Assembly: GCF_001927245.1 (NCBI RefSeq)
Contig: NZ_MJUX01000010.1
Location: 62,001 to 126,000 of the forward strand
Origin: Acuticoccus yangtzensis
Lineage (GTDB): Bacteria; Pseudomonadota; Alphaproteobacteria; Rhizobiales; Amorphaceae
Direction of reading: 5' to 3'
Length of the DNA: 64,000 nucleotides
Shown: piece by piece, positions 1-64,000 of the stretch
How positions within the stretch are numbered: position 1 is the stretch's first letter
How the letters are laid out: every line of letters begins with the position of its first letter
Position numbers and translations under genes: made by a program
Notes under the pieces: generated by a model
The model's database searches: none
The model's input: the letters and a program-made list of their open reading frames with translations, nothing else
Told to the model about the DNA's origin: nothing

Positions 1-2
1 TC

Positions 3-1352
3 TACGGCGACCACCTCTATGCCGCCGGCGGGCGCACCACCCTCACCCGAGCCGGCGACATGGCCGAACTCGCCGCCACGCTGAAGGAAGGCCGCCTGTC
101 GCCCGCCTGGCAGTCGGCCATCCCCGCCCACCAGGCCACCTTCACCCGCACCCGCCTCCTCCAGGCCAAGGGCTACGACACCCTGTTCGAGATCTGCGCC
201 GACCACGCCTTCCTGTTCGACGCCTTCGCCTCGGGCGCCAGCTTCCACTATGTCGACGAGCCGGTGGCGATCTATGCCGGGGGCGGCCTGTCGGCCCGGC
301 GCAACCTGCGCTGCCGGCTGGAATTCGCCGCCCTCTACCGCCGCTTCAGCGACCACCCGGCCCGCGTCGACCGCTACTTCTTTCCCGAGGAGACGCCGCC
401 CGCCTTCCCGCTGACCACCCCCGCCATGGGCGCCGTCATCGCCGGCCTGCTGGATGCGCCCGGCACCGTGCGTCCAACGGACCGGGACAAGGCCGGGCCG
501 CAGAGCGCCGCGCCGGACGGCGCCAGCCGGAACGGGAGCGGTCAGGACGGGTCCAGCCAGGACGGATCATGGTGCGCCGGAGCCGGCTTCACCCTCCTCA
601 CCCCGCGCGGCAGCCGCGCCAAAGCCCTCACCCTCGCCGGCGAAACCCCCTTCGGCGAGCAGACCATCACCCTTCGCACCGCCGGCGAGGAGATCGCATC
701 CCGCCGCCTCCCTCGCGGCGCCTTCGCCGTCACCCTCCCCCTCTCCGCCCTGCTGCCGCCGGGCACCGCCGTGCAGGTGGAAACACGCCACGGCGCCGTC
801 CTCGACGAGGCGGGCGGGCGCTATGCCAGCCTGCGCCTGGAGCGCGCCGCCTTCGAGCCCTTCACCGCCCTCCCCGCCCCGCCGCTCCCCTTCGGCGAAA
901 CCGTCTTCTCCTCCACACGCCAGCCTGACAGCGCCGCCCTCCTCGCCTTCGGCTGGGCCGACCTCGAAGCCACGCACGTCTGGTCCCTGGTCAAATCGGC
1001 CGAGATCGCCTTCACCGCGTCCGGCCCTGCGCGCGAGATCGTCGTCGTCGCCCATCCCAACCCCGTCCTTCCCGGCGGGCAGACCCTCACCCTGGCGCTG
1101 AACGGCGAACCTCTCGCCACCGCCCCCCTGTCCGGACGGACCGACCTGCGCGCCAAGGTCGGCCCCCATTGGAACGCCGCCGGGGAGAACCGCCTGACCC
1201 TCACCGTATCGGCCCTCGCCGAGCCGCCGTCCGACCCGCGCAGCCTCGGCCTGGCGCTGGAGAGGATGATCGTGACACCCGCGTCCGCCGCCCCCGCCCC
1301 TGCTGCCCCCGCCACCGGCGCGGCGGCCTCGCCCATGGAGGAGGCCCGATGA
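3..1352 (+). CDS. Glycosyltransferase family 2-like protein, 5' end outside the window
   Basis: The reading frame is open to the left edge of the window (in-frame residues YGDHLYAAGG precede the first Met at 60), so the true start lies upstream. The first 130 or so visible residues look like the C-terminal half of a GT-A glycosyltransferase: a YGD segment, then HQATFTRTRLL and an ICADHAFLFDAF stretch typical of the acceptor-binding part of family 2 enzymes. A short Gly/Ser/Gln-rich repeat follows near residues 145-170. The last 140 residues (FGWADLEATHVWSL onwards) resemble the beta-sandwich appended to many capsule glycosyltransferases. It overlaps the next gene by four bases (ATGA), so the two are translationally coupled. 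Donor and acceptor cannot be deduced. Confidence 0.75.
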   Translation, partial: YGDHLYAAGGRTTLTRAGDMAELAATLKEGRLSPAWQSAIPAHQATFTRTRLLQAKGYDTLFEICADHAFLFDAFASGASFHYVDEPVAIYAGGGLSARRNLRCRLEFAALYRRFSDHPARVDRYFFPEETPPAFPLTTPAMGAVIAGLLDAPGTVRPTDRDKAGPQSAAPDGASRNGSGQDGSSQDGSWCAGAGFTLLTPRGSRAKALTLAGETPFGEQTITLRTAGEEIASRRLPRGAFAVTLPLSALLPPGTAVQVETRHGAVLDEAGGRYASLRLERAAFEPFTALPAPPLPFGETVFSSTRQPDSAALLAFGWADLEATHVWSLVKSAEIAFTASGPAREIVVVAHPNPVLPGGQTLTLALNGEPLATAPLSGRTDLRAKVGPHWNAAGENRLTLTVSALAEPPSDPRSLGLALERMIVTPASAAPAPAAPATGAAASPMEEAR

Positions 1353-2356
1353 TCCTCGTCGTCGAACCCGCCGCCGGCCTCGCCGCCGATCCCAACATCC
1401 TCGCCCCCGACCTCGCCGGGCTCGCCTCCGAGCTTGCCCCCGAGCGTGCCGGAGAGGGCACCGCGCTCGGCGAAACAGGTGAGGTGCGCCGCATCGAGGT
1501 GGACCTTGGCCGTCTCGATGCCGCGCCCGAACGCCTCGCCGAGATCGCCGCCCTCCTCGCCCCTCCAGGCGATGGGGAAGAGCCCGCCCTCACCCTCTTC
1601 TGGCGCACCGAGGACGTCGCCGCCCGCCTCCTCGCCTTCGGCCTCGGGCCTGCGGTCATCGTCCCCTCCGCCCGCCAGCGCCCCGCCGCCTATTGGCAGA
1701 TGTTCACCGGATCGGCGCGCTTCCTCACCCTTTCGCGCCGCCTGCACGAGGCGCTGCAGGCCGCCGAATGCCGCTCCGCCGTGTTCGATTATTGGCCCGA
1801 GCCGCCCGCCTCGATCCCCCATCGCGCCGTCGCTCCGGCCGACTGGAGCGCGGTCTTCGTCGATGCCGGCGGGGACACGCTGCCGACCGCCGCCAGCGTC
1901 GCCCAGCAGTGCCGCATCCTCGGCATCGGCGACCTCACCGTCCTCACCCCGGACGAAGCCGCGGCCCCCGGCGGCATGAAGGACGGCGCCCTCTTCGTCT
2001 TCGCCGCGCCCGAACCCGGCATCGACCACACCGTGCGCGCCGCCATGGGCCGCGGCCAGATCGTCGTCGCCCCCCGCATCGGCGCCGCCGCCGAAACCAT
2101 AGGCCACCTGTCGAGTGGCATCCTGGTGGATCCCGCCCGCCCCACGGACCTGCCCGAATTGACGCAAGAGCTGGTGGAACGCCTCGCCCACGGCGCCCGG
2201 CACAAGGCCACCCTCGGCCGGCAGCGCTGGCAGGCCGACGCCCCCCGCCGCCGCTCCGTCCTCACCGACGACGGCACGCGCTGGTCCGGCGGCGATCTCT
2301 CCGCCCACCTCGGCAATCGGATGCAGAAAGAGGTCGCACGGCGCCGGGCGGGGTGA
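1349..2356 (+). CDS. Glycosyltransferase-like protein of the upstream operon
   Basis: A 335-residue protein whose ATG overlaps the stop of the preceding glycosyltransferase gene (ATGA). I chose this start over an upstream in-frame ATG at 1169 because that one lies inside the previous gene. The second half carries a pattern resembling the C-terminal domain of GT-B enzymes, with a Gly-rich turn (VVAPRIGAAAETIGHLSSG) followed by an ILVDP segment, as in nucleotide-sugar binding sites. The N-terminal half is acidic and poorly conserved to my eye. The role in glycan assembly is inferred from the neighbour and this motif. It ends just before a dispersed palindromic repeat. Confidence 0.55.
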   Translation: MILVVEPAAGLAADPNILAPDLAGLASELAPERAGEGTALGETGEVRRIEVDLGRLDAAPERLAEIAALLAPPGDGEEPALTLFWRTEDVAARLLAFGLGPAVIVPSARQRPAAYWQMFTGSARFLTLSRRLHEALQAAECRSAVFDYWPEPPASIPHRAVAPADWSAVFVDAGGDTLPTAASVAQQCRILGIGDLTVLTPDEAAAPGGMKDGALFVFAAPEPGIDHTVRAAMGRGQIVVAPRIGAAAETIGHLSSGILVDPARPTDLPELTQELVERLAHGARHKATLGRQRWQADAPRRRSVLTDDGTRWSGGDLSAHLGNRMQKEVARRRAG

Positions 2357-2396
2357 GCTTGCGGCACTGTCTTCGCGTCACTCGAGCGCTGTGCCG

Positions 2397-2603
2397 GGGG
2401 GACCGCCGATGCGAGGGAGTTCCCCCTCGCGCTCCCCCGCCTCGCCGGCAGGCAGGGTTCCATGCGTAAGAAGCATGGAACCCATCGGCAGGCTGAGAAG
2501 GAGTGTGGCGGCGTCAAGACCTCGTCCTCCCCGTGCTCGCCCGCTGAAGAAGCGGCCTGTGCGCGGGTCCGGGCGAGGTCTTGACCCCACCACACTCCTT
2601 CAG
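2397..2603 (+). repeat. Dispersed palindromic element, family A, copy 1
   Basis: This fills the gap between the glycosyltransferase operon and rmlA. In order it holds a GAGGGAGTTCCCCCTC hairpin, a perfect 11-bp stem (2455-2465 with 2473-2483) around a GTAAGAA loop, and a 28-bp inverted repeat (2497-2524 with 2574-2601, two mismatches) whose arms read GAAGGAGTGTGGCGGCGTCA on the outside. Between the arms lies CCCGTGCTCGCCCGC. The same order of blocks occurs in reverse at 10467-10693 and more divergently at 15981-16256. No protein is evident. It may also act as the bidirectional terminator between the two convergent genes. Confidence 0.75.
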
Positions 2604-2616
2604 AACATGAGCCGTC

Positions 2617-3498
2617 TCAGCGGCGCACGCCGTCTCCTTCGAGAAGGCCGAGCAGATAGGCGCCGTAGCCGCTCTTCTTCAAGGGCTCGGCCATCGCCAC
2701 CAGCGCCTCGTCGGACAGCCAGCCCTGACGCCACGCGATCTCTTCGGGACACGCGATCCTCAGACCCTGCCGCTGCTCCAGCGCGCGGATGAAGAGGGCC
2801 GCATCGAGCAGACTGTCGTGGGTGCCGGTGTCGAACCAGGCATAGCCCCGCCCCATCGTCTGGGCGTTCAGGGCGCGCCGGTCGAGATAGACCTGGTTGA
2901 CGTCGGTGATCTCGAGTTCGCCCCGCGGAGACGGCTTGATGTTCGCCGCGATGTCCAGAACGTCGTTGTCGTAGAAATAAAGGCCCGTCACCGCGTAGTT
3001 GGACGGTGCCACCGGCGGCTTTTCGAGGATGCGAACCGGCGTCCCCGCCTTGTCGAACTCCAGAACGCCGTAACGCTCCGGGTCGCGCACATAATAGGCG
3101 AAGACGGTGGCGCCGCTGTCCCGCGCCGCGGCCTCCTGCAACATCTCCTCCAGGCCGTGCCCATAATAGATGTTGTCGCCCAGCACCAAGGCGACGCTGT
3201 CGTCGCCCACGAACTCACGGCCGATGATGAAGGCCTGCGCCAGACCCTCCGGCTTCGGCTGCTGGGCGAAGGTGATCGAAATGCCCCACTGGCTGCCGTC
3301 GCCCAGCATGCGCTCGAACAACGGCGCGTCGTGCGGCGTGGTGATCACCAGAATGTCGCGGATCCCGGCGAGCATCAGCGTCGACACGGGATAGTAGATC
3401 ATCGGCTTGTCGTAGACCGGGAGGAGCTGCTTGGAGATCACGTGCGTGATCGGATAAAGCCGCGTGCCCGATCCACCGGCCAGAACGATGCCCTTCAT
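2617..3498 (-). CDS. rmlA: Glucose-1-phosphate thymidylyltransferase (RmlA)
   Basis: RmlA joins dTTP and glucose-1-phosphate to form dTDP-glucose, the first step toward dTDP-L-rhamnose and related sugars, in the cytoplasm. The 293-residue protein has the family length. It shows the nucleotidyltransferase signature [11 protein letters not shown] at residues 7-17, [16 protein letters not shown], the VLGDNIYYG segment with the metal-binding Asp, and the EKP motif. I place the start at the Met of MKGIVLAGG; the frame continues 24 residues upstream but that extension is acidic and unlike the family. The other rml genes (B, C, D) are not adjacent, so the pathway must be completed elsewhere or the product feeds another dTDP-sugar. 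Confidence 0.93.
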
Positions 3499-3621
3499 GG
3501 AAGAACCGTCTCCGGCATCGTCGACATCATCATGATCGCTGTCCCTTTTCGCGCCCGCGTGACCCGCCATTGGCAGGCCGCGGGCGCAGGCGCAAGGGAA
3601 GGGACCGCGATCACGGGGCGA

Positions 3622-3963
3622 TCAGTTGGTGATCATCTCGCTGGAGGTGACGAGCAGCGTGTCCGCCTCGCGGCTGATCTCGACCGCGACCGGGGACAGG
3701 CCCGCCTCGCGCGGGGTCGACAGGGTCAGGCTCTGGCCCGGCGCCAGGAGACCGCTGACGCGCACCGGGGTGCCGCCCTCGCCTTCGACCAAAGTCGCGA
3801 CGACGCGGAAGCCCTGCGGCTCGATGGTGTAGTAGGCGACGCCCGACACGGCGCCGAGGTCGAGAAGATGGGCCGCGCTCGGGGTGGTGTCACCGGCCAA
3901 GGCGGGGGTGGCGCCGAGGGCGACGGTGGCGAGGAAGGGGGCGAGCTTCGAAGCGAAGGACAT
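3622..3963 (-). CDS. Small exported protein of unknown function
   Basis: A 113-residue protein that begins with a clear Sec signal peptide (MSFASKLAPFLATVALG, cleavage likely after ALA near residue 23). The mature part is about 90 residues, rich in beta-type sequence and without cysteines. An AGGAGA ribosome binding site sits just upstream of the ATG. The gene is divergent from the LysR-type regulator at 4109, with about 145 bp between the two starts, the usual geometry for a regulator and its target. I do not recognise the family, so function is unknown. Confidence 0.7.
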   Translation of the reverse strand: MSFASKLAPFLATVALGATPALAGDTTPSAAHLLDLGAVSGVAYYTIEPQGFRVVATLVEGEGGTPVRVSGLLAPGQSLTLSTPREAGLSPVAVEISREADTLLVTSSEMITN

Positions 3964-4108
3964 GGGACTCTCCTGAACAAGGGGCCGGGGGTCCCGCGAC
4001 CGCACAGGCCCGGCCTCGACGAGGCGGGACCGGCGCAGCGGCGAACCGTTTGGCGTGTCCCCAGAGATCGGATGGATCGGCGCATCGATCAAACGGATAG
4101 GATGCATT

Positions 4109-5050
4109 TTGGGTATCGATGGCGTCGATCTTTCCAAGGCCGACCTCAACCTCCTGGTGCATTTCGAGGCGCTGATCGCCGAACGCAGCGTGACGCGGGC
4201 CGCCGCGCGTGTCGGGCTCAGCCAGTCGGCGATGAGCCACAACCTCGCCCGCCTGCGTCAACTGTTCGATGATGAGCTTCTGGTGCGGGGTCCGGACGGT
4301 CTGCGTCCGACGCCGCGGGCCATGGCGCTGGCCGAGCCTGTCGATGCGGCGCTGAGGGACATCCGCGCCCTCCTCGCCCGCGACGAGACATTCGATCCCG
4401 GCACCGCGGTGCGCACCTTCCGCCTCGGACTGCCCGATTCCATGGAAATGCTGATCGGCCCGGCGCTTCTCGCCCATTTGCGGGCGCATGCGCCGGGTAT
4501 CGGGCTGCATCTTCAGACCATCGATTCGGCCGGTCTGCTCGACGATCTCGATGCCGACCGGATCGAGCTCGCCATCGGCTACGGCGACTTTCCGCACGGG
4601 CGGGCGCACCACAAGTGGCGCCTTCTGATGTCGGAGAGCTATGTGACGATGTTTTCCGCGGCGCAGACCGGGCTGTCGGCGCCGATCTCATTAGACGACT
4701 ATTTAAGCGTGCCGCACATCCTGACGAGCCTGCGCCATGGCGAAGGGGTGCGCGGTGTGGTGGACGATGCGTTGGAGCCGCTCGGTCTCAGCCGCACGGT
4801 GGTGCTGACGACGCCGCACTTTTTGAGTGTACCGGCCCTCGTGGCGCGGGCGCCTGTCCTGGTGACGATGCATGCCCGCGTGGCGCGGTTGTTCGCGGAG
4901 GCCTACACGCTGGACCTCAGTCCGCCGCCGGTGGAGATCGACGACGTTGCGGTGTCGCTGTTGTGGCATGCCTCGCGCGACCGGGATCCGGCTCATGCCT
5001 GGCTGCGCCAGCTTCTCGTCGGTCTGGTGGGTGAATTGCGCGGCGGCTGA
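4109..5050 (+). CDS. LysR-family transcriptional regulator
   Basis: The product has the N-terminal winged helix-turn-helix of LysR regulators (DLNLLVHFEALIAERSVTRA, then ARVGLSQSAMSHNLARLRQL) and a C-terminal substrate-binding-like domain of about 200 residues. With the TTG at 4109, preceded by an AGGA box about six bases upstream, it is 313 residues, the normal length. A GTG at 4055 would add 18 residues with no visible ribosome binding site. The gene is divergent from the small exported protein at 3622-3963, which is its most likely target. The effector cannot be deduced. Confidence 0.88.
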   Translation: MGIDGVDLSKADLNLLVHFEALIAERSVTRAAARVGLSQSAMSHNLARLRQLFDDELLVRGPDGLRPTPRAMALAEPVDAALRDIRALLARDETFDPGTAVRTFRLGLPDSMEMLIGPALLAHLRAHAPGIGLHLQTIDSAGLLDDLDADRIELAIGYGDFPHGRAHHKWRLLMSESYVTMFSAAQTGLSAPISLDDYLSVPHILTSLRHGEGVRGVVDDALEPLGLSRTVVLTTPHFLSVPALVARAPVLVTMHARVARLFAEAYTLDLSPPPVEIDDVAVSLLWHASRDRDPAHAWLRQLLVGLVGELRGG

Positions 5051-5054
5051 ACGG

Positions 5055-5086
5055 CGAAGGCGCCGCCCACGGGGCGACGCCTTTCG
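5055..5086. terminator. Bidirectional terminator hairpin
   Basis: A GC-rich stem (CGAAGGCGCCGCCC pairing with GGGCGACGCCTTTCG, one mismatch) sits in the 58-bp gap between the convergent LysR gene and the small exported protein gene. Its position fits shared termination. It has only short T runs, so strength is uncertain. Confidence 0.55.
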
Positions 5087-5108
5087 TTCGAGCGGGAGGG
5101 CTCCGGCC

Positions 5109-5486
5109 TCAGTAGCAGACCTTCTCCTTGGTGACGACGTAGGCGCCGCGGCGGTTGGACCAGCGCTCGGTGCGCTCGATGTGGCAGCGGCGGCGGCTTT
5201 CGCGGACGGGGCGGACCTCGCCGTGATCGTCGCGGTAGCCGCGGTGGCGGCGGGGTTCCTGATAGGTGCCGGAGGCCACGGCGGCAGCGCCGATGGCGAA
5301 GGCGCTGAGGCCGATGATGGCGGCGGCGGCGTTGCGCCCGTTGCGGTTGCCGACGGTTTCGATGCTGCCTTGGGCTTCGATCTTGGCGCCCAAGTTGAGC
5401 GGCGCGGCGGTGGCGGGGGCGGTCGCGGCGACGGCGGTCAGCGTCATCACGATGGCGGTGGAAGCGGCGATGAAGGTCTTGTTCAT
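5109..5486 (-). CDS. Small exported protein with Gly/Ala-rich hydrophobic segment
   Basis: A 125-residue protein with a signal peptide (MNKTFIAASTAIVMTLTAVA, cleavage after ATA or TAA near residue 27). A hydrophobic Ala/Gly/Ile stretch follows (AAAAIIGLSAFAIGAAAVAS), which may sit in the membrane. The C-terminal half is very basic, with two cysteines (RRCHIERTE and KEKVCY) that could form a disulfide in the periplasm. I prefer the Met of MNKTF because the signal peptide begins there; an in-frame ATG 17 codons upstream lacks any signal. Similar short proteins are common in Hyphomicrobiales and remain uncharacterised. Confidence 0.68.
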   Translation of the reverse strand: MNKTFIAASTAIVMTLTAVAATAPATAAPLNLGAKIEAQGSIETVGNRNGRNAAAAIIGLSAFAIGAAAVASGTYQEPRRHRGYRDDHGEVRPVRESRRRCHIERTERWSNRRGAYVVTKEKVCY

Positions 5487-5766
5487 GGGGTCGTTCCTCT
5501 TCGTGTGCTCTGAGGGTGTGGCGTCCTGCCGACACACTGAAGATGGCTGCCCCCTCGTCCCCCCGCCGTGCCCGCCAGCACAGGGGCGAACCGAGCATGA
5601 AATTGCGCCCGCCGCCCCTTCACATCCCCCCCTTCTTCAGTGAGGCGCCACGTTCCGCCGCGTCCCATCACGGCGGTTCCGCGTTCCGCGTCACAGGAGG
5701 ATGGTGCCGCTGGTCTGTCCTCTGGAGCCGGCCGTCGCGAACGCCAGCCGGCCTGCGGGCGAGGTT

Positions 5767-5805
5767 CTGCACAAGGGCGTAGAGCCGAAGGCGTCCCTTG
5801 TGCAG
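5767..5805. repeat. Long perfect hairpin
   Basis: CTGCACAAGGG at 5767-5777 pairs perfectly with CCCTTGTGCAG at 5795-5805 across a 17-base loop. The region has no gene. The stem is GC-balanced and would form a stable RNA hairpin on either strand; there is no T run for intrinsic termination. Confidence 0.6.
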
Positions 5806-5922
5806 GGCCTCGTCCGCGGGCAGGGCCAGTTCGTGATGGCCGGGTCCGGGGGACAGACCAAGCCTGTCCTTTGGTGGGTGCCCGAGCGGGGTTTGTTTGG
5901 CCTGTCGCAGTCTTTTTTGGCC

Positions 5923-6046
5923 TACCGCGCTTTGCGCTACATGAGGCGCTTTCTCGGCCTATCGCGCTTCGCGCACCTTGAGGCCGGGTTGGAGTGACGG
6001 CGCGGCGTGGTCGCTGCCGCGTTTCGCGCACCATGAGGCCGGATTG
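5923..6046. repeat. REP-like CGCGCTTCGCGC repeats, dispersed cluster
   Basis: Three variants of the same motif occur here, each with the palindromic core CGCGCTTCGCGC or a one- or two-base variant followed by CATGAGGC or CTTGAGGCCGG. The same core is tandemly repeated at 10714-10851. The behaviour is that of repetitive extragenic palindromes. No associated transposase of the RAYT type is seen in the window. Confidence 0.6.
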
Positions 6047-6245
6047 GGGCGCCCTCGCAGCGTGGTCGCCAGGCCGCAATCCCGATAGTTCAAGCCTCAA
6101 GCATCGTGAGCAATTTTCAGCACGGTGATCGACGCAACAATGAATTTACAAGATCGTTGGTGCAGGTCGTTCAGGATCTTCTCAAAACTCTGGATTGATG
6201 TGTAAGCGCCCAGTGTGCCGTTGATCATCACGAAAGAGAACCGTC

Positions 6246-8195
<1,950 letters not shown>

Positions 8196-8351
8196 GGCCG
8201 GTCTTTATCAGTTGCGGCTGAGGCCGGGCCGTGCGGCGGGGGATGACCGCCCGACGATGCGCCGTCCGCCTGATGGCGGCGCTGCCACGACACCGGCGGG
8301 TTTCGCCGGTTGCCGAACGACACGAGTGGAAACAACGAAGGAGGGCGGCCG

Positions 8352-8633
8352 ATGGCCGACACGTCACATTCCTCATCCTTGACGGCGGAGGGTGAGGCCT
8401 ACTGGAAGGCCAATCTGCGCCTGATCGTGGGTTGCCTGATCGTCTGGGGCATCGTCAGCTTCGGCTTCGGGATCCTGCTTCGCCCGCTGTTGTCGGGCAT
8501 TGCGGTCGGCGGCACGGATCTCGGCTTCTGGTTCGCGCAGCAGGGGTCCATTCTGGTCTTCCTGGTGCTGATCTTTTTCTATGCGTTTCGGATGAACAGC
8601 CTCGACCGCACGCACGGCGTGGACGAGGAGTAA
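8352..8633 (+). CDS. DUF4212 small membrane subunit of a sodium-solute symporter
   Basis: A 93-residue protein with two predicted transmembrane segments (LIVGCLIVWGIVSFGFGILL and, after a GTDLGFWFAQQ turn, SILVFLVLIFFYAF) and a short acidic tail. This is the pattern of the DUF4212 family, which is encoded immediately before VC_2705-type symporters and is thought to be their small subunit. The start is the ATG in GGCCGATGGCC, preceded by AAGGAGGGCGG. The stop lies six bases before the symporter start, so the two are coupled. Location is the inner membrane. Confidence 0.9.
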   Translation: MADTSHSSSLTAEGEAYWKANLRLIVGCLIVWGIVSFGFGILLRPLLSGIAVGGTDLGFWFAQQGSILVFLVLIFFYAFRMNSLDRTHGVDEE

Positions 8634-8639
8634 GGTTTC

Positions 8640-10418
8640 ATGGATCAATATACCCTCAATATTCTCGTCGTCGGTGCGACCTTCGCGCTGTATATCGGCA
8701 TCGCCATCTGGGCGCGGGCGGGGTCGACGTCGGAGTTCTATGCGGCGGGGCGGGGTGTTCACCCGGTCACCAACGGCATGGCGACGGCGGCGGACTGGAT
8801 GAGTGCGGCCTCGTTCATTTCGATGGCGGGTCTCATCGCCTTCAACGGCTACTCGGCGTCGGCCTATCTGATGGGCTGGACGGGCGGCTATGTGCTTCTC
8901 GCGCTGCTTCTGGCGCCTTATCTGCGCAAGTTCGGCAAGTTCACGGTGCCGGAGTTCATCGGCGACCGGTTCTACAGCCGCACGGCGCGCATGGTGGCGG
9001 TGGTGTGCCTGATCGTCGCCTCGGTGACCTATGTCATCGGTCAGATGACGGGTGTGGGTGTGGCCTTCTCGCGCTTTTTGGAGGTGGATGCGTCGACCGG
9101 TCTCTTCATCGGCGCGGCGATCGTCTTCATGTATGCGGTTCTGGGCGGCATGAAGGGCATCACCTACACGCAGGTGGCGCAGTACATCGTTCTGATCACC
9201 GCCTACACCATTCCGGCGGTGTTCATTTCGCTGCATCTGACGGGGACGCCGATTCCGGGTCTGGGTCTGTTCAGCGAGCACACGGCGTCGGGTGAGCCGC
9301 TGCTGGGCCGTCTCAACGAGGTGATTCAGGAGCTCGGGTTCGGCGCCTATACGGTGCAGGACGGCTCGCCTCTGGCGGTCATGAACATGACGCTCTTCAC
9401 CTTGTCGCTGATGATCGGCACGGCGGGTCTGCCGCACGTGATCATCCGCTTCTTCACGGTGCCGCGGGTTGCGGATGCGCGCTGGTCGGCGGGTTGGGCG
9501 CTGGTCTTCATCGCGCTTCTCTACATCACCGCGCCGGCGGTGGGGGCGATGGCGCGTCTCAACATCGTCGACACGATTTATCCGAACGGCACGGCGGAGG
9601 CGCCGATCGCGGGTGCGGACCGTCCGGACTGGATGAACAACTGGGAGGTCACGGGTCTTCTCAATTGGGACGACAAGAACGGCGACGGTCTGATCCAGTA
9701 TTATAACGACAAGTCGGATGGTTTTGCGGCGACGGCGTCGGAGCGTGGCTGGCAGGGCAACGAGCTGACGGTGAACAACGACATCCTGGTGCTGGCGAAC
9801 CCCGAGATCGCGCAGCTTCCGGGGTGGGTGATCGCGCTGGTGGCGGCGGGTGGCCTCGCGGCGGCCTTGTCGACGGCGGCGGGTCTGCTTCTCGCGATCT
9901 CGTCGGCGATCAGCCACGACGTTGTGAAGGCGACGATCAATCCGAACATTTCGGAGAAGGGCGAGCTGTTGGCGGCGCGTATTTCGATGGCGGTCGCCAT
10001 TGCGGTCGCGACGTATCTGGGCCTCAACCCTCCGGGTTTCGCGGCGCAGACGGTGGCGCTGGCGTTCGGTCTGGCGGCGGCGACGATCTTCCCGGCGTTG
10101 ATGATGGGCATCTTCTCGAAGCGCATCAACGACAAGGGGGCGGTCGCGGGCATGCTGGCCGGTCTGATCTTCACGGTCGTTTACATCTTCATGCACAAGG
10201 GCTGGTTCTTCCTGCCGGGGACGAACCAGTTCCCGGACACGATCGCGGGTTCGCTTCTGGGCATTCAGTCGACGGCGATCGGCGCGGTGGGTGCGGTGAT
10301 CAACTTCGCGGTCGCCTATGTCGTGGCGTCGCGGACGGCGGACACGCCGCAGCACATCAAGGACCTCGTCGAGAGTGTCCGTGTGCCGCGCGGTGCGGGT
10401 GCGGCGAGCGCCCACTGA
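8640..10418 (+). CDS. Sodium:solute symporter (VC_2705-type, likely acetate/monocarboxylate)
   Basis: A 592-residue inner-membrane protein of the SSS family with about 13 hydrophobic helices. It has the N-terminal EFYAAGRGVHPVTNGMATAADWMSAASF segment, part of the sodium-binding core, and GGMKGITYTQVAQY. A soluble loop of about 90 residues near residues 305-390 is typical of the VC_2705 subgroup. Position after acsA and the DUF4212 gene supports uptake of acetate or another short carboxylate. That substrate is inferred from context and the ActP relationship, not shown. A GC-rich hairpin follows the stop. Confidence 0.93.
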   Translation: MDQYTLNILVVGATFALYIGIAIWARAGSTSEFYAAGRGVHPVTNGMATAADWMSAASFISMAGLIAFNGYSASAYLMGWTGGYVLLALLLAPYLRKFGKFTVPEFIGDRFYSRTARMVAVVCLIVASVTYVIGQMTGVGVAFSRFLEVDASTGLFIGAAIVFMYAVLGGMKGITYTQVAQYIVLITAYTIPAVFISLHLTGTPIPGLGLFSEHTASGEPLLGRLNEVIQELGFGAYTVQDGSPLAVMNMTLFTLSLMIGTAGLPHVIIRFFTVPRVADARWSAGWALVFIALLYITAPAVGAMARLNIVDTIYPNGTAEAPIAGADRPDWMNNWEVTGLLNWDDKNGDGLIQYYNDKSDGFAATASERGWQGNELTVNNDILVLANPEIAQLPGWVIALVAAGGLAAALSTAAGLLLAISSAISHDVVKATINPNISEKGELLAARISMAVAIAVATYLGLNPPGFAAQTVALAFGLAAATIFPALMMGIFSKRINDKGAVAGMLAGLIFTVVYIFMHKGWFFLPGTNQFPDTIAGSLLGIQSTAIGAVGAVINFAVAYVVASRTADTPQHIKDLVESVRVPRGAGAASAH

Positions 10419-10425
10419 GGACGGC

Positions 10426-10451
10426 GGAGGGGGGGCCTCGCGCCCCCCTCC
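10426..10451 (+). terminator. Terminator-like hairpin after the symporter
   Basis: GGAGGGGGGGC pairs with GCCCCCCTCC across a CTCGC loop, eight bases after the symporter stop codon. It is followed by a short T-containing tract (TCTCATCATTTT). This fits an intrinsic terminator for the acetate operon. Confidence 0.7.
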
Positions 10452-10466
10452 TCTCATCATTTTCGT

Positions 10467-10693
10467 CTGAAGGAGCGGGGCGGGGTCAAGGATCCGCGCG
10501 GACCCACGCGCAGGCCGCCCTCTTGGGGGGCGGGCGAGCATGGGGAGCACGGGTCCTTGACGCCGTCACGCTTCTTCCAAGCCTTGTCACAGGTGGTCAG
10601 TCTCGGGCTTCTTAGCCCGAACTGACCGCCTGCCCGCTGGCGAAGCGGAGGGAGCGCGAGGGGGGAACTCCCCTCGCATGGGCGGTGCCTCCC
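10467..10693 (-). repeat. Dispersed palindromic element, family A, copy 2 (inverted)
   Basis: Read on the minus strand this repeats the block order of the element at 2397-2603: GCGAGGGGAGTTCCCCCCTC, a hairpin with TAAGAA in the loop, GGCGTCAAGGACC, CTCCCCATGCTCGCCCGCC, GGCCTGCGCG and CTTGACCCC. The central stem (10595-10608 with 10615-10627) has a completely different sequence from copy 1 yet still pairs, with one bulge. The outer arms at about 10467-10495 and 10550-10580 are also complementary. It lies between the symporter terminator and the 38-bp tandem repeats. Confidence 0.75.
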
Positions 10694-10713
10694 GGCAGAG
10701 CCTTCGGGTGAAT

Positions 10714-10851
10714 CGCGCTTCGCGCTACTCGAGCCGGTTTCTCCCGGCTACCGCGCTTCGCGCTACTCGAGCCGGTTTCTCCCGGCTACCGCGCTTCGCG
10801 CTGCTTGAGCCGGTTTGTTCCGGCTATCGCGCTTCGCGCTGCTTGAGCCGG
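10714..10851 (+). repeat. Tandem 38-bp REP-like repeat, about 3.6 copies
   Basis: Units begin at 10714, 10752, 10790 and 10828 with exact 38-bp spacing. Each contains CGCGCTTCGCGCT, a TACTCGAG or TGCTTGAG segment and CCGGTTTCTCCCGG, so each unit can fold. The array stops only a few bases before the GGAGGAC ribosome binding site of the gene at 10862. It lies within the 5' leader of that gene and may influence its expression. Confidence 0.85.
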
Positions 10852-10861
10852 AGGACACGGC

Positions 10862-12673
10862 ATGGCGACGGCCGAATTTCTGGCGACGATTCCGCCCTGG
10901 GCGGCGCTGGCTCCGCGGGAGCTGGCGGCGATCGCGGAGAGTTTCACCGAACGCACCGTCCCCTCGGCCACGGCGGTCTTCCGCAAGGGGGAGGCGCTGG
11001 AGGGGCTCTTCATCATCGTGTCGGGTCAGGTGCAGATCGTCGACCCGGCCAATCCGGGCGAAACCATCTCCCTGCTGGGCCCGCGCAACACGTTCGGCGA
11101 GCGGGGGCTGATCGTCGACGGTCTGGCGCAGGCGTCGGCCATCGCGCTGTCGGACGTCACTTTGCTGATGCTTCCGGCGGACGATTTCCGCCGTCTGCTG
11201 GAGCGCGGCGAGGAGTTTTACGCCTTCTTCGCCCGGCGGCGGGCGGCGCGTCCGGCGGTGAAGACGCTGGCGGAGACGCAGGTGGCGGCGCTGATGTCGG
11301 CGCCGCCGCGGACGGTGCCGCCGGAGATGCCGATCGCCGAGGCGGCGGCGATCCTGCGCGACGAGCGCATCTCCAGCCTTCTGGTGGTGGAGGCGGGGGC
11401 GCTGAGGGGGATCGTCACCGTGCGGGACATGGCGGCGCGGGTGGTGGCCGAGCGGCTGGACCCGTCGCGTCCGGTGGCCGGCATCATGACGCATGACCCG
11501 ACGACGCTGCCGGCGGACGCGCTGGGCAGCGACGTTCTGCACATGATGATGGAGCGGGGCATCAGCCACGTTCCGGTCGCCGGGGTGTCGGGGCTCGCCG
11601 GCATCGTCTCCAAGACGGATCTGACGCGGTTCCAGGCGGAGACGTCGGCCGACCTCATCGGCGATCTGGCGTCGGCGCCGGACATCGAGGGGCTCGCGAT
11701 CGTCGCCGACCGGATCCCCAAGCTTCTGGTGCAGCTCGTGGGGGCGGGGAACCGGCACGAGGTGGTGACGCGGCTCATCACCGACGTGGCGGACACGGTG
11801 ACGCGGCGTCTTCTGCGGATGGCGGAGGCGGAGCTGGGGCCGCCGCCGGTTCCCTATTTATGGCTGGCGTGCGGCAGTCAGGGGCGGCGGGAGCAGACGG
11901 GGACCTCGGACCAGGACAATTGCCTCATCCTGTCCGACGCCATGGCGCCGGGGGACGACGTCTATTTCGCGGCGCTGGCGACATTCGTGTCGGACGGGCT
12001 GCACCGCTGCGGCTACGTCTATTGTCCGGGCGAGATGATGGCGACGAACCCGAAGTGGCGTCAGCCGCTGGCGGTGTGGCGGCGCTATTTCGCGGGATGG
12101 ATCGCCAAGCCCGACCCGATGGCGCAGATGCTGGCTTCGGTGATGTTCGATCTGCGGCCGATCGGCGGCGAGGTGTCGCTCTACGAGGGGCTGCAGGGGG
12201 AGACGCTGGAGGCGGCGTCGCGGAACTCGATCTTCGTGGCGCACATGGTGTCCAACTCCTTAAAGCATGCGCCGCCGTTGAACCTGCTCAGGGGGCTGGC
12301 GACGCTGCGTTCGGGCGAGCACCGCAACCACCTCGACATGAAGCTGAACGGTGTGGTGCCGATCGTCGATCTGGGGCGGATCTATGCGCTGAGGGGGCGG
12401 CTGACGGCGGTGAACACGCGGGCGCGGCTGGAGGCGGCGGTGGCGGCGGGTGTGGTGTCGGAGCGTGGCGGGCACGATCTGATCGACGCTTATGATCTGG
12501 TGGCGCAGATGCGGCTGGAGCATCAGGCGCGGCAAGCGCGGCGGGGTGACAGGCCGGACAATTTCATGGCGCCGACGGTGCTCAGCGAGTTCGAGCGGAG
12601 TCATCTGCGCAACGCTTTCGTGGTGGTGCGGCAGATGCAGGCGGCGGCGACCCAGGGTCATGGTGTGATGTGA
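10862..12673 (+). CDS. cNMP-binding, CBS-pair and DUF294 nucleotidyltransferase-like signalling protein
   Basis: A 603-residue soluble protein with four modules. A cyclic-nucleotide-binding-like domain occupies residues 10-135 (FIIVSGQVQIVDP). Paired CBS domains follow at about 145-265 (SSLLVVEAGALRGIVTVRD and GISHVPVAGVSGLAGIVSKTDL). A DUF294 nucleotidyltransferase fold comes next, with GSQGRREQTGTSDQDN near residue 340, and a DUF294_C domain fills the C terminus. Proteins of this architecture are regularly encoded next to acs and SSS symporters and are thought to regulate them by sensing adenine nucleotides. The target of any nucleotidyl transfer is unknown. A GGAGGAC ribosome binding site precedes the ATG. 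Confidence 0.9.
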   Translation: MATAEFLATIPPWAALAPRELAAIAESFTERTVPSATAVFRKGEALEGLFIIVSGQVQIVDPANPGETISLLGPRNTFGERGLIVDGLAQASAIALSDVTLLMLPADDFRRLLERGEEFYAFFARRRAARPAVKTLAETQVAALMSAPPRTVPPEMPIAEAAAILRDERISSLLVVEAGALRGIVTVRDMAARVVAERLDPSRPVAGIMTHDPTTLPADALGSDVLHMMMERGISHVPVAGVSGLAGIVSKTDLTRFQAETSADLIGDLASAPDIEGLAIVADRIPKLLVQLVGAGNRHEVVTRLITDVADTVTRRLLRMAEAELGPPPVPYLWLACGSQGRREQTGTSDQDNCLILSDAMAPGDDVYFAALATFVSDGLHRCGYVYCPGEMMATNPKWRQPLAVWRRYFAGWIAKPDPMAQMLASVMFDLRPIGGEVSLYEGLQGETLEAASRNSIFVAHMVSNSLKHAPPLNLLRGLATLRSGEHRNHLDMKLNGVVPIVDLGRIYALRGRLTAVNTRARLEAAVAAGVVSERGGHDLIDAYDLVAQMRLEHQARQARRGDRPDNFMAPTVLSEFERSHLRNAFVVVRQMQAAATQGHGVM

Positions 12674-12842
12674 GGGGCGCGGCGTGATGTGAGGGGCGTG
12701 CGGTGCCCCTATAAGAGAGGCATCGCGGCCCAGCACGGCGGGCGATCGAAGACGAGGAGAGGCCCCCGCGAGAAGGGGTCTGCGGCAGCGCCCTCGAGGG
12801 GCACCGGCTTTGCCGAAGAGCGCGCCGGACGGGAGGACAAAG

Positions 12843-13355
12843 ATGTTGTTCGAGTTGATCGCCGTGTTGACGGCGGGATTCCTGGGAGGCGGGCTGGCGC
12901 TCATTTTGCGGCGTCTGGTGCGGGTGCTGCCGCGCTGGGCGGTGCCGGTCGCGGCCGGGTGCGGGATGCTGGGGGTGGCGATCTCGCTGGAATATTCGTG
13001 GTTCGGGCGCACGTCGGAGGCGTTGCCGATGGGGGTCGAGGTGGCGCTCACCCACGAGGCGAAGGCGCCGTGGCGGCCGTGGACCTATGCTTATCCATAT
13101 GTCGACCGGTTCATTGCCGTGGACCGGTCTTCCATTCTGACGCACGAGAATGCGCCGGGGCAGCGGCTGGCGGATCTTTTCGTGTTCGCGCGCTGGCAGA
13201 GGACGGCGCATGTGAAGGCGGTGTTCGACTGCGAGGCGGGGCGGCGGGCGGACATCACCGGCGCCACCCGTCTTGGCGAGGACGGCAGCCTGGACGGGGC
13301 GACGTGGTACGACACGGGGGCGGACAATCCGGTTGCCCGCCGGGTCTGCGCATGA
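12843..13355 (+). CDS. Membrane-anchored protein of unknown function
   Basis: A 170-residue protein with two hydrophobic helices near the N terminus (MLFELIAVLTAGFLGGGLAL and WAVPVAAGCGMLGVAISL) and a soluble C-terminal domain of about 110 residues with SWFGRTSEALP and PWRPWTYAYPYVDRFIAVD. The ATG follows GGGAGGACAAAG. Its position between the DUF294 gene and the exonuclease gene is the conserved place for small uncharacterised proteins in this acetate-linked cluster. Function is unknown. Confidence 0.72.
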   Translation: MLFELIAVLTAGFLGGGLALILRRLVRVLPRWAVPVAAGCGMLGVAISLEYSWFGRTSEALPMGVEVALTHEAKAPWRPWTYAYPYVDRFIAVDRSSILTHENAPGQRLADLFVFARWQRTAHVKAVFDCEAGRRADITGATRLGEDGSLDGATWYDTGADNPVARRVCA

Positions 13356-13439
13356 GGTTGTCCGCGGCGGGGTGCGGGGTCCTGCGTGGTCTCGATAGGG
13401 ACCCGCCCATCGCGCGCCCGGCCCCCTCCGCCATTCGCA

Positions 13440-13960
13440 CGGTCCCGCACCGCGTCCACGTGGCCCCGCGCTGTGATTGCGTGACCCCGTTCGTTGTCGG
13501 CATGGCTCCGCGCGGCATTCGCGTGGCCCCATCCGGCGTCCGCATGATCCCGCACGGCGACCGCGTGGCTCTGCACGGCGACCGCATGGTCCCGCAGGGC
13601 GGCCGCGTGGCTCCGCACGGCGGCCGCGTGGTTCCGTACGGCGACCGCATGGTCCCGCAGGGCGGCCACGTGGCTCCGCATGACGGCCGCGTGGTTCCGC
13701 ACGGCGGCCGCGAGGCCCTGCACGAGGGCCGCGTGATCCCGCACGGGGGCCGCGTGGTCCCGCACGGGGGCCGCGTGGCTCCGCACGGCGACCGCGTGGT
13801 TCCGTACGGCGACCGCATGGTCCCGCAGGGCGGCCACGTGGCTCCGCATGACGGCCGCGTGGCTCCGCACGGCGGCCGGGTGGCCTCGCACGGGGATCGC
13901 GTGGCCTCGCCAGGCAGCCGCGAGGCCCTGCACGGCGACCGGGTGGCCCAGGAGGGAGGC
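13440..13960. repeat. 24-bp GC-rich minisatellite array
   Basis: About twenty degenerate copies of a 24-bp unit (core CGCGTGGCTCCGCACGGCGG) fill the gap between the membrane protein and the exonuclease gene. A segment of roughly 75 bp at about 13615-13690 recurs at about 13795-13870, so the array also contains a higher-order duplication. Because 24 is a multiple of three, several frames stay open through it. No start or ribosome binding site supports a protein, so I treat it as non-coding. Confidence 0.8.
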
Positions 13961-14136
13961 CGCACGGCTCAGTGCGGCGTCGGCTTGGCCAGGGACGGCG
14001 TTCGGCGCGGGGCGGTGCGGGCGGGGGAAGACGGAGCTCGCCACGCCTGCGGTACACGCCTTCTCTTTGCGTCGCTCCATCCGCGCCGCATGGGCGCGCA
14101 GCCGGGCCTCCTCACGCCAGGGCACGGGGGGCAGCC

Positions 14137-15579
14137 ATGAGCGGCCGGGAGCGGCGCCCCACGCGGCTCACATTGCGCCTGCGCATGGCGCTGTTCTTCG
14201 TGGCGCTGGCCGCGCTCGGCATCCTCTCGGTCGGCCTCGGCGGACTGGTGGCGCTGCGGGCAGGCATTGCCGCGGACGCTCTGATCGGCCCCGCCGCGGT
14301 CGCCGTCTTCGGCATCGCGGCCGCCGCCGCGCTGATCGCCCTTCTGTTCGACGAAAACGTCGCCCGGCCGATCGACGCGCTGGCCGCGGCGCTGCGCGCC
14401 CATGCCCACGGCAAGGTCTCCGCGCCGCTCAAGGTGAGCACCGCGCGCCACCTCGCCGACCTCGCCCCGGCGGCGGCCGCGGTGTGCGAACGCCTGTCCG
14501 CCGCCGACCTCGGCACCGCCCAGCGCCTCGCCCGAGCCACCGCCGAGCTGGAGGCGGAGAAGGCCCGCCTGTCGGACATCCTGTCGGAAATCCCGCTCGC
14601 GGTGATGGCGGTCGACCACAATCACCGCGTCACCCTCTACGACCGGCAGAGCGTCCATGCCTTGGGCGGCGTGGCGGCGCTGGGGCTCGGCCGCTCCATC
14701 TTCCGCTATTTCGACGAAGGGGCGCTGAGGGCGGCGATCGACCTTCTGCGCGCCCAGGCGGGGGTGCCGCTGAAGACCACGCTGCCGACGGCGGACGGGG
14801 CCGGGCGGCTGACCGCCAGCCTGCGCCTGACGGGGCGCGGCGGCGGCTATCTCATCTCCATGGACGTCGATCGCGAAGAGCTTCCCGAGCGCCCTCTGGT
14901 GTTCGACTTCGCGCTCATCGACAGGCCGGTGCGCGGTGTCGACCCGGCGATCCGGCTGGAGGCGCTCCCCTTCGTGGTGTTCGACACCGAGACGACCGGG
15001 CTCGACCCCAAGCGGGACGCCCTCGTGCAGATCGGCGCCATTCGCGTCCTCAACGGGCGGCTGGTGAAGGGGGAGGCGTTTCAGACGCTGGTCGATCCGG
15101 GCCGGCCGATCCCGGCCGCCGCCTCGCGCGTCCACGGTATTACGGGGGAGATGGTGGCCAAGGCGCCGGGTCCGGCCGCGGCGGTCGCCGCCTTCCACGC
15201 CTTCGCGCGGGGCGAGACTCTGGTGGCGCACAACGCGCCCTTCGACCTCGCCATTCTCGGCCGCCATGCGCAGGGGGTGACGTTCGACGCGCCGGTGCTC
15301 GACACGGTGCTGTTGTCGGCGGCTCTGTTCGGCGAGGCCGAGACCCATACGCTGGACGCCATCGCCGAGCGGCTGGGTGTGACGATCGACGCCGCCGCCC
15401 GCCACACCGCGCTGGGCGATGCGGTGGCGACGGGTCAGGTGCTTCTCCACATGATCCCGATGCTGGAGGCGGCGGGGATCACCACGCTCGGCGAGGCGCA
15501 GGCCGCGATGCGCCGCCACCAGCGCCTGATGCCCGAAGCGCGCCGCCTGTTCGCCGCCGAGGCCACGCCGGCGAGGTGA
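14137..15579 (+). CDS. Membrane-anchored DEDDh 3'-5' exonuclease (DNA polymerase III epsilon-like)
   Basis: A 480-residue protein combining signal-transduction and nuclease modules. Two N-terminal transmembrane helices (residues 15-85) lead into a HAMP-like and coiled region to about 150. A PAS-like domain spans about 150-260 (SEIPLAVMAVDHNHRVTLYD). A DnaQ-type exonuclease domain spans about 285-460. The nuclease residues are all present: FDTETTGLD, HNAPFDLAIL and the HTALGD His-Asp pair. This architecture is known from acetate (acs-symporter-DUF294) clusters. It is not the replicative proofreading subunit; the substrate is unknown. The ATG at 14137 is the first Met that gives the membrane segment without a basic low-complexity leader. 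Confidence 0.88.
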   Translation: MSGRERRPTRLTLRLRMALFFVALAALGILSVGLGGLVALRAGIAADALIGPAAVAVFGIAAAAALIALLFDENVARPIDALAAALRAHAHGKVSAPLKVSTARHLADLAPAAAAVCERLSAADLGTAQRLARATAELEAEKARLSDILSEIPLAVMAVDHNHRVTLYDRQSVHALGGVAALGLGRSIFRYFDEGALRAAIDLLRAQAGVPLKTTLPTADGAGRLTASLRLTGRGGGYLISMDVDREELPERPLVFDFALIDRPVRGVDPAIRLEALPFVVFDTETTGLDPKRDALVQIGAIRVLNGRLVKGEAFQTLVDPGRPIPAAASRVHGITGEMVAKAPGPAAAVAAFHAFARGETLVAHNAPFDLAILGRHAQGVTFDAPVLDTVLLSAALFGEAETHTLDAIAERLGVTIDAAARHTALGDAVATGQVLLHMIPMLEAAGITTLGEAQAAMRRHQRLMPEARRLFAAEATPAR

Positions 15580-15980
15580 GGCCGGGCGAGGTGAGGCGGC
15601 GAGGTGGGCTGGATAGGTGAGGTCGCGCCGGTGATCCGCAGGCCGTGCCAAAGGACCGGCGCGGCGAGCGCGCTCCCTCTTCGTGCTCTCCCGTTGCGCG
15701 CTCCCGCTGCAATCGGCCGGCCTTGGGCCCGCGCGGGGGCGGTTGATGGTGACGGTGCGGCCGACGACGTCGTGCTTGCCGAAACGGGCCAGGCCGCGGC
15801 GGGTGCGCCCTGGCGCCGAATCGGACGCGCCGGAGCGGTGCGACCGCTCGATCAGTGCCGTGACGGCGATGAGGCCGACGGCGGCCGCGCGCCTCTCGGA
15901 CCCGCGCACCCCCGCGCGCCGTTGTGGACCCGCGCCGTTGGACCGGCCCGCCGGCACGTTGCCGGGTGGAAACGCTGCCG

Positions 15981-16256
15981 CGAGGGACGTTCCCCTCGCA
16001 CGCCCACGAACCGATTTTTGCCGACTGCGGCATCCATGAGACCCGGTTGCGCGGCAGCGCAGTCGGCTCTCGCCGGCGGGCGGCCGCTCAATCCTGAAGA
16101 GGAAGCGGCGGCTGCGAGGCAGGGGCGAACCGTGGCGGCGTCGAGCATGCGCCCTCCCCCATGCTCGCTCTTTTCGGAGCTGTGCGTGGCGACTGTTGGC
16201 GGTTGCTTGACCCCGCCACGGTTCTCGAAGGCACGGGTCGGCAAGAAAGCCCGACG
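15981..16256 (+). repeat. Dispersed palindromic element, family A, copy 3 (divergent)
   Basis: This lies in the 860-bp gap after the exonuclease gene, which holds no recognisable gene. The block order matches the other copies: CGAGGGACGTTCCCCTCGC, a long hairpin with GCCGACTGCG and CGCAGTCGGC arms, AACCGTGGCGGCGTCGAGCA, CTCCCCCATGCTCGC and TTGACCCCGCCACGGTT. The outer arms are complementary over about 20 bases. Identity to copies 1 and 2 is clearly lower than between those two. Confidence 0.6.
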
Positions 16257-16437
16257 GTATCCAGATGCAGCGCCTCAGTTCGTGCGCCGCACAGGCCGCG
16301 TGCCGGGCCTGCGAACTCTCACCGGCTGATCCGGGCCGTTGAGGAACGTGACCGCCGCTCGCCCCTCCCCAGAGGGTGATCTGTGCACGGGGCGGGGGCG
16401 CATGGGAGAGAGGCGCGTAGGACGGGCGGCGCGTGGA

Positions 16438-16653
16438 ACCGGCGCGAGGCCAGGCTTGCCCCGCATGGGTGCCGCGCGTGGTGCAGTGGATAAAGAGCGC
16501 CTTGGCGGCCAGCTCCGCGTCCGCCATCGCGTAGACCTCGCCCATCCTGTGGAACTGGATGCCGTCCGGATTCTGCGCCTTGATGGTGAGATATTGCACC
16601 GTCATCGGCGTGGCGCTGGCGATCTCGGCGTCGGACCACACCGCTTCGGCCAC
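16438..16653 (-). pseudogene. mutS: Remnant of the mutS 5' end (mismatch-recognition domain)
   Basis: The minus-strand frame reads ATPMTVQYLTIKAQNP, then FHRMGEVYAM, then AELAAKAL and TTRGTHAGQAWPRAG. These align in order with the conserved N-terminus of MutS (TPMMxQYLxIKAxNPD, LFYRMGDFYELF, DAexAsraL, LTKRGkHxGexIPMCG). The match stops after about 70 residues. The key Phe-x-Glu mismatch wedge (normally YEL in FYELF) is altered to VYAM, so the fragment is truncated and decayed. The continuing open frame downstream is unrelated GC-rich sequence. No full mutS is in the window. Confidence 0.65.
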
Positions 16654-16720
16654 ATCGTCCTCGGCAAAGCTGGCTGTGCGTCTCCGGTCCCGCCCGGTCT
16701 TCAGGGCGGACGCGGGCAGA

Positions 16721-16749
16721 AGCGGGAGAGGGAGAGGGAGAGGGAGAGA
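16721..16749. repeat. GAGAGG microsatellite
   Basis: A run of a 6-bp GGGAGA-type unit, about four and a half copies, between the mutS remnant and the sulfotransferase-like gene. It contains no gene or obvious signal. Confidence 0.7.
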
Positions 16750-16785
16750 GCAGGAGCGGCAGCGGGAGAGCCGTGTCGCCGCCGA

Positions 16786-17988
16786 TCAGCGCGGCGTCGC
16801 CTCGATCTGCGGGCGCAGAGCGGCGATGGCGGCGATATCGGCCGCGCCGAGCTGGTCGAAGGTGAACGGGAAAACCGGAACGTCACGCCTTTTGAGACCG
16901 CCCCCGAAGGCGTCCAGATACGCCGTGAACCCCGTCTCGGCGGCCGCGGCGATGAGGTCGTCATAGGTCGCCTGACGCGCCTCGGGCCCATAGAGGGTGT
17001 AGCGCTCGACGCGGCCGGCGAAGACGTCCGGCCGGTCGTCGAACACGCGCATCAGCTTGTCGCGGCTGATCTTGAAGCCCGCGGCCGCCTCGGTCTCGGC
17101 CAGGAAGGAGAGCGCCACCTGCTCCTTCAACTCGCGCTTGGCGGTGGAGCGCACCGTGCGCGAGGCCCGCGTCAACGTCCCCTCCTCCAGCCGCAGAAGC
17201 GCGTTGGCATGGGTCAGGATGTCGAATCCGGGCGCCTGGAAGACGATGTCGAGCCGCTCCCCCAGCCGCGCGCGCAGGACGAGAAGGCCCCTGAAATAGT
17301 CCCGCACCCAGCGCCGGCGCGAGGTGAGATAGTCTGCGAACGTCCCCTTCATGTGGCCGAAGCGGGCGCTCTGCAGGTACATCGATTCCAGGAAGTCGGA
17401 GAGCTCGCGGATCACCACCAGCACCTCCACCGAGACGCCCTCGAAGGCGTCGATGAAATCGGCCAGGTGGTCGGCGCGCTTCACGCCGCACAGGTTGGTG
17501 AAGCCCTCCGAGCTGACGAAGACGGTGAGGGGGTGGCCTGCGCCGCTCTCCGGTCCGGCCCCGCTCAGGTCTGCCTCCGGCGCGGCGCTCTCCTGTGCGC
17601 CGCCCTCCTGCACGTCGCCCTCTTGTGCAGCGCCCTTCTCCAGGGTGGCCGCCTGCTCCGCCATCTTCTCGGGCTGCGTCTTCTCGGGCCGTGTCCCATC
17701 GGCCCGTGTCTTCTCGGGGCGTGTCGTCTGTTGGGTCCGCGCCATCTGCTCGGCCCTGTGGGCGGCGATCTCGCGGGAAAGCTCGGCGGCGATCGGGAGG
17801 GTTGAGCCGGGTTCGGCCTCGGCCACCCGGCGCACCAAAGCGTGGTGGGCGATCCCCATGCCGCGCCCGAAGGCCGGCACCATCAGCCGGGGGCCGGTCT
17901 CGCGCAACGCACGTGTCACGCTGTTCTGGAGAATGCTGGTCCCGGTCTTGGGCATGCCGAGGTGGAAGATGAGGCGGGTCTGATCCAT
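16786..17988 (-). CDS. Sulfotransferase-like P-loop protein
   Basis: A 400-residue protein starting MDQTRLIFHLGMPKTGTSIL, whose HLGMPKTGTS is the 5'-PSB (PAPS-binding) P-loop of sulfotransferase-like proteins. A second part (VLVVIRELSDFLESMYLQ) matches the region that follows in bacterial polysaccharide or lipid sulfotransferases of this type. A charged, Glu/Ala/Gly-rich insert at about residues 80-150 is built from short repeats (EKTRADGTRPEKTQPEK) and is probably a minisatellite expansion in a loop. Sulfation of a glycan is a reasonable guess from the polysaccharide genes in the window, but the acceptor is unknown. Confidence 0.7.
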   Translation of the reverse strand: MDQTRLIFHLGMPKTGTSILQNSVTRALRETGPRLMVPAFGRGMGIAHHALVRRVAEAEPGSTLPIAAELSREIAAHRAEQMARTQQTTRPEKTRADGTRPEKTQPEKMAEQAATLEKGAAQEGDVQEGGAQESAAPEADLSGAGPESGAGHPLTVFVSSEGFTNLCGVKRADHLADFIDAFEGVSVEVLVVIRELSDFLESMYLQSARFGHMKGTFADYLTSRRRWVRDYFRGLLVLRARLGERLDIVFQAPGFDILTHANALLRLEEGTLTRASRTVRSTAKRELKEQVALSFLAETEAAAGFKISRDKLMRVFDDRPDVFAGRVERYTLYGPEARQATYDDLIAAAAETGFTAYLDAFGGGLKRRDVPVFPFTFDQLGAADIAAIAALRPQIEATPR

Positions 17989-18114
17989 GGGCCCATGATG
18001 TCGCCCAAGTCGTGCGAAGCGTCGAGAGGCCGAACCGGGCGGCAGCGCATCCGATCCCCAGATGACGTGTCCCCGCGGCCGCGACCCCGCCGCCTTTTGA
18101 AGCGCCGCCGCGGT

Positions 18115-18345
18115 GCGGGGGCGGGCCGCGCCGGATGCCGCGCCGCGCCGGGTGCCGGGCCACGCCGAGTGCCGGGCCACGCCGGGTGCCGTGCCGCACC
18201 GGATGCCGGGCCACGCCGGGCGCCGGGGCCGCCCCGGATGCCGGGGCCGCCCCGGATGCCGGGCCACGCCGGATGCCGGGGCCGCGCCGGATGCCGGGTC
18301 ACGCCGGGCGCCGCGCCGCGCCGCGCCGTGTGCCGGGGTTAGGCC
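18115..18345. repeat. 18-bp GC-rich minisatellite array
   Basis: Around a dozen degenerate copies of an 18-bp unit (GCCGGATGCCGGGCCACG and variants) lie between the start of the sulfotransferase-like gene and the end of gpsA. The unit length keeps several frames open, but no start signal supports translation. Confidence 0.8.
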
Positions 18346-18367
18346 GGGCTGGCGCGGAAGTGGCGCC

Positions 18368-19417
18368 TCACTCGGCCTTCAGCGGGCGGGCCAGCAGTGC
18401 GGCCGCCGCCTCACCCGCCGACACCTCGCCACGGGTGAGCGCCGCCACCATCGCTGTCAGCGGCATGGCAATGCCCCGCGCGGCGGCAAGGCGCGCCACC
18501 GCCGCCGCAGTCGCCACCCCCTCCGTGGTGCCCTGGGGCACCCCCTCGCCGCGCCCCAGCGCCAGACCCGCCCGGTAGTTCCGCGAGGACTCAGACGTCG
18601 CCGTCAACGTCAGATCGCCGAGCCCCGACAGGCCGTTCAAGGTGTCGGGATCGGCCCCCGCCGCCTCGGCGAAACGGCGGATCTCGGCAAAACCGCGGGT
18701 GATGACGGCCGCCCGCGCGCTCTCCCCGAAGCCGGCCCCGATCGCCACCCCCGCCGCCAGCGCGACGACATTCTTCAGCGCCCCGCCGAGCTCCGCACCG
18801 ACCGTGTCCCGGCTGAGATAAAGCCGCAGCTGCGGTGTCGAGAGGCGCGCCTGCAGAGCCGCACCGGCGCGCGGATCGGCACAGGCGAGGGTCAGCGCCG
18901 TCGGCAGGCCGCGGGCGATGTCGGCGGCGAAGCTCGGCCCGGTGAGGATCGCCCCCACCACACCCGGACAGGCCGCGGCGATGACCCCGGTCGGGCCGAG
19001 ACCGCTTTCAAGATCGACACCCTTGGCGCAGGCGACGAAGCAGCGGGGCTCGTCTTCCCCCGCTCTTTCCCCCTCGCCGGCCCTTTCGTCCTCGCCGTCC
19101 CTCGCCCCCTCGCGCGTGGCCGGAGCGCGGCGCACCGCGTCGAAGGCCGGCAGCGCCAGAAGCCCGGCCAAGGACTGCATCGGCACCGCGAGAAGGACCG
19201 TGCGGGAAGAGAGCGCGGCGCCGAGGTCGGCGGTGACCTCGAGGCTTTGCGGAAAGATGACACCGGCAAGCCGGGCCGCATTGACGCGCGTTTCGTCCAT
19301 GAGGCGCACGGCCTCCGGATCACGCGCCCACAGCCGCACCGCCCCTCCGCCGGACGACAGGGCGATGGCAAGGGCCGTCCCGAAGGCCCCGGCGCCGAGG
19401 ACACAGATCGCGGTCAT
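18368..19417 (-). CDS. gpsA: Glycerol-3-phosphate dehydrogenase [NAD(P)+]
   Basis: GpsA reduces dihydroxyacetone phosphate to sn-glycerol 3-phosphate for phospholipid synthesis in the cytoplasm. The 349-residue protein starts with the dinucleotide-binding loop [12 protein letters not shown]. It has [23 protein letters not shown], the catalytic-lysine segment [13 protein letters not shown] and the GLSGLGDL motif. An Arg/Glu/Gly repeat insert at about residues 110-130 ([16 protein letters not shown]) interrupts the usual spacing and looks like a local expansion in a surface loop. All recognisable active-site motifs are kept, so it is probably functional. Confidence 0.95.
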
Positions 19418-19676
19418 TGAAGGCGGTTCCCGATGCGAATGGCCAGCTTCGGCCGGATGCATCCGGGGAGGTGGCCCGGATCGCCCGCCGGCGCAACAGG
19501 GCGGGACCCCTGCGGCGCGGGCGCTGCGGCAGGCGGACGGGCCGCAAGGGACCGCCGGCTCAGGCTCTCCGTCAGCAAAAGCGCGCCCGCCCGGCGCGGT
19601 GGCTGAGGATGCGGTGCCGGGGCGCGAAGGGCGGCCCCATCGCGCCCCGGCCGGTCTCATCGCGCGCCGGCCGGTC

Positions 19677-20738
19677 TCACAGGCTGTGCTGGCGGACCGG
19701 CGCATCGCGGTGACGCCGGGCGATCGGCGTCGGCAGGCCCTCGCTCGCCTCCGCCGTCTCCACCCGGTCCTTGCCGAACCGCTTGGCGCGGTAGAGCGCG
19801 AGGTCGGCCCGGTAGAGCAGCTCGGCCCGCGTGCGGCCGGGCGTGATCGCCGTCACCCCGATGCTCGCCGTCACGCGGATACCCCCCACCGACTCGAACA
19901 CCAGTCCGGACAGCGCCTGACGCAGCGAATGCAGCGTGCCGATCACCTCGCCCATCGTCATGTCGCAGAAGAGCAGGCCGAACTCCTCCCCGCCCAGGCG
20001 GCCGATCTGGATCTGCGCCGTGTCGAGCTCGCGGCGCATCAGCGCCCCGGTCCCCGACAGCACCGTGTCGCCGTTGACGTGGCCGAAGGTGTCGTTGATC
20101 GCCTTGAAGGAATCGAGATCCAGGATGGCGAGCGCCACGGCCCCGTTGTCGAGGCCGACATCCAGGCTGTCGAGGAAGGCGGTGCGGGCGAGAACGCCGG
20201 TCAAGGGATCGGTGGCGCAGCGCAGGCCCAGCGTCAGCTCGCGCGACACGCAGGCGCCGAGATGGGCGAGCGCCCTGATGTCGGTCTCCTTGAAGACGCG
20301 GTTGTCGAAATCGATCGCCCGCAGCAGGCCGACATGCTCGGTGCCGTTGACGCAGATCGGTGCGGTGGCGGCGGTGCCCATCTTGCCGCTCCGCACGACC
20401 GGGCGGAAGGAGGGGACGGCGGACGCCGCGCCGTTCGGCATGCGGCCCTTGAGAGGCGAACCATTGAGAACGGGACTGTTGAGGGTGTGCACGGACGCCT
20501 CCCTCTGCGCCTCCGCGTCCGCATCCTCGGCCAGCGAAAGGGCCAGGTCGGCGTGCTCGGGGGAGACGCCCTCGCCGAGGGACAGCCAGCGATGATCGGG
20601 GCCGAGGCACACGGCGCACAGGCTCACCTCGAGCAGCCGGCGCCCCAGCTCGGCGATATGGTCGTAACTTGCCTCCCGCAGCACCGTCGCCACCGTCGAG
20701 GCGGGAAGATGAGCGGTTTGAGTGAGATCGTCAGACAT
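19677..20738 (-). CDS. Diguanylate cyclase (GAF-like sensor plus GGDEF)
   Basis: A 353-residue soluble protein. Residues 1-175 form a GAF-like sensory region ([20 protein letters not shown]). Residues 180-340 form a GGDEF domain with [36 protein letters not shown] and the active-site loop GGEEF, a functional variant of GGDEF. It should make cyclic di-GMP from two GTP. I see no RxxD inhibitory site before the loop ([11 protein letters not shown]). The start is placed at MSDDLTQ; upstream in-frame sequence is basic and unlike a protein domain. It is divergent from the endoglucanase gene at 21250. Confidence 0.88.
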
Positions 20739-21249
20739 CGCGGCTCCGGCACAATGAGGACGCCACGGGGGTGGACGTCGAAGGAGGACCGGTGACCTGC
20801 CCTGCGGCTGTCCGATCCTGAGCCTTAAAGAGCGCGGCCTCTCCTGCACTTCATGGCAAATTGCGTTGATGGTGTAGCAATCTTGTAGTGCCGGACGACG
20901 CCCTGCGAAGAGGGGCGATCCGGCCATAAGGCCCCGCGTTCTGCGCCCTTTGGAGCGCAGAGGGCCACCCACGCCGCCCCGGCCCCGCCGCACAAAACAC
21001 CAACACCTCCGACACGAGGCGGACAGAACTCACGTCCGCCCCACCGCCTTTGCGCGCTTGTCGCAAAATCAACTCGGCAAAGACAGAAATAAAAACCCCA
21101 TAAACACGAACAAAATCGTGCTCTCTTCGTACGAGAAGCAAATAAATTCGCGATAATTAAAGCACGAGCCTCAAATCATCGGCACTGAATTGCGGCGATA
21201 TCGCCGCAAACCTGGGCGCATCGCCAATGTTGTGCCGGGAAGAGGCCCC
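20739..21249. promoter_or_regulatory. Divergent promoter region with a 20-bp perfect palindrome
   Basis: This 510-bp gap separates the GGDEF gene from the endoglucanase gene and is the least GC-rich stretch nearby, especially 21060-21180. At 21190-21209 lies the perfect palindrome TTGCGGCGATATCGCCGCAA, ending 40 bases before the endoglucanase ATG. Its symmetry and position suggest an operator for a dimeric regulator. I cannot name the factor. Confidence 0.5.
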
Positions 21250-22578
21250 ATGCTGCAAGAAAACGGATATTCGATACGCCGTGTCCGGTCTCGGGCGGCC
21301 GGTGTTCTGACCGCCGCTTTGATCAGCCTCTTCCCCGCCGCCGCGAACGCCACCATGGGCACCGAAGGCTTCCGCGTCACGCGCGCCGATGTCGTCGCCG
21401 CGGCCGCCCACACGCCGCGCCGCAGCTCTCGCACCGCCCTGCGCGCCTCGGCCCTGCGCACTCCGGCCCTACGCACTCCGGCCCTACGCGCTCCGGCCCT
21501 GCGCGCTCCGGTGTTGCGCACGTCCGCCCCCGTCTCTCGCGCTCCGGCCTCTGCCGGCGCCGATGCGACCCTCATCGCCGCCCACGAATGGGCCGATTAC
21601 AAGGCCCGCTTCCTCGCCCCCGACGGACGCCTGATCGACCGGGAAAACCGCGGCATCAGCCACTCCGAAGGCCAGGGCTACGGCATGATCCTCGCCATGC
21701 ACGCCGGCGACCGCGAGGCCTTCGACCGCATCTGGGGCTTCACCCGCCGGGCCTTGCAGATCCGCGGCGATTCCCTTCTCGCCTGGCGCTACGATCCGGC
21801 CACCACCCCCCGCGTCACCGACATCAACAATGCCAGCGACGGCGACATCCTCGTCGCTTATGCGCTGCTGCGCGCGGCGGTGAAGTGGAACGCGGCCGAC
21901 TATGCCAAGGCCGGCGACGACATCGTCCAGGCGATCGGCGAACAGCTCATCGGCTGGGACAACGGCAAGCCGATCCTGAAGCCCGGCGCCGCCGGCTTCG
22001 ACCGGATGGAGGGCAACCGCGGCCCGGTCGTCAACCTGTCCTATTATTTCTATGCCGCGTTCGACCTCTTCGCCGTGGTGCAGCCGCGCTTCCCCTGGGC
22101 CGAGCTCGCCGCCCACGGCCGCGAACTGACCGCCAAGGCGCGCTTCGGGCACCGCAATCTGGTGCCGGACTGGGTGTCGGTCTCGCGCGGCGATCTCACC
22201 ATCGCCCGCGGCTTTGCCAAGCGCGCCTCCTACGACGCGGTGCGCATTCCCCTCTACATGGCCTATGCCAGCATGACCGGCTTCGACATGTCCGCCCAGG
22301 ACGCGGCATGGAACCGCAACGGCTCCGGCGCCCCCAAGGCGCGCGACCTCATCACCGACGTCGCCGAGGAGATGAACGACCCCGGCTACCGGATGGTCGC
22401 CGCCCTGTCGGCCTGCTCCACGCGGCGCGCCCCGATCCCGGCCCACCTGCAAAGCTATCGCTCGACAACCTATTTCGCGTCGAGCTTGCACATGCTCGGG
22501 TTGGTTGCGGCACGCAAGGCTGGGCTGTGCGACAACGCATCCACCGCGGTGATGATCGGCTCTCGCACAGCGCGGTAA
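21250..22578 (+). CDS. Exported GH8 endo-beta-1,4-glucanase (BcsZ-like cellulase)
   Basis: A 442-residue enzyme with a signal peptide (RAAGVLTAALISLFPAAANA), then a low-complexity linker of five-residue repeats (ALRTP/ALRAP) encoded by a 15-bp tandem repeat near 21440-21520, then a glycoside hydrolase family 8 domain. The GH8 acid residue lies in SEGQGYGM and the second catalytic Asp region is NNASDGDILVAYAL. Enzymes of this kind trim beta-1,4-glucan in the periplasm during cellulose secretion or remodel it. No bcsA or bcsB is adjacent. The start is the ATG after GGAAGAGGCCCC. Nearby cyclic-di-GMP genes fit control of an exopolysaccharide. Confidence 0.88.
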   Translation: MLQENGYSIRRVRSRAAGVLTAALISLFPAAANATMGTEGFRVTRADVVAAAAHTPRRSSRTALRASALRTPALRTPALRAPALRAPVLRTSAPVSRAPASAGADATLIAAHEWADYKARFLAPDGRLIDRENRGISHSEGQGYGMILAMHAGDREAFDRIWGFTRRALQIRGDSLLAWRYDPATTPRVTDINNASDGDILVAYALLRAAVKWNAADYAKAGDDIVQAIGEQLIGWDNGKPILKPGAAGFDRMEGNRGPVVNLSYYFYAAFDLFAVVQPRFPWAELAAHGRELTAKARFGHRNLVPDWVSVSRGDLTIARGFAKRASYDAVRIPLYMAYASMTGFDMSAQDAAWNRNGSGAPKARDLITDVAEEMNDPGYRMVAALSACSTRRAPIPAHLQSYRSTTYFASSLHMLGLVAARKAGLCDNASTAVMIGSRTAR

Positions 22579-22795
22579 ATATGGAATTATAGCGCTGAAA
22601 TCGCGGAATTTCGCGGCTGCCGGCCCATGTTGCCTCTCGGGCACCAGGACATGCAAAGTAACAACCATTTTCAAAAGACAGGTTGAAAAATAATCTCAGA
22701 GCTCAACATTTTTGATAAAGCAATTGGACGCTTGTTTTAAACCCGCTTCTTGAGGTTGCTCCTTGTTGCGATCCGGACCGCCAGAGGTTGAGTTG

Positions 22796-23536
22796 GTGGA
22801 GACATATCGCTCCTTTGCGGATGTATCCCCCGCGTCTCCATCGATCCTCGTCGTCGAAGACGACGAGAGTATTCGTACTATCATCGCGACCCTCCTCGTG
22901 GAGGAGGGCTTCGATGTGACGCCCGCGGCCAATCTGTCGGCCGCCCGCGCGCTCGTCGAACGCCGGACTTTCACCGTTGCTCTCGTCGACCTCCGATTGG
23001 GCGACGGTGACGGTCTGGATTTCGTGCGCTCCCTCGCCGACAACTTGGCGACCGCCGTCATCGTCGTCTCCGGCCGGGGCTCGTCGATGGACCGTGTGGT
23101 CGGCATCGAGCTCGGCGCCGTGGACTATATCGTCAAGCCGTTCGAGGCCCGCGAGTTCGTCGCCCGTGTCAAGCGCCATGCCCGGCGCAACCAGAGCCTC
23201 ATCGGTGCGGTCGGCGACAAGCCCGTCGTCTACGACGTCGCCGGCTGGCAGATCGACCTTGCCAAACGCTCCGCCGTGAACCCGGCCAACGGCCAGGTCG
23301 GCGACCGCGCCCCCTATCTCTCCGAGCCCGAGTTCCGCACCCTCCAGGCCCTCCTGGAGCGCCGCGGCAAGGTGCTCTCGCGCGACGACATCTACGGCGT
23401 CGTCGTCGGCGGCGGCCAGCGCGACCCGCTCGACCGGCGCATCGACGTCCACGTGTCCAGCATCCGCCGCAAATTGAAGGCCGGCAGCGACCCCATCATC
23501 CGCACCGTTCACCGTGTCGGCTACGTGATCGACTGA
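22796..23536 (+). CDS. OmpR-family response regulator
   Basis: The product has a receiver domain (ILVVEDDESIRTIIATLL, phospho-acceptor Asp in VALVDLRLGDGDG, switch Ser in VSGRG, Lys in YIVKPF). A winged-helix OmpR-type DNA-binding domain follows, ending IDVHVSSIRRKLKAG and RTVHRVGYVID. The start is uncertain: the GTG at 22796, with AGAGG eight bases upstream, gives 246 residues; a TTG at 22763 would add 11. No kinase gene is adjacent on this strand, so the hybrid kinase at 26600-29305 is one possible partner. It is 76 bp upstream of the REC-EAL gene and may share a transcript. Confidence 0.9.
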   Translation: METYRSFADVSPASPSILVVEDDESIRTIIATLLVEEGFDVTPAANLSAARALVERRTFTVALVDLRLGDGDGLDFVRSLADNLATAVIVVSGRGSSMDRVVGIELGAVDYIVKPFEAREFVARVKRHARRNQSLIGAVGDKPVVYDVAGWQIDLAKRSAVNPANGQVGDRAPYLSEPEFRTLQALLERRGKVLSRDDIYGVVVGGGQRDPLDRRIDVHVSSIRRKLKAGSDPIIRTVHRVGYVID

Positions 23537-23612
23537 TGACCCGCTTCGCCTCCCTTGACCCCCCGTTTCATGCCGCTTCCGGGATCGGCGCATGCCTCGT
23601 GAGGAAAGACCC

Positions 23613-24995
23613 ATGACACAGCACGTCGCGATCCTGGACGACGAAGCCGACATCCGCACCCTCATCGGCATGCTTCTCGAACCGTCGGGCGTTGCGACGT
23701 CGCAGTGGGGCAACGGGCTCGACCTCATCGCCCATCTGCGCCAGACCCCGGTCGACGTCGTCATCAGCGATCTTCTGATGCCCGACTGCGACGGGGTGGA
23801 GTTCTTCGCCGAGCTCGCCAGCCTGCCCGACCGTCCGGCGATGATCCTCATCAGCGGCCAGGACGCGCGCACCCGCCAGTCCGCCCGCCAGCTCGCCAAC
23901 GAATACGGCGTCGAGGTCATCGCCGAATTCGGCAAGCCGCTCGACACCGCCGCGCTGGAAACCGTCGTCACCACCTACATGGCCAACAAGGCCGAGCCGC
24001 AGGCGGAGACCTTTCGCGTCGAGGACGCGCTTCAGGCCGGCGAATTGAGGGCCCATTATCAGCCCATCTTCGCCATCTCCGAGCGGCGCCGCCTGTCCCT
24101 GTCGAGCCTCGAGGCGCTGGTGCGCTGGGAGCATCCGACCGCCGGCCTTCTGTCGCCCGGCGCGTTCCTTCCCAACATCACCGCGGAAGACACCTGGCTC
24201 GACCTGACGCGCGAGATGCTGAGCATCGTCTGCGGCCAGCTCGAAAGCTGGCACAGGGTCGGCTTCCGCCCGCGCATCGCCATCAACATCCCGCCGGTGC
24301 TGCTCGCCAACCGCGACCTTCCCGGCCTCATCGACCGCGTCACCCGGGCGCACGGCGTCGACCCCCACGATCTCGTGCTGGAGCTCACCGAGGACAGCGA
24401 CTTCTCTTCCATCCTGGAGGACAAGGCCAACCTGATGCGCCTCAAGATGCGCGGCTATTCGATCAGCGTCGACGATTTCGGCGTCGGCTATTCCTCGCTG
24501 AAGCGCCTGCAGGGCGGGCTCTTCGACCAGGTGAAGATCGACCGCTCCTTCGTCTCGCGCGCCGACCGCGACGAGGATGCGCGCAACATCCTCACCTCCA
24601 CCGTGGACCTTGCCCGCTCGCTCGGCATGAGCGTGTGCGCGGAGGGGATCGAGAACTACGAGATCATGTGCGAGGCGCTGCGCTGCGGCTGCTCGCACCT
24701 GCAGGGGTTCGGCCTCGCCCGGCCGGTCAATGCGGACATGCTGGAGATGCAGTTCGCGCCCGACGGCCCGCCCGCGGACGTCGTCCCAGGGGCAGCGCAC
24801 GGGCCCGCAGCGCACGGGCCCGCAGCGCACGGGTCCGCAGCGCACGGGTCCGCAGCGCACGGGTCCTCCTCTGGCGAGCACTCCGAGGCGCACGCGGCGT
24901 CCCGCACGGTGCCCCTCACCGAGGCCTCCGCCGCCCCCGTGACAGGTTCGGCGCGCTCCTGCAGCCCGAGCCCGGTCTGCGCCCCCTTCCAATAG
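23613..24995 (+). CDS. REC-EAL cyclic-di-GMP phosphodiesterase
   Basis: A 460-residue protein with a receiver domain (residues 1-125; AILDDEADIRTLIG, Asp in VVISDLLMPDCDG) fused to an EAL domain (about 135-385). The EAL domain keeps the catalytic signature: SLEALVRWEHP, the metal-binding NIPPVLL and ELTED, the VDDFGVGYSSL loop, KIDRSFV and CAEGIEN. It should therefore linearise cyclic di-GMP under phosphorylation control. The C-terminal 70 residues contain a five-residue repeat (AAHGP/AAHGS) from a 15-bp minisatellite at about 24795-24870 and are probably dispensable. GAGGAAAG precedes the chosen ATG. Confidence 0.92.
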   Translation: MTQHVAILDDEADIRTLIGMLLEPSGVATSQWGNGLDLIAHLRQTPVDVVISDLLMPDCDGVEFFAELASLPDRPAMILISGQDARTRQSARQLANEYGVEVIAEFGKPLDTAALETVVTTYMANKAEPQAETFRVEDALQAGELRAHYQPIFAISERRRLSLSSLEALVRWEHPTAGLLSPGAFLPNITAEDTWLDLTREMLSIVCGQLESWHRVGFRPRIAINIPPVLLANRDLPGLIDRVTRAHGVDPHDLVLELTEDSDFSSILEDKANLMRLKMRGYSISVDDFGVGYSSLKRLQGGLFDQVKIDRSFVSRADRDEDARNILTSTVDLARSLGMSVCAEGIENYEIMCEALRCGCSHLQGFGLARPVNADMLEMQFAPDGPPADVVPGAAHGPAAHGPAAHGSAAHGSAAHGSSSGEHSEAHAASRTVPLTEASAAPVTGSARSCSPSPVCAPFQ

Positions 24996-25133
24996 GGCGC
25001 CCTTGCGGCGCACCTGCCCCCGCCCCCCGCAAGGGGGCGGGAACGGCGGGACAGGCGCACACATCATCCAGCTCCGTTCATCCAGCCCCGTTCATCCACT
25101 GCGGGCGGCCGTGCCGCCCGTGCAAGGCTCGTC

Positions 25134-25727
25134 ATGTTCGATGTTCATCGCCCGCAGCGCGGCTCCCTCTCCCGCACCATCGCCGGTTTCGTCAGCGGCG
25201 CAGGAGGCGGCCGGCGGCGGCGCACGCTGTCGCCTCATCTCGCCCTGTGTGCCTTTCGCGATCAGGCGGCCACGCGCCGCCTCAGCCGCGTCATCGGCGC
25301 CCCCGTGCGCACCGGCGGCGCGCCGTGCGGCCCCGACATCGCCTACGTGCTGGAGATGACGCCCCGCGGCACCCGGCTCCATCTGCTGGAGGCGGACCGG
25401 CGCAAGGTGGAGGGCGTTCTCGGCAAGGTCAGCGCGCTTCTGGAAAGCCTGTGCGTGAGGATCGCCGCCGGTGAGGTCGCCGAGTGCACCCCTCGTGTGC
25501 CGGGGCTCGGCAGGGCGCAGGGTGAGGTGCCCGGCGGAGCGGCCTCATTGCGCGAGGCGCCTCTCGCCTTCGGCTCTCACATCGGCGTGCCTCTCGTCGA
25601 CGAGGCGGGGCGCGTGCGCGGCATGATGGGCTGCTTCAGCATGGAAGGCAGCCTGTTCCTCGACAAGGACGAGCACCGCCTGATCAGGCGCCTCGCCCGC
25701 GAGATCCACATCGCGCCGGCGCGCTGA
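25134..25727 (+). CDS. GAF-domain-like protein, function unknown
   Basis: A 197-residue protein with a basic N-terminal half and a C-terminal segment (FGSHIGVPLVDEAGRVRGMM, then SMEGSLFLDKDEHRLIRRLA) that resembles the end of a GAF sensory domain. Such GAF fragments are usually attached to GGDEF or EAL domains. Here it is a separate protein 138 bp downstream of the REC-EAL phosphodiesterase gene, so it may be a stand-alone sensor or a remnant of a larger protein. There are no transmembrane segments. No strong ribosome binding site is visible, so the start is tentative. Confidence 0.55.
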   Translation: MFDVHRPQRGSLSRTIAGFVSGAGGGRRRRTLSPHLALCAFRDQAATRRLSRVIGAPVRTGGAPCGPDIAYVLEMTPRGTRLHLLEADRRKVEGVLGKVSALLESLCVRIAAGEVAECTPRVPGLGRAQGEVPGGAASLREAPLAFGSHIGVPLVDEAGRVRGMMGCFSMEGSLFLDKDEHRLIRRLAREIHIAPAR

Positions 25728-26599
25728 ACTTTTCCGCCCGGCGCCCGGGGCCTGCGGCGGGCTCTCGGCTTCTGACCGGCTGATCTCTGAGCTCTGACTT
25801 CTGCCCTTGGCGGCGCAGGCTACGGGCGGGGCCGGCGACTTCGCCCCCGTCGCGCGATCGGCCGAACCGATCCAGCCGTCCGGCACGGGTTCGCCCGAGC
25901 GGAGCCCAGGGATGCCCCGTGAAGCCCGCGCCACGCCGCCACCCGCACCCGATCGCCGGTGCCGGAGGCGCGGGGCTGCGCAACGGCCCGACCCACCCCA
26001 CCCGCGCGAGCCGACACCGCAGGCGAGGACGCGCGGGGCAGGACGCGCGATGGCAGGAAGCGCGGGGCATGAGGCGCTGGGAAAGAGGCCGCCGAGCACG
26101 GACGCATCCTCGATCCCGCCACGGTCCTCGAAGGCAGGGGCCGACGAGAAAGCGGAACGAGAAGCGGCGAACCGCGCCCCACCCTCGGCCGGGGGTCGAG
26201 CACACCAGGCGCACACCATCGCGCGCACACCGGCACCGAATGCCGCCCGCGCCCATCTCAATGCGAATGAAAGAAGCGTGCGCCACGGCATCTTCGGCGC
26301 ACGGGGGGCGAGATCTGCACGCGGGGGTCTGCATGCGGCGTCTCGCCAAGGCGCCCCCCGAGGTGCGCCACGAATCGACGGCGCCGCGGTTCGGTGCGCG
26401 AAGGCGCGTGCGCGACGGCCCGGATGCGCCACGGCCGGGGAAGCGCGAACGTCGGGGGCAAAACGCGGAGCCGGGGCGCCGACCGCAGGGGCGCCCCCGC
26501 AGGCGGGCGACGCCGTGCCGCGAAGGCCCATAGTGCGCAGGCCGTGCCGCGAAGACCGGTGCCCAAGCGGGTGGTGCGCGGTGCGCCGGCCCGTGAGGG
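25728..26599. other. Gene-free region between convergent genes
   Basis: About 870 very GC-rich bases lie between the GAF-like gene and the hybrid kinase, which converge. Frames remain open through composition alone; none has a start signal or a recognisable domain. A partial family A repeat is present at 26100-26160, and the motif CGCCACGGC recurs several times between 26270 and 26440. Confidence 0.5.
26100..26160 (+). repeat. Dispersed palindromic element, family A, partial copy 4
   Basis: The segment CCCGCCACGGTCCTCGAAGG followed by CAGGGGCCGACGAGAAAGC closely matches the 3' part of copy 3 (16212-16256, CCCGCCACGGTTCTCGAAGG and then CACGGGTCGGCAAGAAAGC). The 5' blocks of the element are not recognisable here. 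Confidence 0.55.
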
Positions 26600-29305
26600 T
26601 CAGTGAGCGCCCATGATCGCCAGGCCGTGGGACAGCTCGGCCAGCGAGTAGGGCTTGCTGAGCATCTTGCCGCGGGCCAGACGCGCCTCCTCCCCCTCCA
26701 GCGCCCCGCGCGTATAGCCCGAGCAGAACAGCACCCGAAGGTCCGGCCAGCGTGCATGAACCACCCGCGCCAGATCGAAGCCGGACATCCCCTCCGGCAA
26801 GATCACGTCGGTGAACATCAGGTCGATGTCCTTGCGGTGGATCTCGAGGTGGAGGAGAGCCTGCGGACCCGACGACACCGTCACCGGGTGATGGCCGAGC
26901 GCCTCCAGCATCACCACGGTGTTGTCGCGCACCCGCGGATCGTCCTCCACCACGAGAATGCGCAGCGGCGTCGACGGGCTCAGCTCCTCCGGGCTCGCCT
27001 TCGCCGCGGTCTCCCCCTTGCTCGCCCGCGGCAAGTAGAGGCGAACCGTCGTCCCCGCCCCTTCCTCCGAATAGATCTGCAGGCTGCCGCCCAACTGCTT
27101 CACGAAGCCATAGGCCATCGACAGGCCGAGACCCGTGCCGGTGCGCTCCCCCTCCTCCTTCGTGGTGAAGAAGGGCTCGATCGCCCGCCGCATCACGTCC
27201 GGCGACATGCCGCAGCCATTGTCCGAGACCGAGAGCAGCACGAAGTCGCCCTCCAGCCCGTCCGCCTGGGCCGAGACATAGTCGTCGTCGATCACCACGT
27301 TGCGCACGCTGACGGCGATCCGCCCGCGCCCCGGCTCGCAGGCGTCGCGCGCATTGATGCAGAGATTCATCAAGGCGCTGTCGAGCTTGGTCGGGTCCAC
27401 CTCGGCGAACCACAGGTCCGGCTCCATCTCGATCGTCAGGCTATATTGCTCGCCGAGCGCGCGCTGGATCAGCGGCCGCGCATCCTCGATCAGCGTCGCC
27501 ACGTCGGTGGCGGTCGGGTCCAGGGTCTGCCGCCGCGCGAAGGCCAGGAGCTGGTTGACGAGATCGCGCCCGCGCTCGGCCGCCCCGCGGTTCATGTCGA
27601 TGAGCTCGAGCAGCTTGTCGTTGCCCCGCGCGCGCATCTTCATGATGTCGGCCGAGCCCATGATCACGGTCAGAAGATTGTTGAAGTCGTGGGCGATGCC
27701 GCCGGTCAGCTGGCCGATCGCGTCGAGCCGGGTGGCGCTCTGCATCTTCTCCGACAGCACCATCTTCTCGGAGATGTCCTGATAGACGACGATGAAGCCG
27801 TCCTGCATGTTGCCCTTGCCCTTGATGAAGGTCTTGTGGGCGAGCACCGTGACGTTGAGGCCCGAGCGGTTCTTGTAGATCGCCTTGCCCGACCAGGACC
27901 CGTGCCGCATCATCATGTCGTGACGCATCGCGTGGAGGTCGGGGTCGATCTGCAACAGATCGACGATGTCGCGCCCGATCGCCTCGTCGCGCGACCAGCC
28001 GAAGGTGCGCCCCGCCTGGCGGTTCCAGAAGACGACCTTCTCGTCCATGTCGTAGACCACGAAGGCCTCACGGGCATGGGAGACGATCTCCAGCACCCAT
28101 TCGAGGGTGGCCTCGCGCTCGCGGTGCAGGGTCACGTCCTGGATGACGCCGGTGATCGACACCACTTCGCCGTCGGAAAAATGCGCGTCGCCCGCCGACA
28201 TGACGCGGCGCTCGACGCCGTCGGCGGCCGTGATCTTGGCTTCGAAGGAGTAGGCCTCGCCGTGCGTCTTCGTCCGCTCCAGCGCCGCCATGATGCGCTC
28301 GCGGTCCTCCTGCGAATAGGCGAGGAGGGCCTGCTCCACCGGGGGCGTCTCGCCGATCGGCAGGCCGTAGATCTCGAACACCTTGTCGGACCAGCTGAGG
28401 TGGCCCGTCTTGACGTCGAGCGACCAGACGCCGATCTGGCTGAGCCGTTCGACCTGGCGGCCGAGCAGCTCGCGCCGGTGCTGCTCCTCGCGAAACTTCG
28501 TCTCGCTGGTGCTGAGCTGATAGGCGGCCTGGCCGCCGCGAATGACGGCGCTGGCATTGGCCGCCAGCATGGTGAGGTGCCCGGCCAGCGCCGGGTCCGC
28601 CCGGTGCGGCGCATCGGCGATCAGATAGAGGACGCCGATCACCGCGAGGTCGGCGGGCGCCGTGCCTCCGGATGCGGCGGAGCGGGCCGCACCGTTCCCG
28701 CTCCCGTCATGAACACCGTCATGAACGAGGCCGAGGCTCTTCGCGCAGCATTTGAAGGCGGCATAGTCGTCGGCCGCGTCATGGCCGGAGTCGTGGCCGG
28801 AGCCATGCCCGTCGGCGGCGTCCGGGGAGATATCGTGCCCGTTGGCGGCGACGTGGGAGGTGCCGTGCCCGTTGGCGGCATGGGAGGCGCCGTGCCCGTT
28901 GGCGGCGGCGGTCTTGGAGACCCCGCCCTTCGCGTCCTTGGCGGTCATGGCGTAGATCGGCTCGGCGGCCACGAAACCGATCCCCGCATCGAGCCAGGTC
29001 GACTTCGAGGCCAACGTCGAGGCGGCCATGTCCTCCACCACGATCGCCGCCGGTGCGTCGGGGTCGATCAGCTGTTCCTCTGCCGTCAACTCGGCGAGCG
29101 GGAAGTCGGACGCGGCAATGGTGCGCTGGTGTCCATTTTCGCGAAACAGGGTTATCCCGATACGCGAATAGCCTGTGAGGCTGCCGGCGAGGGTCATCAG
29201 AGGCGCCAACGTGACGCCGATCTCCTCGACGGCACGATCGGTCGGCAGCGGAGCCATCAGCCCGACAGTTTGCCCATCGGGGCGGGGAAAAATCCTATAG
29301 GGCAT
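26600..29305 (-). CDS. PAS-containing hybrid histidine kinase
   Basis: A 901-residue soluble sensor kinase. The N-terminal 250 residues look GAF-like and are split by a His/Asp/Gly-rich insert (NGHGTSH and GHGSGHDSGHD repeats). Two PAS domains follow (WSLDVKTGHLSWSDKVFEIY and AFVVYDMDEKVVFWN). Next comes a HisKA domain with the phospho-acceptor His in GGIAHDFNNLL near residue 538, and a HATPase domain (NLCINARDAC, SDNGCGMS, GTGLGLSMAYG). A C-terminal receiver has its Asp in LMFTDVIL near residue 832. It resembles FixL-type and blue-light/PAS kinases of Rhizobiales, but no heme- or flavin-binding motif is evident. The start is the ATG at 29305; a GTG at 29428 is possible. Confidence 0.9.
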   Translation of the reverse strand: MPYRIFPRPDGQTVGLMAPLPTDRAVEEIGVTLAPLMTLAGSLTGYSRIGITLFRENGHQRTIAASDFPLAELTAEEQLIDPDAPAAIVVEDMAASTLASKSTWLDAGIGFVAAEPIYAMTAKDAKGGVSKTAAANGHGASHAANGHGTSHVAANGHDISPDAADGHGSGHDSGHDAADDYAAFKCCAKSLGLVHDGVHDGSGNGAARSAASGGTAPADLAVIGVLYLIADAPHRADPALAGHLTMLAANASAVIRGGQAAYQLSTSETKFREEQHRRELLGRQVERLSQIGVWSLDVKTGHLSWSDKVFEIYGLPIGETPPVEQALLAYSQEDRERIMAALERTKTHGEAYSFEAKITAADGVERRVMSAGDAHFSDGEVVSITGVIQDVTLHREREATLEWVLEIVSHAREAFVVYDMDEKVVFWNRQAGRTFGWSRDEAIGRDIVDLLQIDPDLHAMRHDMMMRHGSWSGKAIYKNRSGLNVTVLAHKTFIKGKGNMQDGFIVVYQDISEKMVLSEKMQSATRLDAIGQLTGGIAHDFNNLLTVIMGSADIMKMRARGNDKLLELIDMNRGAAERGRDLVNQLLAFARRQTLDPTATDVATLIEDARPLIQRALGEQYSLTIEMEPDLWFAEVDPTKLDSALMNLCINARDACEPGRGRIAVSVRNVVIDDDYVSAQADGLEGDFVLLSVSDNGCGMSPDVMRRAIEPFFTTKEEGERTGTGLGLSMAYGFVKQLGGSLQIYSEEGAGTTVRLYLPRASKGETAAKASPEELSPSTPLRILVVEDDPRVRDNTVVMLEALGHHPVTVSSGPQALLHLEIHRKDIDLMFTDVILPEGMSGFDLARVVHARWPDLRVLFCSGYTRGALEGEEARLARGKMLSKPYSLAELSHGLAIMGAH

Positions 29306-30015
29306 GGCAGAGGCTTGGGGTTCTCGCGTCGCAATTACAATATTTTGCGTGGGGGTGGCTTTGTCCAGTGCGAATTCGGCCGCACAACCAACTTGATACA
29401 AAGCAATATCACTTAGACACAAACGCACAAAAACTCAAACAAATTCGCCTTATTCTTGATTCGAAACGAGCCCAGAATGGTCATAAGTTAACCCATTGAT
29501 CGGACTTGAACCACCCCAGGGGATATGTTCATACGTCTCAGGTTGTGGGCACTTTCTCCTATAAGGACAACCTGAGGCGGTCCAGATCGCCAGCTATGGC
29601 GCCCGCGCAAGGCTGATGCCCGCAACCTTGGCGCGTTTGTGGCCCTTTGTTGGCCCCGCCCCGGTGGCCCCCTCACAGGCCGGTCGCTACACTCCGTTTC
29701 GCTCGGTCGCCGCCCGCCTTGGCCAAGGCGAAGCCCGGACCTTTCGAAGGCGAAAGGCGAAGTTTTGGTCTTTCGAGGCGGCGCCGAGACCTTTCGAGGC
29801 GCCGGATCCGGACACGGGGCGGGCGACGGCCCCGATGCGGGCATCCGCTTCAGGACGTGCTCCGGCACGGCGGGCGCGAGTCGGCCGTGATCAGGCCGTT
29901 CCACTGGGGACCCCTATCGATCGAAACCCCGTTCGATCGGCCGTCGCACCGCCCCTCCCCCACCCGGTCGGCCGACATGCTCCACAGGTGCCGCCCGGCC
30001 CATACGAGGACACTT
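29306..30015. promoter_or_regulatory. Divergent promoter region between the kinase and the PaaK-like gene
   Basis: This 710-bp gap is relatively AT-rich from 29300 to 29480 and then GC-rich with short repeats of CGAAGGCGAAAGG and CTTTCGAGGCG around 29730-29810. It carries a 10-bp inverted repeat at 29537-29576 (CTCAGGTTGT and ACAACCTGAG, 20-base spacer). I could not identify sigma-factor boxes with confidence and saw no gene. Confidence 0.45.
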
Positions 30016-31404
30016 ATGACGAACGACACCCCTCCACGCACCCCCGCCACCCCGGTGACGGCGCGCGGAGCCCGGCCCGCGGACAGCCCTTATTGGGACC
30101 CCGCCCTCGAAACCCAGAGCCGCGAGGACTGGGCGGCGATGAAGCTGGAGCTGTTGAAGGAGAGCCTGGCCCACGCCTATGCCAACGCGCCTTATTATCG
30201 GCGAAGCTTCGACGAAGCCGGGGTTCATCCGGACGACGTCACAAGCCTGACCGACCTCGCCCGCTTCCCGACCATCGACAAGAGCGTTCTGCGCGAGCGT
30301 CAGACCGCCGCCCCGCTGCTGGGCGACCTCGCCGCCGTCCCCGAGGAGGAGGTCGTCTACGTCTCCGCCTCGTCGGGGTCGACGGGGGTGCCGACCGTCT
30401 CCCCCTTCACCGCCGAGGATTTCGAGGCGTGGATGGACTACGAGGCGCGCCAGTTCTGGTCATCGGGGCTGAGGCCCAGCGACCGCTACGCCCACTCGCT
30501 GAACTTCTCCCTGTTCATCGGCGGGCCGTGCGTCCTGGGGGCGCAGAAGATCGGCGCCCTGTCGATCCATGCCGGCACGGTGCCGTCCGAGCGTCTCCTC
30601 TCGATCCTCGAGACCTTCCAGGCGACGGCGATGTGGACCACGCCGTCCTACGCCTGGTATCTCGGCGAGACGGCGCTGGCGAAGGGCATCGACCCCAAGA
30701 CCGACCTCGCCATCAAGAAGATCTTCGTCGCCGGTGAGCCGGGCGGCTCGATCCCCGAGACGCGGGCGCGCATCGAGGCGCTGTGGGGCGCCGATGTGTA
30801 CGACTATTACGGCCTCTCCGACATCTTCGGCGCGTGTGCGGGGATGTGCGAGGAGAAGGACGGGCTGCACTGGGCCGAGGACCACATCCACGTCGAGGTG
30901 ATCGACCCGGAGACGGGCGAGCCGGTGGCGCCGGGCGGCCGCGGCGAGATGGTGCTGACCACCTTGAAGAAGCGCGCCCGGCCGCTGGTGCGCTTTCGCA
31001 CAGGCGACATCGTGTCGTTCAACGAGGACACCTGCGGCTGCGGGCGCACCTCGATGCGGCTGATGGGCGTGCACGGCCGGCTCGACGACATGCTGGTGAT
31101 CCGCGGGGTCAACATCTTCCCGTCGGACGTGGAGGCGATCGTGCGCCAGGACCACGATTTCACCGGTGAATATCGCCTGATCGTGACACGGGAGAACCAC
31201 CTCGACACGCTCACCGTGGAGGCCGAGAAGATCCACGGTTTCAACGGCACCGACGACGAGCTGGCGGCGCGGCTGAAGAGCGGGATCAAGACCAAGACGG
31301 GCGTCGGCGCGGCGGTAACGATCCTTCCCGCCGAGACGCTGCCGCGCGAGACGCACAAGGCGAAGCGCGTCGACGACCGCCGCGGCCAGGTTTGGACCGC
31401 CTGA
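30016..31404 (+). CDS. Phenylacetate-CoA ligase family (PaaK-like) AMP-dependent ligase
   Basis: A 462-residue adenylate-forming enzyme of PaaK length. It has the ATP-binding loop VYVSASSGSTGVPT, the AGEPGGSIPETRARIE segment, YGLSDIFGACAGMCEEKDGL, the Asp motif RFRTGDIVSFNEDTCGCGRT with its paired Cys, and the C-terminal VIRGVNIFPSDVEAI region. Family members couple an aryl or alkyl acid to CoA with ATP. No paaA-E or ring-cleavage genes are nearby, so phenylacetate itself is not established. CGAGGA precedes the ATG. It converges on an Rrf2-type regulator gene that may control it. Confidence 0.87.
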   Translation: MTNDTPPRTPATPVTARGARPADSPYWDPALETQSREDWAAMKLELLKESLAHAYANAPYYRRSFDEAGVHPDDVTSLTDLARFPTIDKSVLRERQTAAPLLGDLAAVPEEEVVYVSASSGSTGVPTVSPFTAEDFEAWMDYEARQFWSSGLRPSDRYAHSLNFSLFIGGPCVLGAQKIGALSIHAGTVPSERLLSILETFQATAMWTTPSYAWYLGETALAKGIDPKTDLAIKKIFVAGEPGGSIPETRARIEALWGADVYDYYGLSDIFGACAGMCEEKDGLHWAEDHIHVEVIDPETGEPVAPGGRGEMVLTTLKKRARPLVRFRTGDIVSFNEDTCGCGRTSMRLMGVHGRLDDMLVIRGVNIFPSDVEAIVRQDHDFTGEYRLIVTRENHLDTLTVEAEKIHGFNGTDDELAARLKSGIKTKTGVGAAVTILPAETLPRETHKAKRVDDRRGQVWTA

Positions 31405-31615
31405 GTCCGCACCGCCCCCAGTCTGGACGCCCCCCAGTCTGGACGGCCCCCAGTCTGGACGGCCCGACTCTGACCGCCTGGGCCCGCCCCCTCCGAGTGC
31501 GGCCCGGCTGTGTCCGGGCCCATCCCCGAGTGCGGCTCAGCCGAGTGAGGCCAACCCGAGTGCGGCCCGTCCGATGACGGGCGCTGCCGCGGCGTGAAGG
31601 CGGACGGCCCGGCTT

Positions 31616-32197
31616 TCAGCGGATGGCCGGGCCGCTCGTACCGGAGCCGTTTGCCTCAGGGCCGTTCGCACTCGGGGCGTTCGCACCTGGGCCTTTCGCA
31701 CCCGGGCCATTCGCGCCTGGGCCATTCGTGGCGGAACCGTTGTCGGCGGAGCCCGCCGCGCCTGGGCCGGGGCCGCCGGCGAGGTCGATGAGGGTGATGG
31801 TGTCGTAGGTGTCGAGCACGGCGCGGATGCCGGCGCCGAGCGCGCTGTCGAGGCGGCGGTCGGCGTGGCGCAGGGTGCCCTCCTCGCGCATCATGTCGGT
31901 GCGCATCATGGTGGCGGGCTGGCACTCGCGAAAGCGCGGCTCGAACAGGCGGATGACGGAGCCGACGGTGATCGCGCCGGGCGCCCGGGCGAGGCGAATG
32001 CCGCCTCCGCGCCCGCGGGTGGAGGCGATGATTCCCTCCTTCGTGGCGATCTTCAGCAGCTTGTAGATCGTATAGTCGGTGAGGCCGGTTTCAGCCGCGA
32101 TGGCGCTGACCTGCACAAGATCAGGATGGCGTTCCGCACAATATGTGAGGACTTGCAGCGCGTAGCGCGTCTGATCGGTGAACCGCATAAACGGCAT
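31616..32197 (-). CDS. Rrf2-family transcriptional regulator with low-complexity tail
   Basis: A 193-residue protein. Residues 1-135 are an Rrf2 winged helix-turn-helix regulator (MRFTDQTRYALQVLTYCAER, YTIYKLLKIATKEGIIAS, RGRGGGIRLAR). NsrR and IscR carry three cysteines for an Fe-S cluster; in the matching region here only one is seen (FRECQPATM), so cluster binding is doubtful. The last 55 residues are Gly/Pro/Asn/Ala repeats (ANGPGAKGPGANAPSANG) encoded by a minisatellite. The start could be this ATG or the one three codons later. Confidence 0.82.
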   Translation of the reverse strand: MPFMRFTDQTRYALQVLTYCAERHPDLVQVSAIAAETGLTDYTIYKLLKIATKEGIIASTRGRGGGIRLARAPGAITVGSVIRLFEPRFRECQPATMMRTDMMREEGTLRHADRRLDSALGAGIRAVLDTYDTITLIDLAGGPGPGAAGSADNGSATNGPGANGPGAKGPGANAPSANGPEANGSGTSGPAIR

Positions 32198-32609
32198 CTA
32201 ACCTTAGAATTTGTCCAAATCAATATGAACGAGCGGTGCCGGACGGGGCGGAACCGCGAAGGGCACGGCGCGTGTGGCCGCGAAGGGCCACCGAGGAGGC
32301 GTGCGGCCGCGAAGGGCCACCGGGAAGGCGTGCGGCCGCGAAGGGCATCGCGGAGGACGGCCGGAACCGGGCGGTGCGGCGCCGGCCGGGATGTCCACCA
32401 TGATCTCCGCCGGGACGTCCGCCATGATCTCCGCCGGGATGTCCGGCCGGGGACGTGCATCGGCGGCAGCGAGCCGGTATGTGCGCGGGTGCGGCCGATG
32501 GCTGTCGGCGCGTGGATGGGCCGCCGCCGGGCGGCGCGAGCGACGGACGAGAACGGGCAGACCGCCGCGTTCTGCGCGACGACGGCCGGCGAGGACGATG
32601 GAGGGGACG
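32198..32609. repeat. Minisatellites before the exbB-like gene
   Basis: This gap contains about two and a half copies of a 29-bp unit with core CGCGAAGGGCCACCG (about 32270-32350) and two and a half copies of a 24-bp unit with core ATGATCTCCGCCGGGA (about 32390-32450). No gene is supported. The promoter of the ExbB/ExbD operon must lie here or within the repeats. Confidence 0.65.
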
Positions 32610-33917
32610 ATGGACGCGATCTTCGGCAGTCTCGGTGCGGCGGCGCAGAGCGCCTTCGCCTTCCTCGTCCTCGGCGGACCGGTGGTGGCGCTGCTCTTGC
32701 TGCTGGCGGCGGCGGCGGCCTGCGTCGCCGGGGCCAAGGCGCTGCAATTTTCCAGGGCCGGGATCGGTCGGCACGAGAGGGCGCGCCAGGCGCTCACCCT
32801 TTATGGACGAGGTGAGACGGGCGAGGCGCTGCGGCGGGCCGCGGCGGGGCACAGCCTCAGCGCGGCGGTGGTGCGCTTTGCCATCGAGGCGGCGCAGAAG
32901 GAGCCGCCGGCCGCCGCGCGCGACGGGGCGGAGACCTATGCCGTGACGCGTCTCCACGGAATGCGGCGCCACACCGGGGTGCTCGACATCATCGCCCAGA
33001 TCTCGCCGCTTCTGGGCCTGTTCGGCACGGTGCTGGGGATGATCGAGGCGTTCAAGGCGCTGGAGGGTGCGGGGGCGGCGGTCGATCCGTCGGTGCTGGC
33101 GGGCGGCATCTGGGTGGCGCTCTTGACGACGGCGGTGGGGCTCGGCGTGGCGATGCCGGCCTCCGTGCTGGCCTCCTGGTTCGAGGGGCGGTTGGAGGAC
33201 GAGGAGGTGGCGCTGGGGGCGCTGATCGCCGAGGTGTTCAACGGCATCGTGACCGGCGAGGAGGCCGAGGCCGAGGCGCTTCCGCCGCGCGGACGCAAGA
33301 GGCCGGCGGAACACGGGCCGCAGGCCGCGGTGGAACGTGGCGCGCAGGCCGCGGCGGAACAGGGGGCGCAGGCCGCGGTGGAACGCGGGGCGCAGGCCGC
33401 CCTTGGGGCCCGACCGGTGCAGCAGTCCGATCAGCGGACGGGTCAGCGGGCGGGCCCGCGGGCGGGGGCGGGTCAGCGGACGGGTCATGGCCCCCTCCGC
33501 GCGCAGGAGCCGGGCGAGGATCATCAGCGCCCCCCGCGCCACGGCGACGATTCACGTGGCGATCCGCGCCCCGATGGGCCTAGGCGCGTTACGCGCCAGG
33601 GCGAGCATATGCCCCTGCCGCGCCAGGGCGAACATCAGCGCGCCCCGCGGCAGGGCGATGAGGTGAGCGCCCAACCTGATGGCGAAGAGGTCCGGGACAC
33701 CGGGCACCGGAGCCAGGATGTGCGCCCCTCGCGCCAGAGCAGGGATGTGCGCCTGCCGCGTCGCAACGGGGGTGCCCTGGAGGCGGGAGCCGATAGGCAT
33801 GAGGCCGGGGCCGATGCGCATGCGTCCGGGGCCGATGGGCATCAGGCCGGCGCCGATCAGGACGGGCCGGGGCCGCACCGTGACACGCCCGGCCGCCTCA
33901 CCACGGCGCCGCGATGA
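32610..33917 (+). CDS. MotA/TolQ/ExbB proton channel protein with long repeat tail
   Basis: A 435-residue protein. The first 215 residues are an ExbB/TolQ-type inner-membrane subunit: an N-terminal helix (FLVLGGPVVALLLLLAAAAA), then RLHGMRRHTGVLDIIAQISP and LLGLFGTVLGMIEAF, and a third helix (GGIWVALLTTAVGLGVAMPA). With two ExbD partners it should form a proton-driven motor energising an outer-membrane or peptidoglycan process. Residues 225-435 are low-complexity, charged repeats (AERGAQAA, RQGEH, EAGADRH) unlike the family. The stop overlaps the next start (ATGA), which argues that the tail is really translated. GGAGGGG lies just before the ATG. Confidence 0.85.
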   Translation: MDAIFGSLGAAAQSAFAFLVLGGPVVALLLLLAAAAACVAGAKALQFSRAGIGRHERARQALTLYGRGETGEALRRAAAGHSLSAAVVRFAIEAAQKEPPAAARDGAETYAVTRLHGMRRHTGVLDIIAQISPLLGLFGTVLGMIEAFKALEGAGAAVDPSVLAGGIWVALLTTAVGLGVAMPASVLASWFEGRLEDEEVALGALIAEVFNGIVTGEEAEAEALPPRGRKRPAEHGPQAAVERGAQAAAEQGAQAAVERGAQAALGARPVQQSDQRTGQRAGPRAGAGQRTGHGPLRAQEPGEDHQRPPRHGDDSRGDPRPDGPRRVTRQGEHMPLPRQGEHQRAPRQGDEVSAQPDGEEVRDTGHRSQDVRPSRQSRDVRLPRRNGGALEAGADRHEAGADAHASGADGHQAGADQDGPGPHRDTPGRLTTAPR

Positions 33918-34861
33918 AACGCCTGCCGCCGCGGCGGCGCCGCCGCCTGCCGCTGACGCCGCTGATCGACGTCATCTTCCTGCTCCTCCTCTTCTTCATG
34001 CTGTCGTCGAGCTTCCTGCGCTTTGCCGAGGTGGAGGTGGCCTCGGCGGGGGCTGCGGCGGGCGGTGCGGCGAGCGGCCCGGCGGCGCTCCTCAGTCTGT
34101 CGGGCGACGGGGGCCTGACCCTCGACGGTGCCCCGGTCCCGCGCGAGACGCTGGCCGACGCGCTGCAGCGGCTGCAGGACGAGGGGACGGCGCGGCTGGT
34201 TCTGACGGCGGGGCCCGGCAGCGCGGTGCAGGACCTCGTCGACCTCCTCGCCCTGTTGGAGAGGGGACCTTTGCCGGTGGTGCTGGCGGGCGGCGGCACA
34301 GCGCCCGCCGCCGATACGCCCGGCACAAACGCGGCCACGCACGGCACAGGTGCGAGCACGCCCGGCGCAGGTGCGAGCACGCCCGGCGCAGGTGCGAGCA
34401 CGCCCGGCGCAGGCGCGGGCACGTCCGGCGCAGGTGCGGGTACCCTCGGCGTGGGTGCGGGTACCCCCGGCGCGGGTGCGGGTGCGCCCGGAGCGGGTGG
34501 GGGCACGTCCGGCGCGGGTGCGAGCACGCCCGGCGCAGGCGCGGGCACGTCCGGCGCAGGTGCGGGTACCCTCGGCGTGGGTGCGGGTACCCCCGGCGCG
34601 GGTGCGGGTGCGCCCGGAGCGGGTGGGGGCACGTCCGGCGCGGGTGCGGGCACGGCCGGCCAGGGTGCGGGAGCTCCTGGTACGAATACGGGGATCGCCG
34701 GGCGTGGCGCGTCGGGGGCTGGGGCGTCCGCTGCGGGTGAGCCGGGCGAAGGCGCGCCCGGCGCAGCTCGGTCCGGTGCGGCGGGAGCGTCTTCTGCAGG
34801 CCCCTCTTCTGCGGGGCCGTCCGGAGCGCAGAGCGCTGCGCCCGGAGGGGCACGTCCATGA
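33914..34861 (+). CDS. ExbD/TolR-type protein with repeat tail
   Basis: A 315-residue protein. It begins with the single-helix ExbD/TolR signature: a basic N terminus, PLTPLIDVIFLLLLFFMLSS with the proton-relay Asp, then a periplasmic domain to about residue 130. The remaining 180 residues are Gly/Ala/Thr/Pro repeats of 6-7 residues (GAGTPGA type). Part of the tail is a 126-bp tandem duplication (about 34411-34536 and 34537-34662). Start and stop both overlap the neighbours by four bases. The tail has no counterpart in the family and may be extended, flexible sequence in the periplasm. Confidence 0.85.
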   Translation: MKRLPPRRRRRLPLTPLIDVIFLLLLFFMLSSSFLRFAEVEVASAGAAAGGAASGPAALLSLSGDGGLTLDGAPVPRETLADALQRLQDEGTARLVLTAGPGSAVQDLVDLLALLERGPLPVVLAGGGTAPAADTPGTNAATHGTGASTPGAGASTPGAGASTPGAGAGTSGAGAGTLGVGAGTPGAGAGAPGAGGGTSGAGASTPGAGAGTSGAGAGTLGVGAGTPGAGAGAPGAGGGTSGAGAGTAGQGAGAPGTNTGIAGRGASGAGASAAGEPGEGAPGAARSGAAGASSAGPSSAGPSGAQSAAPGGARP

Positions 34862-35337
34862 GGCGGCTGGGCGAACCGCGCCGCCGCAGGGCCGAGCACG
34901 AGAGCACCATCCCTCTCATCAACGTCGTGTTTCTGCTTCTCGTCTTCTTCCTGGTGGCGGGGACGCTGTCGGCGCCGCGCGACCCTTCGGTGGAGCTGGC
35001 GAGGGCGGCCGCCTTCGACCCGGCGGCGCTCGATCCGCGGGCCGTCTATGTCGACGCGGCGGGGGCGCTGCGTGTTGCGGGGCGGGTGGTGGACGCGTCC
35101 GCCGCCGTTGCCGCCGTGAGGGCTGCCGCTGCGGCTGCGGGCGGGACGGGTGCGGCCGCTGGTGGTGACGGCACGGAGGTGGCGGCGCAGGGGGATGGCG
35201 CAGCTGCTCTCATCGTGGTGCCCGACCGTACGCTGGAAGCGCCTCTTCTTCTCACCCGCCTCGCCGAGCTGCGCGCGGCCGCCGGCGACCTCGCGATCCG
35301 CATCCTGACCGAGCGGCCCGTCGGGAGCGGCGGCTAA
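34858..35337 (+). CDS. Second ExbD/TolR-type protein
   Basis: A 159-residue protein with the ExbD pattern: a basic N terminus, STIPLINVVFLLLVFFLVAG, and a periplasmic domain ending ARLAELRAAAGDLAIRILTE-like sequence. The membrane helix has Asn (INVVF) where the canonical ExbD proton-carrying Asp is found (IDVIF in the upstream paralogue), so this copy may not conduct protons itself. Pairs of ExbD proteins behind one ExbB are known in other bacteria. The ATG overlaps the stop of the first exbD-like gene. No tonB or tolB follows. Confidence 0.85.
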   Translation: MRRLGEPRRRRAEHESTIPLINVVFLLLVFFLVAGTLSAPRDPSVELARAAAFDPAALDPRAVYVDAAGALRVAGRVVDASAAVAAVRAAAAAAGGTGAAAGGDGTEVAAQGDGAAALIVVPDRTLEAPLLLTRLAELRAAAGDLAIRILTERPVGSGG

Positions 35338-35359
35338 GGCCCCTACGAACGGCCGGGCG

Positions 35360-35775
35360 CCGCCGGGAGCGGATGCCACCGGGAGCGGATGCCACCGGGA
35401 CCGAACGCCGCCGAGGCCGGACGCCGCCAAGGCCGGACGCCACCGGAGCCGGACGCCACCGGGACCGGGCGCCACCGGGACCGGGCGTCACCGGGACCGG
35501 ACGCCGCCGAGGCCGGACGCTGCCGGGGCCGGACGCCACCGGGATCGAGCGTCGCCGGGATCGGGCGTCGCCGAGGCCAAACGCCGCCGGGTCGGACGCC
35601 ACCGGGGCCGGGCGCCACCGAGGCGGCCGGGACCAGACGCCGCCGGGGTCGGACGCCACCGGGACCGAACGCCACCGAGGCCGGACGCTGCCGGGGCCGG
35701 GCGCCGCCGGGGTGGAGACCGCCAGGGCCGGGCACCACCGGGGCCGGGTACCGCCGGGGTGGGCGGAACGCCGCC
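35360..35775. repeat. 18-bp GC-rich minisatellite array
   Basis: About 22 degenerate copies of an 18-bp unit (CGGACGCCACCGGGACCG and variants) follow the last exbD-like gene directly. Frames are open on both strands but start signals are absent, so it is treated as non-coding. It fills most of the gap to the WGR gene. Confidence 0.82.
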
Positions 35776-36014
35776 TTGCGCCCATGTGCCCCCTCCACCG
35801 GTGGGTGCCGCGTGGGCGGGGCCGTGATGCGAACCGTCCCCTCCATTGCCGGTGGATGACGTGTACGGGCGCCTCAACCTTTCCCGCCCCAGCCCTTATT
35901 CTCCTCAGCCCGGAGCATCGGGATCCAAGGCCCGGCCGCGCCCCGGATGCCTTGGATGCGACAGCGCTGTGCGTTTCGAACGGAGTGCCCTTGTCCCTGC
36001 AGCTCGACCCCCTC

Positions 36015-36260
36015 ATGCAGCTCGACCTCTTCCCCACCGACATGAGGCTGCGCTGCATCGACCCGGCACGCGGCATGTGGCGCTTCTATTCCCTGTCGAT
36101 CCAGCCGACCTTGTTCGGGGAATGGACGCTGGTGCGCGAGGCGGGGCGGCTCGGCCATGCCGGCCGTGTGCAGACCGAACGCTACTCCTCCGCGGGGCAG
36201 GCGATCGACGCGCTCTACGCCGCGGCGCAAGACAAGCGCCGCCGCGGCTACAGGGGCTGA
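36015..36260 (+). CDS. WGR-domain protein
   Basis: A small protein of about 81 residues starting MQLDLFPTDMRLRCIDPARG and continuing MWRFYSLSIQPTLFGEWTLV, then GRVQTERYSSAGQAIDALYA. This is the WGR fold, found alone in many alphaproteobacteria and in DNA-associated proteins. The usual Trp-Gly-Arg triplet appears as REAGRLG. GTG (35985) and TTG (35991) starts upstream in frame are alternatives; the TTG has GGAG five bases before it. The role is unknown, possibly nucleic-acid binding. Confidence 0.78.
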   Translation: MQLDLFPTDMRLRCIDPARGMWRFYSLSIQPTLFGEWTLVREAGRLGHAGRVQTERYSSAGQAIDALYAAAQDKRRRGYRG

Positions 36261-36304
36261 ACAAGAGGGCTTCAGCCGCACCCACGAGGCTCCATATCGC
36301 CGCC

Positions 36305-36600
36305 ACTGTGCAGCGCCGACGCCAGCCGCCTCGATGGGCGGCGCCGACGCCAGCCGCGCCGGTGCGCGACGCCCACGCCAACCGCGCCGATGGGAGCGCC
36401 CACGTCAGCCACGTCGGTGTGCGGCGCCCACGCCAATCGCGCCGATGGGGGCGCTCACGTCAGCCACACCGATGTGCGGTGCCGACGCCAACCATGCCGG
36501 TGTGCGGTGCCGACGCCAGACGCAGCGATGGCGGCGCCGACGCCAGCCGTGCCGGTGCGCAGTGCCAGCGCCGACCGTGCCGGGGGCCGGCGTCAGCCGC
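36305..36600. repeat. 27-bp minisatellite running into the bphP stop codon
   Basis: Around eleven degenerate copies of a 27-bp unit (core CGACGCCAGCCGCGCCGGTG) fill the gap between the convergent WGR and bacteriophytochrome genes. The last copy includes the stop codon and final codons of the phytochrome gene (36593-36600), so the array has reached the end of that coding sequence. Confidence 0.82.
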
Positions 36601-39154
36601 GCCGGTGGGCGATCTGGGCCAGGGCCTCGAGCACGTCGTCGGCCGAATAGGGCTTCTTGATCGACGGGGTGCCGGGAGCGGCCTCGGCGGGCAGCTCCAT
36701 CGTCTCGCCATAGCCGGTGACGAAGACGTAAGGGATCCCCTTGGCGTTCAGCACGGGGATCAGCGGAAAGCTCGTCTCCCTGCCCAGGTTGACGTCTAGC
36801 ATGGCGATATCGACGGGCTCCTCGGCGACGATGCGCTGCGCATCGGCCAGACTCATCGCCGTCAAGACGTTGCCGAGCCCCTTCTCCAGGAGGAGCTGCT
36901 CGGCATCGAGCGCCATGATCATGTTGTCCTCCACCAGGAGGGCAGTGAGGCCTGTCAGCTCGGTTTCCGCAGGGGCCGGCTCCGGGGCGCGCGGTGCCGG
37001 GGCGGCGTTCGACGCGCCGAGGCTGATCACCTTGGACGGCAGGACGAAACGCGCCTCCAGACCCTTCAGGCGCCAGAAGAGCTCCGACTCGCCGCCGAGC
37101 TCATGCGGGATCGAGCGCTCGATGATGGTGGAGCCGAAGCCGCGCCGCGTCGGCGCCTGCACCGCAGGCCCCCCCGCCTCGCGCCAGCCGATGACGCACG
37201 AATCGGTGTCGTCCAGCGTCCAGTCCACGTGGACGATGCCGGTGGAATCGGACAGGGCGCCATATTTGGCCGAGTTCGTCACCATCTCGTGCATGACGAG
37301 GGCGAGGGTGGAGAAGGCCTCGGCATTGACGAGGACGGGCGGGCCGGAGAGCTCCACCCGACCGGCCTTCTCGCCGACATAGGCTTCGGCCTCGGTGCGG
37401 ATGAGCCCTTCCAGCGACTGCGCGGCGAAGGCCGAATCGGTGATCTGGTCGTGCGCCCGCGCCAGCGCCTGGATGCGCCCGCCGATGATCTTGGCGAAAT
37501 CGTCCACCGAGACGGCGCTGCCGCGGCTTTGCAGCACCACCGCGCGGATCACGGCGAGGATGTTGCGCACACGGTGGTTGAGCTCGGCGATGAGGAGCTC
37601 CTGGCGCTGCGAGGCGGCCTGGCGCACCCGCTCGTTCTCCTCGGTGAATTTGAGCAGCACTTCGAGGATGGCGACCCGCAGCGCCTCGGCCGATTTCCTC
37701 TCGGCGAGCGACCACAAGGCGGACTTGCCGCGCACCGTCTCCTGCCAGGCCTCGAAGCTCTTGCGCGGCGACAAGCGCGGCCCGTTGGGGCCGAAGCTCG
37801 TCTCCTTGTGGGCCGGATCGCCCGCCCAGGTGACGGTCTCGACGAGCTCGCGGCGGAAGAAGATCAGGTAGTCGCGCGGCGAGCGCGAGATCGGGATGGC
37901 GAGGATGCCGGCGGCGCGGTCCATGAAGTCGTGCGCCTTGGGATAGACGGCGGACAGCTCGCTGGTGGCGTAGACGCGGCTTGCGGCGGCGCGGTTGAGG
38001 AAGCGGGCGAGGCCTGGCATGTCGTCGGCGAAGGGGCAGATGCCTGAGGTCTTCACCTTGCCTTCGGACCACACCGCGAAGCCGTCGGCGGGGATCATCT
38101 CGCGAAAATCGGCGGCGAAGTTGATGAGCTCGTCCGGTGAGGGCGAGGTGGAGACGAGGCGGCCGACCACCTTGTCGTGGAGGTCGCGCGCGGCCTCTTC
38201 GCTTTGGCGCAGCGCTTTGGCGAGGCGCCCTTCGATGACGAGGGCGACGATCTGGCCGAACAGCTCCAAGGTCGCGCGCAGCTCCATGGACAGCCGCCGC
38301 GGCGCATAATGGTGCAGCGCGAACAGCCCCCACAGCTCGCCGCCGATGACGATGGAGATCGAGAAGGAGGCGCCGACCCCCATGTTGGTGAGATATTCGA
38401 CATGGATCGGCGACACCGCGCGGGTGACCGACAGCGACAGGTCGAGCACCGTCCCGTCCGGGCTGGTGGTGGGGACCACGGGGACGGTGGGATCGGCGAC
38501 GTCGGCGATGATGCGGGTGCGGTTCTTGACGTAGAGGCGCCGGGCCTGGGCGGGGATGTCCGTCGCCGGATAATTGAGGCCGAGGAAGGGCTCGATGCCG
38601 CGGCGCAGGGCTTCGGCGGTGACCTCGCCGGAGCCGTCCGGGGCGAAGCGGTAGAGCATCACGCGGTCGAAGCCGGTGACGGCGCGCAACTGGCGCACCG
38701 CTTCGGTGTAGAGCGCGTCCATGGAGGGGGTGCGCTCGATGCGCCCGATCATCGTCTTGACGAGGGTGCCGGAGGAGGCCGGGACGGGGATGACCGGCTC
38801 GACCTCGATGACGATGGAGGGGCCGGTGATGTGGATGGCGACGTCGAACCGGCGGCCGTTGCCGAAGAGGTCGATGCCGAAGAGGCGCTCGGAGCCTTCG
38901 CCGGGGGCAAGGCCCTGCAGGCGGTCGCGGATGTCGTGGAGGCTGGAGCCGGGCAGGAGGTCGGCGAGGGGCAGGCCCAGGCAGTCGTCGGGCGTGCGCC
39001 CGGTGATCTCGGCGATGTTGGCGGAGACGTGACTGATCATCCAGTCCATGGAGACGGCGACGAGGGTGCCGAAGGACTGGATGCGGCCGAGCAGGTGGAT
39101 GGGCTCCCGGTCGCAGTTGGAGAGATCCACGGGGAACGTCGGATCGTCCGTCAT
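36593..39154 (-). CDS. bphP: Bacteriophytochrome histidine kinase with receiver domain
   Basis: An 853-residue red/far-red photoreceptor. A PAS domain carries the biliverdin-binding Cys at residue 14 (SNCDREPIHLLGRIQSFG). The GAF domain has LNYPATDIPAQARRLY, the conserved Asp of the chromophore pocket. The PHY domain has the PRKSFE tongue motif. An HWE/HisKA_2 kinase follows (LNHRVRNILAVIRAV, His near residue 527), and a C-terminal receiver has its Asp in IAMLDVNLG near residue 787. The start overlaps the heme oxygenase stop (ATGA), so the operon couples chromophore and apoprotein synthesis. The output is probably phosphotransfer, possibly to a general stress or cyclic-di-GMP pathway. Confidence 0.95.
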   Translation of the reverse strand: MTDDPTFPVDLSNCDREPIHLLGRIQSFGTLVAVSMDWMISHVSANIAEITGRTPDDCLGLPLADLLPGSSLHDIRDRLQGLAPGEGSERLFGIDLFGNGRRFDVAIHITGPSIVIEVEPVIPVPASSGTLVKTMIGRIERTPSMDALYTEAVRQLRAVTGFDRVMLYRFAPDGSGEVTAEALRRGIEPFLGLNYPATDIPAQARRLYVKNRTRIIADVADPTVPVVPTTSPDGTVLDLSLSVTRAVSPIHVEYLTNMGVGASFSISIVIGGELWGLFALHHYAPRRLSMELRATLELFGQIVALVIEGRLAKALRQSEEAARDLHDKVVGRLVSTSPSPDELINFAADFREMIPADGFAVWSEGKVKTSGICPFADDMPGLARFLNRAAASRVYATSELSAVYPKAHDFMDRAAGILAIPISRSPRDYLIFFRRELVETVTWAGDPAHKETSFGPNGPRLSPRKSFEAWQETVRGKSALWSLAERKSAEALRVAILEVLLKFTEENERVRQAASQRQELLIAELNHRVRNILAVIRAVVLQSRGSAVSVDDFAKIIGGRIQALARAHDQITDSAFAAQSLEGLIRTEAEAYVGEKAGRVELSGPPVLVNAEAFSTLALVMHEMVTNSAKYGALSDSTGIVHVDWTLDDTDSCVIGWREAGGPAVQAPTRRGFGSTIIERSIPHELGGESELFWRLKGLEARFVLPSKVISLGASNAAPAPRAPEPAPAETELTGLTALLVEDNMIMALDAEQLLLEKGLGNVLTAMSLADAQRIVAEEPVDIAMLDVNLGRETSFPLIPVLNAKGIPYVFVTGYGETMELPAEAAPGTPSIKKPYSADDVLEALAQIAHRRG

Positions 39155-39945
39155 GAGGCCACGTCGAGGGTCAGCGGGCACGCCCTTTCAAACAGTTTAA
39201 ATGCAGCTTGCGCTGCCGCGCTCGTTCGCGCATGGTCGCCGGGACGAAGCGCCGGACAGAGCGCATCGAAGGCGGCGAAGACGGGGCCGGGCCGTGCGGC
39301 GGCCCGCAAGTAGGCTTCGCCCGGATTTCCGGCTCGGCCCGGCTTTCCTGCGCGGCGAGTCTCCTCGGTTGGTTCAGCCTGACGGGTTGGACCAGCGCCA
39401 CCGGCTTCGCGTGCCATCGGGCCGTCCGGAAGCCGGGGACCGCGTTCTTCTTCACGGCGCCGGCGCTGCGTGAGGATCATGCGCGCACCGAGCCGTGAAC
39501 CGTCCAGGACATAAACAACCCCGGCGGCTTCTGGAAGTCCCCCTTTTCCATTCAGGGGAAAGGCTCCGTCCAGGGAAAAGGGCATCGGCTCGGCAAAGGG
39601 GGGGCCGGACTGCGGATCGCGCGTTCCGAGGGGGGAACGGGGATGCAGGCCGAGAGCGGCGATGTCCGCTTCCAGAGCCTGCGTCAGCACCGGGCGCAGC
39701 GCGGCGACGGCGTCCGGCAGGTGCGGCGCCAGCCAGGCTTCGAGCACTGTGTGGCTGGCATGGGTCATCACGAGGAAGGCGTGATAGAGGCGGCGATCGG
39801 CCGGATCGACGATGCCGGCATAGCGTGCGTCGAGGGCGCGATGGACGCCGCCCGTGGCCGCGCTCAGATGCTGCCTGAGGCTGGCTGGATCGGTGCGGGC
39901 CGACCCTTCCAAGGACGACGGACAGGCAAGTTCGGGCATCTGCAA
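39151..39945 (-). CDS. bphO: Heme oxygenase (BphO), biliverdin supply for the phytochrome
   Basis: A 264-residue protein of the bacterial heme oxygenase family. It has the proximal-His region GGVHRALDARYAGI and the Gly-rich distal helix YVLDGSRLGARMI. It should cleave heme to biliverdin IX-alpha, CO and iron, providing the phytochrome chromophore. An insert near residues 160-215 rich in Arg/Glu/Gly/Pro (REAGGAGPTRQAEPTEETRR) lengthens it beyond the usual 200 or so residues and looks like repeat expansion in a loop. It is translationally coupled to bphP. The start may be this ATG or the one two codons later. Confidence 0.88.
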   Translation of the reverse strand: MQMPELACPSSLEGSARTDPASLRQHLSAATGGVHRALDARYAGIVDPADRRLYHAFLVMTHASHTVLEAWLAPHLPDAVAALRPVLTQALEADIAALGLHPRSPLGTRDPQSGPPFAEPMPFSLDGAFPLNGKGGLPEAAGVVYVLDGSRLGARMILTQRRRREEERGPRLPDGPMAREAGGAGPTRQAEPTEETRRAGKPGRAGNPGEAYLRAAARPGPVFAAFDALCPALRPGDHARTSAAAQAAFKLFERACPLTLDVAS

Positions 39946-40096
39946 CCTGTGAACCCCGGCGCAATTAATGCAGGGATCCGTTTTTGGACAGGGGCTTTTT
40001 TGGGCCCGCGTCCTTCGATGAGGATGTGCCGTTTTGCCCGAGCGGCCCGGCTGGCCCTCCTGCCGCGCCCTTCTGCCGCCCCTTCCGGCGGCGGCC

Positions 40097-41125
40097 TCAG
40101 GCTCCGGCGGGCGATCCGGCCTCGGCCGCCGGTACGGTTTCGGCGGCGCGCCGGGCTTCCATGAAGCGCCAGGCGGTGGCGATCAGGGTGTCGGGGTCGG
40201 AGTGGACCGCGCGCCAGTCGAGGCGCTCGGCGGCGCGCGCGGGGTCGGCGACGAGGAGCGGCGGGTCGCCCGGCCGGCGCGGGCGGATCTCGCGGCGCAC
40301 AGGGCGGCCGGTGATGCGCTCGGCATGGGCGAGGATCTCCAGCACCGATGTGCCCTTGCCGGTGCCGAGGTTGATCGCCTCGAAGCCGCTCAAGCGCCCG
40401 TCCAGCAGCCGGGCGATGGCTTTCACGTGGGCGCTCGCGAGGTCGAGCACGTGGACATAATCGCGCACGCAGGAGCCGTCCGGGGTGGGATAGTCGGCGC
40501 CGTTGACGCCGATGACCCGGTCCGGGTCGCCGGCGGCGGCGAGGACGAGCGGGACGAGGTGCGTCTCGGGGTCGTGGCGCTCGCCGATCTCGGCCTCGAA
40601 GCTGGCGCCGGCGGCGTTGAAGTAGCGCAGGGCGACGGCGTTGAGGCCGTAGGCGGCGGCGGCGTCGCGCAGCATGGTCTCGACCATCAACTTGGTGCGG
40701 CCATAGGTGTTGACCGGCGCGCACGGGGTCTCCTCGGTGATGGGGAGCACTTCGGGCTGGCCGTAGACCGAGCAGGTGGAGGAGAGGACGAAGGCCTTCA
40801 CCTCGTGCGCCAGAGCGCGGCTGACGAGGGTGAGGGAGCCTGCAACGTTGACGCGGTAGAAGTGCAGCGGGTCGGCCACGGAGTGAGCGACTTCGGACAG
40901 CGCGGCGAAGTGGATGACGGCGGCCGGCTTCCACTTCGCGAAGACGGCGTCGAGACGGACTTCGTCGGCGATGTCGCCCGCTTCGAAGGGGCCCCATTGC
41001 ACGGCGTCCGTGTGGCCCTTGAGGAGGTTGTCGTAGACGACGGGCCGGTAGCCCTCGGCGGCGAGGGCGCGGGCCGTGTGTGCGCCGATATAGCCGGCGC
41101 CGCCGGTCACGAGGATGGTCGTCAT
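40097..41125 (-). CDS. galE: UDP-glucose 4-epimerase
   Basis: GalE interconverts UDP-glucose and UDP-galactose for polysaccharide synthesis. The 342-residue protein has the NAD-binding loop TGGAGYIGAHTARAL at residues 7-21. It also has the SSTCSVYG active-site serine region, YGRTKLMVE (Tyr-x-x-x-Lys) and LRYFNAAGAS. An AGGAC box lies upstream of the ATG. It is followed by a gap and then the bphO-bphP operon on the same strand, and is preceded on that strand by a glycan-related hypothetical protein. Confidence 0.95.
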   Translation of the reverse strand: MTTILVTGGAGYIGAHTARALAAEGYRPVVYDNLLKGHTDAVQWGPFEAGDIADEVRLDAVFAKWKPAAVIHFAALSEVAHSVADPLHFYRVNVAGSLTLVSRALAHEVKAFVLSSTCSVYGQPEVLPITEETPCAPVNTYGRTKLMVETMLRDAAAAYGLNAVALRYFNAAGASFEAEIGERHDPETHLVPLVLAAAGDPDRVIGVNGADYPTPDGSCVRDYVHVLDLASAHVKAIARLLDGRLSGFEAINLGTGKGTSVLEILAHAERITGRPVRREIRPRRPGDPPLLVADPARAAERLDWRAVHSDPDTLIATAWRFMEARRAAETVPAAEAGSPAGA

Positions 41126-41226
41126 CTGATGAGTCCTAAAAATATTGCTTGAGCCAATGCCAGAAGCTCTGCCGTCAGGCGGCCATTCGCCTTTTCCGAA
41201 CCTTCAGCGTGGCACGGCCCATGCCA

Positions 41227-41940
41227 TCACAACGCCGTGACGACGATCTTGTGGATGCCGACGGCGAGGGTGCGCGGGTCGCCCTGGGGGGTGAGGTCCA
41301 CCTTGGCGCCGATCGACAGCTTCACGTCCGTCAAGGCGGCGCCTGCGGAGCCGGGGACGGCGTCGAAGGTGGCGCTCTTGCGGATCGTCCCATCGGGGCA
41401 CTTGGTCTGGTCGTAGCTCGCCGGGGTCCGGCCGTCGCACGAGATGGTGAGCCCGTTCAGCGTCTTGTCGTTGATGCTGATGACCACGTAGACGTCCACC
41501 CTGCGCGGCTGGCGGCGCGTCACGGGAAGGGTGAAGGTTGCGCTGTTCTCACGCCCGATCCAGTGGTAGCCGAGGCCGTCCCCGCGCGCCTCGTAGGTGT
41601 AGAAGGCGGGATGGTCGAATCCCATGTCGAGCCACAGGGTGGCCGAGGCCTGTTCGGCCACGGGGTGATCCGGCACCAGGTCCGGCACCAGGGCGACATT
41701 CTTGGCATAAAGGGTGCTGAGGGTGGTTTCCAGCGCCCCGAGACGCTCCTCGACGGCGGACAACCTGCGTTCGGAATCCAAGACTCGGGCCCTTTTTCGT
41801 GCGCGGTTCGTGCGCGGTTTCGTGCGCGGTCCACAGGCCGCCGCGAGCATCTTCGCGTGCCCGGGCCAAGCCGCGGATGGATCGCTCAGCGGGTATCCTC
41901 TTAACCAAGCCACTTCAAGACCAAAGCCAGCGCGCGGCAT
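41227..41940 (-). CDS. Glycan-associated protein of unknown function
   Basis: A 237-residue protein without a signal peptide. After a basic N terminus, residues 55-80 form a heptad-like coiled segment (RLSAVEERLGALETTLSTLY). The rest resembles the beta-sandwich modules found beside capsule glycosyltransferases (GLGYHWIGRENSATFTLPV, then DVYVVISINDKTLNGLTISC). A similar module appears at the end of the first protein in the window. A start at the internal ATG (41850) is also possible. Involvement in surface polysaccharide assembly is inferred from this similarity and from the adjacent galE and glycosyltransferase genes. Confidence 0.6.
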   Translation of the reverse strand: MPRAGFGLEVAWLRGYPLSDPSAAWPGHAKMLAAACGPRTKPRTNRARKRARVLDSERRLSAVEERLGALETTLSTLYAKNVALVPDLVPDHPVAEQASATLWLDMGFDHPAFYTYEARGDGLGYHWIGRENSATFTLPVTRRQPRRVDVYVVISINDKTLNGLTISCDGRTPASYDQTKCPDGTIRKSATFDAVPGSAGAALTDVKLSIGAKVDLTPQGDPRTLAVGIHKIVVTAL

Positions 41941-42136
41941 CTTTAGGTTGTGTTAATGTGGGGCGCACATCGTAACGGCGCAAGCGGGGAATGGGGCAGG
42001 AGCCTCCCCCCGCCCGAGGATCGCCGACACTCGGACCGGACGAGGTTCGGATCGGCCGAGACTTGGATTGGACGGCACTCGGATTGGGACGAGACTTGGA
42101 AGGGGCGCGTGTCGATGCTAGCCGACGAGGTGAGAT

Positions 42137-42655
42137 ATGACGGGAAGGTCTGGAGCGGCGATGACGACGTTCGACGAGGCGCTCGACTTCGCGCAGGCGC
42201 GGGCCGACCACCTGGACGAGACGGTGCGGGTTCTGATGCGCACCCGCGCCCCGATGCACACGGCGACCCAGCCGCGCACCCCGCTCGGCACCCTCACCGG
42301 TCCGGCGGCGGCGGCGCTGAACGCGGATCTTCTCTCCCAGGTGCCGGGGCGGCGCCTCACCGACACGCAGAGCCTTCTCGTCCTGGCGGCGGTCGCCCGT
42401 CATCAGGCGGTCGACATCGTGGTGGCGGCGGAACCGCAGGACGCGGCCCGTCTCGCCGCCTTGCGGATCGGCCTCGACGGGATCGTGGCGGCGGGCACGG
42501 TCCCCCATCCGGCCGACGGACCGGCGGTCAGGCGGGCGCGCTTCGGGATCCGCCGGGATGACGGCACGGCGCCGCGCCTGGCGGCGATCCACCTCAGCCT
42601 CGGCGAACCCGGCAGCATCGGCCTCACCCACCTCGCCGTGGAGCCGGTGGCATGA
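42137..42655 (+). CDS. Uncharacterised protein preceding a large glycosyltransferase
   Basis: A 172-residue protein (164 from the ATG at 42161). It is Ala/Arg/Leu-rich with an alternating helix-strand pattern and a repeated H-L-DG-IVAAG-like segment. No signal peptide or membrane helix is evident. GAGG lies six bases before the 42137 ATG, and GGAG precedes the 42161 ATG. It overlaps the large glycosyltransferase gene by four bases (ATGA), so the products are made together and probably act in the same pathway. I do not recognise the family. Confidence 0.6.
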   Translation: MTGRSGAAMTTFDEALDFAQARADHLDETVRVLMRTRAPMHTATQPRTPLGTLTGPAAAALNADLLSQVPGRRLTDTQSLLVLAAVARHQAVDIVVAAEPQDAARLAALRIGLDGIVAAGTVPHPADGPAVRRARFGIRRDDGTAPRLAAIHLSLGEPGSIGLTHLAVEPVA

Positions 42656-45600
42656 CGATGCTGGGCGAGACGACGCGTGAGGCCACAGGAGCAGAGACCC
42701 GAGGAGAGCCCCGAGCGGCAGAGGCCATAGGGGTAGAGCCCGGAGGAGCAGAGGCCATAGGGGCAGAGCCCACAGGAGCAGAAGGAGAGACCCGGACGAA
42801 GGAGAGGGCACAGGCCACAATGACGGCGAACGGCGGCAGAGGGCCGGACGACGTGCTGGACGCCGTGCCGGGCGGGGCATTCGGCGAGGCCTTCCCCGAG
42901 GCGCCGGGCGAGGTGGTGACGATCGACGACGTGCTGATGCGCTTCGGCGGCGAGGACACGCTGCTCGGCATCGTCGACCTCGTGCGCCGCGCCCCCTCCC
43001 CCAACGCGGTGGCGGCGATCCGGCGCGAGCTCGCCCGGCGCATCGGCGCCGGCAAGGACGGCCCCACCTACCGCGCCTTCGACGCGCTCCTCGGCTATCA
43101 GTCCGGCGCGGTGAAGGTCGAGGCTCTGGTGGAGGCCCTCTCGGCGAGCGTCAGGGCCGACCCTTCCGCCTACCCGCCTTACAACGTGCTGGACTATGCC
43201 GGAACGCGGCTTCCTTCGGTGCACACGCCCGCCTTCAGGGCGCTGATGCTGGAGGCGGCGGCGCGCAATCCGGAGCTTGCCGTCGGCGCCCCGGTCTGGG
43301 CCGGCCCGCGGGAACGTCCGGCCGCCTTCGCCCTCCTCCTCGGCCACGCCAAGGCGGACGGGCTGACGCCGCGTGTGGCGATGGCGCTCCTGCGCCTCGC
43401 CCGGCTGGTCTCGGACGGGCACTTCCGCACCGCCTTCCACCACCTGTGGCACATGCTGCCTCCCGCCTCTGCCACGAGCCCGGTCGGCGCCGTCTCTGCC
43501 GAAGCCGCCGCCCACGAGGATGCACCGGCGGGCCTCGTGGTGGAGGCGATGGGCCTCGCCCTCCTGGAAGCCGGCCAGCACGAGGGCGATCTCGCTGCCC
43601 TCCTCTTCGCCGCCCGCGACGCCCGTCACGGGACTGATGCGGCGCTCACCTATGCCTGCGCGCTCATCGACACCCGCTGCGAGCGGCTGGAGGCCGCCGC
43701 CCGCGCCTTCAGGCGCCTGACCGGCGATCCCGTCTTCGGCCCGCGCGCCGCCACCGAGGCGAGCCGCATCGACCTCCTCCTTCTGGAGCGCGAGCTCGCC
43801 AAAGCCTCGCCCCGGCGCCAGCGCACCGAGCTCGCCGCCATGCTGCAGCGCGTCGCCGCCGCCGGCGCCCCGGTACCCCGGAGCCTTGCCGTGCATCTGG
43901 CCGACATCGCCCTCTCGGCCGAGCGGCTCGACGTGCTCGCCCTCCTGAAGACCATGGCGGAGCGCACCGAAGGCGGCGCCGAAGCCCTCGCCGGCGCCGT
44001 CGCCGAAGAGATCCACGCCGGCTTCGGCCACCCCGCCATCGCGGACGAGGCGCTGCCGGCGGGCGTCGCGACCCGCGTGCGGCTGATGGCCGAGGCGCTG
44101 CGCCGGGCCGGGCGCGGCCACGCCGCCTTCATGCTGCAGAGCCTCCTCGGCGCGCCGGACGGGGCACAGGACCCCATCGCCGCGCTCGACTTCTATTTCG
44201 CCGCCGTCGGCGCGGGCGACCTGATGGGCGGCCGCCCCGGCCTTGCCGAAGTCACCCGCCTTTATGCCGACCGCCTGAAGGACGCCGCCTGGCCGCAGAG
44301 CACGGCCGGCCTGCCCTGGCCCTACTACGCCCTCACCGGCCTGTCGGACGCGCTGCCGGATCGCGCTCTGCCAGAGAGCGCTCTACCAGATCGCGCTTTG
44401 TCGGAGAGCGCTTCGGGATGGCCGAAGATCTCGATCATCGTCCCGTCATTCAACCAGCGCCAATATGTCGAGGAGACGATCCTCTCGATCGTCAACCAGA
44501 ACTATCCGAACCTCGAAATCATCGTCTTCGACGCCGGCTCCACCGACGGCACGCTGGACGTCTTCGAGCGCTACAAGAGCCACTTCGACGTCTTCGTGGT
44601 GGAGCCGGACAAAGGCCAGTCGGACGCCATCAACAAGGGCATGAGCCGGGCCACCGGCGACCTCCTCTACTGGCTCAACACCGACGACATGCTGGCACCC
44701 GGCGCCCTCCACGCGATCGGCCGCACCTACGCCGAAACCGGCTCCGACATCATCGCCGGCTACTGCATCGAGACCTCCAACCGCATGATGCGGCTCCTCA
44801 ACCTGCCCCAGGCCGAGGAGCGCGACTTCACCCCCGAAGACATCACCGACCTCTTCGGGCGCTGGCTGAAGGGCGACTATTTCTACCAGCCCGAGGTGAT
44901 GTTCACCCGCTCCATCTGGGAGAAGGCGGGCGGCAAGGTGCGGCTCGACGCCCACTATGCGATGGACTTCGAGTTCTGGCTGCGCTGCACCAAGCTCGGC
45001 GCCACCTATACCCGCGTGCGCGCCCCCATCGCCTTCTTCAGAAAGCACGCCGAGCAGAAGACCGACGACCTGCCCGACTGCATCGACGAGCAGGCCGGCC
45101 TCATCCTGGAAAACGGCTTCGCCGAGACGCTGCCCGCCCGCACGGCCGCCGTCCGCCGCCTCGCCCGCCGCTTCGCCACCTCCGGCAAGCGCGTCGCCGT
45201 CGTCTCCAAGCGCTACGCGAAGATCTTCGCCGCCAACGTCCACACCGAGCTCGACACCCACGAGACGCGCTACCAGGTCGAGTTCTTCGACAGCCCCGAG
45301 GCCTTCGACCCGAGACAGGTCGATCTCATTATCAACCTGTGCCACGTGCTGGGCGACTATTCGGACACCCTGCGCTACCGCCACCGCGGTTTCGCCGGGC
45401 CGATCGTCGGCTGGTTCTGGGACAACCATCACACCTATTTCGAGAACGCCCACACCGCGCGCGTGCTCGACTTCGTGTGTCCGAGCCACGTCCTCTTCGC
45501 CGATTATCTGAGGAACCGGGATGCGGTCTCGCTGGACGCGGTGCCGCTCTGCGTCACCCAGTGGACGGCGCGCAATGCGAGGACGCTCTACCGCCGCTTC

Positions 45601-46116
45601 GGCGGCGGCGCGCGCGACGAGCGGCTCTATGGCGGCTTCGTGCGCTACAACATGGGCTCGAAGCGCAACCAGCTCGTGCTGGACCTCATCGGGACCGACG
45701 CGCCGCACGCGCTCTATCTGCTCGACGAGATGAATCTGGCGCCTTATTTCGGCAAGAGCGCCGGCGAGCGCTTCGCCGACTGGTGCGGCTACAAGACATC
45801 GCTGTGCCTGCCGCTGCGCAACGACCTCTCCCAGCGCTTCTTCGACGCCTGGCTGACCGGACAGATCCCCGTGGTGCCACGCGGCCTCGTCCCGGCGCTG
45901 GAGTTCTTGGGGGCGGACGCGTTGGAGCGGCACGTCGCGGTGTTCGAGGACTATACGCCCGCCGCCGTCCACGCCGCCCACGCCGAGGCGCTGGCGAAAT
46001 GGAACGCAGCCGGCCAGGACGGGGCGGACGCGCGCCACGCTTTGGCACGCGACCACCACATGTTCGCCAACCGGGTGAGCGAGATCATCGACAAGGTGCT
46101 GGCCGCGGCCGAATGA
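42652..46116 (+). CDS. Large multi-domain glycosyltransferase (GT2 plus C-terminal GT-B-like)
   Basis: A 1154-residue cytoplasmic protein. Residues 1-60 are low-complexity (GAEAIGAEPTGAE repeats). Residues 65-570 are helical and TPR-like without a clear family. A DALPDRALPESALPDRALSE repeat leads into a GT-A family 2 domain at about 580-800 (ISIIVPSFNQRQYVEETILS, IIVFDAGSTDGT, LLYWLNTDDM with the DxD-like motif). The final 330 residues form a second, CgeB/GT-B-like part (GWFWDNHHTYFENAHTARVL, QLVLDLIGTD, SLCLPLRNDLSQRFFDAW, then QIPVVPRGLVPA). Such fusions build complex surface glycans. Donors and acceptors are unknown. It is coupled to the upstream gene by overlap. Confidence 0.85.
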   Translation: MTMLGETTREATGAETRGEPRAAEAIGVEPGGAEAIGAEPTGAEGETRTKERAQATMTANGGRGPDDVLDAVPGGAFGEAFPEAPGEVVTIDDVLMRFGGEDTLLGIVDLVRRAPSPNAVAAIRRELARRIGAGKDGPTYRAFDALLGYQSGAVKVEALVEALSASVRADPSAYPPYNVLDYAGTRLPSVHTPAFRALMLEAAARNPELAVGAPVWAGPRERPAAFALLLGHAKADGLTPRVAMALLRLARLVSDGHFRTAFHHLWHMLPPASATSPVGAVSAEAAAHEDAPAGLVVEAMGLALLEAGQHEGDLAALLFAARDARHGTDAALTYACALIDTRCERLEAAARAFRRLTGDPVFGPRAATEASRIDLLLLERELAKASPRRQRTELAAMLQRVAAAGAPVPRSLAVHLADIALSAERLDVLALLKTMAERTEGGAEALAGAVAEEIHAGFGHPAIADEALPAGVATRVRLMAEALRRAGRGHAAFMLQSLLGAPDGAQDPIAALDFYFAAVGAGDLMGGRPGLAEVTRLYADRLKDAAWPQSTAGLPWPYYALTGLSDALPDRALPESALPDRALSESASGWPKISIIVPSFNQRQYVEETILSIVNQNYPNLEIIVFDAGSTDGTLDVFERYKSHFDVFVVEPDKGQSDAINKGMSRATGDLLYWLNTDDMLAPGALHAIGRTYAETGSDIIAGYCIETSNRMMRLLNLPQAEERDFTPEDITDLFGRWLKGDYFYQPEVMFTRSIWEKAGGKVRLDAHYAMDFEFWLRCTKLGATYTRVRAPIAFFRKHAEQKTDDLPDCIDEQAGLILENGFAETLPARTAAVRRLARRFATSGKRVAVVSKRYAKIFAANVHTELDTHETRYQVEFFDSPEAFDPRQVDLIINLCHVLGDYSDTLRYRHRGFAGPIVGWFWDNHHTYFENAHTARVLDFVCPSHVLFADYLRNRDAVSLDAVPLCVTQWTARNARTLYRRFGGGARDERLYGGFVRYNMGSKRNQLVLDLIGTDAPHALYLLDEMNLAPYFGKSAGERFADWCGYKTSLCLPLRNDLSQRFFDAWLTGQIPVVPRGLVPALEFLGADALERHVAVFEDYTPAAVHAAHAEALAKWNAAGQDGADARHALARDHHMFANRVSEIIDKVLAAAE

Positions 46117-46159
46117 GGCGGGGCCGGTCGAGGCGGGCTGGCGGGTGAGGCGGGAAGGG

Positions 46160-46278
46160 GGCTCGGGTCCCTCCAAAAAACAGGGGGGCCGCCTGCTTTT
46201 CGAAGCCCGCCATCGCCGCGGCACGCCCTGACGCAGACGGGCCCGGAGCGCAAGGGCCGCTGCGCTTGAACCCTTGCA
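46160..46278 (-). repeat. Dispersed repeat, family B, copy 1
   Basis: On the minus strand this begins with TGCAAGGGTTCAAGCGCAGC and continues GGCCCTTGCG (30 bases, 46249-46278), which is identical to 55586-55615. It ends with TTTGGAGGGACCCGAGCC near 46160, matching TTGGAGGGTCCCGAGCC at the end of the second copy. The 30-mer folds on itself (CGCAAGGG with CCCTTGCA). The surrounding gap 46117-46731 has no gene that I can support. Confidence 0.7.
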
Positions 46279-46570
46279 CCCCGAACCCGCCCGCGTCCTG
46301 ACGGCCTTGCGACGGCAGGCTCCGAAAAACAGGCTCCGCAGACCCCCGGCTTGGACCGCTGCGCCGGCGCTGGCGGGAGCGCCGCGGCGGCAGGATGTCG
46401 CCGGGCTGGCGGTGGTGTGCCCTCCCCCCTCGGAGCGGCCGCGCTTCACACCCCGCACCGGCGGACGGGGGCGATCCATATTTTCCCTGATGCCGCAACG
46501 GGATGCGGGGGATCCGGCCGACGCGTCAGATATGCCAGATTAAAACTGTTCCAATACAAGACTTCGTACT

Positions 46571-46586
46571 GTAGAAGTGTTCCAAA
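46571..46586 (+). promoter_or_regulatory. Irr/iron-control-element-like box upstream of bfd
   Basis: GTAGAAGTGTTCCAAA has the interrupted palindrome layout (TAGAA, three bases, TTCnAA) of Rhizobiales Irr boxes (iron control elements). It lies about 150 bp before the bfd-like gene in an AT-richer stretch suited to a promoter. One arm deviates from the consensus, so this is tentative. Confidence 0.4.
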
Positions 46587-46731
46587 TCCATAGTTATTGC
46601 AAGGACTTGATCGTTCTTCCGGGGCGCATTACACCTCCTCTACCGCACAGGATCGAGGCAACGGGACCCGGCTGCATCAACCCGCCGGACCAGCCCGTCT
46701 TCGAGACCATCGCCGCGGCGCCGGGGTGATC

Positions 46732-47001
46732 ATGATCGTCTGCCACTGCAACATCATCAAACGGAACGACATCCGCGAGGCCGTGCACGCGATCCTCGCC
46801 GCCGATCCGTCCGGCCGGCTCGAACCCCAATACATCTACCGCGAGCTCCAGAAGCGCGGACGCTGCTGCTCCTGCTTCCCCCTCGTCGCCTCCATCGTCG
46901 ACGAAATGCTCGCCGAAGCCATGACCCTCGTCGACAGCCCCGCCCTCTCCGGCTCCACCGCCTCGACCAAGCGCGTCGCCGCCGGCACGTCACGCGGCTG
47001 A
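46732..47001 (+). CDS. bfd: Bacterioferritin-associated ferredoxin (Bfd-like)
   Basis: An 89-residue [2Fe-2S] protein beginning MIVCHCNIIKRNDIREAV. The cluster ligands are Cys4, Cys6 (CxC) and Cys45, Cys48 (within GRCCSCFP). Bfd passes electrons to bacterioferritin to release stored iron. The C-terminal 25 residues exceed the usual length and are Ser/Thr/Ala-rich. It is 156 bp upstream of bfr on the same strand, each gene with its own Irr-box-like site. The start is the ATG preceding VCHC, after GGGGTG. Confidence 0.88.
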   Translation: MIVCHCNIIKRNDIREAVHAILAADPSGRLEPQYIYRELQKRGRCCSCFPLVASIVDEMLAEAMTLVDSPALSGSTASTKRVAAGTSRG

Positions 47002-47062
47002 ACAGCCCCCTCTTCGCCGCCTTCTGCGCTCCGGCCCCTCTCCCCGTCCGGGACCTGGGTAG

Positions 47063-47080
47063 ATTAGACTTGTTCTAAGT
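47063..47080 (+). promoter_or_regulatory. Irr/iron-control-element-like box upstream of bfr
   Basis: ATTAGACTTGTTCTAAGT contains TTAGA and TTCTAA half-sites separated by four bases, close to the Rhizobiales Irr box. It lies 78 bp before the bfr ATG. Repression of bfr by Irr under iron limitation is known in this order; regulation here is inferred from the motif and gene. Confidence 0.5.
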
Positions 47081-47157
47081 CAAAAAATTGTTGACGCTCC
47101 TGGTCCAAAACGGCACACCAAGCCGCGACACCGACCAACGCGCACGAGGGGCACGTC

Positions 47158-47643
47158 ATGAAGGGCAATCCGAAGGTTATCGAACGCCTCAACCAGGCAC
47201 TCTTCCTGGAACTGGGCGCGGTCAACCAATATTGGTTGCACTACCGCCTGTGCGAGGATTGGGGCCTCGGCAAACTCGCCGACAAGGAACGCGCCGAGTC
47301 CATCGAAGAAATGCACCATGCCGACAAGCTCGTGCAGCGCATCATCTTCCTGGAAGGCCATCCCAACCTGCAGACCGTCGCACCCCTGCGCATCGGCACC
47401 AACGTCAAAGAGGTGCTCGAAGCCGATCTCGCCGGTGAATATGAAGCGCAGAGGACCTACGCCGAATCCCGCGAGATCTGCGACGCCGAACGCGACTACG
47501 TCTCCAAAGAGCTGTTCGACAAGCTGCTGGAAGACGAGGAAGGCCACATCGACTTCCTCGAGACCCAGCTCGAACTCCTCAACAAGATCGGCGAAGAGCG
47601 CTACATGCTCCTGAACGCCAAATCCGCCGACGAGGCCGAGTAA
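47158..47643 (+). CDS. bfr: Bacterioferritin
   Basis: A 161-residue subunit of the 24-mer iron-storage shell. Ferroxidase ligands are all visible: Glu in [12 protein letters not shown], Glu and His in [10 protein letters not shown], Glu in GEYEAQRTY, and Glu/His in [12 protein letters not shown]. Met52 in EEMHHA is the heme ligand shared between subunits. It oxidises and stores ferric iron and is paired with the bfd gene upstream. A strong terminator follows at 47728. Confidence 0.97.
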
Positions 47644-47727
47644 GACCGCCGGCGCGACCGGGACGGGCCCACGGCCATCCGGTCACGCCCGCCGCCATAC
47701 GGAGCGGCCCGACAAAGCGGACAAACG

Positions 47728-47753
47728 AAAGGGACGCCGAGGCGTCCCTTTTT
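47728..47753 (+). terminator. Rho-independent terminator after bfr
   Basis: A perfect 10-bp stem (AAAGGGACGC and GCGTCCCTTT) with a four-base loop is followed directly by T residues, 85 bp after the bfr stop codon. This is a classic intrinsic terminator and could also serve transcription from the opposite direction. Confidence 0.9.
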
Positions 47754-47919
47754 CATGTCCGGCCGATGGTTGGCAGATGGCAACGCACCCGGAGACGGGA
47801 GAGTTGGACAGTGAGAGTTGGACGGGGACGGAAGACGAACGCCCCCTCCCCTGCCGCACCCCGGGTGACGGCCTTCGGCGATCCCCCGCGGTGAACGTCT
47901 CCCGCGCGGGGCGTCTGCC

Positions 47920-49290
47920 TCAGTGGCGTGCGCCGCGGGCGCCGATGTCGGTCACGCTCGCCGTCAGCGCGATGCCCGAACCCGCTTCGGGCCGGCCGAT
48001 CGACACGTAGGAGAGCCCCGCCCTCTCCGCCTCCTCGCGGCGGTAGATGTTGCGCAGGTCGACCAGCAGCTTGTCCGCCAGCGCACCCGCCATCGCCTTC
48101 AGGTCCAGCGCGCGGAACTGGTCCCACTCGGTCAGGATCACCGCGAGATCCGCCCCGGCGAGACAGTCCTGCACGCTCTCGGCATAAGTGAGGCCGGTGA
48201 GGTGCTTCTTCGCCTCGTTCATGCCTTCCGGGTCGAAGGCGCGCACCGTGGCCCCCGCCTTCATCAGCGCCGGCACCACGACGAGGCTCGGCGCATCGCG
48301 CATGTCGTCGGTGTTGGACTTGAAGGTGAGGCCGAGCACCGCCACCGTCTTGCCCGCCAGCGAGCCGCCCGCCGCACGGGTGACCACCTCCGCCATGCGC
48401 GCCTTGCGCCGGTCGTTGGCGGCGATCACCGTGTCGACGATCGTCACCGGCGAGGCCGCCTGATGCGCCGTCTTGGAGAGCGCCAGCGTGTCCTTGGGGA
48501 AGCACGACCCGCCATAGCCCGGACCCGCGTTCAGGAATTTGCCGCCGATGCGCTTGTCGAGGCCGATCCCCTTGGCGACCTCCTGCACGTTCGCCCCCAC
48601 CACGTCGCACAGATCGGCGATCTCGTTGATGAAGGCGATCTTCGTCGCCAGGAAGGCGTTGGCGGCATATTTGGTGAGCTCGGCGGTGCGCCGGTTCATC
48701 GTCACCACCGGCGTCTCGTTGAGGAAGAGCGGCCGGTAGAGCTCCTTCAGCGCCGTGAAGGCCCGCTCGCTCTCGGCCCCCACCACCACGCGGTCGGGGA
48801 TCTTGAAGTCGCGGATCGCCGCGCCCTCACGCAGGAATTCCGGGTTGGAGGCGACGTCGAACTCGGCGTCCGGCGCGACGCCGCGGATGATCGCCTCCAC
48901 CTCGTCCCCCGTCCCCACCGGCACCGTCGACTTGGTGACGATCACCGTATAGCCGGTGATCAGCCGGCCGATCTCCTCGGCGGCGGCATAGACATAAGTG
49001 AGGTCGGCATGGCCGTCGCCGCGCCGGGTCGGCGTGCCGACGGCGAGGAAGACGACGTCCGCCTCCGCCACCGCCTTCGCCGCATCCGTCGCGAAGGACA
49101 GCCGCCCGGCCTTCACGTTGGTCTCCACCAGGGTGTCGAGGCCCGGCTCGTAGATCGGCATGACGTTGTTTTCGAGCGCCTCGATCTTCGAGGCGTCCTT
49201 GTCGATGCAGGTGACATCGTGGCCGAAGTCGGCAAAGCAGGCGCCGGACACGAGCCCGACATATCCCGTCCCGATCATGACGACGCGCAT
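47920..49290 (-). CDS. ugd: UDP-glucose 6-dehydrogenase
   Basis: This enzyme oxidises UDP-glucose to UDP-glucuronate with two NAD+, supplying acidic sugars for surface polysaccharides. The 456-residue protein has the NAD loop MIGTGYVGLVSGACFADFGH, the VGTPTRRGDGHADLTYVY segment, TKSTVPVGTGDEVE and SNPEFLREG. The catalytic Cys lies in GPGYGGSCFPKDTLAL, followed by LGLTFKSNTDDMRDAPSL. It lies among other sugar nucleotide genes in the window and is convergent with bfr. Confidence 0.97.
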   Translation of the reverse strand: MRVVMIGTGYVGLVSGACFADFGHDVTCIDKDASKIEALENNVMPIYEPGLDTLVETNVKAGRLSFATDAAKAVAEADVVFLAVGTPTRRGDGHADLTYVYAAAEEIGRLITGYTVIVTKSTVPVGTGDEVEAIIRGVAPDAEFDVASNPEFLREGAAIRDFKIPDRVVVGAESERAFTALKELYRPLFLNETPVVTMNRRTAELTKYAANAFLATKIAFINEIADLCDVVGANVQEVAKGIGLDKRIGGKFLNAGPGYGGSCFPKDTLALSKTAHQAASPVTIVDTVIAANDRRKARMAEVVTRAAGGSLAGKTVAVLGLTFKSNTDDMRDAPSLVVVPALMKAGATVRAFDPEGMNEAKKHLTGLTYAESVQDCLAGADLAVILTEWDQFRALDLKAMAGALADKLLVDLRNIYRREEAERAGLSYVSIGRPEAGSGIALTASVTDIGARGARH

Positions 49291-49590
49291 GGCAATCCCC
49301 GAATTGACGGCGGCAGGACCTATACCGCCTTAACATTCATGCTTCCGCAATGACCGACAGGCGCATTTGACGCAAGTCCGCATGGGCCGCTGCACGCGAT
49401 CGTTTACCCGCTATGACTCCAGCGATGTAGGGTTGCGCACACAGCGCGCCTGTGCGTTCCGGCAGGACGCCGGAAGAGGCCTGTTCGAAGGGCCGGCATA
49501 CGAATGCATTTGCTCCCGGCGCCCCTTTTGCCGACGATGCGGCCCCCTTCACGGCCATCAGATCGCCGCGACCAACGGACAGTCCCGCCC

Positions 49591-50610
49591 ATGCACCTCG
49601 CCCGCTTCCCGCGCCTTCACCTTGCCCACCTGCCGACCCCGCTGGAGCCGATGGACCGCCTGTCGAAGGCCCTCGGCGGCCCGCGCCTCTTCATCAAGCG
49701 CGACGACTGCACCGGCATGTCCACCGGCGGCAACAAGACCCGCAAGCTGGAATTCCTGATGGGCGAGGCCGAGGCGCTGGGCGCCGACACGGTGATCACC
49801 CAGGGCGCCACCCAGTCCAACCACGTGCGCCAGACCGCCGCCTTCTGCGCCCGCCTCGGCCTCGACTGCCACGCCGTGCTGGAGGACCGCACAGGCATTC
49901 CCGGCCCCGACTACAACGACAACGGCAACGTCCTCCTCGACCATCTGCACGGCGCAACGCTCAGTCACGTTCCGGGCGGCAGCGACATGAACGCCGCCAT
50001 GGAGGAGGTCGCGGCGCGCCTGAAGGCGGCCGGAAAGCGACCCTACATCATTCCGGGCGGCGGCTCGAACCCGGTCGGCGCGCTCGGCTACGCCAATTGC
50101 GCGCTGGAGCTGGTGCACCAGGCCAACGAGAGGAGCCTTGCCGTCGGCCTGATCGTCCACGCGACGGGAAGCGCCGGGACCCAGGCCGGTCTCGTCGCGG
50201 GTCTCCATGCGATCAACGCGCAGATCCCTCTCCTCGGCATCGGTGTCAGAGCGCCGCGGGCCAAGCAGGAGGAGAACGTCTTCGCCCTGGCGCAGGCGAC
50301 CGCGGAGAAGATCGGCGCCCCGCCGGTCCCCCGCGAGATGGTGGTGGCCAACACCGATTATGTCGGCGAGGGCTACGGCATTCCCAATGCCGGCACCATC
50401 GAGGCGATCGAGATGTTCGCCCAGTTGGAGGGGATTTTGCTCGACCCGGTCTATTCGGGGAAGGGTGCGGCGGGGTTGATCGACCTCGTGCGTCGCGGGG
50501 TCATCGGCAAGGAGGAGACGGTGGTGTTCGTCCACACCGGCGGCTCGGCCGGGCTGTTCGGCTACCGCACCGCCTTCGCCGGGGCGGACACCACCGCGAA
50601 GGCGGCGTAG
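49591..50610 (+). CDS. PLP-dependent D-cysteine desulfhydrase / L-cysteate sulfo-lyase family (CuyA-like)
   Basis: A 339-residue fold-type II PLP enzyme of the ACC deaminase/D-cysteine desulfhydrase group. The PLP lysine lies in [15 protein letters not shown]. Also visible are [14 protein letters not shown], the phosphate-binding [13 protein letters not shown] and the C-terminal [13 protein letters not shown]. The start [20 protein letters not shown] is typical of proteins annotated as L-cysteate sulfo-lyase (CuyA) or D-cysteine desulfhydrase. I cannot decide between those activities from sequence alone. Both release sulfite or sulfide plus ammonia and pyruvate. The stop is 27 bp before the parS-like array. 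Confidence 0.85.
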
Positions 50611-50637
50611 GGGGCAGCCGACAACCGGGGCGGCGGC

Positions 50638-50955
50638 GTTGTCACCTGACAACCGGGTGGCGTCGTTGTCACCTGACAACCGGGTGGCGGCGTTGGCACC
50701 TGCCAACCGGGGCGGCGGCGTTGGCACCTGACAACCGGGGCGGCGGCGTTGTCACCTGACAACCGGGGCGGCGGCGTTGTCACCTGACAACCGGGCGGCG
50801 GCGTTGTCACCTGCCAACCGGGGCGGCGGCGTTGTCACCTGCCAACCGGGCGACGGCGTTGTCACCTGACAACCGGGGCGGCGCCGTTGTCGGCTGACAA
50901 CCGGGCGGCGGCGTTGTCGGCTGACAACCGGGTGGCGGCGTTGTCACCTGACAAC
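50638..50955. repeat. parS: Array of 12 parS-like 16-bp palindromes (partition centromere candidate)
   Basis: Sites start at 50638, 50665, 50692, 50720, 50748, 50776, 50803, 50831, 50858, 50886, 50913 and 50940, so spacing is always 27 or 28 bp. The main form is GTTGTCACCTGACAAC. Those at 50886 and 50913 read GTTGTCGGCTGACAAC and fit the repABC parS consensus GTTnnnnGCnnnnAAC exactly; the other ten differ only at one central base. Spacers are CGGGTGGCGGC-like. Four sites carry arm variants, and in the one at 50692 both arms changed together (GTTGGCA with TGCCAAC). The array lies between two convergent genes, 1.8 kb from repA, and an isolated perfect site occurs between repA and repB. Confidence 0.75.
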
Positions 50956-50991
50956 TGGGCGGCGGCGTTGCCGGTGGTGACGGCGCGGCCC

Positions 50992-52332
50992 TCAGAGGGC
51001 CCAGAGGGGGTCGAAGCGGGTGGCCTCCGCGGCCGCATCGGCGAACCCCTCGGCGGCGATCAAGGAGAGCGGGCCGTCCTCCACACCGGCGCCGCCGCGC
51101 TCCACGTCGACCGTCCCGGCCTCGGTGTCGATGACGAAAGAATAGAGCCCGTTCGGCCCTTGGAAGCCGCCCGCGCGCGGGAAATAGAACTGGGTGGTGA
51201 CGAGCAATTCACCGTCGAAATGCTCAGGCGTCTCGAACCAGCGCACCGGGGCGCGCCCGAACAGAGGCGGCACGTCCAAGATCGCCTCCTCGGCCCACGT
51301 CGCGCCGCCGTCCTCGCTCTTCAGAACCACCAGGGTGCCGGCCTCGTAGTCGTCATAGGTCATGTAGAGGTCGCCGTTCGCATCGGCGCTCATCTGCACC
51401 GAGGTGACGTGGACGCCGACGCTGGCGGCCGGCGTCGCCCCCTCGCTCCACAGCCCGGTTTCGCCGTCATAATGGAGAAGATTGATGGTGTTGCTCTGGG
51501 TGACGGCGGCCATGATGATGTCGCCGTCCACGCTGGTGGTGGAGAAGTGGCTGGCATAAAGACCGAGGGCACCTTCGGAATCGATCTCCTCATAGGTGAA
51601 GCCGCCTTCGTTGGGGTCGAAGACGATCCAGTAGGTGTGGTCCGGGTTCACGTAGAGGACGCCGAAGCCGTCCGGCGTCTGAAGAGCGCGCAGCGAGCCG
51701 ACGTCGGCCTCGGTGTCGAGCTCGTCGAAGGTGACCCAGTTCTGGCCGCTATTGCTGGCGGCGAGGACACCGCGCACGCCCTCTTCGGTGCTGACATTGT
51801 AGGCCACGAGGAGCGCCCCGTTGGCCCCCTCGGCGATGGTCGGGTTGGTGATCGCGGCGTCGATCCCGCCTTCCACGACCTCTGATGTGGCGGTGGTGCG
51901 CCAGCGCATGTCCTGCGCGTCGTAGGTCATCTCGCGGTAGGTGATGCCGCCCTCGTCGTTGACGAAGACCATGTGCATGGCGTCTTCGCCGGCGACGAGG
52001 CGCACGTCGGAGGAGGAGTCCGGCGCAGCGCCCCGAATGCGCGCGGAGACGTCCCAGCTCTCCCCGTTGTCGGTGCTGGTGAGGATGGTGATGCGCCTGT
52101 CGCCGGCGAGGTTGACGACGAGGTGCATCTCGCCCCCCGACGTTTCGACGATGTGGTCCTGCATGCGCGAGACGATCATCTTGGGCGCATTGCGGGTGAG
52201 ACTGGGCAGGATGAGCCCTTCGCCGATGATGGCGCCCTCGCTCTGCAAAAGGCCGGGGGCGGAGGTGCCGAGCCCGCTGCGCTCGGGGCTCCCGCGTTCG
52301 AGGCTGCTCGTCTCACGCTCAAACAGGGGCAT
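50992..52332 (-). CDS. Asp-box (sialidase-like) beta-propeller protein, paralogue 1
   Basis: A 446-residue protein with Asp-box motifs (TSTDNGESW, SEDGGATW) typical of six-bladed sialidase/BNR propellers. It lacks a signal peptide and the catalytic FRIP arginine pattern, so enzymatic sialidase activity is not supported. Shared blocks with the proteins at 56029-57255 and 57335-58849 are SRMQDHIVETSGGEMHLVVN, GALLVAYN, LYASHFSTT and the C-terminal LYSFVIDTE. The start MPLFERETS matches MPLFARESS of paralogue 2. It is transcribed away from repA, with about 450 bp between them. A carbohydrate-binding or surface role is plausible but unproven. Confidence 0.75.
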   Translation of the reverse strand: MPLFERETSSLERGSPERSGLGTSAPGLLQSEGAIIGEGLILPSLTRNAPKMIVSRMQDHIVETSGGEMHLVVNLAGDRRITILTSTDNGESWDVSARIRGAAPDSSSDVRLVAGEDAMHMVFVNDEGGITYREMTYDAQDMRWRTTATSEVVEGGIDAAITNPTIAEGANGALLVAYNVSTEEGVRGVLAASNSGQNWVTFDELDTEADVGSLRALQTPDGFGVLYVNPDHTYWIVFDPNEGGFTYEEIDSEGALGLYASHFSTTSVDGDIIMAAVTQSNTINLLHYDGETGLWSEGATPAASVGVHVTSVQMSADANGDLYMTYDDYEAGTLVVLKSEDGGATWAEEAILDVPPLFGRAPVRWFETPEHFDGELLVTTQFYFPRAGGFQGPNGLYSFVIDTEAGTVDVERGGAGVEDGPLSLIAAEGFADAAAEATRFDPLWAL

Positions 52333-52789
52333 CGCCGGTCTCCTTGGTGGGGAAGGACGGGAAGTGGCTGTGTCTGCGCTCGATCGAGTCCTGGATGTCT
52401 ATGGGAGGCGGCGCAGACCTTGAGTTGATGTGAAGGCGTTCATGCAATCTGTATGAAATTAATGCCAATCACAATTCATTCGGCGCCTCTTCGAACCTCC
52501 TCCGGCGCCCCGTCCGTGCGTCTTCGCCGCCTGTCGATCGTCGCGGCGGGGGCCGGACCGGTGCGGCACGGGCGCTGCGGTTAACCTCGCCTTAGCCCTC
52601 ACGGCCGATAGAATGGCTCACGCAACCGGGAGGCGGTGGCGTGGATCGGTGTGAACGGACGGGTCGGCGCAAAACGGCGCTGCGACGCGTGAGCGCCAGG
52701 CCCCGTGCCAGGCCGCCGCGTCAGGCGCCGGCACGCCATCCGCATCACGCCACGCGACAGGTGGCACGACAGGCGGCACGGCAAGCATC
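52333..52789. other. Divergent intergenic region between Asp-box paralogue 1 and repA
   Basis: About 455 bp without a supportable gene. An AT-richer stretch at 52430-52490 may hold the promoter of the minus-strand gene. Short repeats of GGCACGACAGGCGGCACG type lie at about 52750-52790, just before the repA start. I see no parS-like palindrome here. Confidence 0.5.
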
Positions 52790-54052
52790 ATGGCGGGCAC
52801 GATGACAGGCGCAGCAGGCACTTTCACAGGCTCCGGGCTCCACGCGGGCGGGCCGGTCGGGTTCGCGACCATCGCCGGGGACGCGGCGACCTTGAGCGCG
52901 CAGATCGCGCGGTTGCGGGCGCAGATCTTCCAGCCCGACCTCACCAAGACGTTGCGCCCCTTCACCAGCCAGGAGGCGGCCAAGCTGCTCGGCGTCACCG
53001 ATTCCTATCTGCGCCACATGGCGCGGGGAGGGGAGGGGCCGGAGCCCTCGCGCCTGCCGGGCAACCGCCACGCCTACAGCCTTTCCCAGGTGGAGGAGCT
53101 GCGCACCTATCTGGCGCGCAAGGGCGGGGCGAAGTCGCGGGTGATCCTGCCGGGGCGCCCGGCCGGGGAGCCGGCGCAGATCGTCGCCGTGGCCAACTTC
53201 AAGGGCGGCTCGGGCAAGACGACGACGACGGTTCACCTCGCCCAGCACCTCGCCATGCGCGGCTTCAGGGTGCTGGCGGTCGACCTCGACCCGCAGGCCT
53301 CGCTGTCGTCGCTGTTCGGCTACCAGCCGGAGGCGGACGTGTCCTCGGGCGAGACGCTCTACGGGGCGATCCGCTACGACGCGCCGCGCCCGGTCGAGGA
53401 GGTCATCCGGCGGACCTATTTCCCGAACCTCGACCTCGTGCCGGGCAATCTGGAGCTGCACGAGTTCGAGCACGAGACGCCACGCGCCTTGATGGAGAGG
53501 GGGACGCGGGAGATTCCCTTCTATAGCCGCGTCGCCACGGCGCTGCGGTCGGTGCAGATGGACTACGACGTCGTCCTGATCGACTGCCCGCCGCAGCTCG
53601 GTTTTCTGACGCTGGGTGCGCTCTGCGCGGCGTCGGGCGTTCTCGTGACGGTGCATCCGCAGATGCTGGACATCGCCTCGATGAGCCAGTTTCTCAACAT
53701 GACCGCGGATCTGATGGACGTGGTGCGGCGGGCGGGCGCCAACGTGGAGCTCGACTTCTTCCGCTATGTGCTGACGCGCTATGAGCCGAAGGACGGGCCG
53801 CAGGCGCAGGTGGCGGGTTTCCTGCGCTCCTTGTTCGGCGAGCGGGTGCTGACCAACGCGATGGTGAAGTCGACCGCGCTGGCCGATGCGGGGCTTTCCA
53901 AGCAGACCCTTTACGAGGTCGGGCGGGAAGGGATGACCCGCTCCACCTACGACCGTGCGCTGGAGTCGCTGGATGCGGTGAACGGCGAGATCGAGGGGCT
54001 GATCCGCGCCGTGTGGGAGGAGCGCCGCGCGCCGGCGGAGGCGGCCGAATGA
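52790..54052 (+). CDS. repA: Plasmid-type partition ATPase RepA (ParA family, repABC type)
   Basis: A 420-residue protein. Residues 50-110 form a MerR-like winged helix with RepA-type sequence (LRPFTSQEAAKLLGVTDSYL, then EPSRLPGNRHAYSLSQVEEL). A ParA ATPase domain follows, with deviant Walker A KGGSGKTTT at 138-146, Asp in VDLDPQASLSSLFG, and VLIDCPPQLGFL. RepA segregates the replicon together with RepB and parS and represses its own promoter. The architecture is that of repABC replicons rather than chromosomal Soj. The stop is 217 bp before repB, with a perfect parS palindrome between them. Confidence 0.92.
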   Translation: MAGTMTGAAGTFTGSGLHAGGPVGFATIAGDAATLSAQIARLRAQIFQPDLTKTLRPFTSQEAAKLLGVTDSYLRHMARGGEGPEPSRLPGNRHAYSLSQVEELRTYLARKGGAKSRVILPGRPAGEPAQIVAVANFKGGSGKTTTTVHLAQHLAMRGFRVLAVDLDPQASLSSLFGYQPEADVSSGETLYGAIRYDAPRPVEEVIRRTYFPNLDLVPGNLELHEFEHETPRALMERGTREIPFYSRVATALRSVQMDYDVVLIDCPPQLGFLTLGALCAASGVLVTVHPQMLDIASMSQFLNMTADLMDVVRRAGANVELDFFRYVLTRYEPKDGPQAQVAGFLRSLFGERVLTNAMVKSTALADAGLSKQTLYEVGREGMTRSTYDRALESLDAVNGEIEGLIRAVWEERRAPAEAAE

Positions 54053-54080
54053 GGGCGCGGGCGGACGTCCGGCGTCCCCG

Positions 54081-54096
54081 GTTGTCAGCTGACAAC
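54081..54096. promoter_or_regulatory. parS: Perfect parS palindrome between repA and repB
   Basis: GTTGTCAGCTGACAAC is a perfect 16-bp palindrome matching the repABC parS consensus GTTnnnnGCnnnnAAC. It sits 28 bp after the repA stop, a position known for parS sites in some repABC plasmids. It is the only isolated site seen in the window and is the parent form of the array at 50638-50955. Confidence 0.85.
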
Positions 54097-54269
54097 CCGC
54101 ATGCGGCGGCTCCCCTTCATCAGGCGGCTTCTCGGCATCAGGCGGTCCCCCCTCATCAAGCGGCCACCCAGCATCAGGTTGCTTTCGGACGCTCATCCGG
54201 CGGCCGGGCGGTTTCTCCCCGCGGCATCCGGACGAGGGGCGCCTGTGGCATCTGGAGGAGGAGAGAGCG

Positions 54270-55373
54270 ATGACCAAGCGCCGTCTGGCCATGGAGCGTC
54301 TTCTCCACGTCGCCCCTGCGGGGGAGGCGCCCGGTGCGCCCTCGGCGATGCACCCCGCAGCGCCGCTTCACGCGGGATCGCCGCATTCGGGAGCCGCACC
54401 GTCCGGGTCCATGCCGTCCGGAGCCATGCACGCGGGGGCCATGCACGCGGGAGCGATGCATTCAGGTCCGGTGCGCTCGGGTGCGGTGCGCACGATGGGG
54501 CTGGCGCTCGACAGGCTGACCGATCCGGCGGCGGCGCTGGAAAGCGTCATCGAGATCGAGACTGGGCTGATCGACCCGTCTTTCGTGCGCGACAGGCTGG
54601 ACGATCCGGATCCGTCTTCGGGCAGCGCGGAGGCGGCGGACGATGATCCGACAGGCATCGAGGCGCTGGCGAGGAGCATTGCCGAGGGCGGGCAGGCGGT
54701 GCCGATCCTGGTGCGGCCGCATCCGGACGATGCGGGGCGTTATCAGATCGCCTACGGGCACCGGCGCTGGCGGGCGTGCCGGATGCTGGGGCGTCCGGTC
54801 AGGGCGATCGTGCGTCCGCTGGGCGACGAGGATCTGGTTCTGGCGCAGGGGCGGGAGAACAACGCCCGGCGCGATCTGACCTTCATCGAGCGCGCTCATT
54901 TCGCGGCGGCTCTGGTGGGGCGGGGGATGGCGCGTCCCGTGGCGGGCAAGGCGCTGGGGGTCGACAAGTCGGAGCTGGCGCGGCTGCTCGCCGTCGCGGG
55001 CGGGTTGCCGGAGGGGTTGGCGCTGCTGATCGGCAGGGCGCCGAAGGCGGGGCGGCCGCGCTGGCTGCGTCTGGTGGAGTTGATCAAGGCCGATGCGGGG
55101 GGCGCGGAGGCGGCGCTCACGGCGGCGGCGGCGTCGTCTCATCTGGCAAGTGACGCGCGCTTCAAGGCGGTGTTCGAGGTGCTGACGGCGCGTCAGCGGG
55201 CAGCGGGTCCGTTGTTGCGGGCGCCGGCGGCGGATCCGGCTCCGGTGGAGGTGGCGCACAAGGCGGGGCACACGGTGATCACCATCGACACGGCGAGGGC
55301 GCCGGAGTTCGGTGTCTTCGTGGCGGGTCAGATGGAGGCTCTCTACCGCCGTTTCCGCACCGGCAAGAGCTGA
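54270..55373 (+). CDS. repB: Plasmid-type partition protein RepB (ParB family)
   Basis: A 367-residue centromere-binding protein. The N-terminal 75 residues hold a repeat (SGAMHAGAMHAGAMHSGPVR) that is not typical of the family. The ParB core has YQIAYGHRRWRACRMLG (GHRR CTPase motif at 163-166) and ENNARRDLTFIERAHFAA. A helix-turn-helix follows (VAGKALGVDKSELARLLAVA), then the RepB C terminus (EALYRRFRTGKS). It should bind and spread from the parS palindromes. No repC replication initiator follows, although it is normally the next gene. Confidence 0.9.
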   Translation: MTKRRLAMERLLHVAPAGEAPGAPSAMHPAAPLHAGSPHSGAAPSGSMPSGAMHAGAMHAGAMHSGPVRSGAVRTMGLALDRLTDPAAALESVIEIETGLIDPSFVRDRLDDPDPSSGSAEAADDDPTGIEALARSIAEGGQAVPILVRPHPDDAGRYQIAYGHRRWRACRMLGRPVRAIVRPLGDEDLVLAQGRENNARRDLTFIERAHFAAALVGRGMARPVAGKALGVDKSELARLLAVAGGLPEGLALLIGRAPKAGRPRWLRLVELIKADAGGAEAALTAAAASSHLASDARFKAVFEVLTARQRAAGPLLRAPAADPAPVEVAHKAGHTVITIDTARAPEFGVFVAGQMEALYRRFRTGKS

Positions 55374-55585
55374 GGCCGTCTCCGGCGGCCATCTCTCCGA
55401 TGGCCCCCTTTGGGGTCCACTCCGATGCCCCCCTCTCGACGGCCTTTCCGGACCGCCACGGCCGCGCGTCGCGGGCTTTCGTGGCACGGCGTTTCGGCTT
55501 TCCTGCGCCACGGCACGGGGGTGCCTGGTGTCTGTTCCTCGGAGCCGCCCTCGCTGATGCCCGTCAGCGCCGGGCGGCGGCGGGC

Positions 55586-55699
55586 TGCAAGGGTTCAAGC
55601 GCAGCGGCCCTTGCGGCCTGGCGGCGGCCGGTGCAGGGCCAATCAGCGAGGGTGGCACCGAGGGACAGACGCCACCTGTTCCTTGGAGGGTCCCGAGCC
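55586..55699 (+). repeat. Dispersed repeat, family B, copy 2
   Basis: Starts with the 30-base block that is identical to the minus strand of 46249-46278 and ends with TTGGAGGGTCCCGAGCC. The middle is only loosely similar to copy 1. It lies in the 655-bp gap between repB and Asp-box paralogue 2, where repC would be expected. No gene is supportable in the gap. Confidence 0.7.
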
Positions 55700-56028
55700 T
55701 CTTCTCGTCACAGCGACGCGCGGGGGCGATGGTCTCGCCCCCGGCGATCAAATCCTCGAACCGATCCCTGGCCCGATCACACGGATCGAACCACCAGGTT
55801 TTGTGCGCCATGGGTCAGCTTATTCAAACATTCGAGGCGCTTAGCCGGCACACACGGGTTCAGGCTCAGGGATTCAAATGTTTGGCCCGATCCACTGGTT
55901 AGCTAACCGAGTTGTGAGATAAATAGATTTGCGCATGCCGCGGCGGCGTGATTGCAGATAGTCGTCAGAAGCCAGATCGGCCGGTGGCGGGACTGCCCGC
56001 CCCCGCCCGCCAGGACCAGGAGACATGG

Positions 56029-57255
56029 ATGCCCCTCTTCGCGCGTGAGTCCAGTGACCGCAGCCTGTTCAGCCGCGGGCCGTCGCAGAACGAAGGGCCG
56101 GTCGTCGACCAGGGCATCCTCATCCCCTCGCTGACGCGCAACGTGCCGCGCATGCTGGTGTCGCGCATGCAGGATCACATGGTGGAGACGTCGAACGGCG
56201 ACATTCACATGGTGGTCAATCTGGGTGGCGACCGCAGCATCGTCATTCTGACCAGCACCGACGACGGCGACAGCTGGTCGATCTCCAACCGCTATCCGGA
56301 CGCGGCCACCAACTCGTCCTCCGACGTGCGCCTGATCCCCGGCGAGGACACCATGCTGATGGTGTACGTCAACGAGAATGGCGGCATCACCTACAACGAG
56401 CTGACCTACAACGAGGACAACACGCGCTGGCGCGTCACGGAGACGTCGGAGGTGGTGGCGTCGGGTCTGGATCCGGCCTCGACCAATCCGACGATCGCGC
56501 AGGGCGGCAACGGGGCGTTGCTGGTGGCCTACAACATCAACACCGACGACGGTGTGCGCGGTGTTCTGGCCGGCAGCACCAACGGCCAGAACTGGGTGCT
56601 GTTCGACGAGCTGGACAGCGAGGCGAGCGCGGGCTCGCTGCGTGCGGTCGGCACCGGGGACGGTTTCGGCGTCATCTATGTGACGGCCGAGCACACCTAT
56701 TGGATCGAGTTCGAGGACGGCGCCTTCACCTTCGAGGAGATCGCCGACGAGGGTGCGGTCGGCATCTATGCCAGCCACTTCACCACGACGACGGTGGGGG
56801 AGGACATCTTCTTCGCCGGAGTGGGCGAGGATCTGGCGCTCAACTTCATGCATTATGACGGGGCGAGCGACACCTGGTCCGAGGCGGAGGTTCCGTCCGG
56901 GGCGGGGGTCGACATCGGCGATGTCAGCTCGGTGCAGCTCAGCGCCGATGCGGACGGCGACCTCTTCCTCACCTATGACGACTACGACACCGGCCTCATC
57001 CACATCATCACCAGCGACGACGAGGGCGAGACCTGGTCGGACGTGGCGACGCTGGACGTGCCGGACTTCCTGCGCAGCGACCCGGCCCGTTTCGAGGCGC
57101 CGGAGCATTTTGACGGTGATCTGGTGGTTGCCTATCAGTTCGCCTTCCCGCTCGCCAACGGTCTGACGGGGCTTTATTATTTCGTGGTCGACACCGAGAC
57201 GGACACGGTGACGACGGGCATTGCTCCGGAAGGCACGGATCTCGCTCTTCTCTGA
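56029..57255 (+). CDS. Asp-box (sialidase-like) beta-propeller protein, paralogue 2
   Basis: A 408-residue protein closely related to paralogue 1 at 50992-52332: the same N terminus (MPLFARESS), SRMQDHMVETSNGDIHMVVN, TSTDDGDSW, GALLVAYNINTDDGVRGVLA, TSDDEGETW and LYYFVVDTETD. The family resemblance is to BNR/Asp-box propellers. There is no signal peptide and few Cys. AGGAGA lies just before the ATG. It is followed 79 bp later by paralogue 3 on the same strand and probably shares a transcript. Function is unknown. Confidence 0.78.
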   Translation: MPLFARESSDRSLFSRGPSQNEGPVVDQGILIPSLTRNVPRMLVSRMQDHMVETSNGDIHMVVNLGGDRSIVILTSTDDGDSWSISNRYPDAATNSSSDVRLIPGEDTMLMVYVNENGGITYNELTYNEDNTRWRVTETSEVVASGLDPASTNPTIAQGGNGALLVAYNINTDDGVRGVLAGSTNGQNWVLFDELDSEASAGSLRAVGTGDGFGVIYVTAEHTYWIEFEDGAFTFEEIADEGAVGIYASHFTTTTVGEDIFFAGVGEDLALNFMHYDGASDTWSEAEVPSGAGVDIGDVSSVQLSADADGDLFLTYDDYDTGLIHIITSDDEGETWSDVATLDVPDFLRSDPARFEAPEHFDGDLVVAYQFAFPLANGLTGLYYFVVDTETDTVTTGIAPEGTDLALL

Positions 57256-57334
57256 GCGGCGGGCGGCTCCCGCGCATCTTCGGCGGCTTCATCGTTGAAG
57301 GGAGGGGCCGCCGTTCTGGGCCGGGGAGGGGTAT

Positions 57335-58849
57335 ATGCCGCGCTTCGTCTGCGACAGGCTCGACAGGCCGCTTTTCGGGGCGGCGCCGCGGTCGTTGAGA
57401 GACGGGGGGTCCTTCCGCCCCGGCCCGATCATCCCGGACGACGCGCCTGATGAAGGTGACGCGGGGGTGGGGGAGGGGATCGCTGAGGTCCTCGACCAGG
57501 GCCTCATGCGTGAGAGCGTGACCTTCTACGCGCCCAAGCTGATCGTCTCGCGCATGCAGGACCACATCGTCGAGACGGCGGACGGCAACCTTCACCTCCT
57601 CGTCAATCTCGGCCGGCGCGGTCTCACCTTGTTCACGAGCAGCGACGGGGGCGCCACCTGGGCGGCGTCTCTCACCGTTCCCGGCGTGCCGGCGGACGCT
57701 TCGGCGGATCTGCGTCTTATCCCCGGCGGGGAGGGCCTTCTCATCGCCACCACGACGACGGAGCGATGGGGTGCGGACGGGTCCGACGTCACCCTCTTCG
57801 CCTATGATTATGTGCCGGCTGGCGGCGGCGGCGAAACCGCGGGCGGCGGCGGGGAGGTCGGTTTCGTCCTGGCCTCGCGCAGCATCGTCGTGACCGGGGC
57901 CGACAGCGCCACCACCAACCCCACGGTGGCGATCGAGGAAAGCGGGCGCATCGTCGTCGCCACCAGTCTCGAGGGGGATGGGGAGGGCGGTCTCACCCTG
58001 GTTCTCTCTTGGTCCGACGACGGGGGCCTCACCTGGCAGAGCGCTTCGGTGTCCGGGCCGGAGTCAGGCCCAGAGTCAGGCGTGGAGGCAGGCGAAGAAT
58101 CCGGCTTCACCTCCTCCCCGGCCGGTTCCGCCCGCGCGCTGGTGACCGCCGAGGGGACAGGCATTCTCCTTGCCACCGCCGACGCCTTCACCTTCCTCAC
58201 CTATGATGCGGCGCAGGATGTGTGGAGCGCGCAGACGCTGTCGGAGACCGGCGCCGTGGGGCGCTATGCCAGCCACTTCTCCATCGCCATGCTCGGCGCG
58301 GACATCCACGTGGCGAGCGTCGCCGAGGACGGCGTGCTGCGCCTCTTCCACTATGACGGGACCAGCGGGACGTGGAGCGCGCCGGCGGTGCCCGAGGGCG
58401 TCGTCCTCAACGAGGCGAGCAACGTGCAGATCAGTGCCGGGGCGGACGGGAGCCTGGTGCTGATCGCCGACGACCACACCGAGCTCGGCGAGTTTCCGGT
58501 CCTGCGCAGCACCGATGGCGGCGCCACGTGGAGCGAGATCCTGGTTCTGGAGCTGCCGGACGGTTTGCGGGCCGAGCCGGTGCCCTTCGACATTCCGGAT
58601 CTTCCTTTGGTGCGCTTCGAGGCGCCGGAGGCGTTCGAGGACACGCTGGCCGTGCTCGTTCAGGTGAGTGCGCCGCTGCTGCCGGGGGCGAGCGGGCTTT
58701 ATTCTTTCGTGATCGACCCGGACACCGGGACGGCGGTCGCCGGCCCCGATGACGGTACGGCGCTTTCCGTCCTTGACCGCGATGCGCCCTTCCTCGATCC
58801 GGACGGCGGTCCATCGGTTCTTGCCGCGGACACCGGCTTCCTGCTCTGA
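57335..58849 (+). CDS. Asp-box (sialidase-like) beta-propeller protein, paralogue 3
   Basis: A 504-residue, more divergent paralogue. Shared blocks are SRMQDHIVETADGNLHLLVN, TSSDGGATW, SWSDDGGLTW, RYASHFSIAMLG and RSTDGGATW. It carries a Gly/Glu repeat near residue 170 (AGGGGETAGGGGE) and a SGPESGPESGVEAGEESG repeat near 245, and ends with an extra acidic tail. It lacks a signal peptide. Position downstream of paralogue 2 suggests duplication in tandem, with paralogue 1 separated by the repAB pair. Function is unknown; surface or particle attachment is a guess. Confidence 0.75.
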   Translation: MPRFVCDRLDRPLFGAAPRSLRDGGSFRPGPIIPDDAPDEGDAGVGEGIAEVLDQGLMRESVTFYAPKLIVSRMQDHIVETADGNLHLLVNLGRRGLTLFTSSDGGATWAASLTVPGVPADASADLRLIPGGEGLLIATTTTERWGADGSDVTLFAYDYVPAGGGGETAGGGGEVGFVLASRSIVVTGADSATTNPTVAIEESGRIVVATSLEGDGEGGLTLVLSWSDDGGLTWQSASVSGPESGPESGVEAGEESGFTSSPAGSARALVTAEGTGILLATADAFTFLTYDAAQDVWSAQTLSETGAVGRYASHFSIAMLGADIHVASVAEDGVLRLFHYDGTSGTWSAPAVPEGVVLNEASNVQISAGADGSLVLIADDHTELGEFPVLRSTDGGATWSEILVLELPDGLRAEPVPFDIPDLPLVRFEAPEAFEDTLAVLVQVSAPLLPGASGLYSFVIDPDTGTAVAGPDDGTALSVLDRDAPFLDPDGGPSVLAADTGFLL

Positions 58850-58869
58850 GACCGGCGCCCGTCCGGCGG

Positions 58870-59170
58870 CGCCCCGGCCGAAGCGCGTCCGGCAGCGCCC
58901 CGGTCGGACGGGTGTCTGCGACGCCACGGCCGGACCGGCGCCTGCGACGCCATGGCCGGACCCGCGCCTGCAGCGCCCTGGCCGGACCGGCGCCTGCGAC
59001 GCCCTGGCCGGACCGGGGCCGGCGGCGCCCTGGCCGAACCGGGGCCGGCGGCGCCATGGCCGAACCGGGGCCGGCGGCGCCATGGCCGAACCGGGGCCGG
59101 CGGCGCCATGGCCGAACCGGGGCCGGCGGCGCCATGGCCGGAACGGGGCCGGCGGCGCCATGACGGAACG
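58870..59170. repeat. 26-bp minisatellite array
   Basis: About eleven copies of a 26-bp unit (core CCATGGCCGAACCGGGGCCG). The last copies are spaced exactly 26 bases apart (centres near 59056, 59082, 59108, 59134 and 59160). Because 26 is not a multiple of three, any frame changes from unit to unit, so it cannot encode a regular repeat protein. Confidence 0.85.
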
Positions 59171-59329
59171 GTGCCGGCGGCGCCGCGGCCGTGGCGGGTG
59201 GGCGTGCCGCAGCCGGGTGGGGAGGCGTCAGGTGGGCAACTTGTCCCCGCCCGCAGCGGGCGCCTTAGACTTCAGCGCGTCGACGGGGGATGGCCCCCGC
59301 ATATGGATACCGCCGAAGGAGGCGCACTG

Positions 59330-59596
59330 ATGGCCGACAACCCGTTCCAGACCTATTCCCAGAGCGTCACGGCCCCGGCTGTCGACGCCTTCCCGATCAC
59401 CCCCAATGACAGCACCGACCTGACCCAGGCGGTTCGCGCCCTTTATGTGGGCGGTGCGGGCGACGTGAACCTCATCACCGGCAACGGCTCGACCGTGACC
59501 TTCACCGGGCTGACCGGCAGCATGGTTCTGCCCGTCACGACCACGCGCGTGCGCGCCAGCGGCACCACGGCGACCGGCATCGTCGGCCTCGTCTAA
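59330..59596 (+). CDS. Spike-base-like protein (RCAP_rcc01079 family)
   Basis: An 88-residue protein starting MADNPFQTYSQSVTAPAVDA and then PITPNDSTDLTQAVRALYVG. It resembles the Rhodobacter capsulatus rcc01079 family, the head-spike base protein of the gene transfer agent. The rest is beta-rich and Gly/Thr-rich (TGNGSTVTFTGLTGSMVLPV), consistent with a small trimeric capsid-associated fold. A strong AAGGAGG precedes the ATG. No other capsid, tail or gene transfer agent genes are in the window. It lies downstream of the Asp-box paralogues, which could be receptor-binding proteins. Confidence 0.7.
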   Translation: MADNPFQTYSQSVTAPAVDAFPITPNDSTDLTQAVRALYVGGAGDVNLITGNGSTVTFTGLTGSMVLPVTTTRVRASGTTATGIVGLV

Positions 59597-59619
59597 CCGC
59601 CTCACGGTCTGGCCCCTCG

Positions 59620-59910
59620 GCCGGCTGATCACTTGCGGTCCGTCCCTCGGCCGGCTCGCCACCTGCGGCACGGCCCCATGGTCGGCTCGCCGCTTGCGGT
59701 GCGCCCCCCTCGGTCGGCTGGACGCCTACGGTGCGACCCCTCGGTCAGCTCGCCGCCTACGGTGCGACCCCTCGATCGGCTCACCGCCTACGGTGAGGTT
59801 CCTCGATAGGCTCGCCACCTACGGTGCGGCCCCTCGGTCGGCTGGCCGCTTGCGGTGCGGCACCTCGGCCGGCCGCCGCCTGCGGTGTGGCCCCTTGGGC
59901 GGCCGCCTGT
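59620..59910. repeat. 30-bp minisatellite array
   Basis: About nine copies of a 30-bp unit (core CCCTCGGTCGGCTCGCCGCC) between the spike-base-like gene and the MHYT gene. Adjacent units are spaced exactly 30 bases near 59710-59770. No gene is supported in the 514-bp gap. Confidence 0.8.
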
Positions 59911-60110
59911 GGTTGGATCCCCTTGGCCGGTTGGCCTGTGGCCCGCGGCCGGCGGGAGCGGGCGGTGCATGACCTGCCGTCCGAAGAAAGGCCGGCCGCG
60001 GCCCGAAAGCAGCAAAACAGTCATAAACAGGACCGCCAAACAGAGGCCGGGCCTGCGCCAGGACCACTCAAGGGTCCTCTCTTAACATCGCGCTTCGACC
60101 CGGAGCGCAC

Positions 60111-62612
60111 ATGTACACCCTGGCTTCCTGCATCCTCATGGAGCACGACCTGTGGCTCGTCGCCGTCGCCGTCGCCGTGTGCGCGGCCGGCGCGGCCCTG
60201 TCCGTGCGCCTGCTGCAGCGCACCTTCGCCAGCCCCGGACTCTCGCGCTTCGCCTGGGTCATCGTCGGCGCCATCGTCTCCGGCTCCACCGCATGGTGCA
60301 CCCATTTCGTCGCCATGCTCGCCTACCGCCCCGGCGTCGGCGTCTCCTACGACCCCGTCCTCACCCTCCTCTCGCTGCTCCTCGCCATCCTCGGCGCAAC
60401 CGCCGCCTTCGCCATGGCGATCGAAAAGATCCGCTTCGCCCCGGCCCTCGGCGGCGCCATCTTCGGCGGCGTCGTCGCGGCGATGCACTATACCGGCATG
60501 GCCGCCCTCACCATCAACGCCGTCGTCGTGTGGGACCCGGCCTTCCTCGCCGGCTCCCTCCTCGCCGCCATCCCCGTCGCCAGCGCCGCCTTCCACATCG
60601 CCGCCGGCGCCACCTCGCTGCAACGCCTCGGCCTGGCCGCCGTCATCATGGCGCTCGCCATTGCCAGCCTGCACTTCACCGGCATGGCCGCCATCGGCAT
60701 CGCCCCCGGCCCCCACATCGGCGGCCCCTCCATCGACGAGACCGCCCGCACCTTCCTCGCCTTCTCCGTCACCGTGGTCGGCATCCTCATCTTCAGCGTC
60801 GGGATCGGCGTCTTCATCCTCGACCGGCAGAGCGAAGCCGCCGCCGCCGCCCGCCTCAACCACCTCACCGAAAGCGCCGTCGACGGCATGGCCGTCGCCT
60901 CCCGCGGCGTCATCATCGCCGTCAACGCGGCCTTCGAGGACCTCGCCGCCCGCCCGCGCAGCGCCCTCGTCGGCGCGGCCGTCGACACCATCCTGCCCGG
61001 CACCGCGGCGCTGCCCGAAGGCACCATCATTCTGACCGAGATCCGCCCGCCGGACGCGGCCGCCATCCCGGTCGAGCTGACGATCCACCGCGAGCCCGTG
61101 CGCGCCCGCCGCCCCGACCTGCGCAAGACGCAACAGCAGGTGGCCGGGCCACGGAGCACCGGCCGTGACGCCCTCGTCCCGCCGCCGGCGCACGGCGGCA
61201 GCGGCGAGGCCCTCACCGTCTATGCCCTGCGCGACATCCGCCACCGCCTGGAGCAGGAGCACAAGATCGCCTACCTCGCCCGGTTCGACAGCCTCACCGG
61301 GCTCCTCAACCGCACATCCTTCCTGGAGGACGCCGAGACGATGATCCGCCATCGCGGCGACGAGGCGGTCCTCTTCGTCCTCGATCTCGAACACTTCAAG
61401 GACATCAACGAGCTCTACGGCCAGTCCCTCGGCGACGAGGTGCTGCGCCACGGCGCGGAGCGCATGCGCGCCCTCTTCGGCCCCGCCGTCACCGGCGCCC
61501 GCATCGGCGGCGACGAATTCGCCGTCCTCGCCCTGATCCCCCAGCGGGACGGCAGCGCGGCCGACGTGAACCGCATCGCCCGGACCCTTCGCGGGATTTT
61601 TTCCGGCGTCGTCGCGCCCGATGAAGAGATCCTCGACTGCCGCGCCCACGTCGGCATCGCCCTCAGGCGCGACGCGCGCGACGAACCCCTCGCCACCTTC
61701 CTCAACCACGCCACCGTCGCGCTGGAGTTCGCCCGCGCCGCCGGTGAGCCCGTCGCCTTCTACGACAAGGGCATGGACGACCTCGCCCGCCGCCGCCGCA
61801 CCTTCGTCAAGGACATGACCGAGGCGATCGCCACCGACGCTTTGGAGCTCCACTATCAGGTCCAGGTGAGCCTCACCGACGAGACCCCCACCGGCTACGA
61901 GGCGCTGGTGCGCTGGGTCCATCCGGAGCGCGGCATGATCCTGCCGAACGAGTTCATCGCCCAGGCCGAGGACACCGGGCTCATCGTCGACATGGGGCTC
62001 TGGGTGCTGCGCACCGCCTGCCGCGAAGCCGCGCGATGGGCCGAGCCCCACACCATCGCCGTCAACCTGTCCCCGGCCCAGCTCGGCAATCCGGGGCTGC
62101 TGCCGGCCATCATCGCCACGTTGAAGGAGACCGGCCTTCCCCCCGCGCGCCTCGAGCTCGAGGTGACGGAGACCTGCTTTGCCCACGACAACGCCGCCGC
62201 CCGCGCCATCCTCGACACCATCCGCGATCTCGGCGTGTCGATTTCCATCGACGATTTCGGCTCCGGCTACTCCTCCATCGGCCTCCTGCGCACCTTCCCC
62301 TTCGACAAGATCAAGCTCGACAAGACGCTGGTGGACGACATCGGCGAGGACGTGCGCGCCGACGGCGTCCTCGCCGCCGTCATGTCGCTCGGCAAGGCCT
62401 TCGACGTGCCGATCCTGGCCGAAGGCGTCGAGCGGCCGGAGCAGGCGGCGCACCTGAAGGCGGCCGGCTGCTCCTTCGTGCAGGGCTATCTCTATGGCCA
62501 GCCCGAGAAGGTGCCCGGCGCCGTGACCTATCGCGGCGGAAAGAGGGGAGAGGCGGAGCCCGGCCCCGTGCCGGCGAGACGAAGGGAAGCGCTTCGCACC
62601 GCGGCGGATTGA
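60111..62612 (+). CDS. MHYT-GGDEF-EAL cyclic-di-GMP enzyme
   Basis: An 833-residue inner-membrane protein. Seven transmembrane helices form an MHYT domain (residues 1-250) with its metal-binding motifs (AWCTHFVAML, AAMHYTGMAAL, ASLHFTGMAAIGI) thought to sense oxygen, CO or NO. A PAS-like linker follows. The GGDEF domain (about 400-560) has DSLTGLLNRTSFL and an intact GGDEF loop (RIGGDEFAVLA). The EAL domain (about 575-815) has GYEALVRWVHP, NLSPAQL, EVTET, IDDFGSGYSSI, KLDKTLV and AEGVE. Both catalytic signatures look intact, so it may synthesise and degrade cyclic di-GMP. Confidence 0.93.
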   Translation: MYTLASCILMEHDLWLVAVAVAVCAAGAALSVRLLQRTFASPGLSRFAWVIVGAIVSGSTAWCTHFVAMLAYRPGVGVSYDPVLTLLSLLLAILGATAAFAMAIEKIRFAPALGGAIFGGVVAAMHYTGMAALTINAVVVWDPAFLAGSLLAAIPVASAAFHIAAGATSLQRLGLAAVIMALAIASLHFTGMAAIGIAPGPHIGGPSIDETARTFLAFSVTVVGILIFSVGIGVFILDRQSEAAAAARLNHLTESAVDGMAVASRGVIIAVNAAFEDLAARPRSALVGAAVDTILPGTAALPEGTIILTEIRPPDAAAIPVELTIHREPVRARRPDLRKTQQQVAGPRSTGRDALVPPPAHGGSGEALTVYALRDIRHRLEQEHKIAYLARFDSLTGLLNRTSFLEDAETMIRHRGDEAVLFVLDLEHFKDINELYGQSLGDEVLRHGAERMRALFGPAVTGARIGGDEFAVLALIPQRDGSAADVNRIARTLRGIFSGVVAPDEEILDCRAHVGIALRRDARDEPLATFLNHATVALEFARAAGEPVAFYDKGMDDLARRRRTFVKDMTEAIATDALELHYQVQVSLTDETPTGYEALVRWVHPERGMILPNEFIAQAEDTGLIVDMGLWVLRTACREAARWAEPHTIAVNLSPAQLGNPGLLPAIIATLKETGLPPARLELEVTETCFAHDNAAARAILDTIRDLGVSISIDDFGSGYSSIGLLRTFPFDKIKLDKTLVDDIGEDVRADGVLAAVMSLGKAFDVPILAEGVERPEQAAHLKAAGCSFVQGYLYGQPEKVPGAVTYRGGKRGEAEPGPVPARRREALRTAAD

Positions 62613-62755
62613 GGGGCGCGTCAGGCGCGCTCAAGGATGCCGGCCGGATCAAGGACACCGGCGCGCTCAAGAATGCAGGCCGGCTCGAAGACGTCCATGG
62701 GCCGAGGCGGGAGTGGAGCGCGGCGGAGACGTCCGGCGCGCGCGCCGAGGCCGCG

Positions 62756-63742
62756 TCAGCGCGCCATCTCGGTGGTGCGCTCCGGCAGCGCGTCGGCATT
62801 CTGAAGGAACCACGCATAGGTCGAGGCGAGACCGTCGGCGAGCGAGATCTCCGGCCGCCAGCCGAGCGCGGCCACCTTGTCGCCCGACATCAGCTTGCGC
62901 GGCGTCCCGTCCGGCTTCGTCGTGTCGAAGGTCAGCGCCGTGCCGCAGCCCACCACGCGGGCGATCTCGAAGGCGAGGTCCTTGATCGGCAGATCCTCGC
63001 CGGAGCCGAGATTGACGTGCTCGAAGCCCTCGTAATGCTCCAGGAGGAAGATGCAGCCTCTGGCGAGATCGTCCACGTGCAGGAACTCGCGCCGCGGCGT
63101 GCCCGAGCCCCACACCTCGAACCCCGGCGCGCCCGCCACCTTGGCCATGTGCGCCTTCCTCATCAGCGCCGGAATGACGTGCGACGAGGTCAGATCGAAG
63201 TTGTCGCCGGGGCCGTAGAGGTTGGTCGGCATCGCCGAGATGTAGCGGCAGCCATATTGCTTCATGTAGGCCTGGGCGAGCTTGATGCCGGCGATCTTGG
63301 CGATCGCATACCACTCGTTGGTCGGCTCCAGCGGCCCGGTCAGCAGGCTGTCCTCGGTGATCGGCTGGTCGGCGAACTTCGGATAGATGCAGGACGAGCC
63401 GAGGAAGAGGAGCTTCTCCACGTCCGCCGCGAAGGCCGCCTTCATCAGATTGGTCTGGATGAGGAGATTGTCCTGCAGGAAATCCACCGGATAGGTGTCG
63501 TTGGCCAGGATCCCGCCCACCTTCGCCGCGGCGATCACCACAGCGTCCGGCTTGTTCGCCGTCATGAAGGCGTCGACCGCGGCGGCGTCCCTGAGATCGC
63601 ACTCCTGGCGCGAGGCGGTGATCACCGTGACGTCGCGGTGTTCGAGCTGACGCACGATCGCGCCGCCCACCATGCCGCGGTGACCGGCCACCCAGACGCG
63701 CTTGGAGGTGAGCGGAAATCGGGGGCTTGTCGGATCTGACAC
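62756..63742 (-). CDS. fcl: GDP-L-fucose synthase
   Basis: This enzyme (GDP-4-keto-6-deoxymannose 3,5-epimerase/4-reductase) makes GDP-L-fucose for glycan synthesis. It has the NADP loop VWVAGHRGMVGGAIVRQL, LFLGSSCIYPK with the active-site Ser and Cys, YAIAKIAGIKLAQAY (Tyr-x-x-x-Lys), and PTNLYGPGDNFD. The GTG at 63742, following an AAGG box, gives 328 residues, close to the family length of about 310-325; an ATG at 63817 would add 25 atypical residues. The partner gene gmd is not in the window but could lie just beyond its right edge. Confidence 0.93.
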   Translation of the reverse strand: MSDPTSPRFPLTSKRVWVAGHRGMVGGAIVRQLEHRDVTVITASRQECDLRDAAAVDAFMTANKPDAVVIAAAKVGGILANDTYPVDFLQDNLLIQTNLMKAAFAADVEKLLFLGSSCIYPKFADQPITEDSLLTGPLEPTNEWYAIAKIAGIKLAQAYMKQYGCRYISAMPTNLYGPGDNFDLTSSHVIPALMRKAHMAKVAGAPGFEVWGSGTPRREFLHVDDLARGCIFLLEHYEGFEHVNLGSGEDLPIKDLAFEIARVVGCGTALTFDTTKPDGTPRKLMSGDKVAALGWRPEISLADGLASTYAWFLQNADALPERTTEMAR

Positions 63743-64000
63743 GCGGGCTGACCTTTCAGAACCAGGGCGGAAGACAACAACCCCTAGCATCTTGGACAGA
63801 CCCCACGCCACGCGCAATCCTGCATGAGCCGGCGGCGAGGACGACGCGCAGGCGAGGCGAACGAAGCGGGCGTGATGGGCGAAGCGGACGGGACGGGCGC
63901 GGCAGGCGGGACGGGCCGGGAGCGAGGCGAAGCCGTGACGGACGGCACCGCGGGTGGAGACGGCCGGAACCTCTCTCCCGGCCCCGTACCGGACGGCGAT

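What the first reader, a model, noticed from the sequence alone, without database searches (positions are those of the whole stretch)
50638..50955. Regular array of 12 parS-like palindromes next to a RepAB pair
Twelve 16-bp palindromes GTTGTCACCTGACAAC (and variants) occur with strict 27/28-bp spacing. Two match the repABC parS consensus GTTnnnnGCnnnnAAC exactly; ten have C instead of G at one central position. One site (50692) has changed both arms together, which points to selection on the dyad rather than simple repeat drift. repABC replicons usually have one to a few parS sites, so a helically spaced array of this size would be an unusual centromere or an incompatibility/titration element. 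The array lies between convergent genes, so a promoter-operator role is unlikely.
Basis: partly seen in the sequence, partly recalled or inferred. Interest (0 to 1): 0.9.

Follow-up and report, generated by a model that had tools for sequence, protein, structure and literature searches.

The report
Twelve-site tandem parS array on plasmid
Beside the partition genes of a marine bacterium's plasmid, twelve copies of the short DNA mark that its segregation protein probably recognises stand in a row, a possible young plasmid centromere that looks as if it grew by repeat expansion.

Summary
In detail: twelve 16-bp palindromes lie 27/28 bp apart at 50638-50955, with one more site (54081) between repA and repB. 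In the 5.04-Mb genome the palindrome (at most 1 mismatch) occurs only there. In 3 of 7 genus-mates it also occurs, only on contigs carrying repAB, so these are RepB-type parS sites. The CC centre is no objection: the same arms with CC or GG centres stand beside repA/repB in an Acuticoccus relative and in Chelatococcus.

The units, spacers included, are nearly alike, and the contig is rich in unrelated minisatellites, so the array looks like a young tandem expansion of a parS site. Sister plasmids carry mostly scattered parS sites, two of which are missing here. Best reading: a sopC-like tandem centromere that has taken over from scattered sites. RepB binding and selection on the array are not shown. 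The paper on repABC parS distribution that I read in part reports groups of up to four.

The parts
50620..50970 (.). whole tandem array, 12.8 copies of a 27/28-bp unit, with a half site at its left end
   Evidence: TRF; fills 351 of 381 bp between stop codons
50638..50955 (.). the twelve 16-bp parS-like palindromes (starts 50638, 50665, 50692, 50720, 50748, 50776, 50803, 50831, 50858, 50886, 50913, 50940)
   Evidence: 6 of 12 have perfect arms with a CC centre, 2 of 12 are GC-centred (50886, 50913), 4 of 12 have CC and one or both arms changed
54081..54096 (.). single canonical site GTTGTCAGCTGACAAC in the repA-repB gap
   Evidence: sister plasmids also have sites in this gap
52790..54052 (+). 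repA, ParA-type partition ATPase
   Evidence: TIGR03453, 596 bits, cut-off 348.45
54270..55373 (+). repB, ParB-type centromere-binding protein
   Evidence: TIGR03454, 287 bits, cut-off 201.5; PF07506 and PF02195
49504..50610 (+). left neighbour, D-cysteate sulfo-lyase (CuyA) type, stop codon 9 bp before the array
   Evidence: NF052482, 541 bits, cut-off 450
50992..52332 (-). right neighbour, BNR-repeat protein, convergent with the left one
   Evidence: PF13088, 34.5 bits, cut-off 31.4

Best explanation
The array is a cluster of twelve RepB-binding parS sites that acts as the main centromere (RepB-loading platform) of an RPA-type plasmid with a RepAB partition module; the single canonical site between repA and repB is a second, perhaps regulatory, site. 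How it would work: RepB dimers load on each dyad, the close spacing holds a dense RepB complex, and RepA-ATP on the nucleoid moves it, as SopA and SopB do with sopC of plasmid F. Origin: a canonical parS was multiplied by the same kind of tandem expansion that made the other minisatellites of this contig, while scattered parS sites still present in sister plasmids are absent here. Shown: site identity, confinement to this contig, repAB neighbourhood, likeness of the units, absence of sites at two positions where two relatives have them. Inferred: RepB binding, centromere role, membership of contig C8 (with the RPA gene) in the same plasmid, and the order of events.
For: Palindrome confined to the array and 54081 in the genome. 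Exact matches in 4 of 61 genomes, all in this genus, each on a contig with a RepB above cut-off. Sister plasmids have parS in the repA-repB gap. CC or GG centres: 2 of 4 gap sites of G007:C6 and one site 257 bp upstream of repA in Chelatococcus pTAD1, L132. Two positions with a site in both G003 and G005 have none here, best partial match 9 and 10 of 16 bases. A second, clearly older array of another palindrome lies beside parAB on contig C6 of the same genome. Precedents in print: 3parS of pAMI4 is bound by its partition protein B and needed for partition (PMC9040568, abstract and parts read); sopC has twelve 43-bp repeats (passages of PMC6238139 and PMC9178275).
Against: No binding data. 10 of 12 sites break the published central GC and no array copy has the canonical sequence. 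Arms are no clearly better kept than spacers: 9 of 192 cells against 16 of 132 (MAFFT gaps counted, P=0.02) or 11 of 132 (gap placed by hand, P=0.24). Arm changes fall on one side as often as on both. Contig C1 makes minisatellites readily. The array is in 1 of the 4 genus genomes that have this RepB and palindrome. The same palindrome in pairs also occurs in 22 viral contigs without a RepB link being known. Draft assembly: copy number could be misassembled.
Confidence: 0.55

Rival explanations
1. A neutral minisatellite that happened to expand over a parS site: RepB may bind it, but the array is not needed and its size is not selected.
For: C1 has 13 arrays of at least 5 copies including this one, 0.97 per 10 kb, against 0-0.5 in the nine other stretches sampled. 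Spacers 87% and arms 93% alike, i.e. a young array without marked constraint. At one lost parS position there is another minisatellite, window 36313-36554.
Against: Of the 13 arrays it is the only one with a 16-bp dyad in its unit (5 of 200 shuffles reach it; next longest 15 bp, 18 of 200), and the dyad is the replicon's own parS. Sister plasmids keep several parS sites, while this contig has only one outside the array.
Confidence: 0.25
2. A RepB sink: the array titrates RepB to tune repAB expression or to cause incompatibility, without being the main centromere.
For: High number of sites 1.8 kb upstream of repA; RepA with RepB represses repABC operons in Rhizobium (passages of PMC4492784).
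Against: The same passages report that parS was not needed for strong repression there. No promoter-like site was found in 50400-54400. A sink and a centromere are not exclusive.
Confidence: 0.12
3. A bidirectional terminator or an operator for some other protein, unrelated to RepB.
For: It lies between convergent genes. Pairs of the same 16-mer, 29 bp apart, occur in 22 IMG/VR contigs; in the two whose ORFs I listed a tyrosine-recombinase-like ORF lies near (read by eye), so the motif is not used by RepB alone.
Against: Neither of the 2 terminator-like sites found in 50400-54400 is in the array, and no promoter-like site was found; no Rfam match in 50000-56000; in this genus the motif goes with repAB.
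Confidence: 0.04

Closest known systems
3parS locus of Paracoccus aminophilus pAMI4 (repABC megaplasmid)
   Same: a non-coding cluster of parS sites apart from the single site in the rep operon (PMC9040568: abstract, part 1 of 6, sections 7 and 8 read)
   Different: three identical sites in a 2-kb AT-rich region 11.5 kb from repC, not a tight tandem array; binding and need for partition were shown there, not here
sopC (parS) of plasmid F
   Same: twelve tandem units each with a 16-bp inverted repeat beside the partition genes (passages of PMC6238139 and PMC9178275)
   Different: 43-bp unit, located downstream of sopB, other ParB family and other palindrome; ten of its motifs are given as ParB-bound in PMC6238139
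parS cluster of Acuticoccus plasmid NZ_CP133485 (G007:C6)
   Same: same palindrome, including CC- and GG-centred copies, beside a RepB 63% identical
   Different: four sites at uneven steps (24, 45, 45 bp) in the repA-repB gap, spacers unlike one another
parS series of Methylobacterium indicum pVL1_3 (L126)
   Same: repeated palindromes at a regular step in the repA-repB region
   Different: GTTGGCCGCGGCCAAC, two runs of three at 93 bp, one run inside the repB reading frame; seen here, not taken from print

Membership tests
RepB parS sites of repABC-type partition modules | 16-bp palindrome with arms GTTNNC...GNNAAC | tested here: met
   12 of 12 array sites and 54081 have these outer bases; consensus from PMC9040568
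RepB parS sites of repABC-type partition modules | central GC | tested here: not met
   10 of 12 array sites have CC; 2 of 12 and 54081 have GC. GG, CC, GT and AT centres do occur at repAB positions elsewhere, so I treat the feature as not strictly defining
RepB parS sites of repABC-type partition modules | linked to repA and repB and confined to their replicon | tested here: met
RepB parS sites of repABC-type partition modules | bound by the cognate RepB; cause incompatibility; stabilise in cis | not testable with these tools
   needs bench work
repABC replicon | repC in the operon with repA and repB | tested here: not met
   only RepC-family match (PF03428) is on C3; RPA initiators on C4, C8 and C6; the C8 one is 96% identical to that of the sister plasmid G003:C6
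sopC-like tandem centromere | tandem units each carrying one ParB dyad, beside parAB | tested here: met
   this says it is built like one, not that it is homologous
sopC-like tandem centromere | acts as centromere | not testable with these tools
   needs bench work
neutral minisatellite | alike tandem units with no element kept better than the rest | tested here: inconclusive
   spacers 87% and arms 93% alike; P=0.24 or 0.02 by alignment

The most novel reading that the evidence does not exclude
A tandem-repeat centromere caught soon after birth: minisatellite expansion turned a plasmid with scattered parS sites into one with a sopC-like array, built mostly of CC-centred and perhaps weaker sites, and the older scattered sites were then lost. 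It would show how array centromeres such as sopC can arise.
Probability: 0.3. Interest if true: 0.65.

Novelty: new variant of a known kind. Interest (0 to 1): 0.5.

Why it matters
Plasmid centromeres range from a single ParB site to arrays, and why is unsettled. Here sister plasmids with similar RepB proteins (64, 71 and 63% identical to this one) differ in arrangement: scattered sites (G003:C6, G005:C12), a loose cluster of four plus one (G007:C6) and a tandem dozen plus one (this contig). That makes the effect of parS number, spacing and centre sequence directly testable, and suggests repeat expansion as a route from scattered sites to an array.

Tried and rejected
Helical phasing: tested, rejected. 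Arm covariation as evidence of selection: rejected, P=0.45. repABC replicon: rejected. Array elsewhere by DNA: blastn of 50620-50970 in 72,556 plasmid records, no match. RepB in genome contigs: 2 loci, weak matches, not used. Promoter, terminator and Rfam readings: nothing in the array. Closure of C1: no overlap of the ends found. Print: 'repABC' + 'multiple parS' + 'tandem' gave 0 papers; in five further searches (two searches listed 12 of 238 and 8 of 158) no listed title describes a tandem parS array of this kind. Only PMC9040568 was read in sections; PMC6238139, PMC9499535, PMC9178275, PMC9426580, PMC9239152 and PMC4492784 were seen as passages. So 'not described before' is only as wide as that.

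Full report
1. Observation. The window holds twelve 16-bp palindromes at 50638-50955, steps 27 or 28 bp, and a perfect GTTGTCAGCTGACAAC at 54081. Up to 3 mismatches, 14 matches are found against a mean of 0.71 in shuffles; the fourteenth is a lone GTTGGCAGATGGCAAC at 47769. TRF calls one array of 12.8 copies, 50620-50970, which fills 351 of 381 bp between two convergent stop codons.

2. Place. The window is G000:C1:62001-126000; C1 has 134,530 bp and no overlapping ends were found. The two best RepB matches in the plasmid collection are Acuticoccus plasmids (Hyphomicrobiales, Amorphaceae), NZ_CP094833 (69% over residues 68-366) and NZ_CP133485. Contigs G003:C6 and G007:C6, of genomes given as the same genus, have just the lengths of those records (97,478 and 24,077 bp), so the host is probably an Acuticoccus. 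The neighbours are a CuyA-type D-cysteate sulfo-lyase gene and a BNR-repeat gene, then repA and repB.

3. Motif in genomes. With at most one mismatch the palindrome has 12 places in 5.04 Mb: 11 of 12 array sites and 54081. Exact matches occur in 4 of 61 genomes (own and 60 relatives), all in the genus; the 10 places in G003, G005 and G007 all lie on contigs with a RepB above cut-off. 10 of 61 genomes have such a RepB; the 6 outside the genus lack this palindrome. Second RepB-like genes of G005 (C2, above cut-off) and G003 (C5, just below) have no such site in the 19-20 kb fetched around them.

4. Sister plasmids. Sites with at least 12 of 14 arm bases: G003:C6 43172, 47508, 53703, 91154; G005:C12 30947, 52390, 55503, 59200, 71845; G007:C6 8518, 8542, 8587, 8632, 13993 (first 100 kb of G005:C12; a looser rule on the whole contig added none there, and two weak ones on G007:C6). 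Each has one or more in the repA-repB gap (47508; 55503; the four at 8518-8632). G007's four include one GG- and one CC-centred, with unlike spacers. Two positions with a site in both G003 and G005 (just after the phosphoglycerate-dehydrogenase gene; just after a gene ending RRGY..) have none here, best partial match 9 and 10 of 16 bases. At the second there is an unrelated 28-bp minisatellite, window 36313-36554.

5. Replicon type. The only RepC-family match of the genome is on C3. RPA initiators lie on C4, C8 and C6. The RPA of G003:C6 is 96% identical to that of C8, 45% to C4 and 33% to C6. C8 also matches G003:C6 at 29.9-32.9 kb and 40.7-46.1 kb, the latter directly upstream of repA in G003. 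So C8 is probably part of the same plasmid as C1; this is inference. The partition module is of RepABC type, the initiator of RPA type.

6. The centre. Published consensus: GTTNNCNGCNGNNAAC (PMC9040568). 10 of 12 array sites have CC. I looked at 20 other plasmids picked by hand for spread from the lists (2,839 and 1,718 records), with up to 20 kb on each side of repB. There GT, AT and GG centres stand at the usual places near repA or repB in L120, L121 and L132; L135 has one CC-centred palindrome about 14 kb from repB. On C6 of the same genome seven palindromes GTTTCGCNNGCGAAAC (one with a mismatch) lie at steps 27, 30, 30, 59, 30, 30 beside parA and parB, with six different centres. So the centre is probably free in this protein group; binding was not tested.

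7. How unusual. Pairs of GTTGNCNNNNGNCAAC with a gap of 6-36 bp: 5 of 397 genomes of the order (11 pairs here, 3 in G007, and 2, 1, 1 in three others, not checked for repAB) and 2 of 385 of the class (11 here, 1 in another). The two sets share five genomes by handle. Palindromes not beginning GTTG, or further apart, are missed. In the survey of 22 loci (the 20 plus two Acuticoccus) the most sites in 400 bp was 4 (L126, L013) and 3 of 22 had none. L126 has two runs of three at 93 bp. PMC9040568 (115 complete plasmids in its first set) reports up to four repeats downstream of repC. A cluster of four parS2 sites of Agrobacterium is mentioned in PMC9239152 (passage).

8. Age and selection. On C1 the arms are 93% and the spacers 87% identical between copies; on C6 98% and 48% (of six C6 gaps the 43-bp one was left out). 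The C6 array thus shows kept arms and free spacers, as an old functional array should; the C1 array looks recent, and constraint on its arms is not shown: 9 of 192 palindrome cells depart from the majority against 16 of 132 spacer cells in the MAFFT alignment (P=0.02) or 11 of 132 with the gap placed by hand (P=0.24). C1 holds 13 arrays of at least 5 copies, this one included (0.97 per 10 kb); nine other stretches sampled have 0-0.5 per 10 kb. Among the 13 it has the longest dyad in its unit, 16 bp; the next is 15 bp.

9. Reading. By sequence and linkage the sites are parS sites. Both array variants (ACCT and GGCT at the centre) are one change from the canonical AGCT form, so a canonical copy is the likely seed (inference). 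With one canonical site outside it on C1, and the weak 47769 match left aside, the array holds 12 of 13 sites and is the likely main loading place of RepB. The pAMI4 case supports a division of labour between an operon site and a separate cluster. Against this stand the CC centres, the likeness of spacers and arms, and the many minisatellites of the contig; hence 0.55 for the centromere reading and 0.25 for a neutral repeat.

10. Known or new. In build it works like sopC of F; by protein family it is a RepAB module; within that it is a variant that I did not find in what I searched and read. Membership in the repABC replicons fails on repC.

Noticed in passing
L150 (G000:C6) 3876-4097: A second array in the same genome: seven GTTTCGCNNGCGAAAC palindromes (one with a mismatch) beside parA and parB of an RPA plasmid, arms kept, spacers and centres free. 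5 of 7 lie in the gap between the listed ORFs, 2 inside the first codons of the listed parB ORF, whose true start may be later. The motif is not confined to C6: 7 of 15 exact places are on other contigs.
   Followed up: partly
L165-L186 (22 IMG/VR contigs): Two GTTGTCANNTGACAAC palindromes 29 bp apart at a conserved place in GC-rich viral contigs, near a tyrosine-recombinase-like ORF in the two looked at (by eye). Possibly an operator or attachment element that uses the same dyad.
   Followed up: partly
G000:C1, in the window for example 34316-34671, 58863-59191, 59597-59907: Contig C1 is unusually rich in GC-rich minisatellites of unrelated units, 13 arrays of at least 5 copies, 4% of its bases.
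   Followed up: partly
L126 (Methylobacterium indicum pVL1_3) 3554-4183: Six parS-like palindromes in two runs at 93 bp, one run within the repB reading frame, where the dyad encodes a repeated KLAAAN-like motif.
   Followed up: partly
window 36313-36554: A 28-bp minisatellite sits just after a gene behind which two sister plasmids have a parS site.
   Followed up: partly
window 50992-52332, 55948-57255, 57335-58849: Three BNR-repeat genes surround repAB; in the sister plasmid G003:C6 their relatives lie together at 87.2-90.3 kb, far from repAB.
   Followed up: no
window 47769-47784: A lone GTTGGCAGATGGCAAC, two mismatches from the pattern; a decayed site or chance.
   Followed up: no
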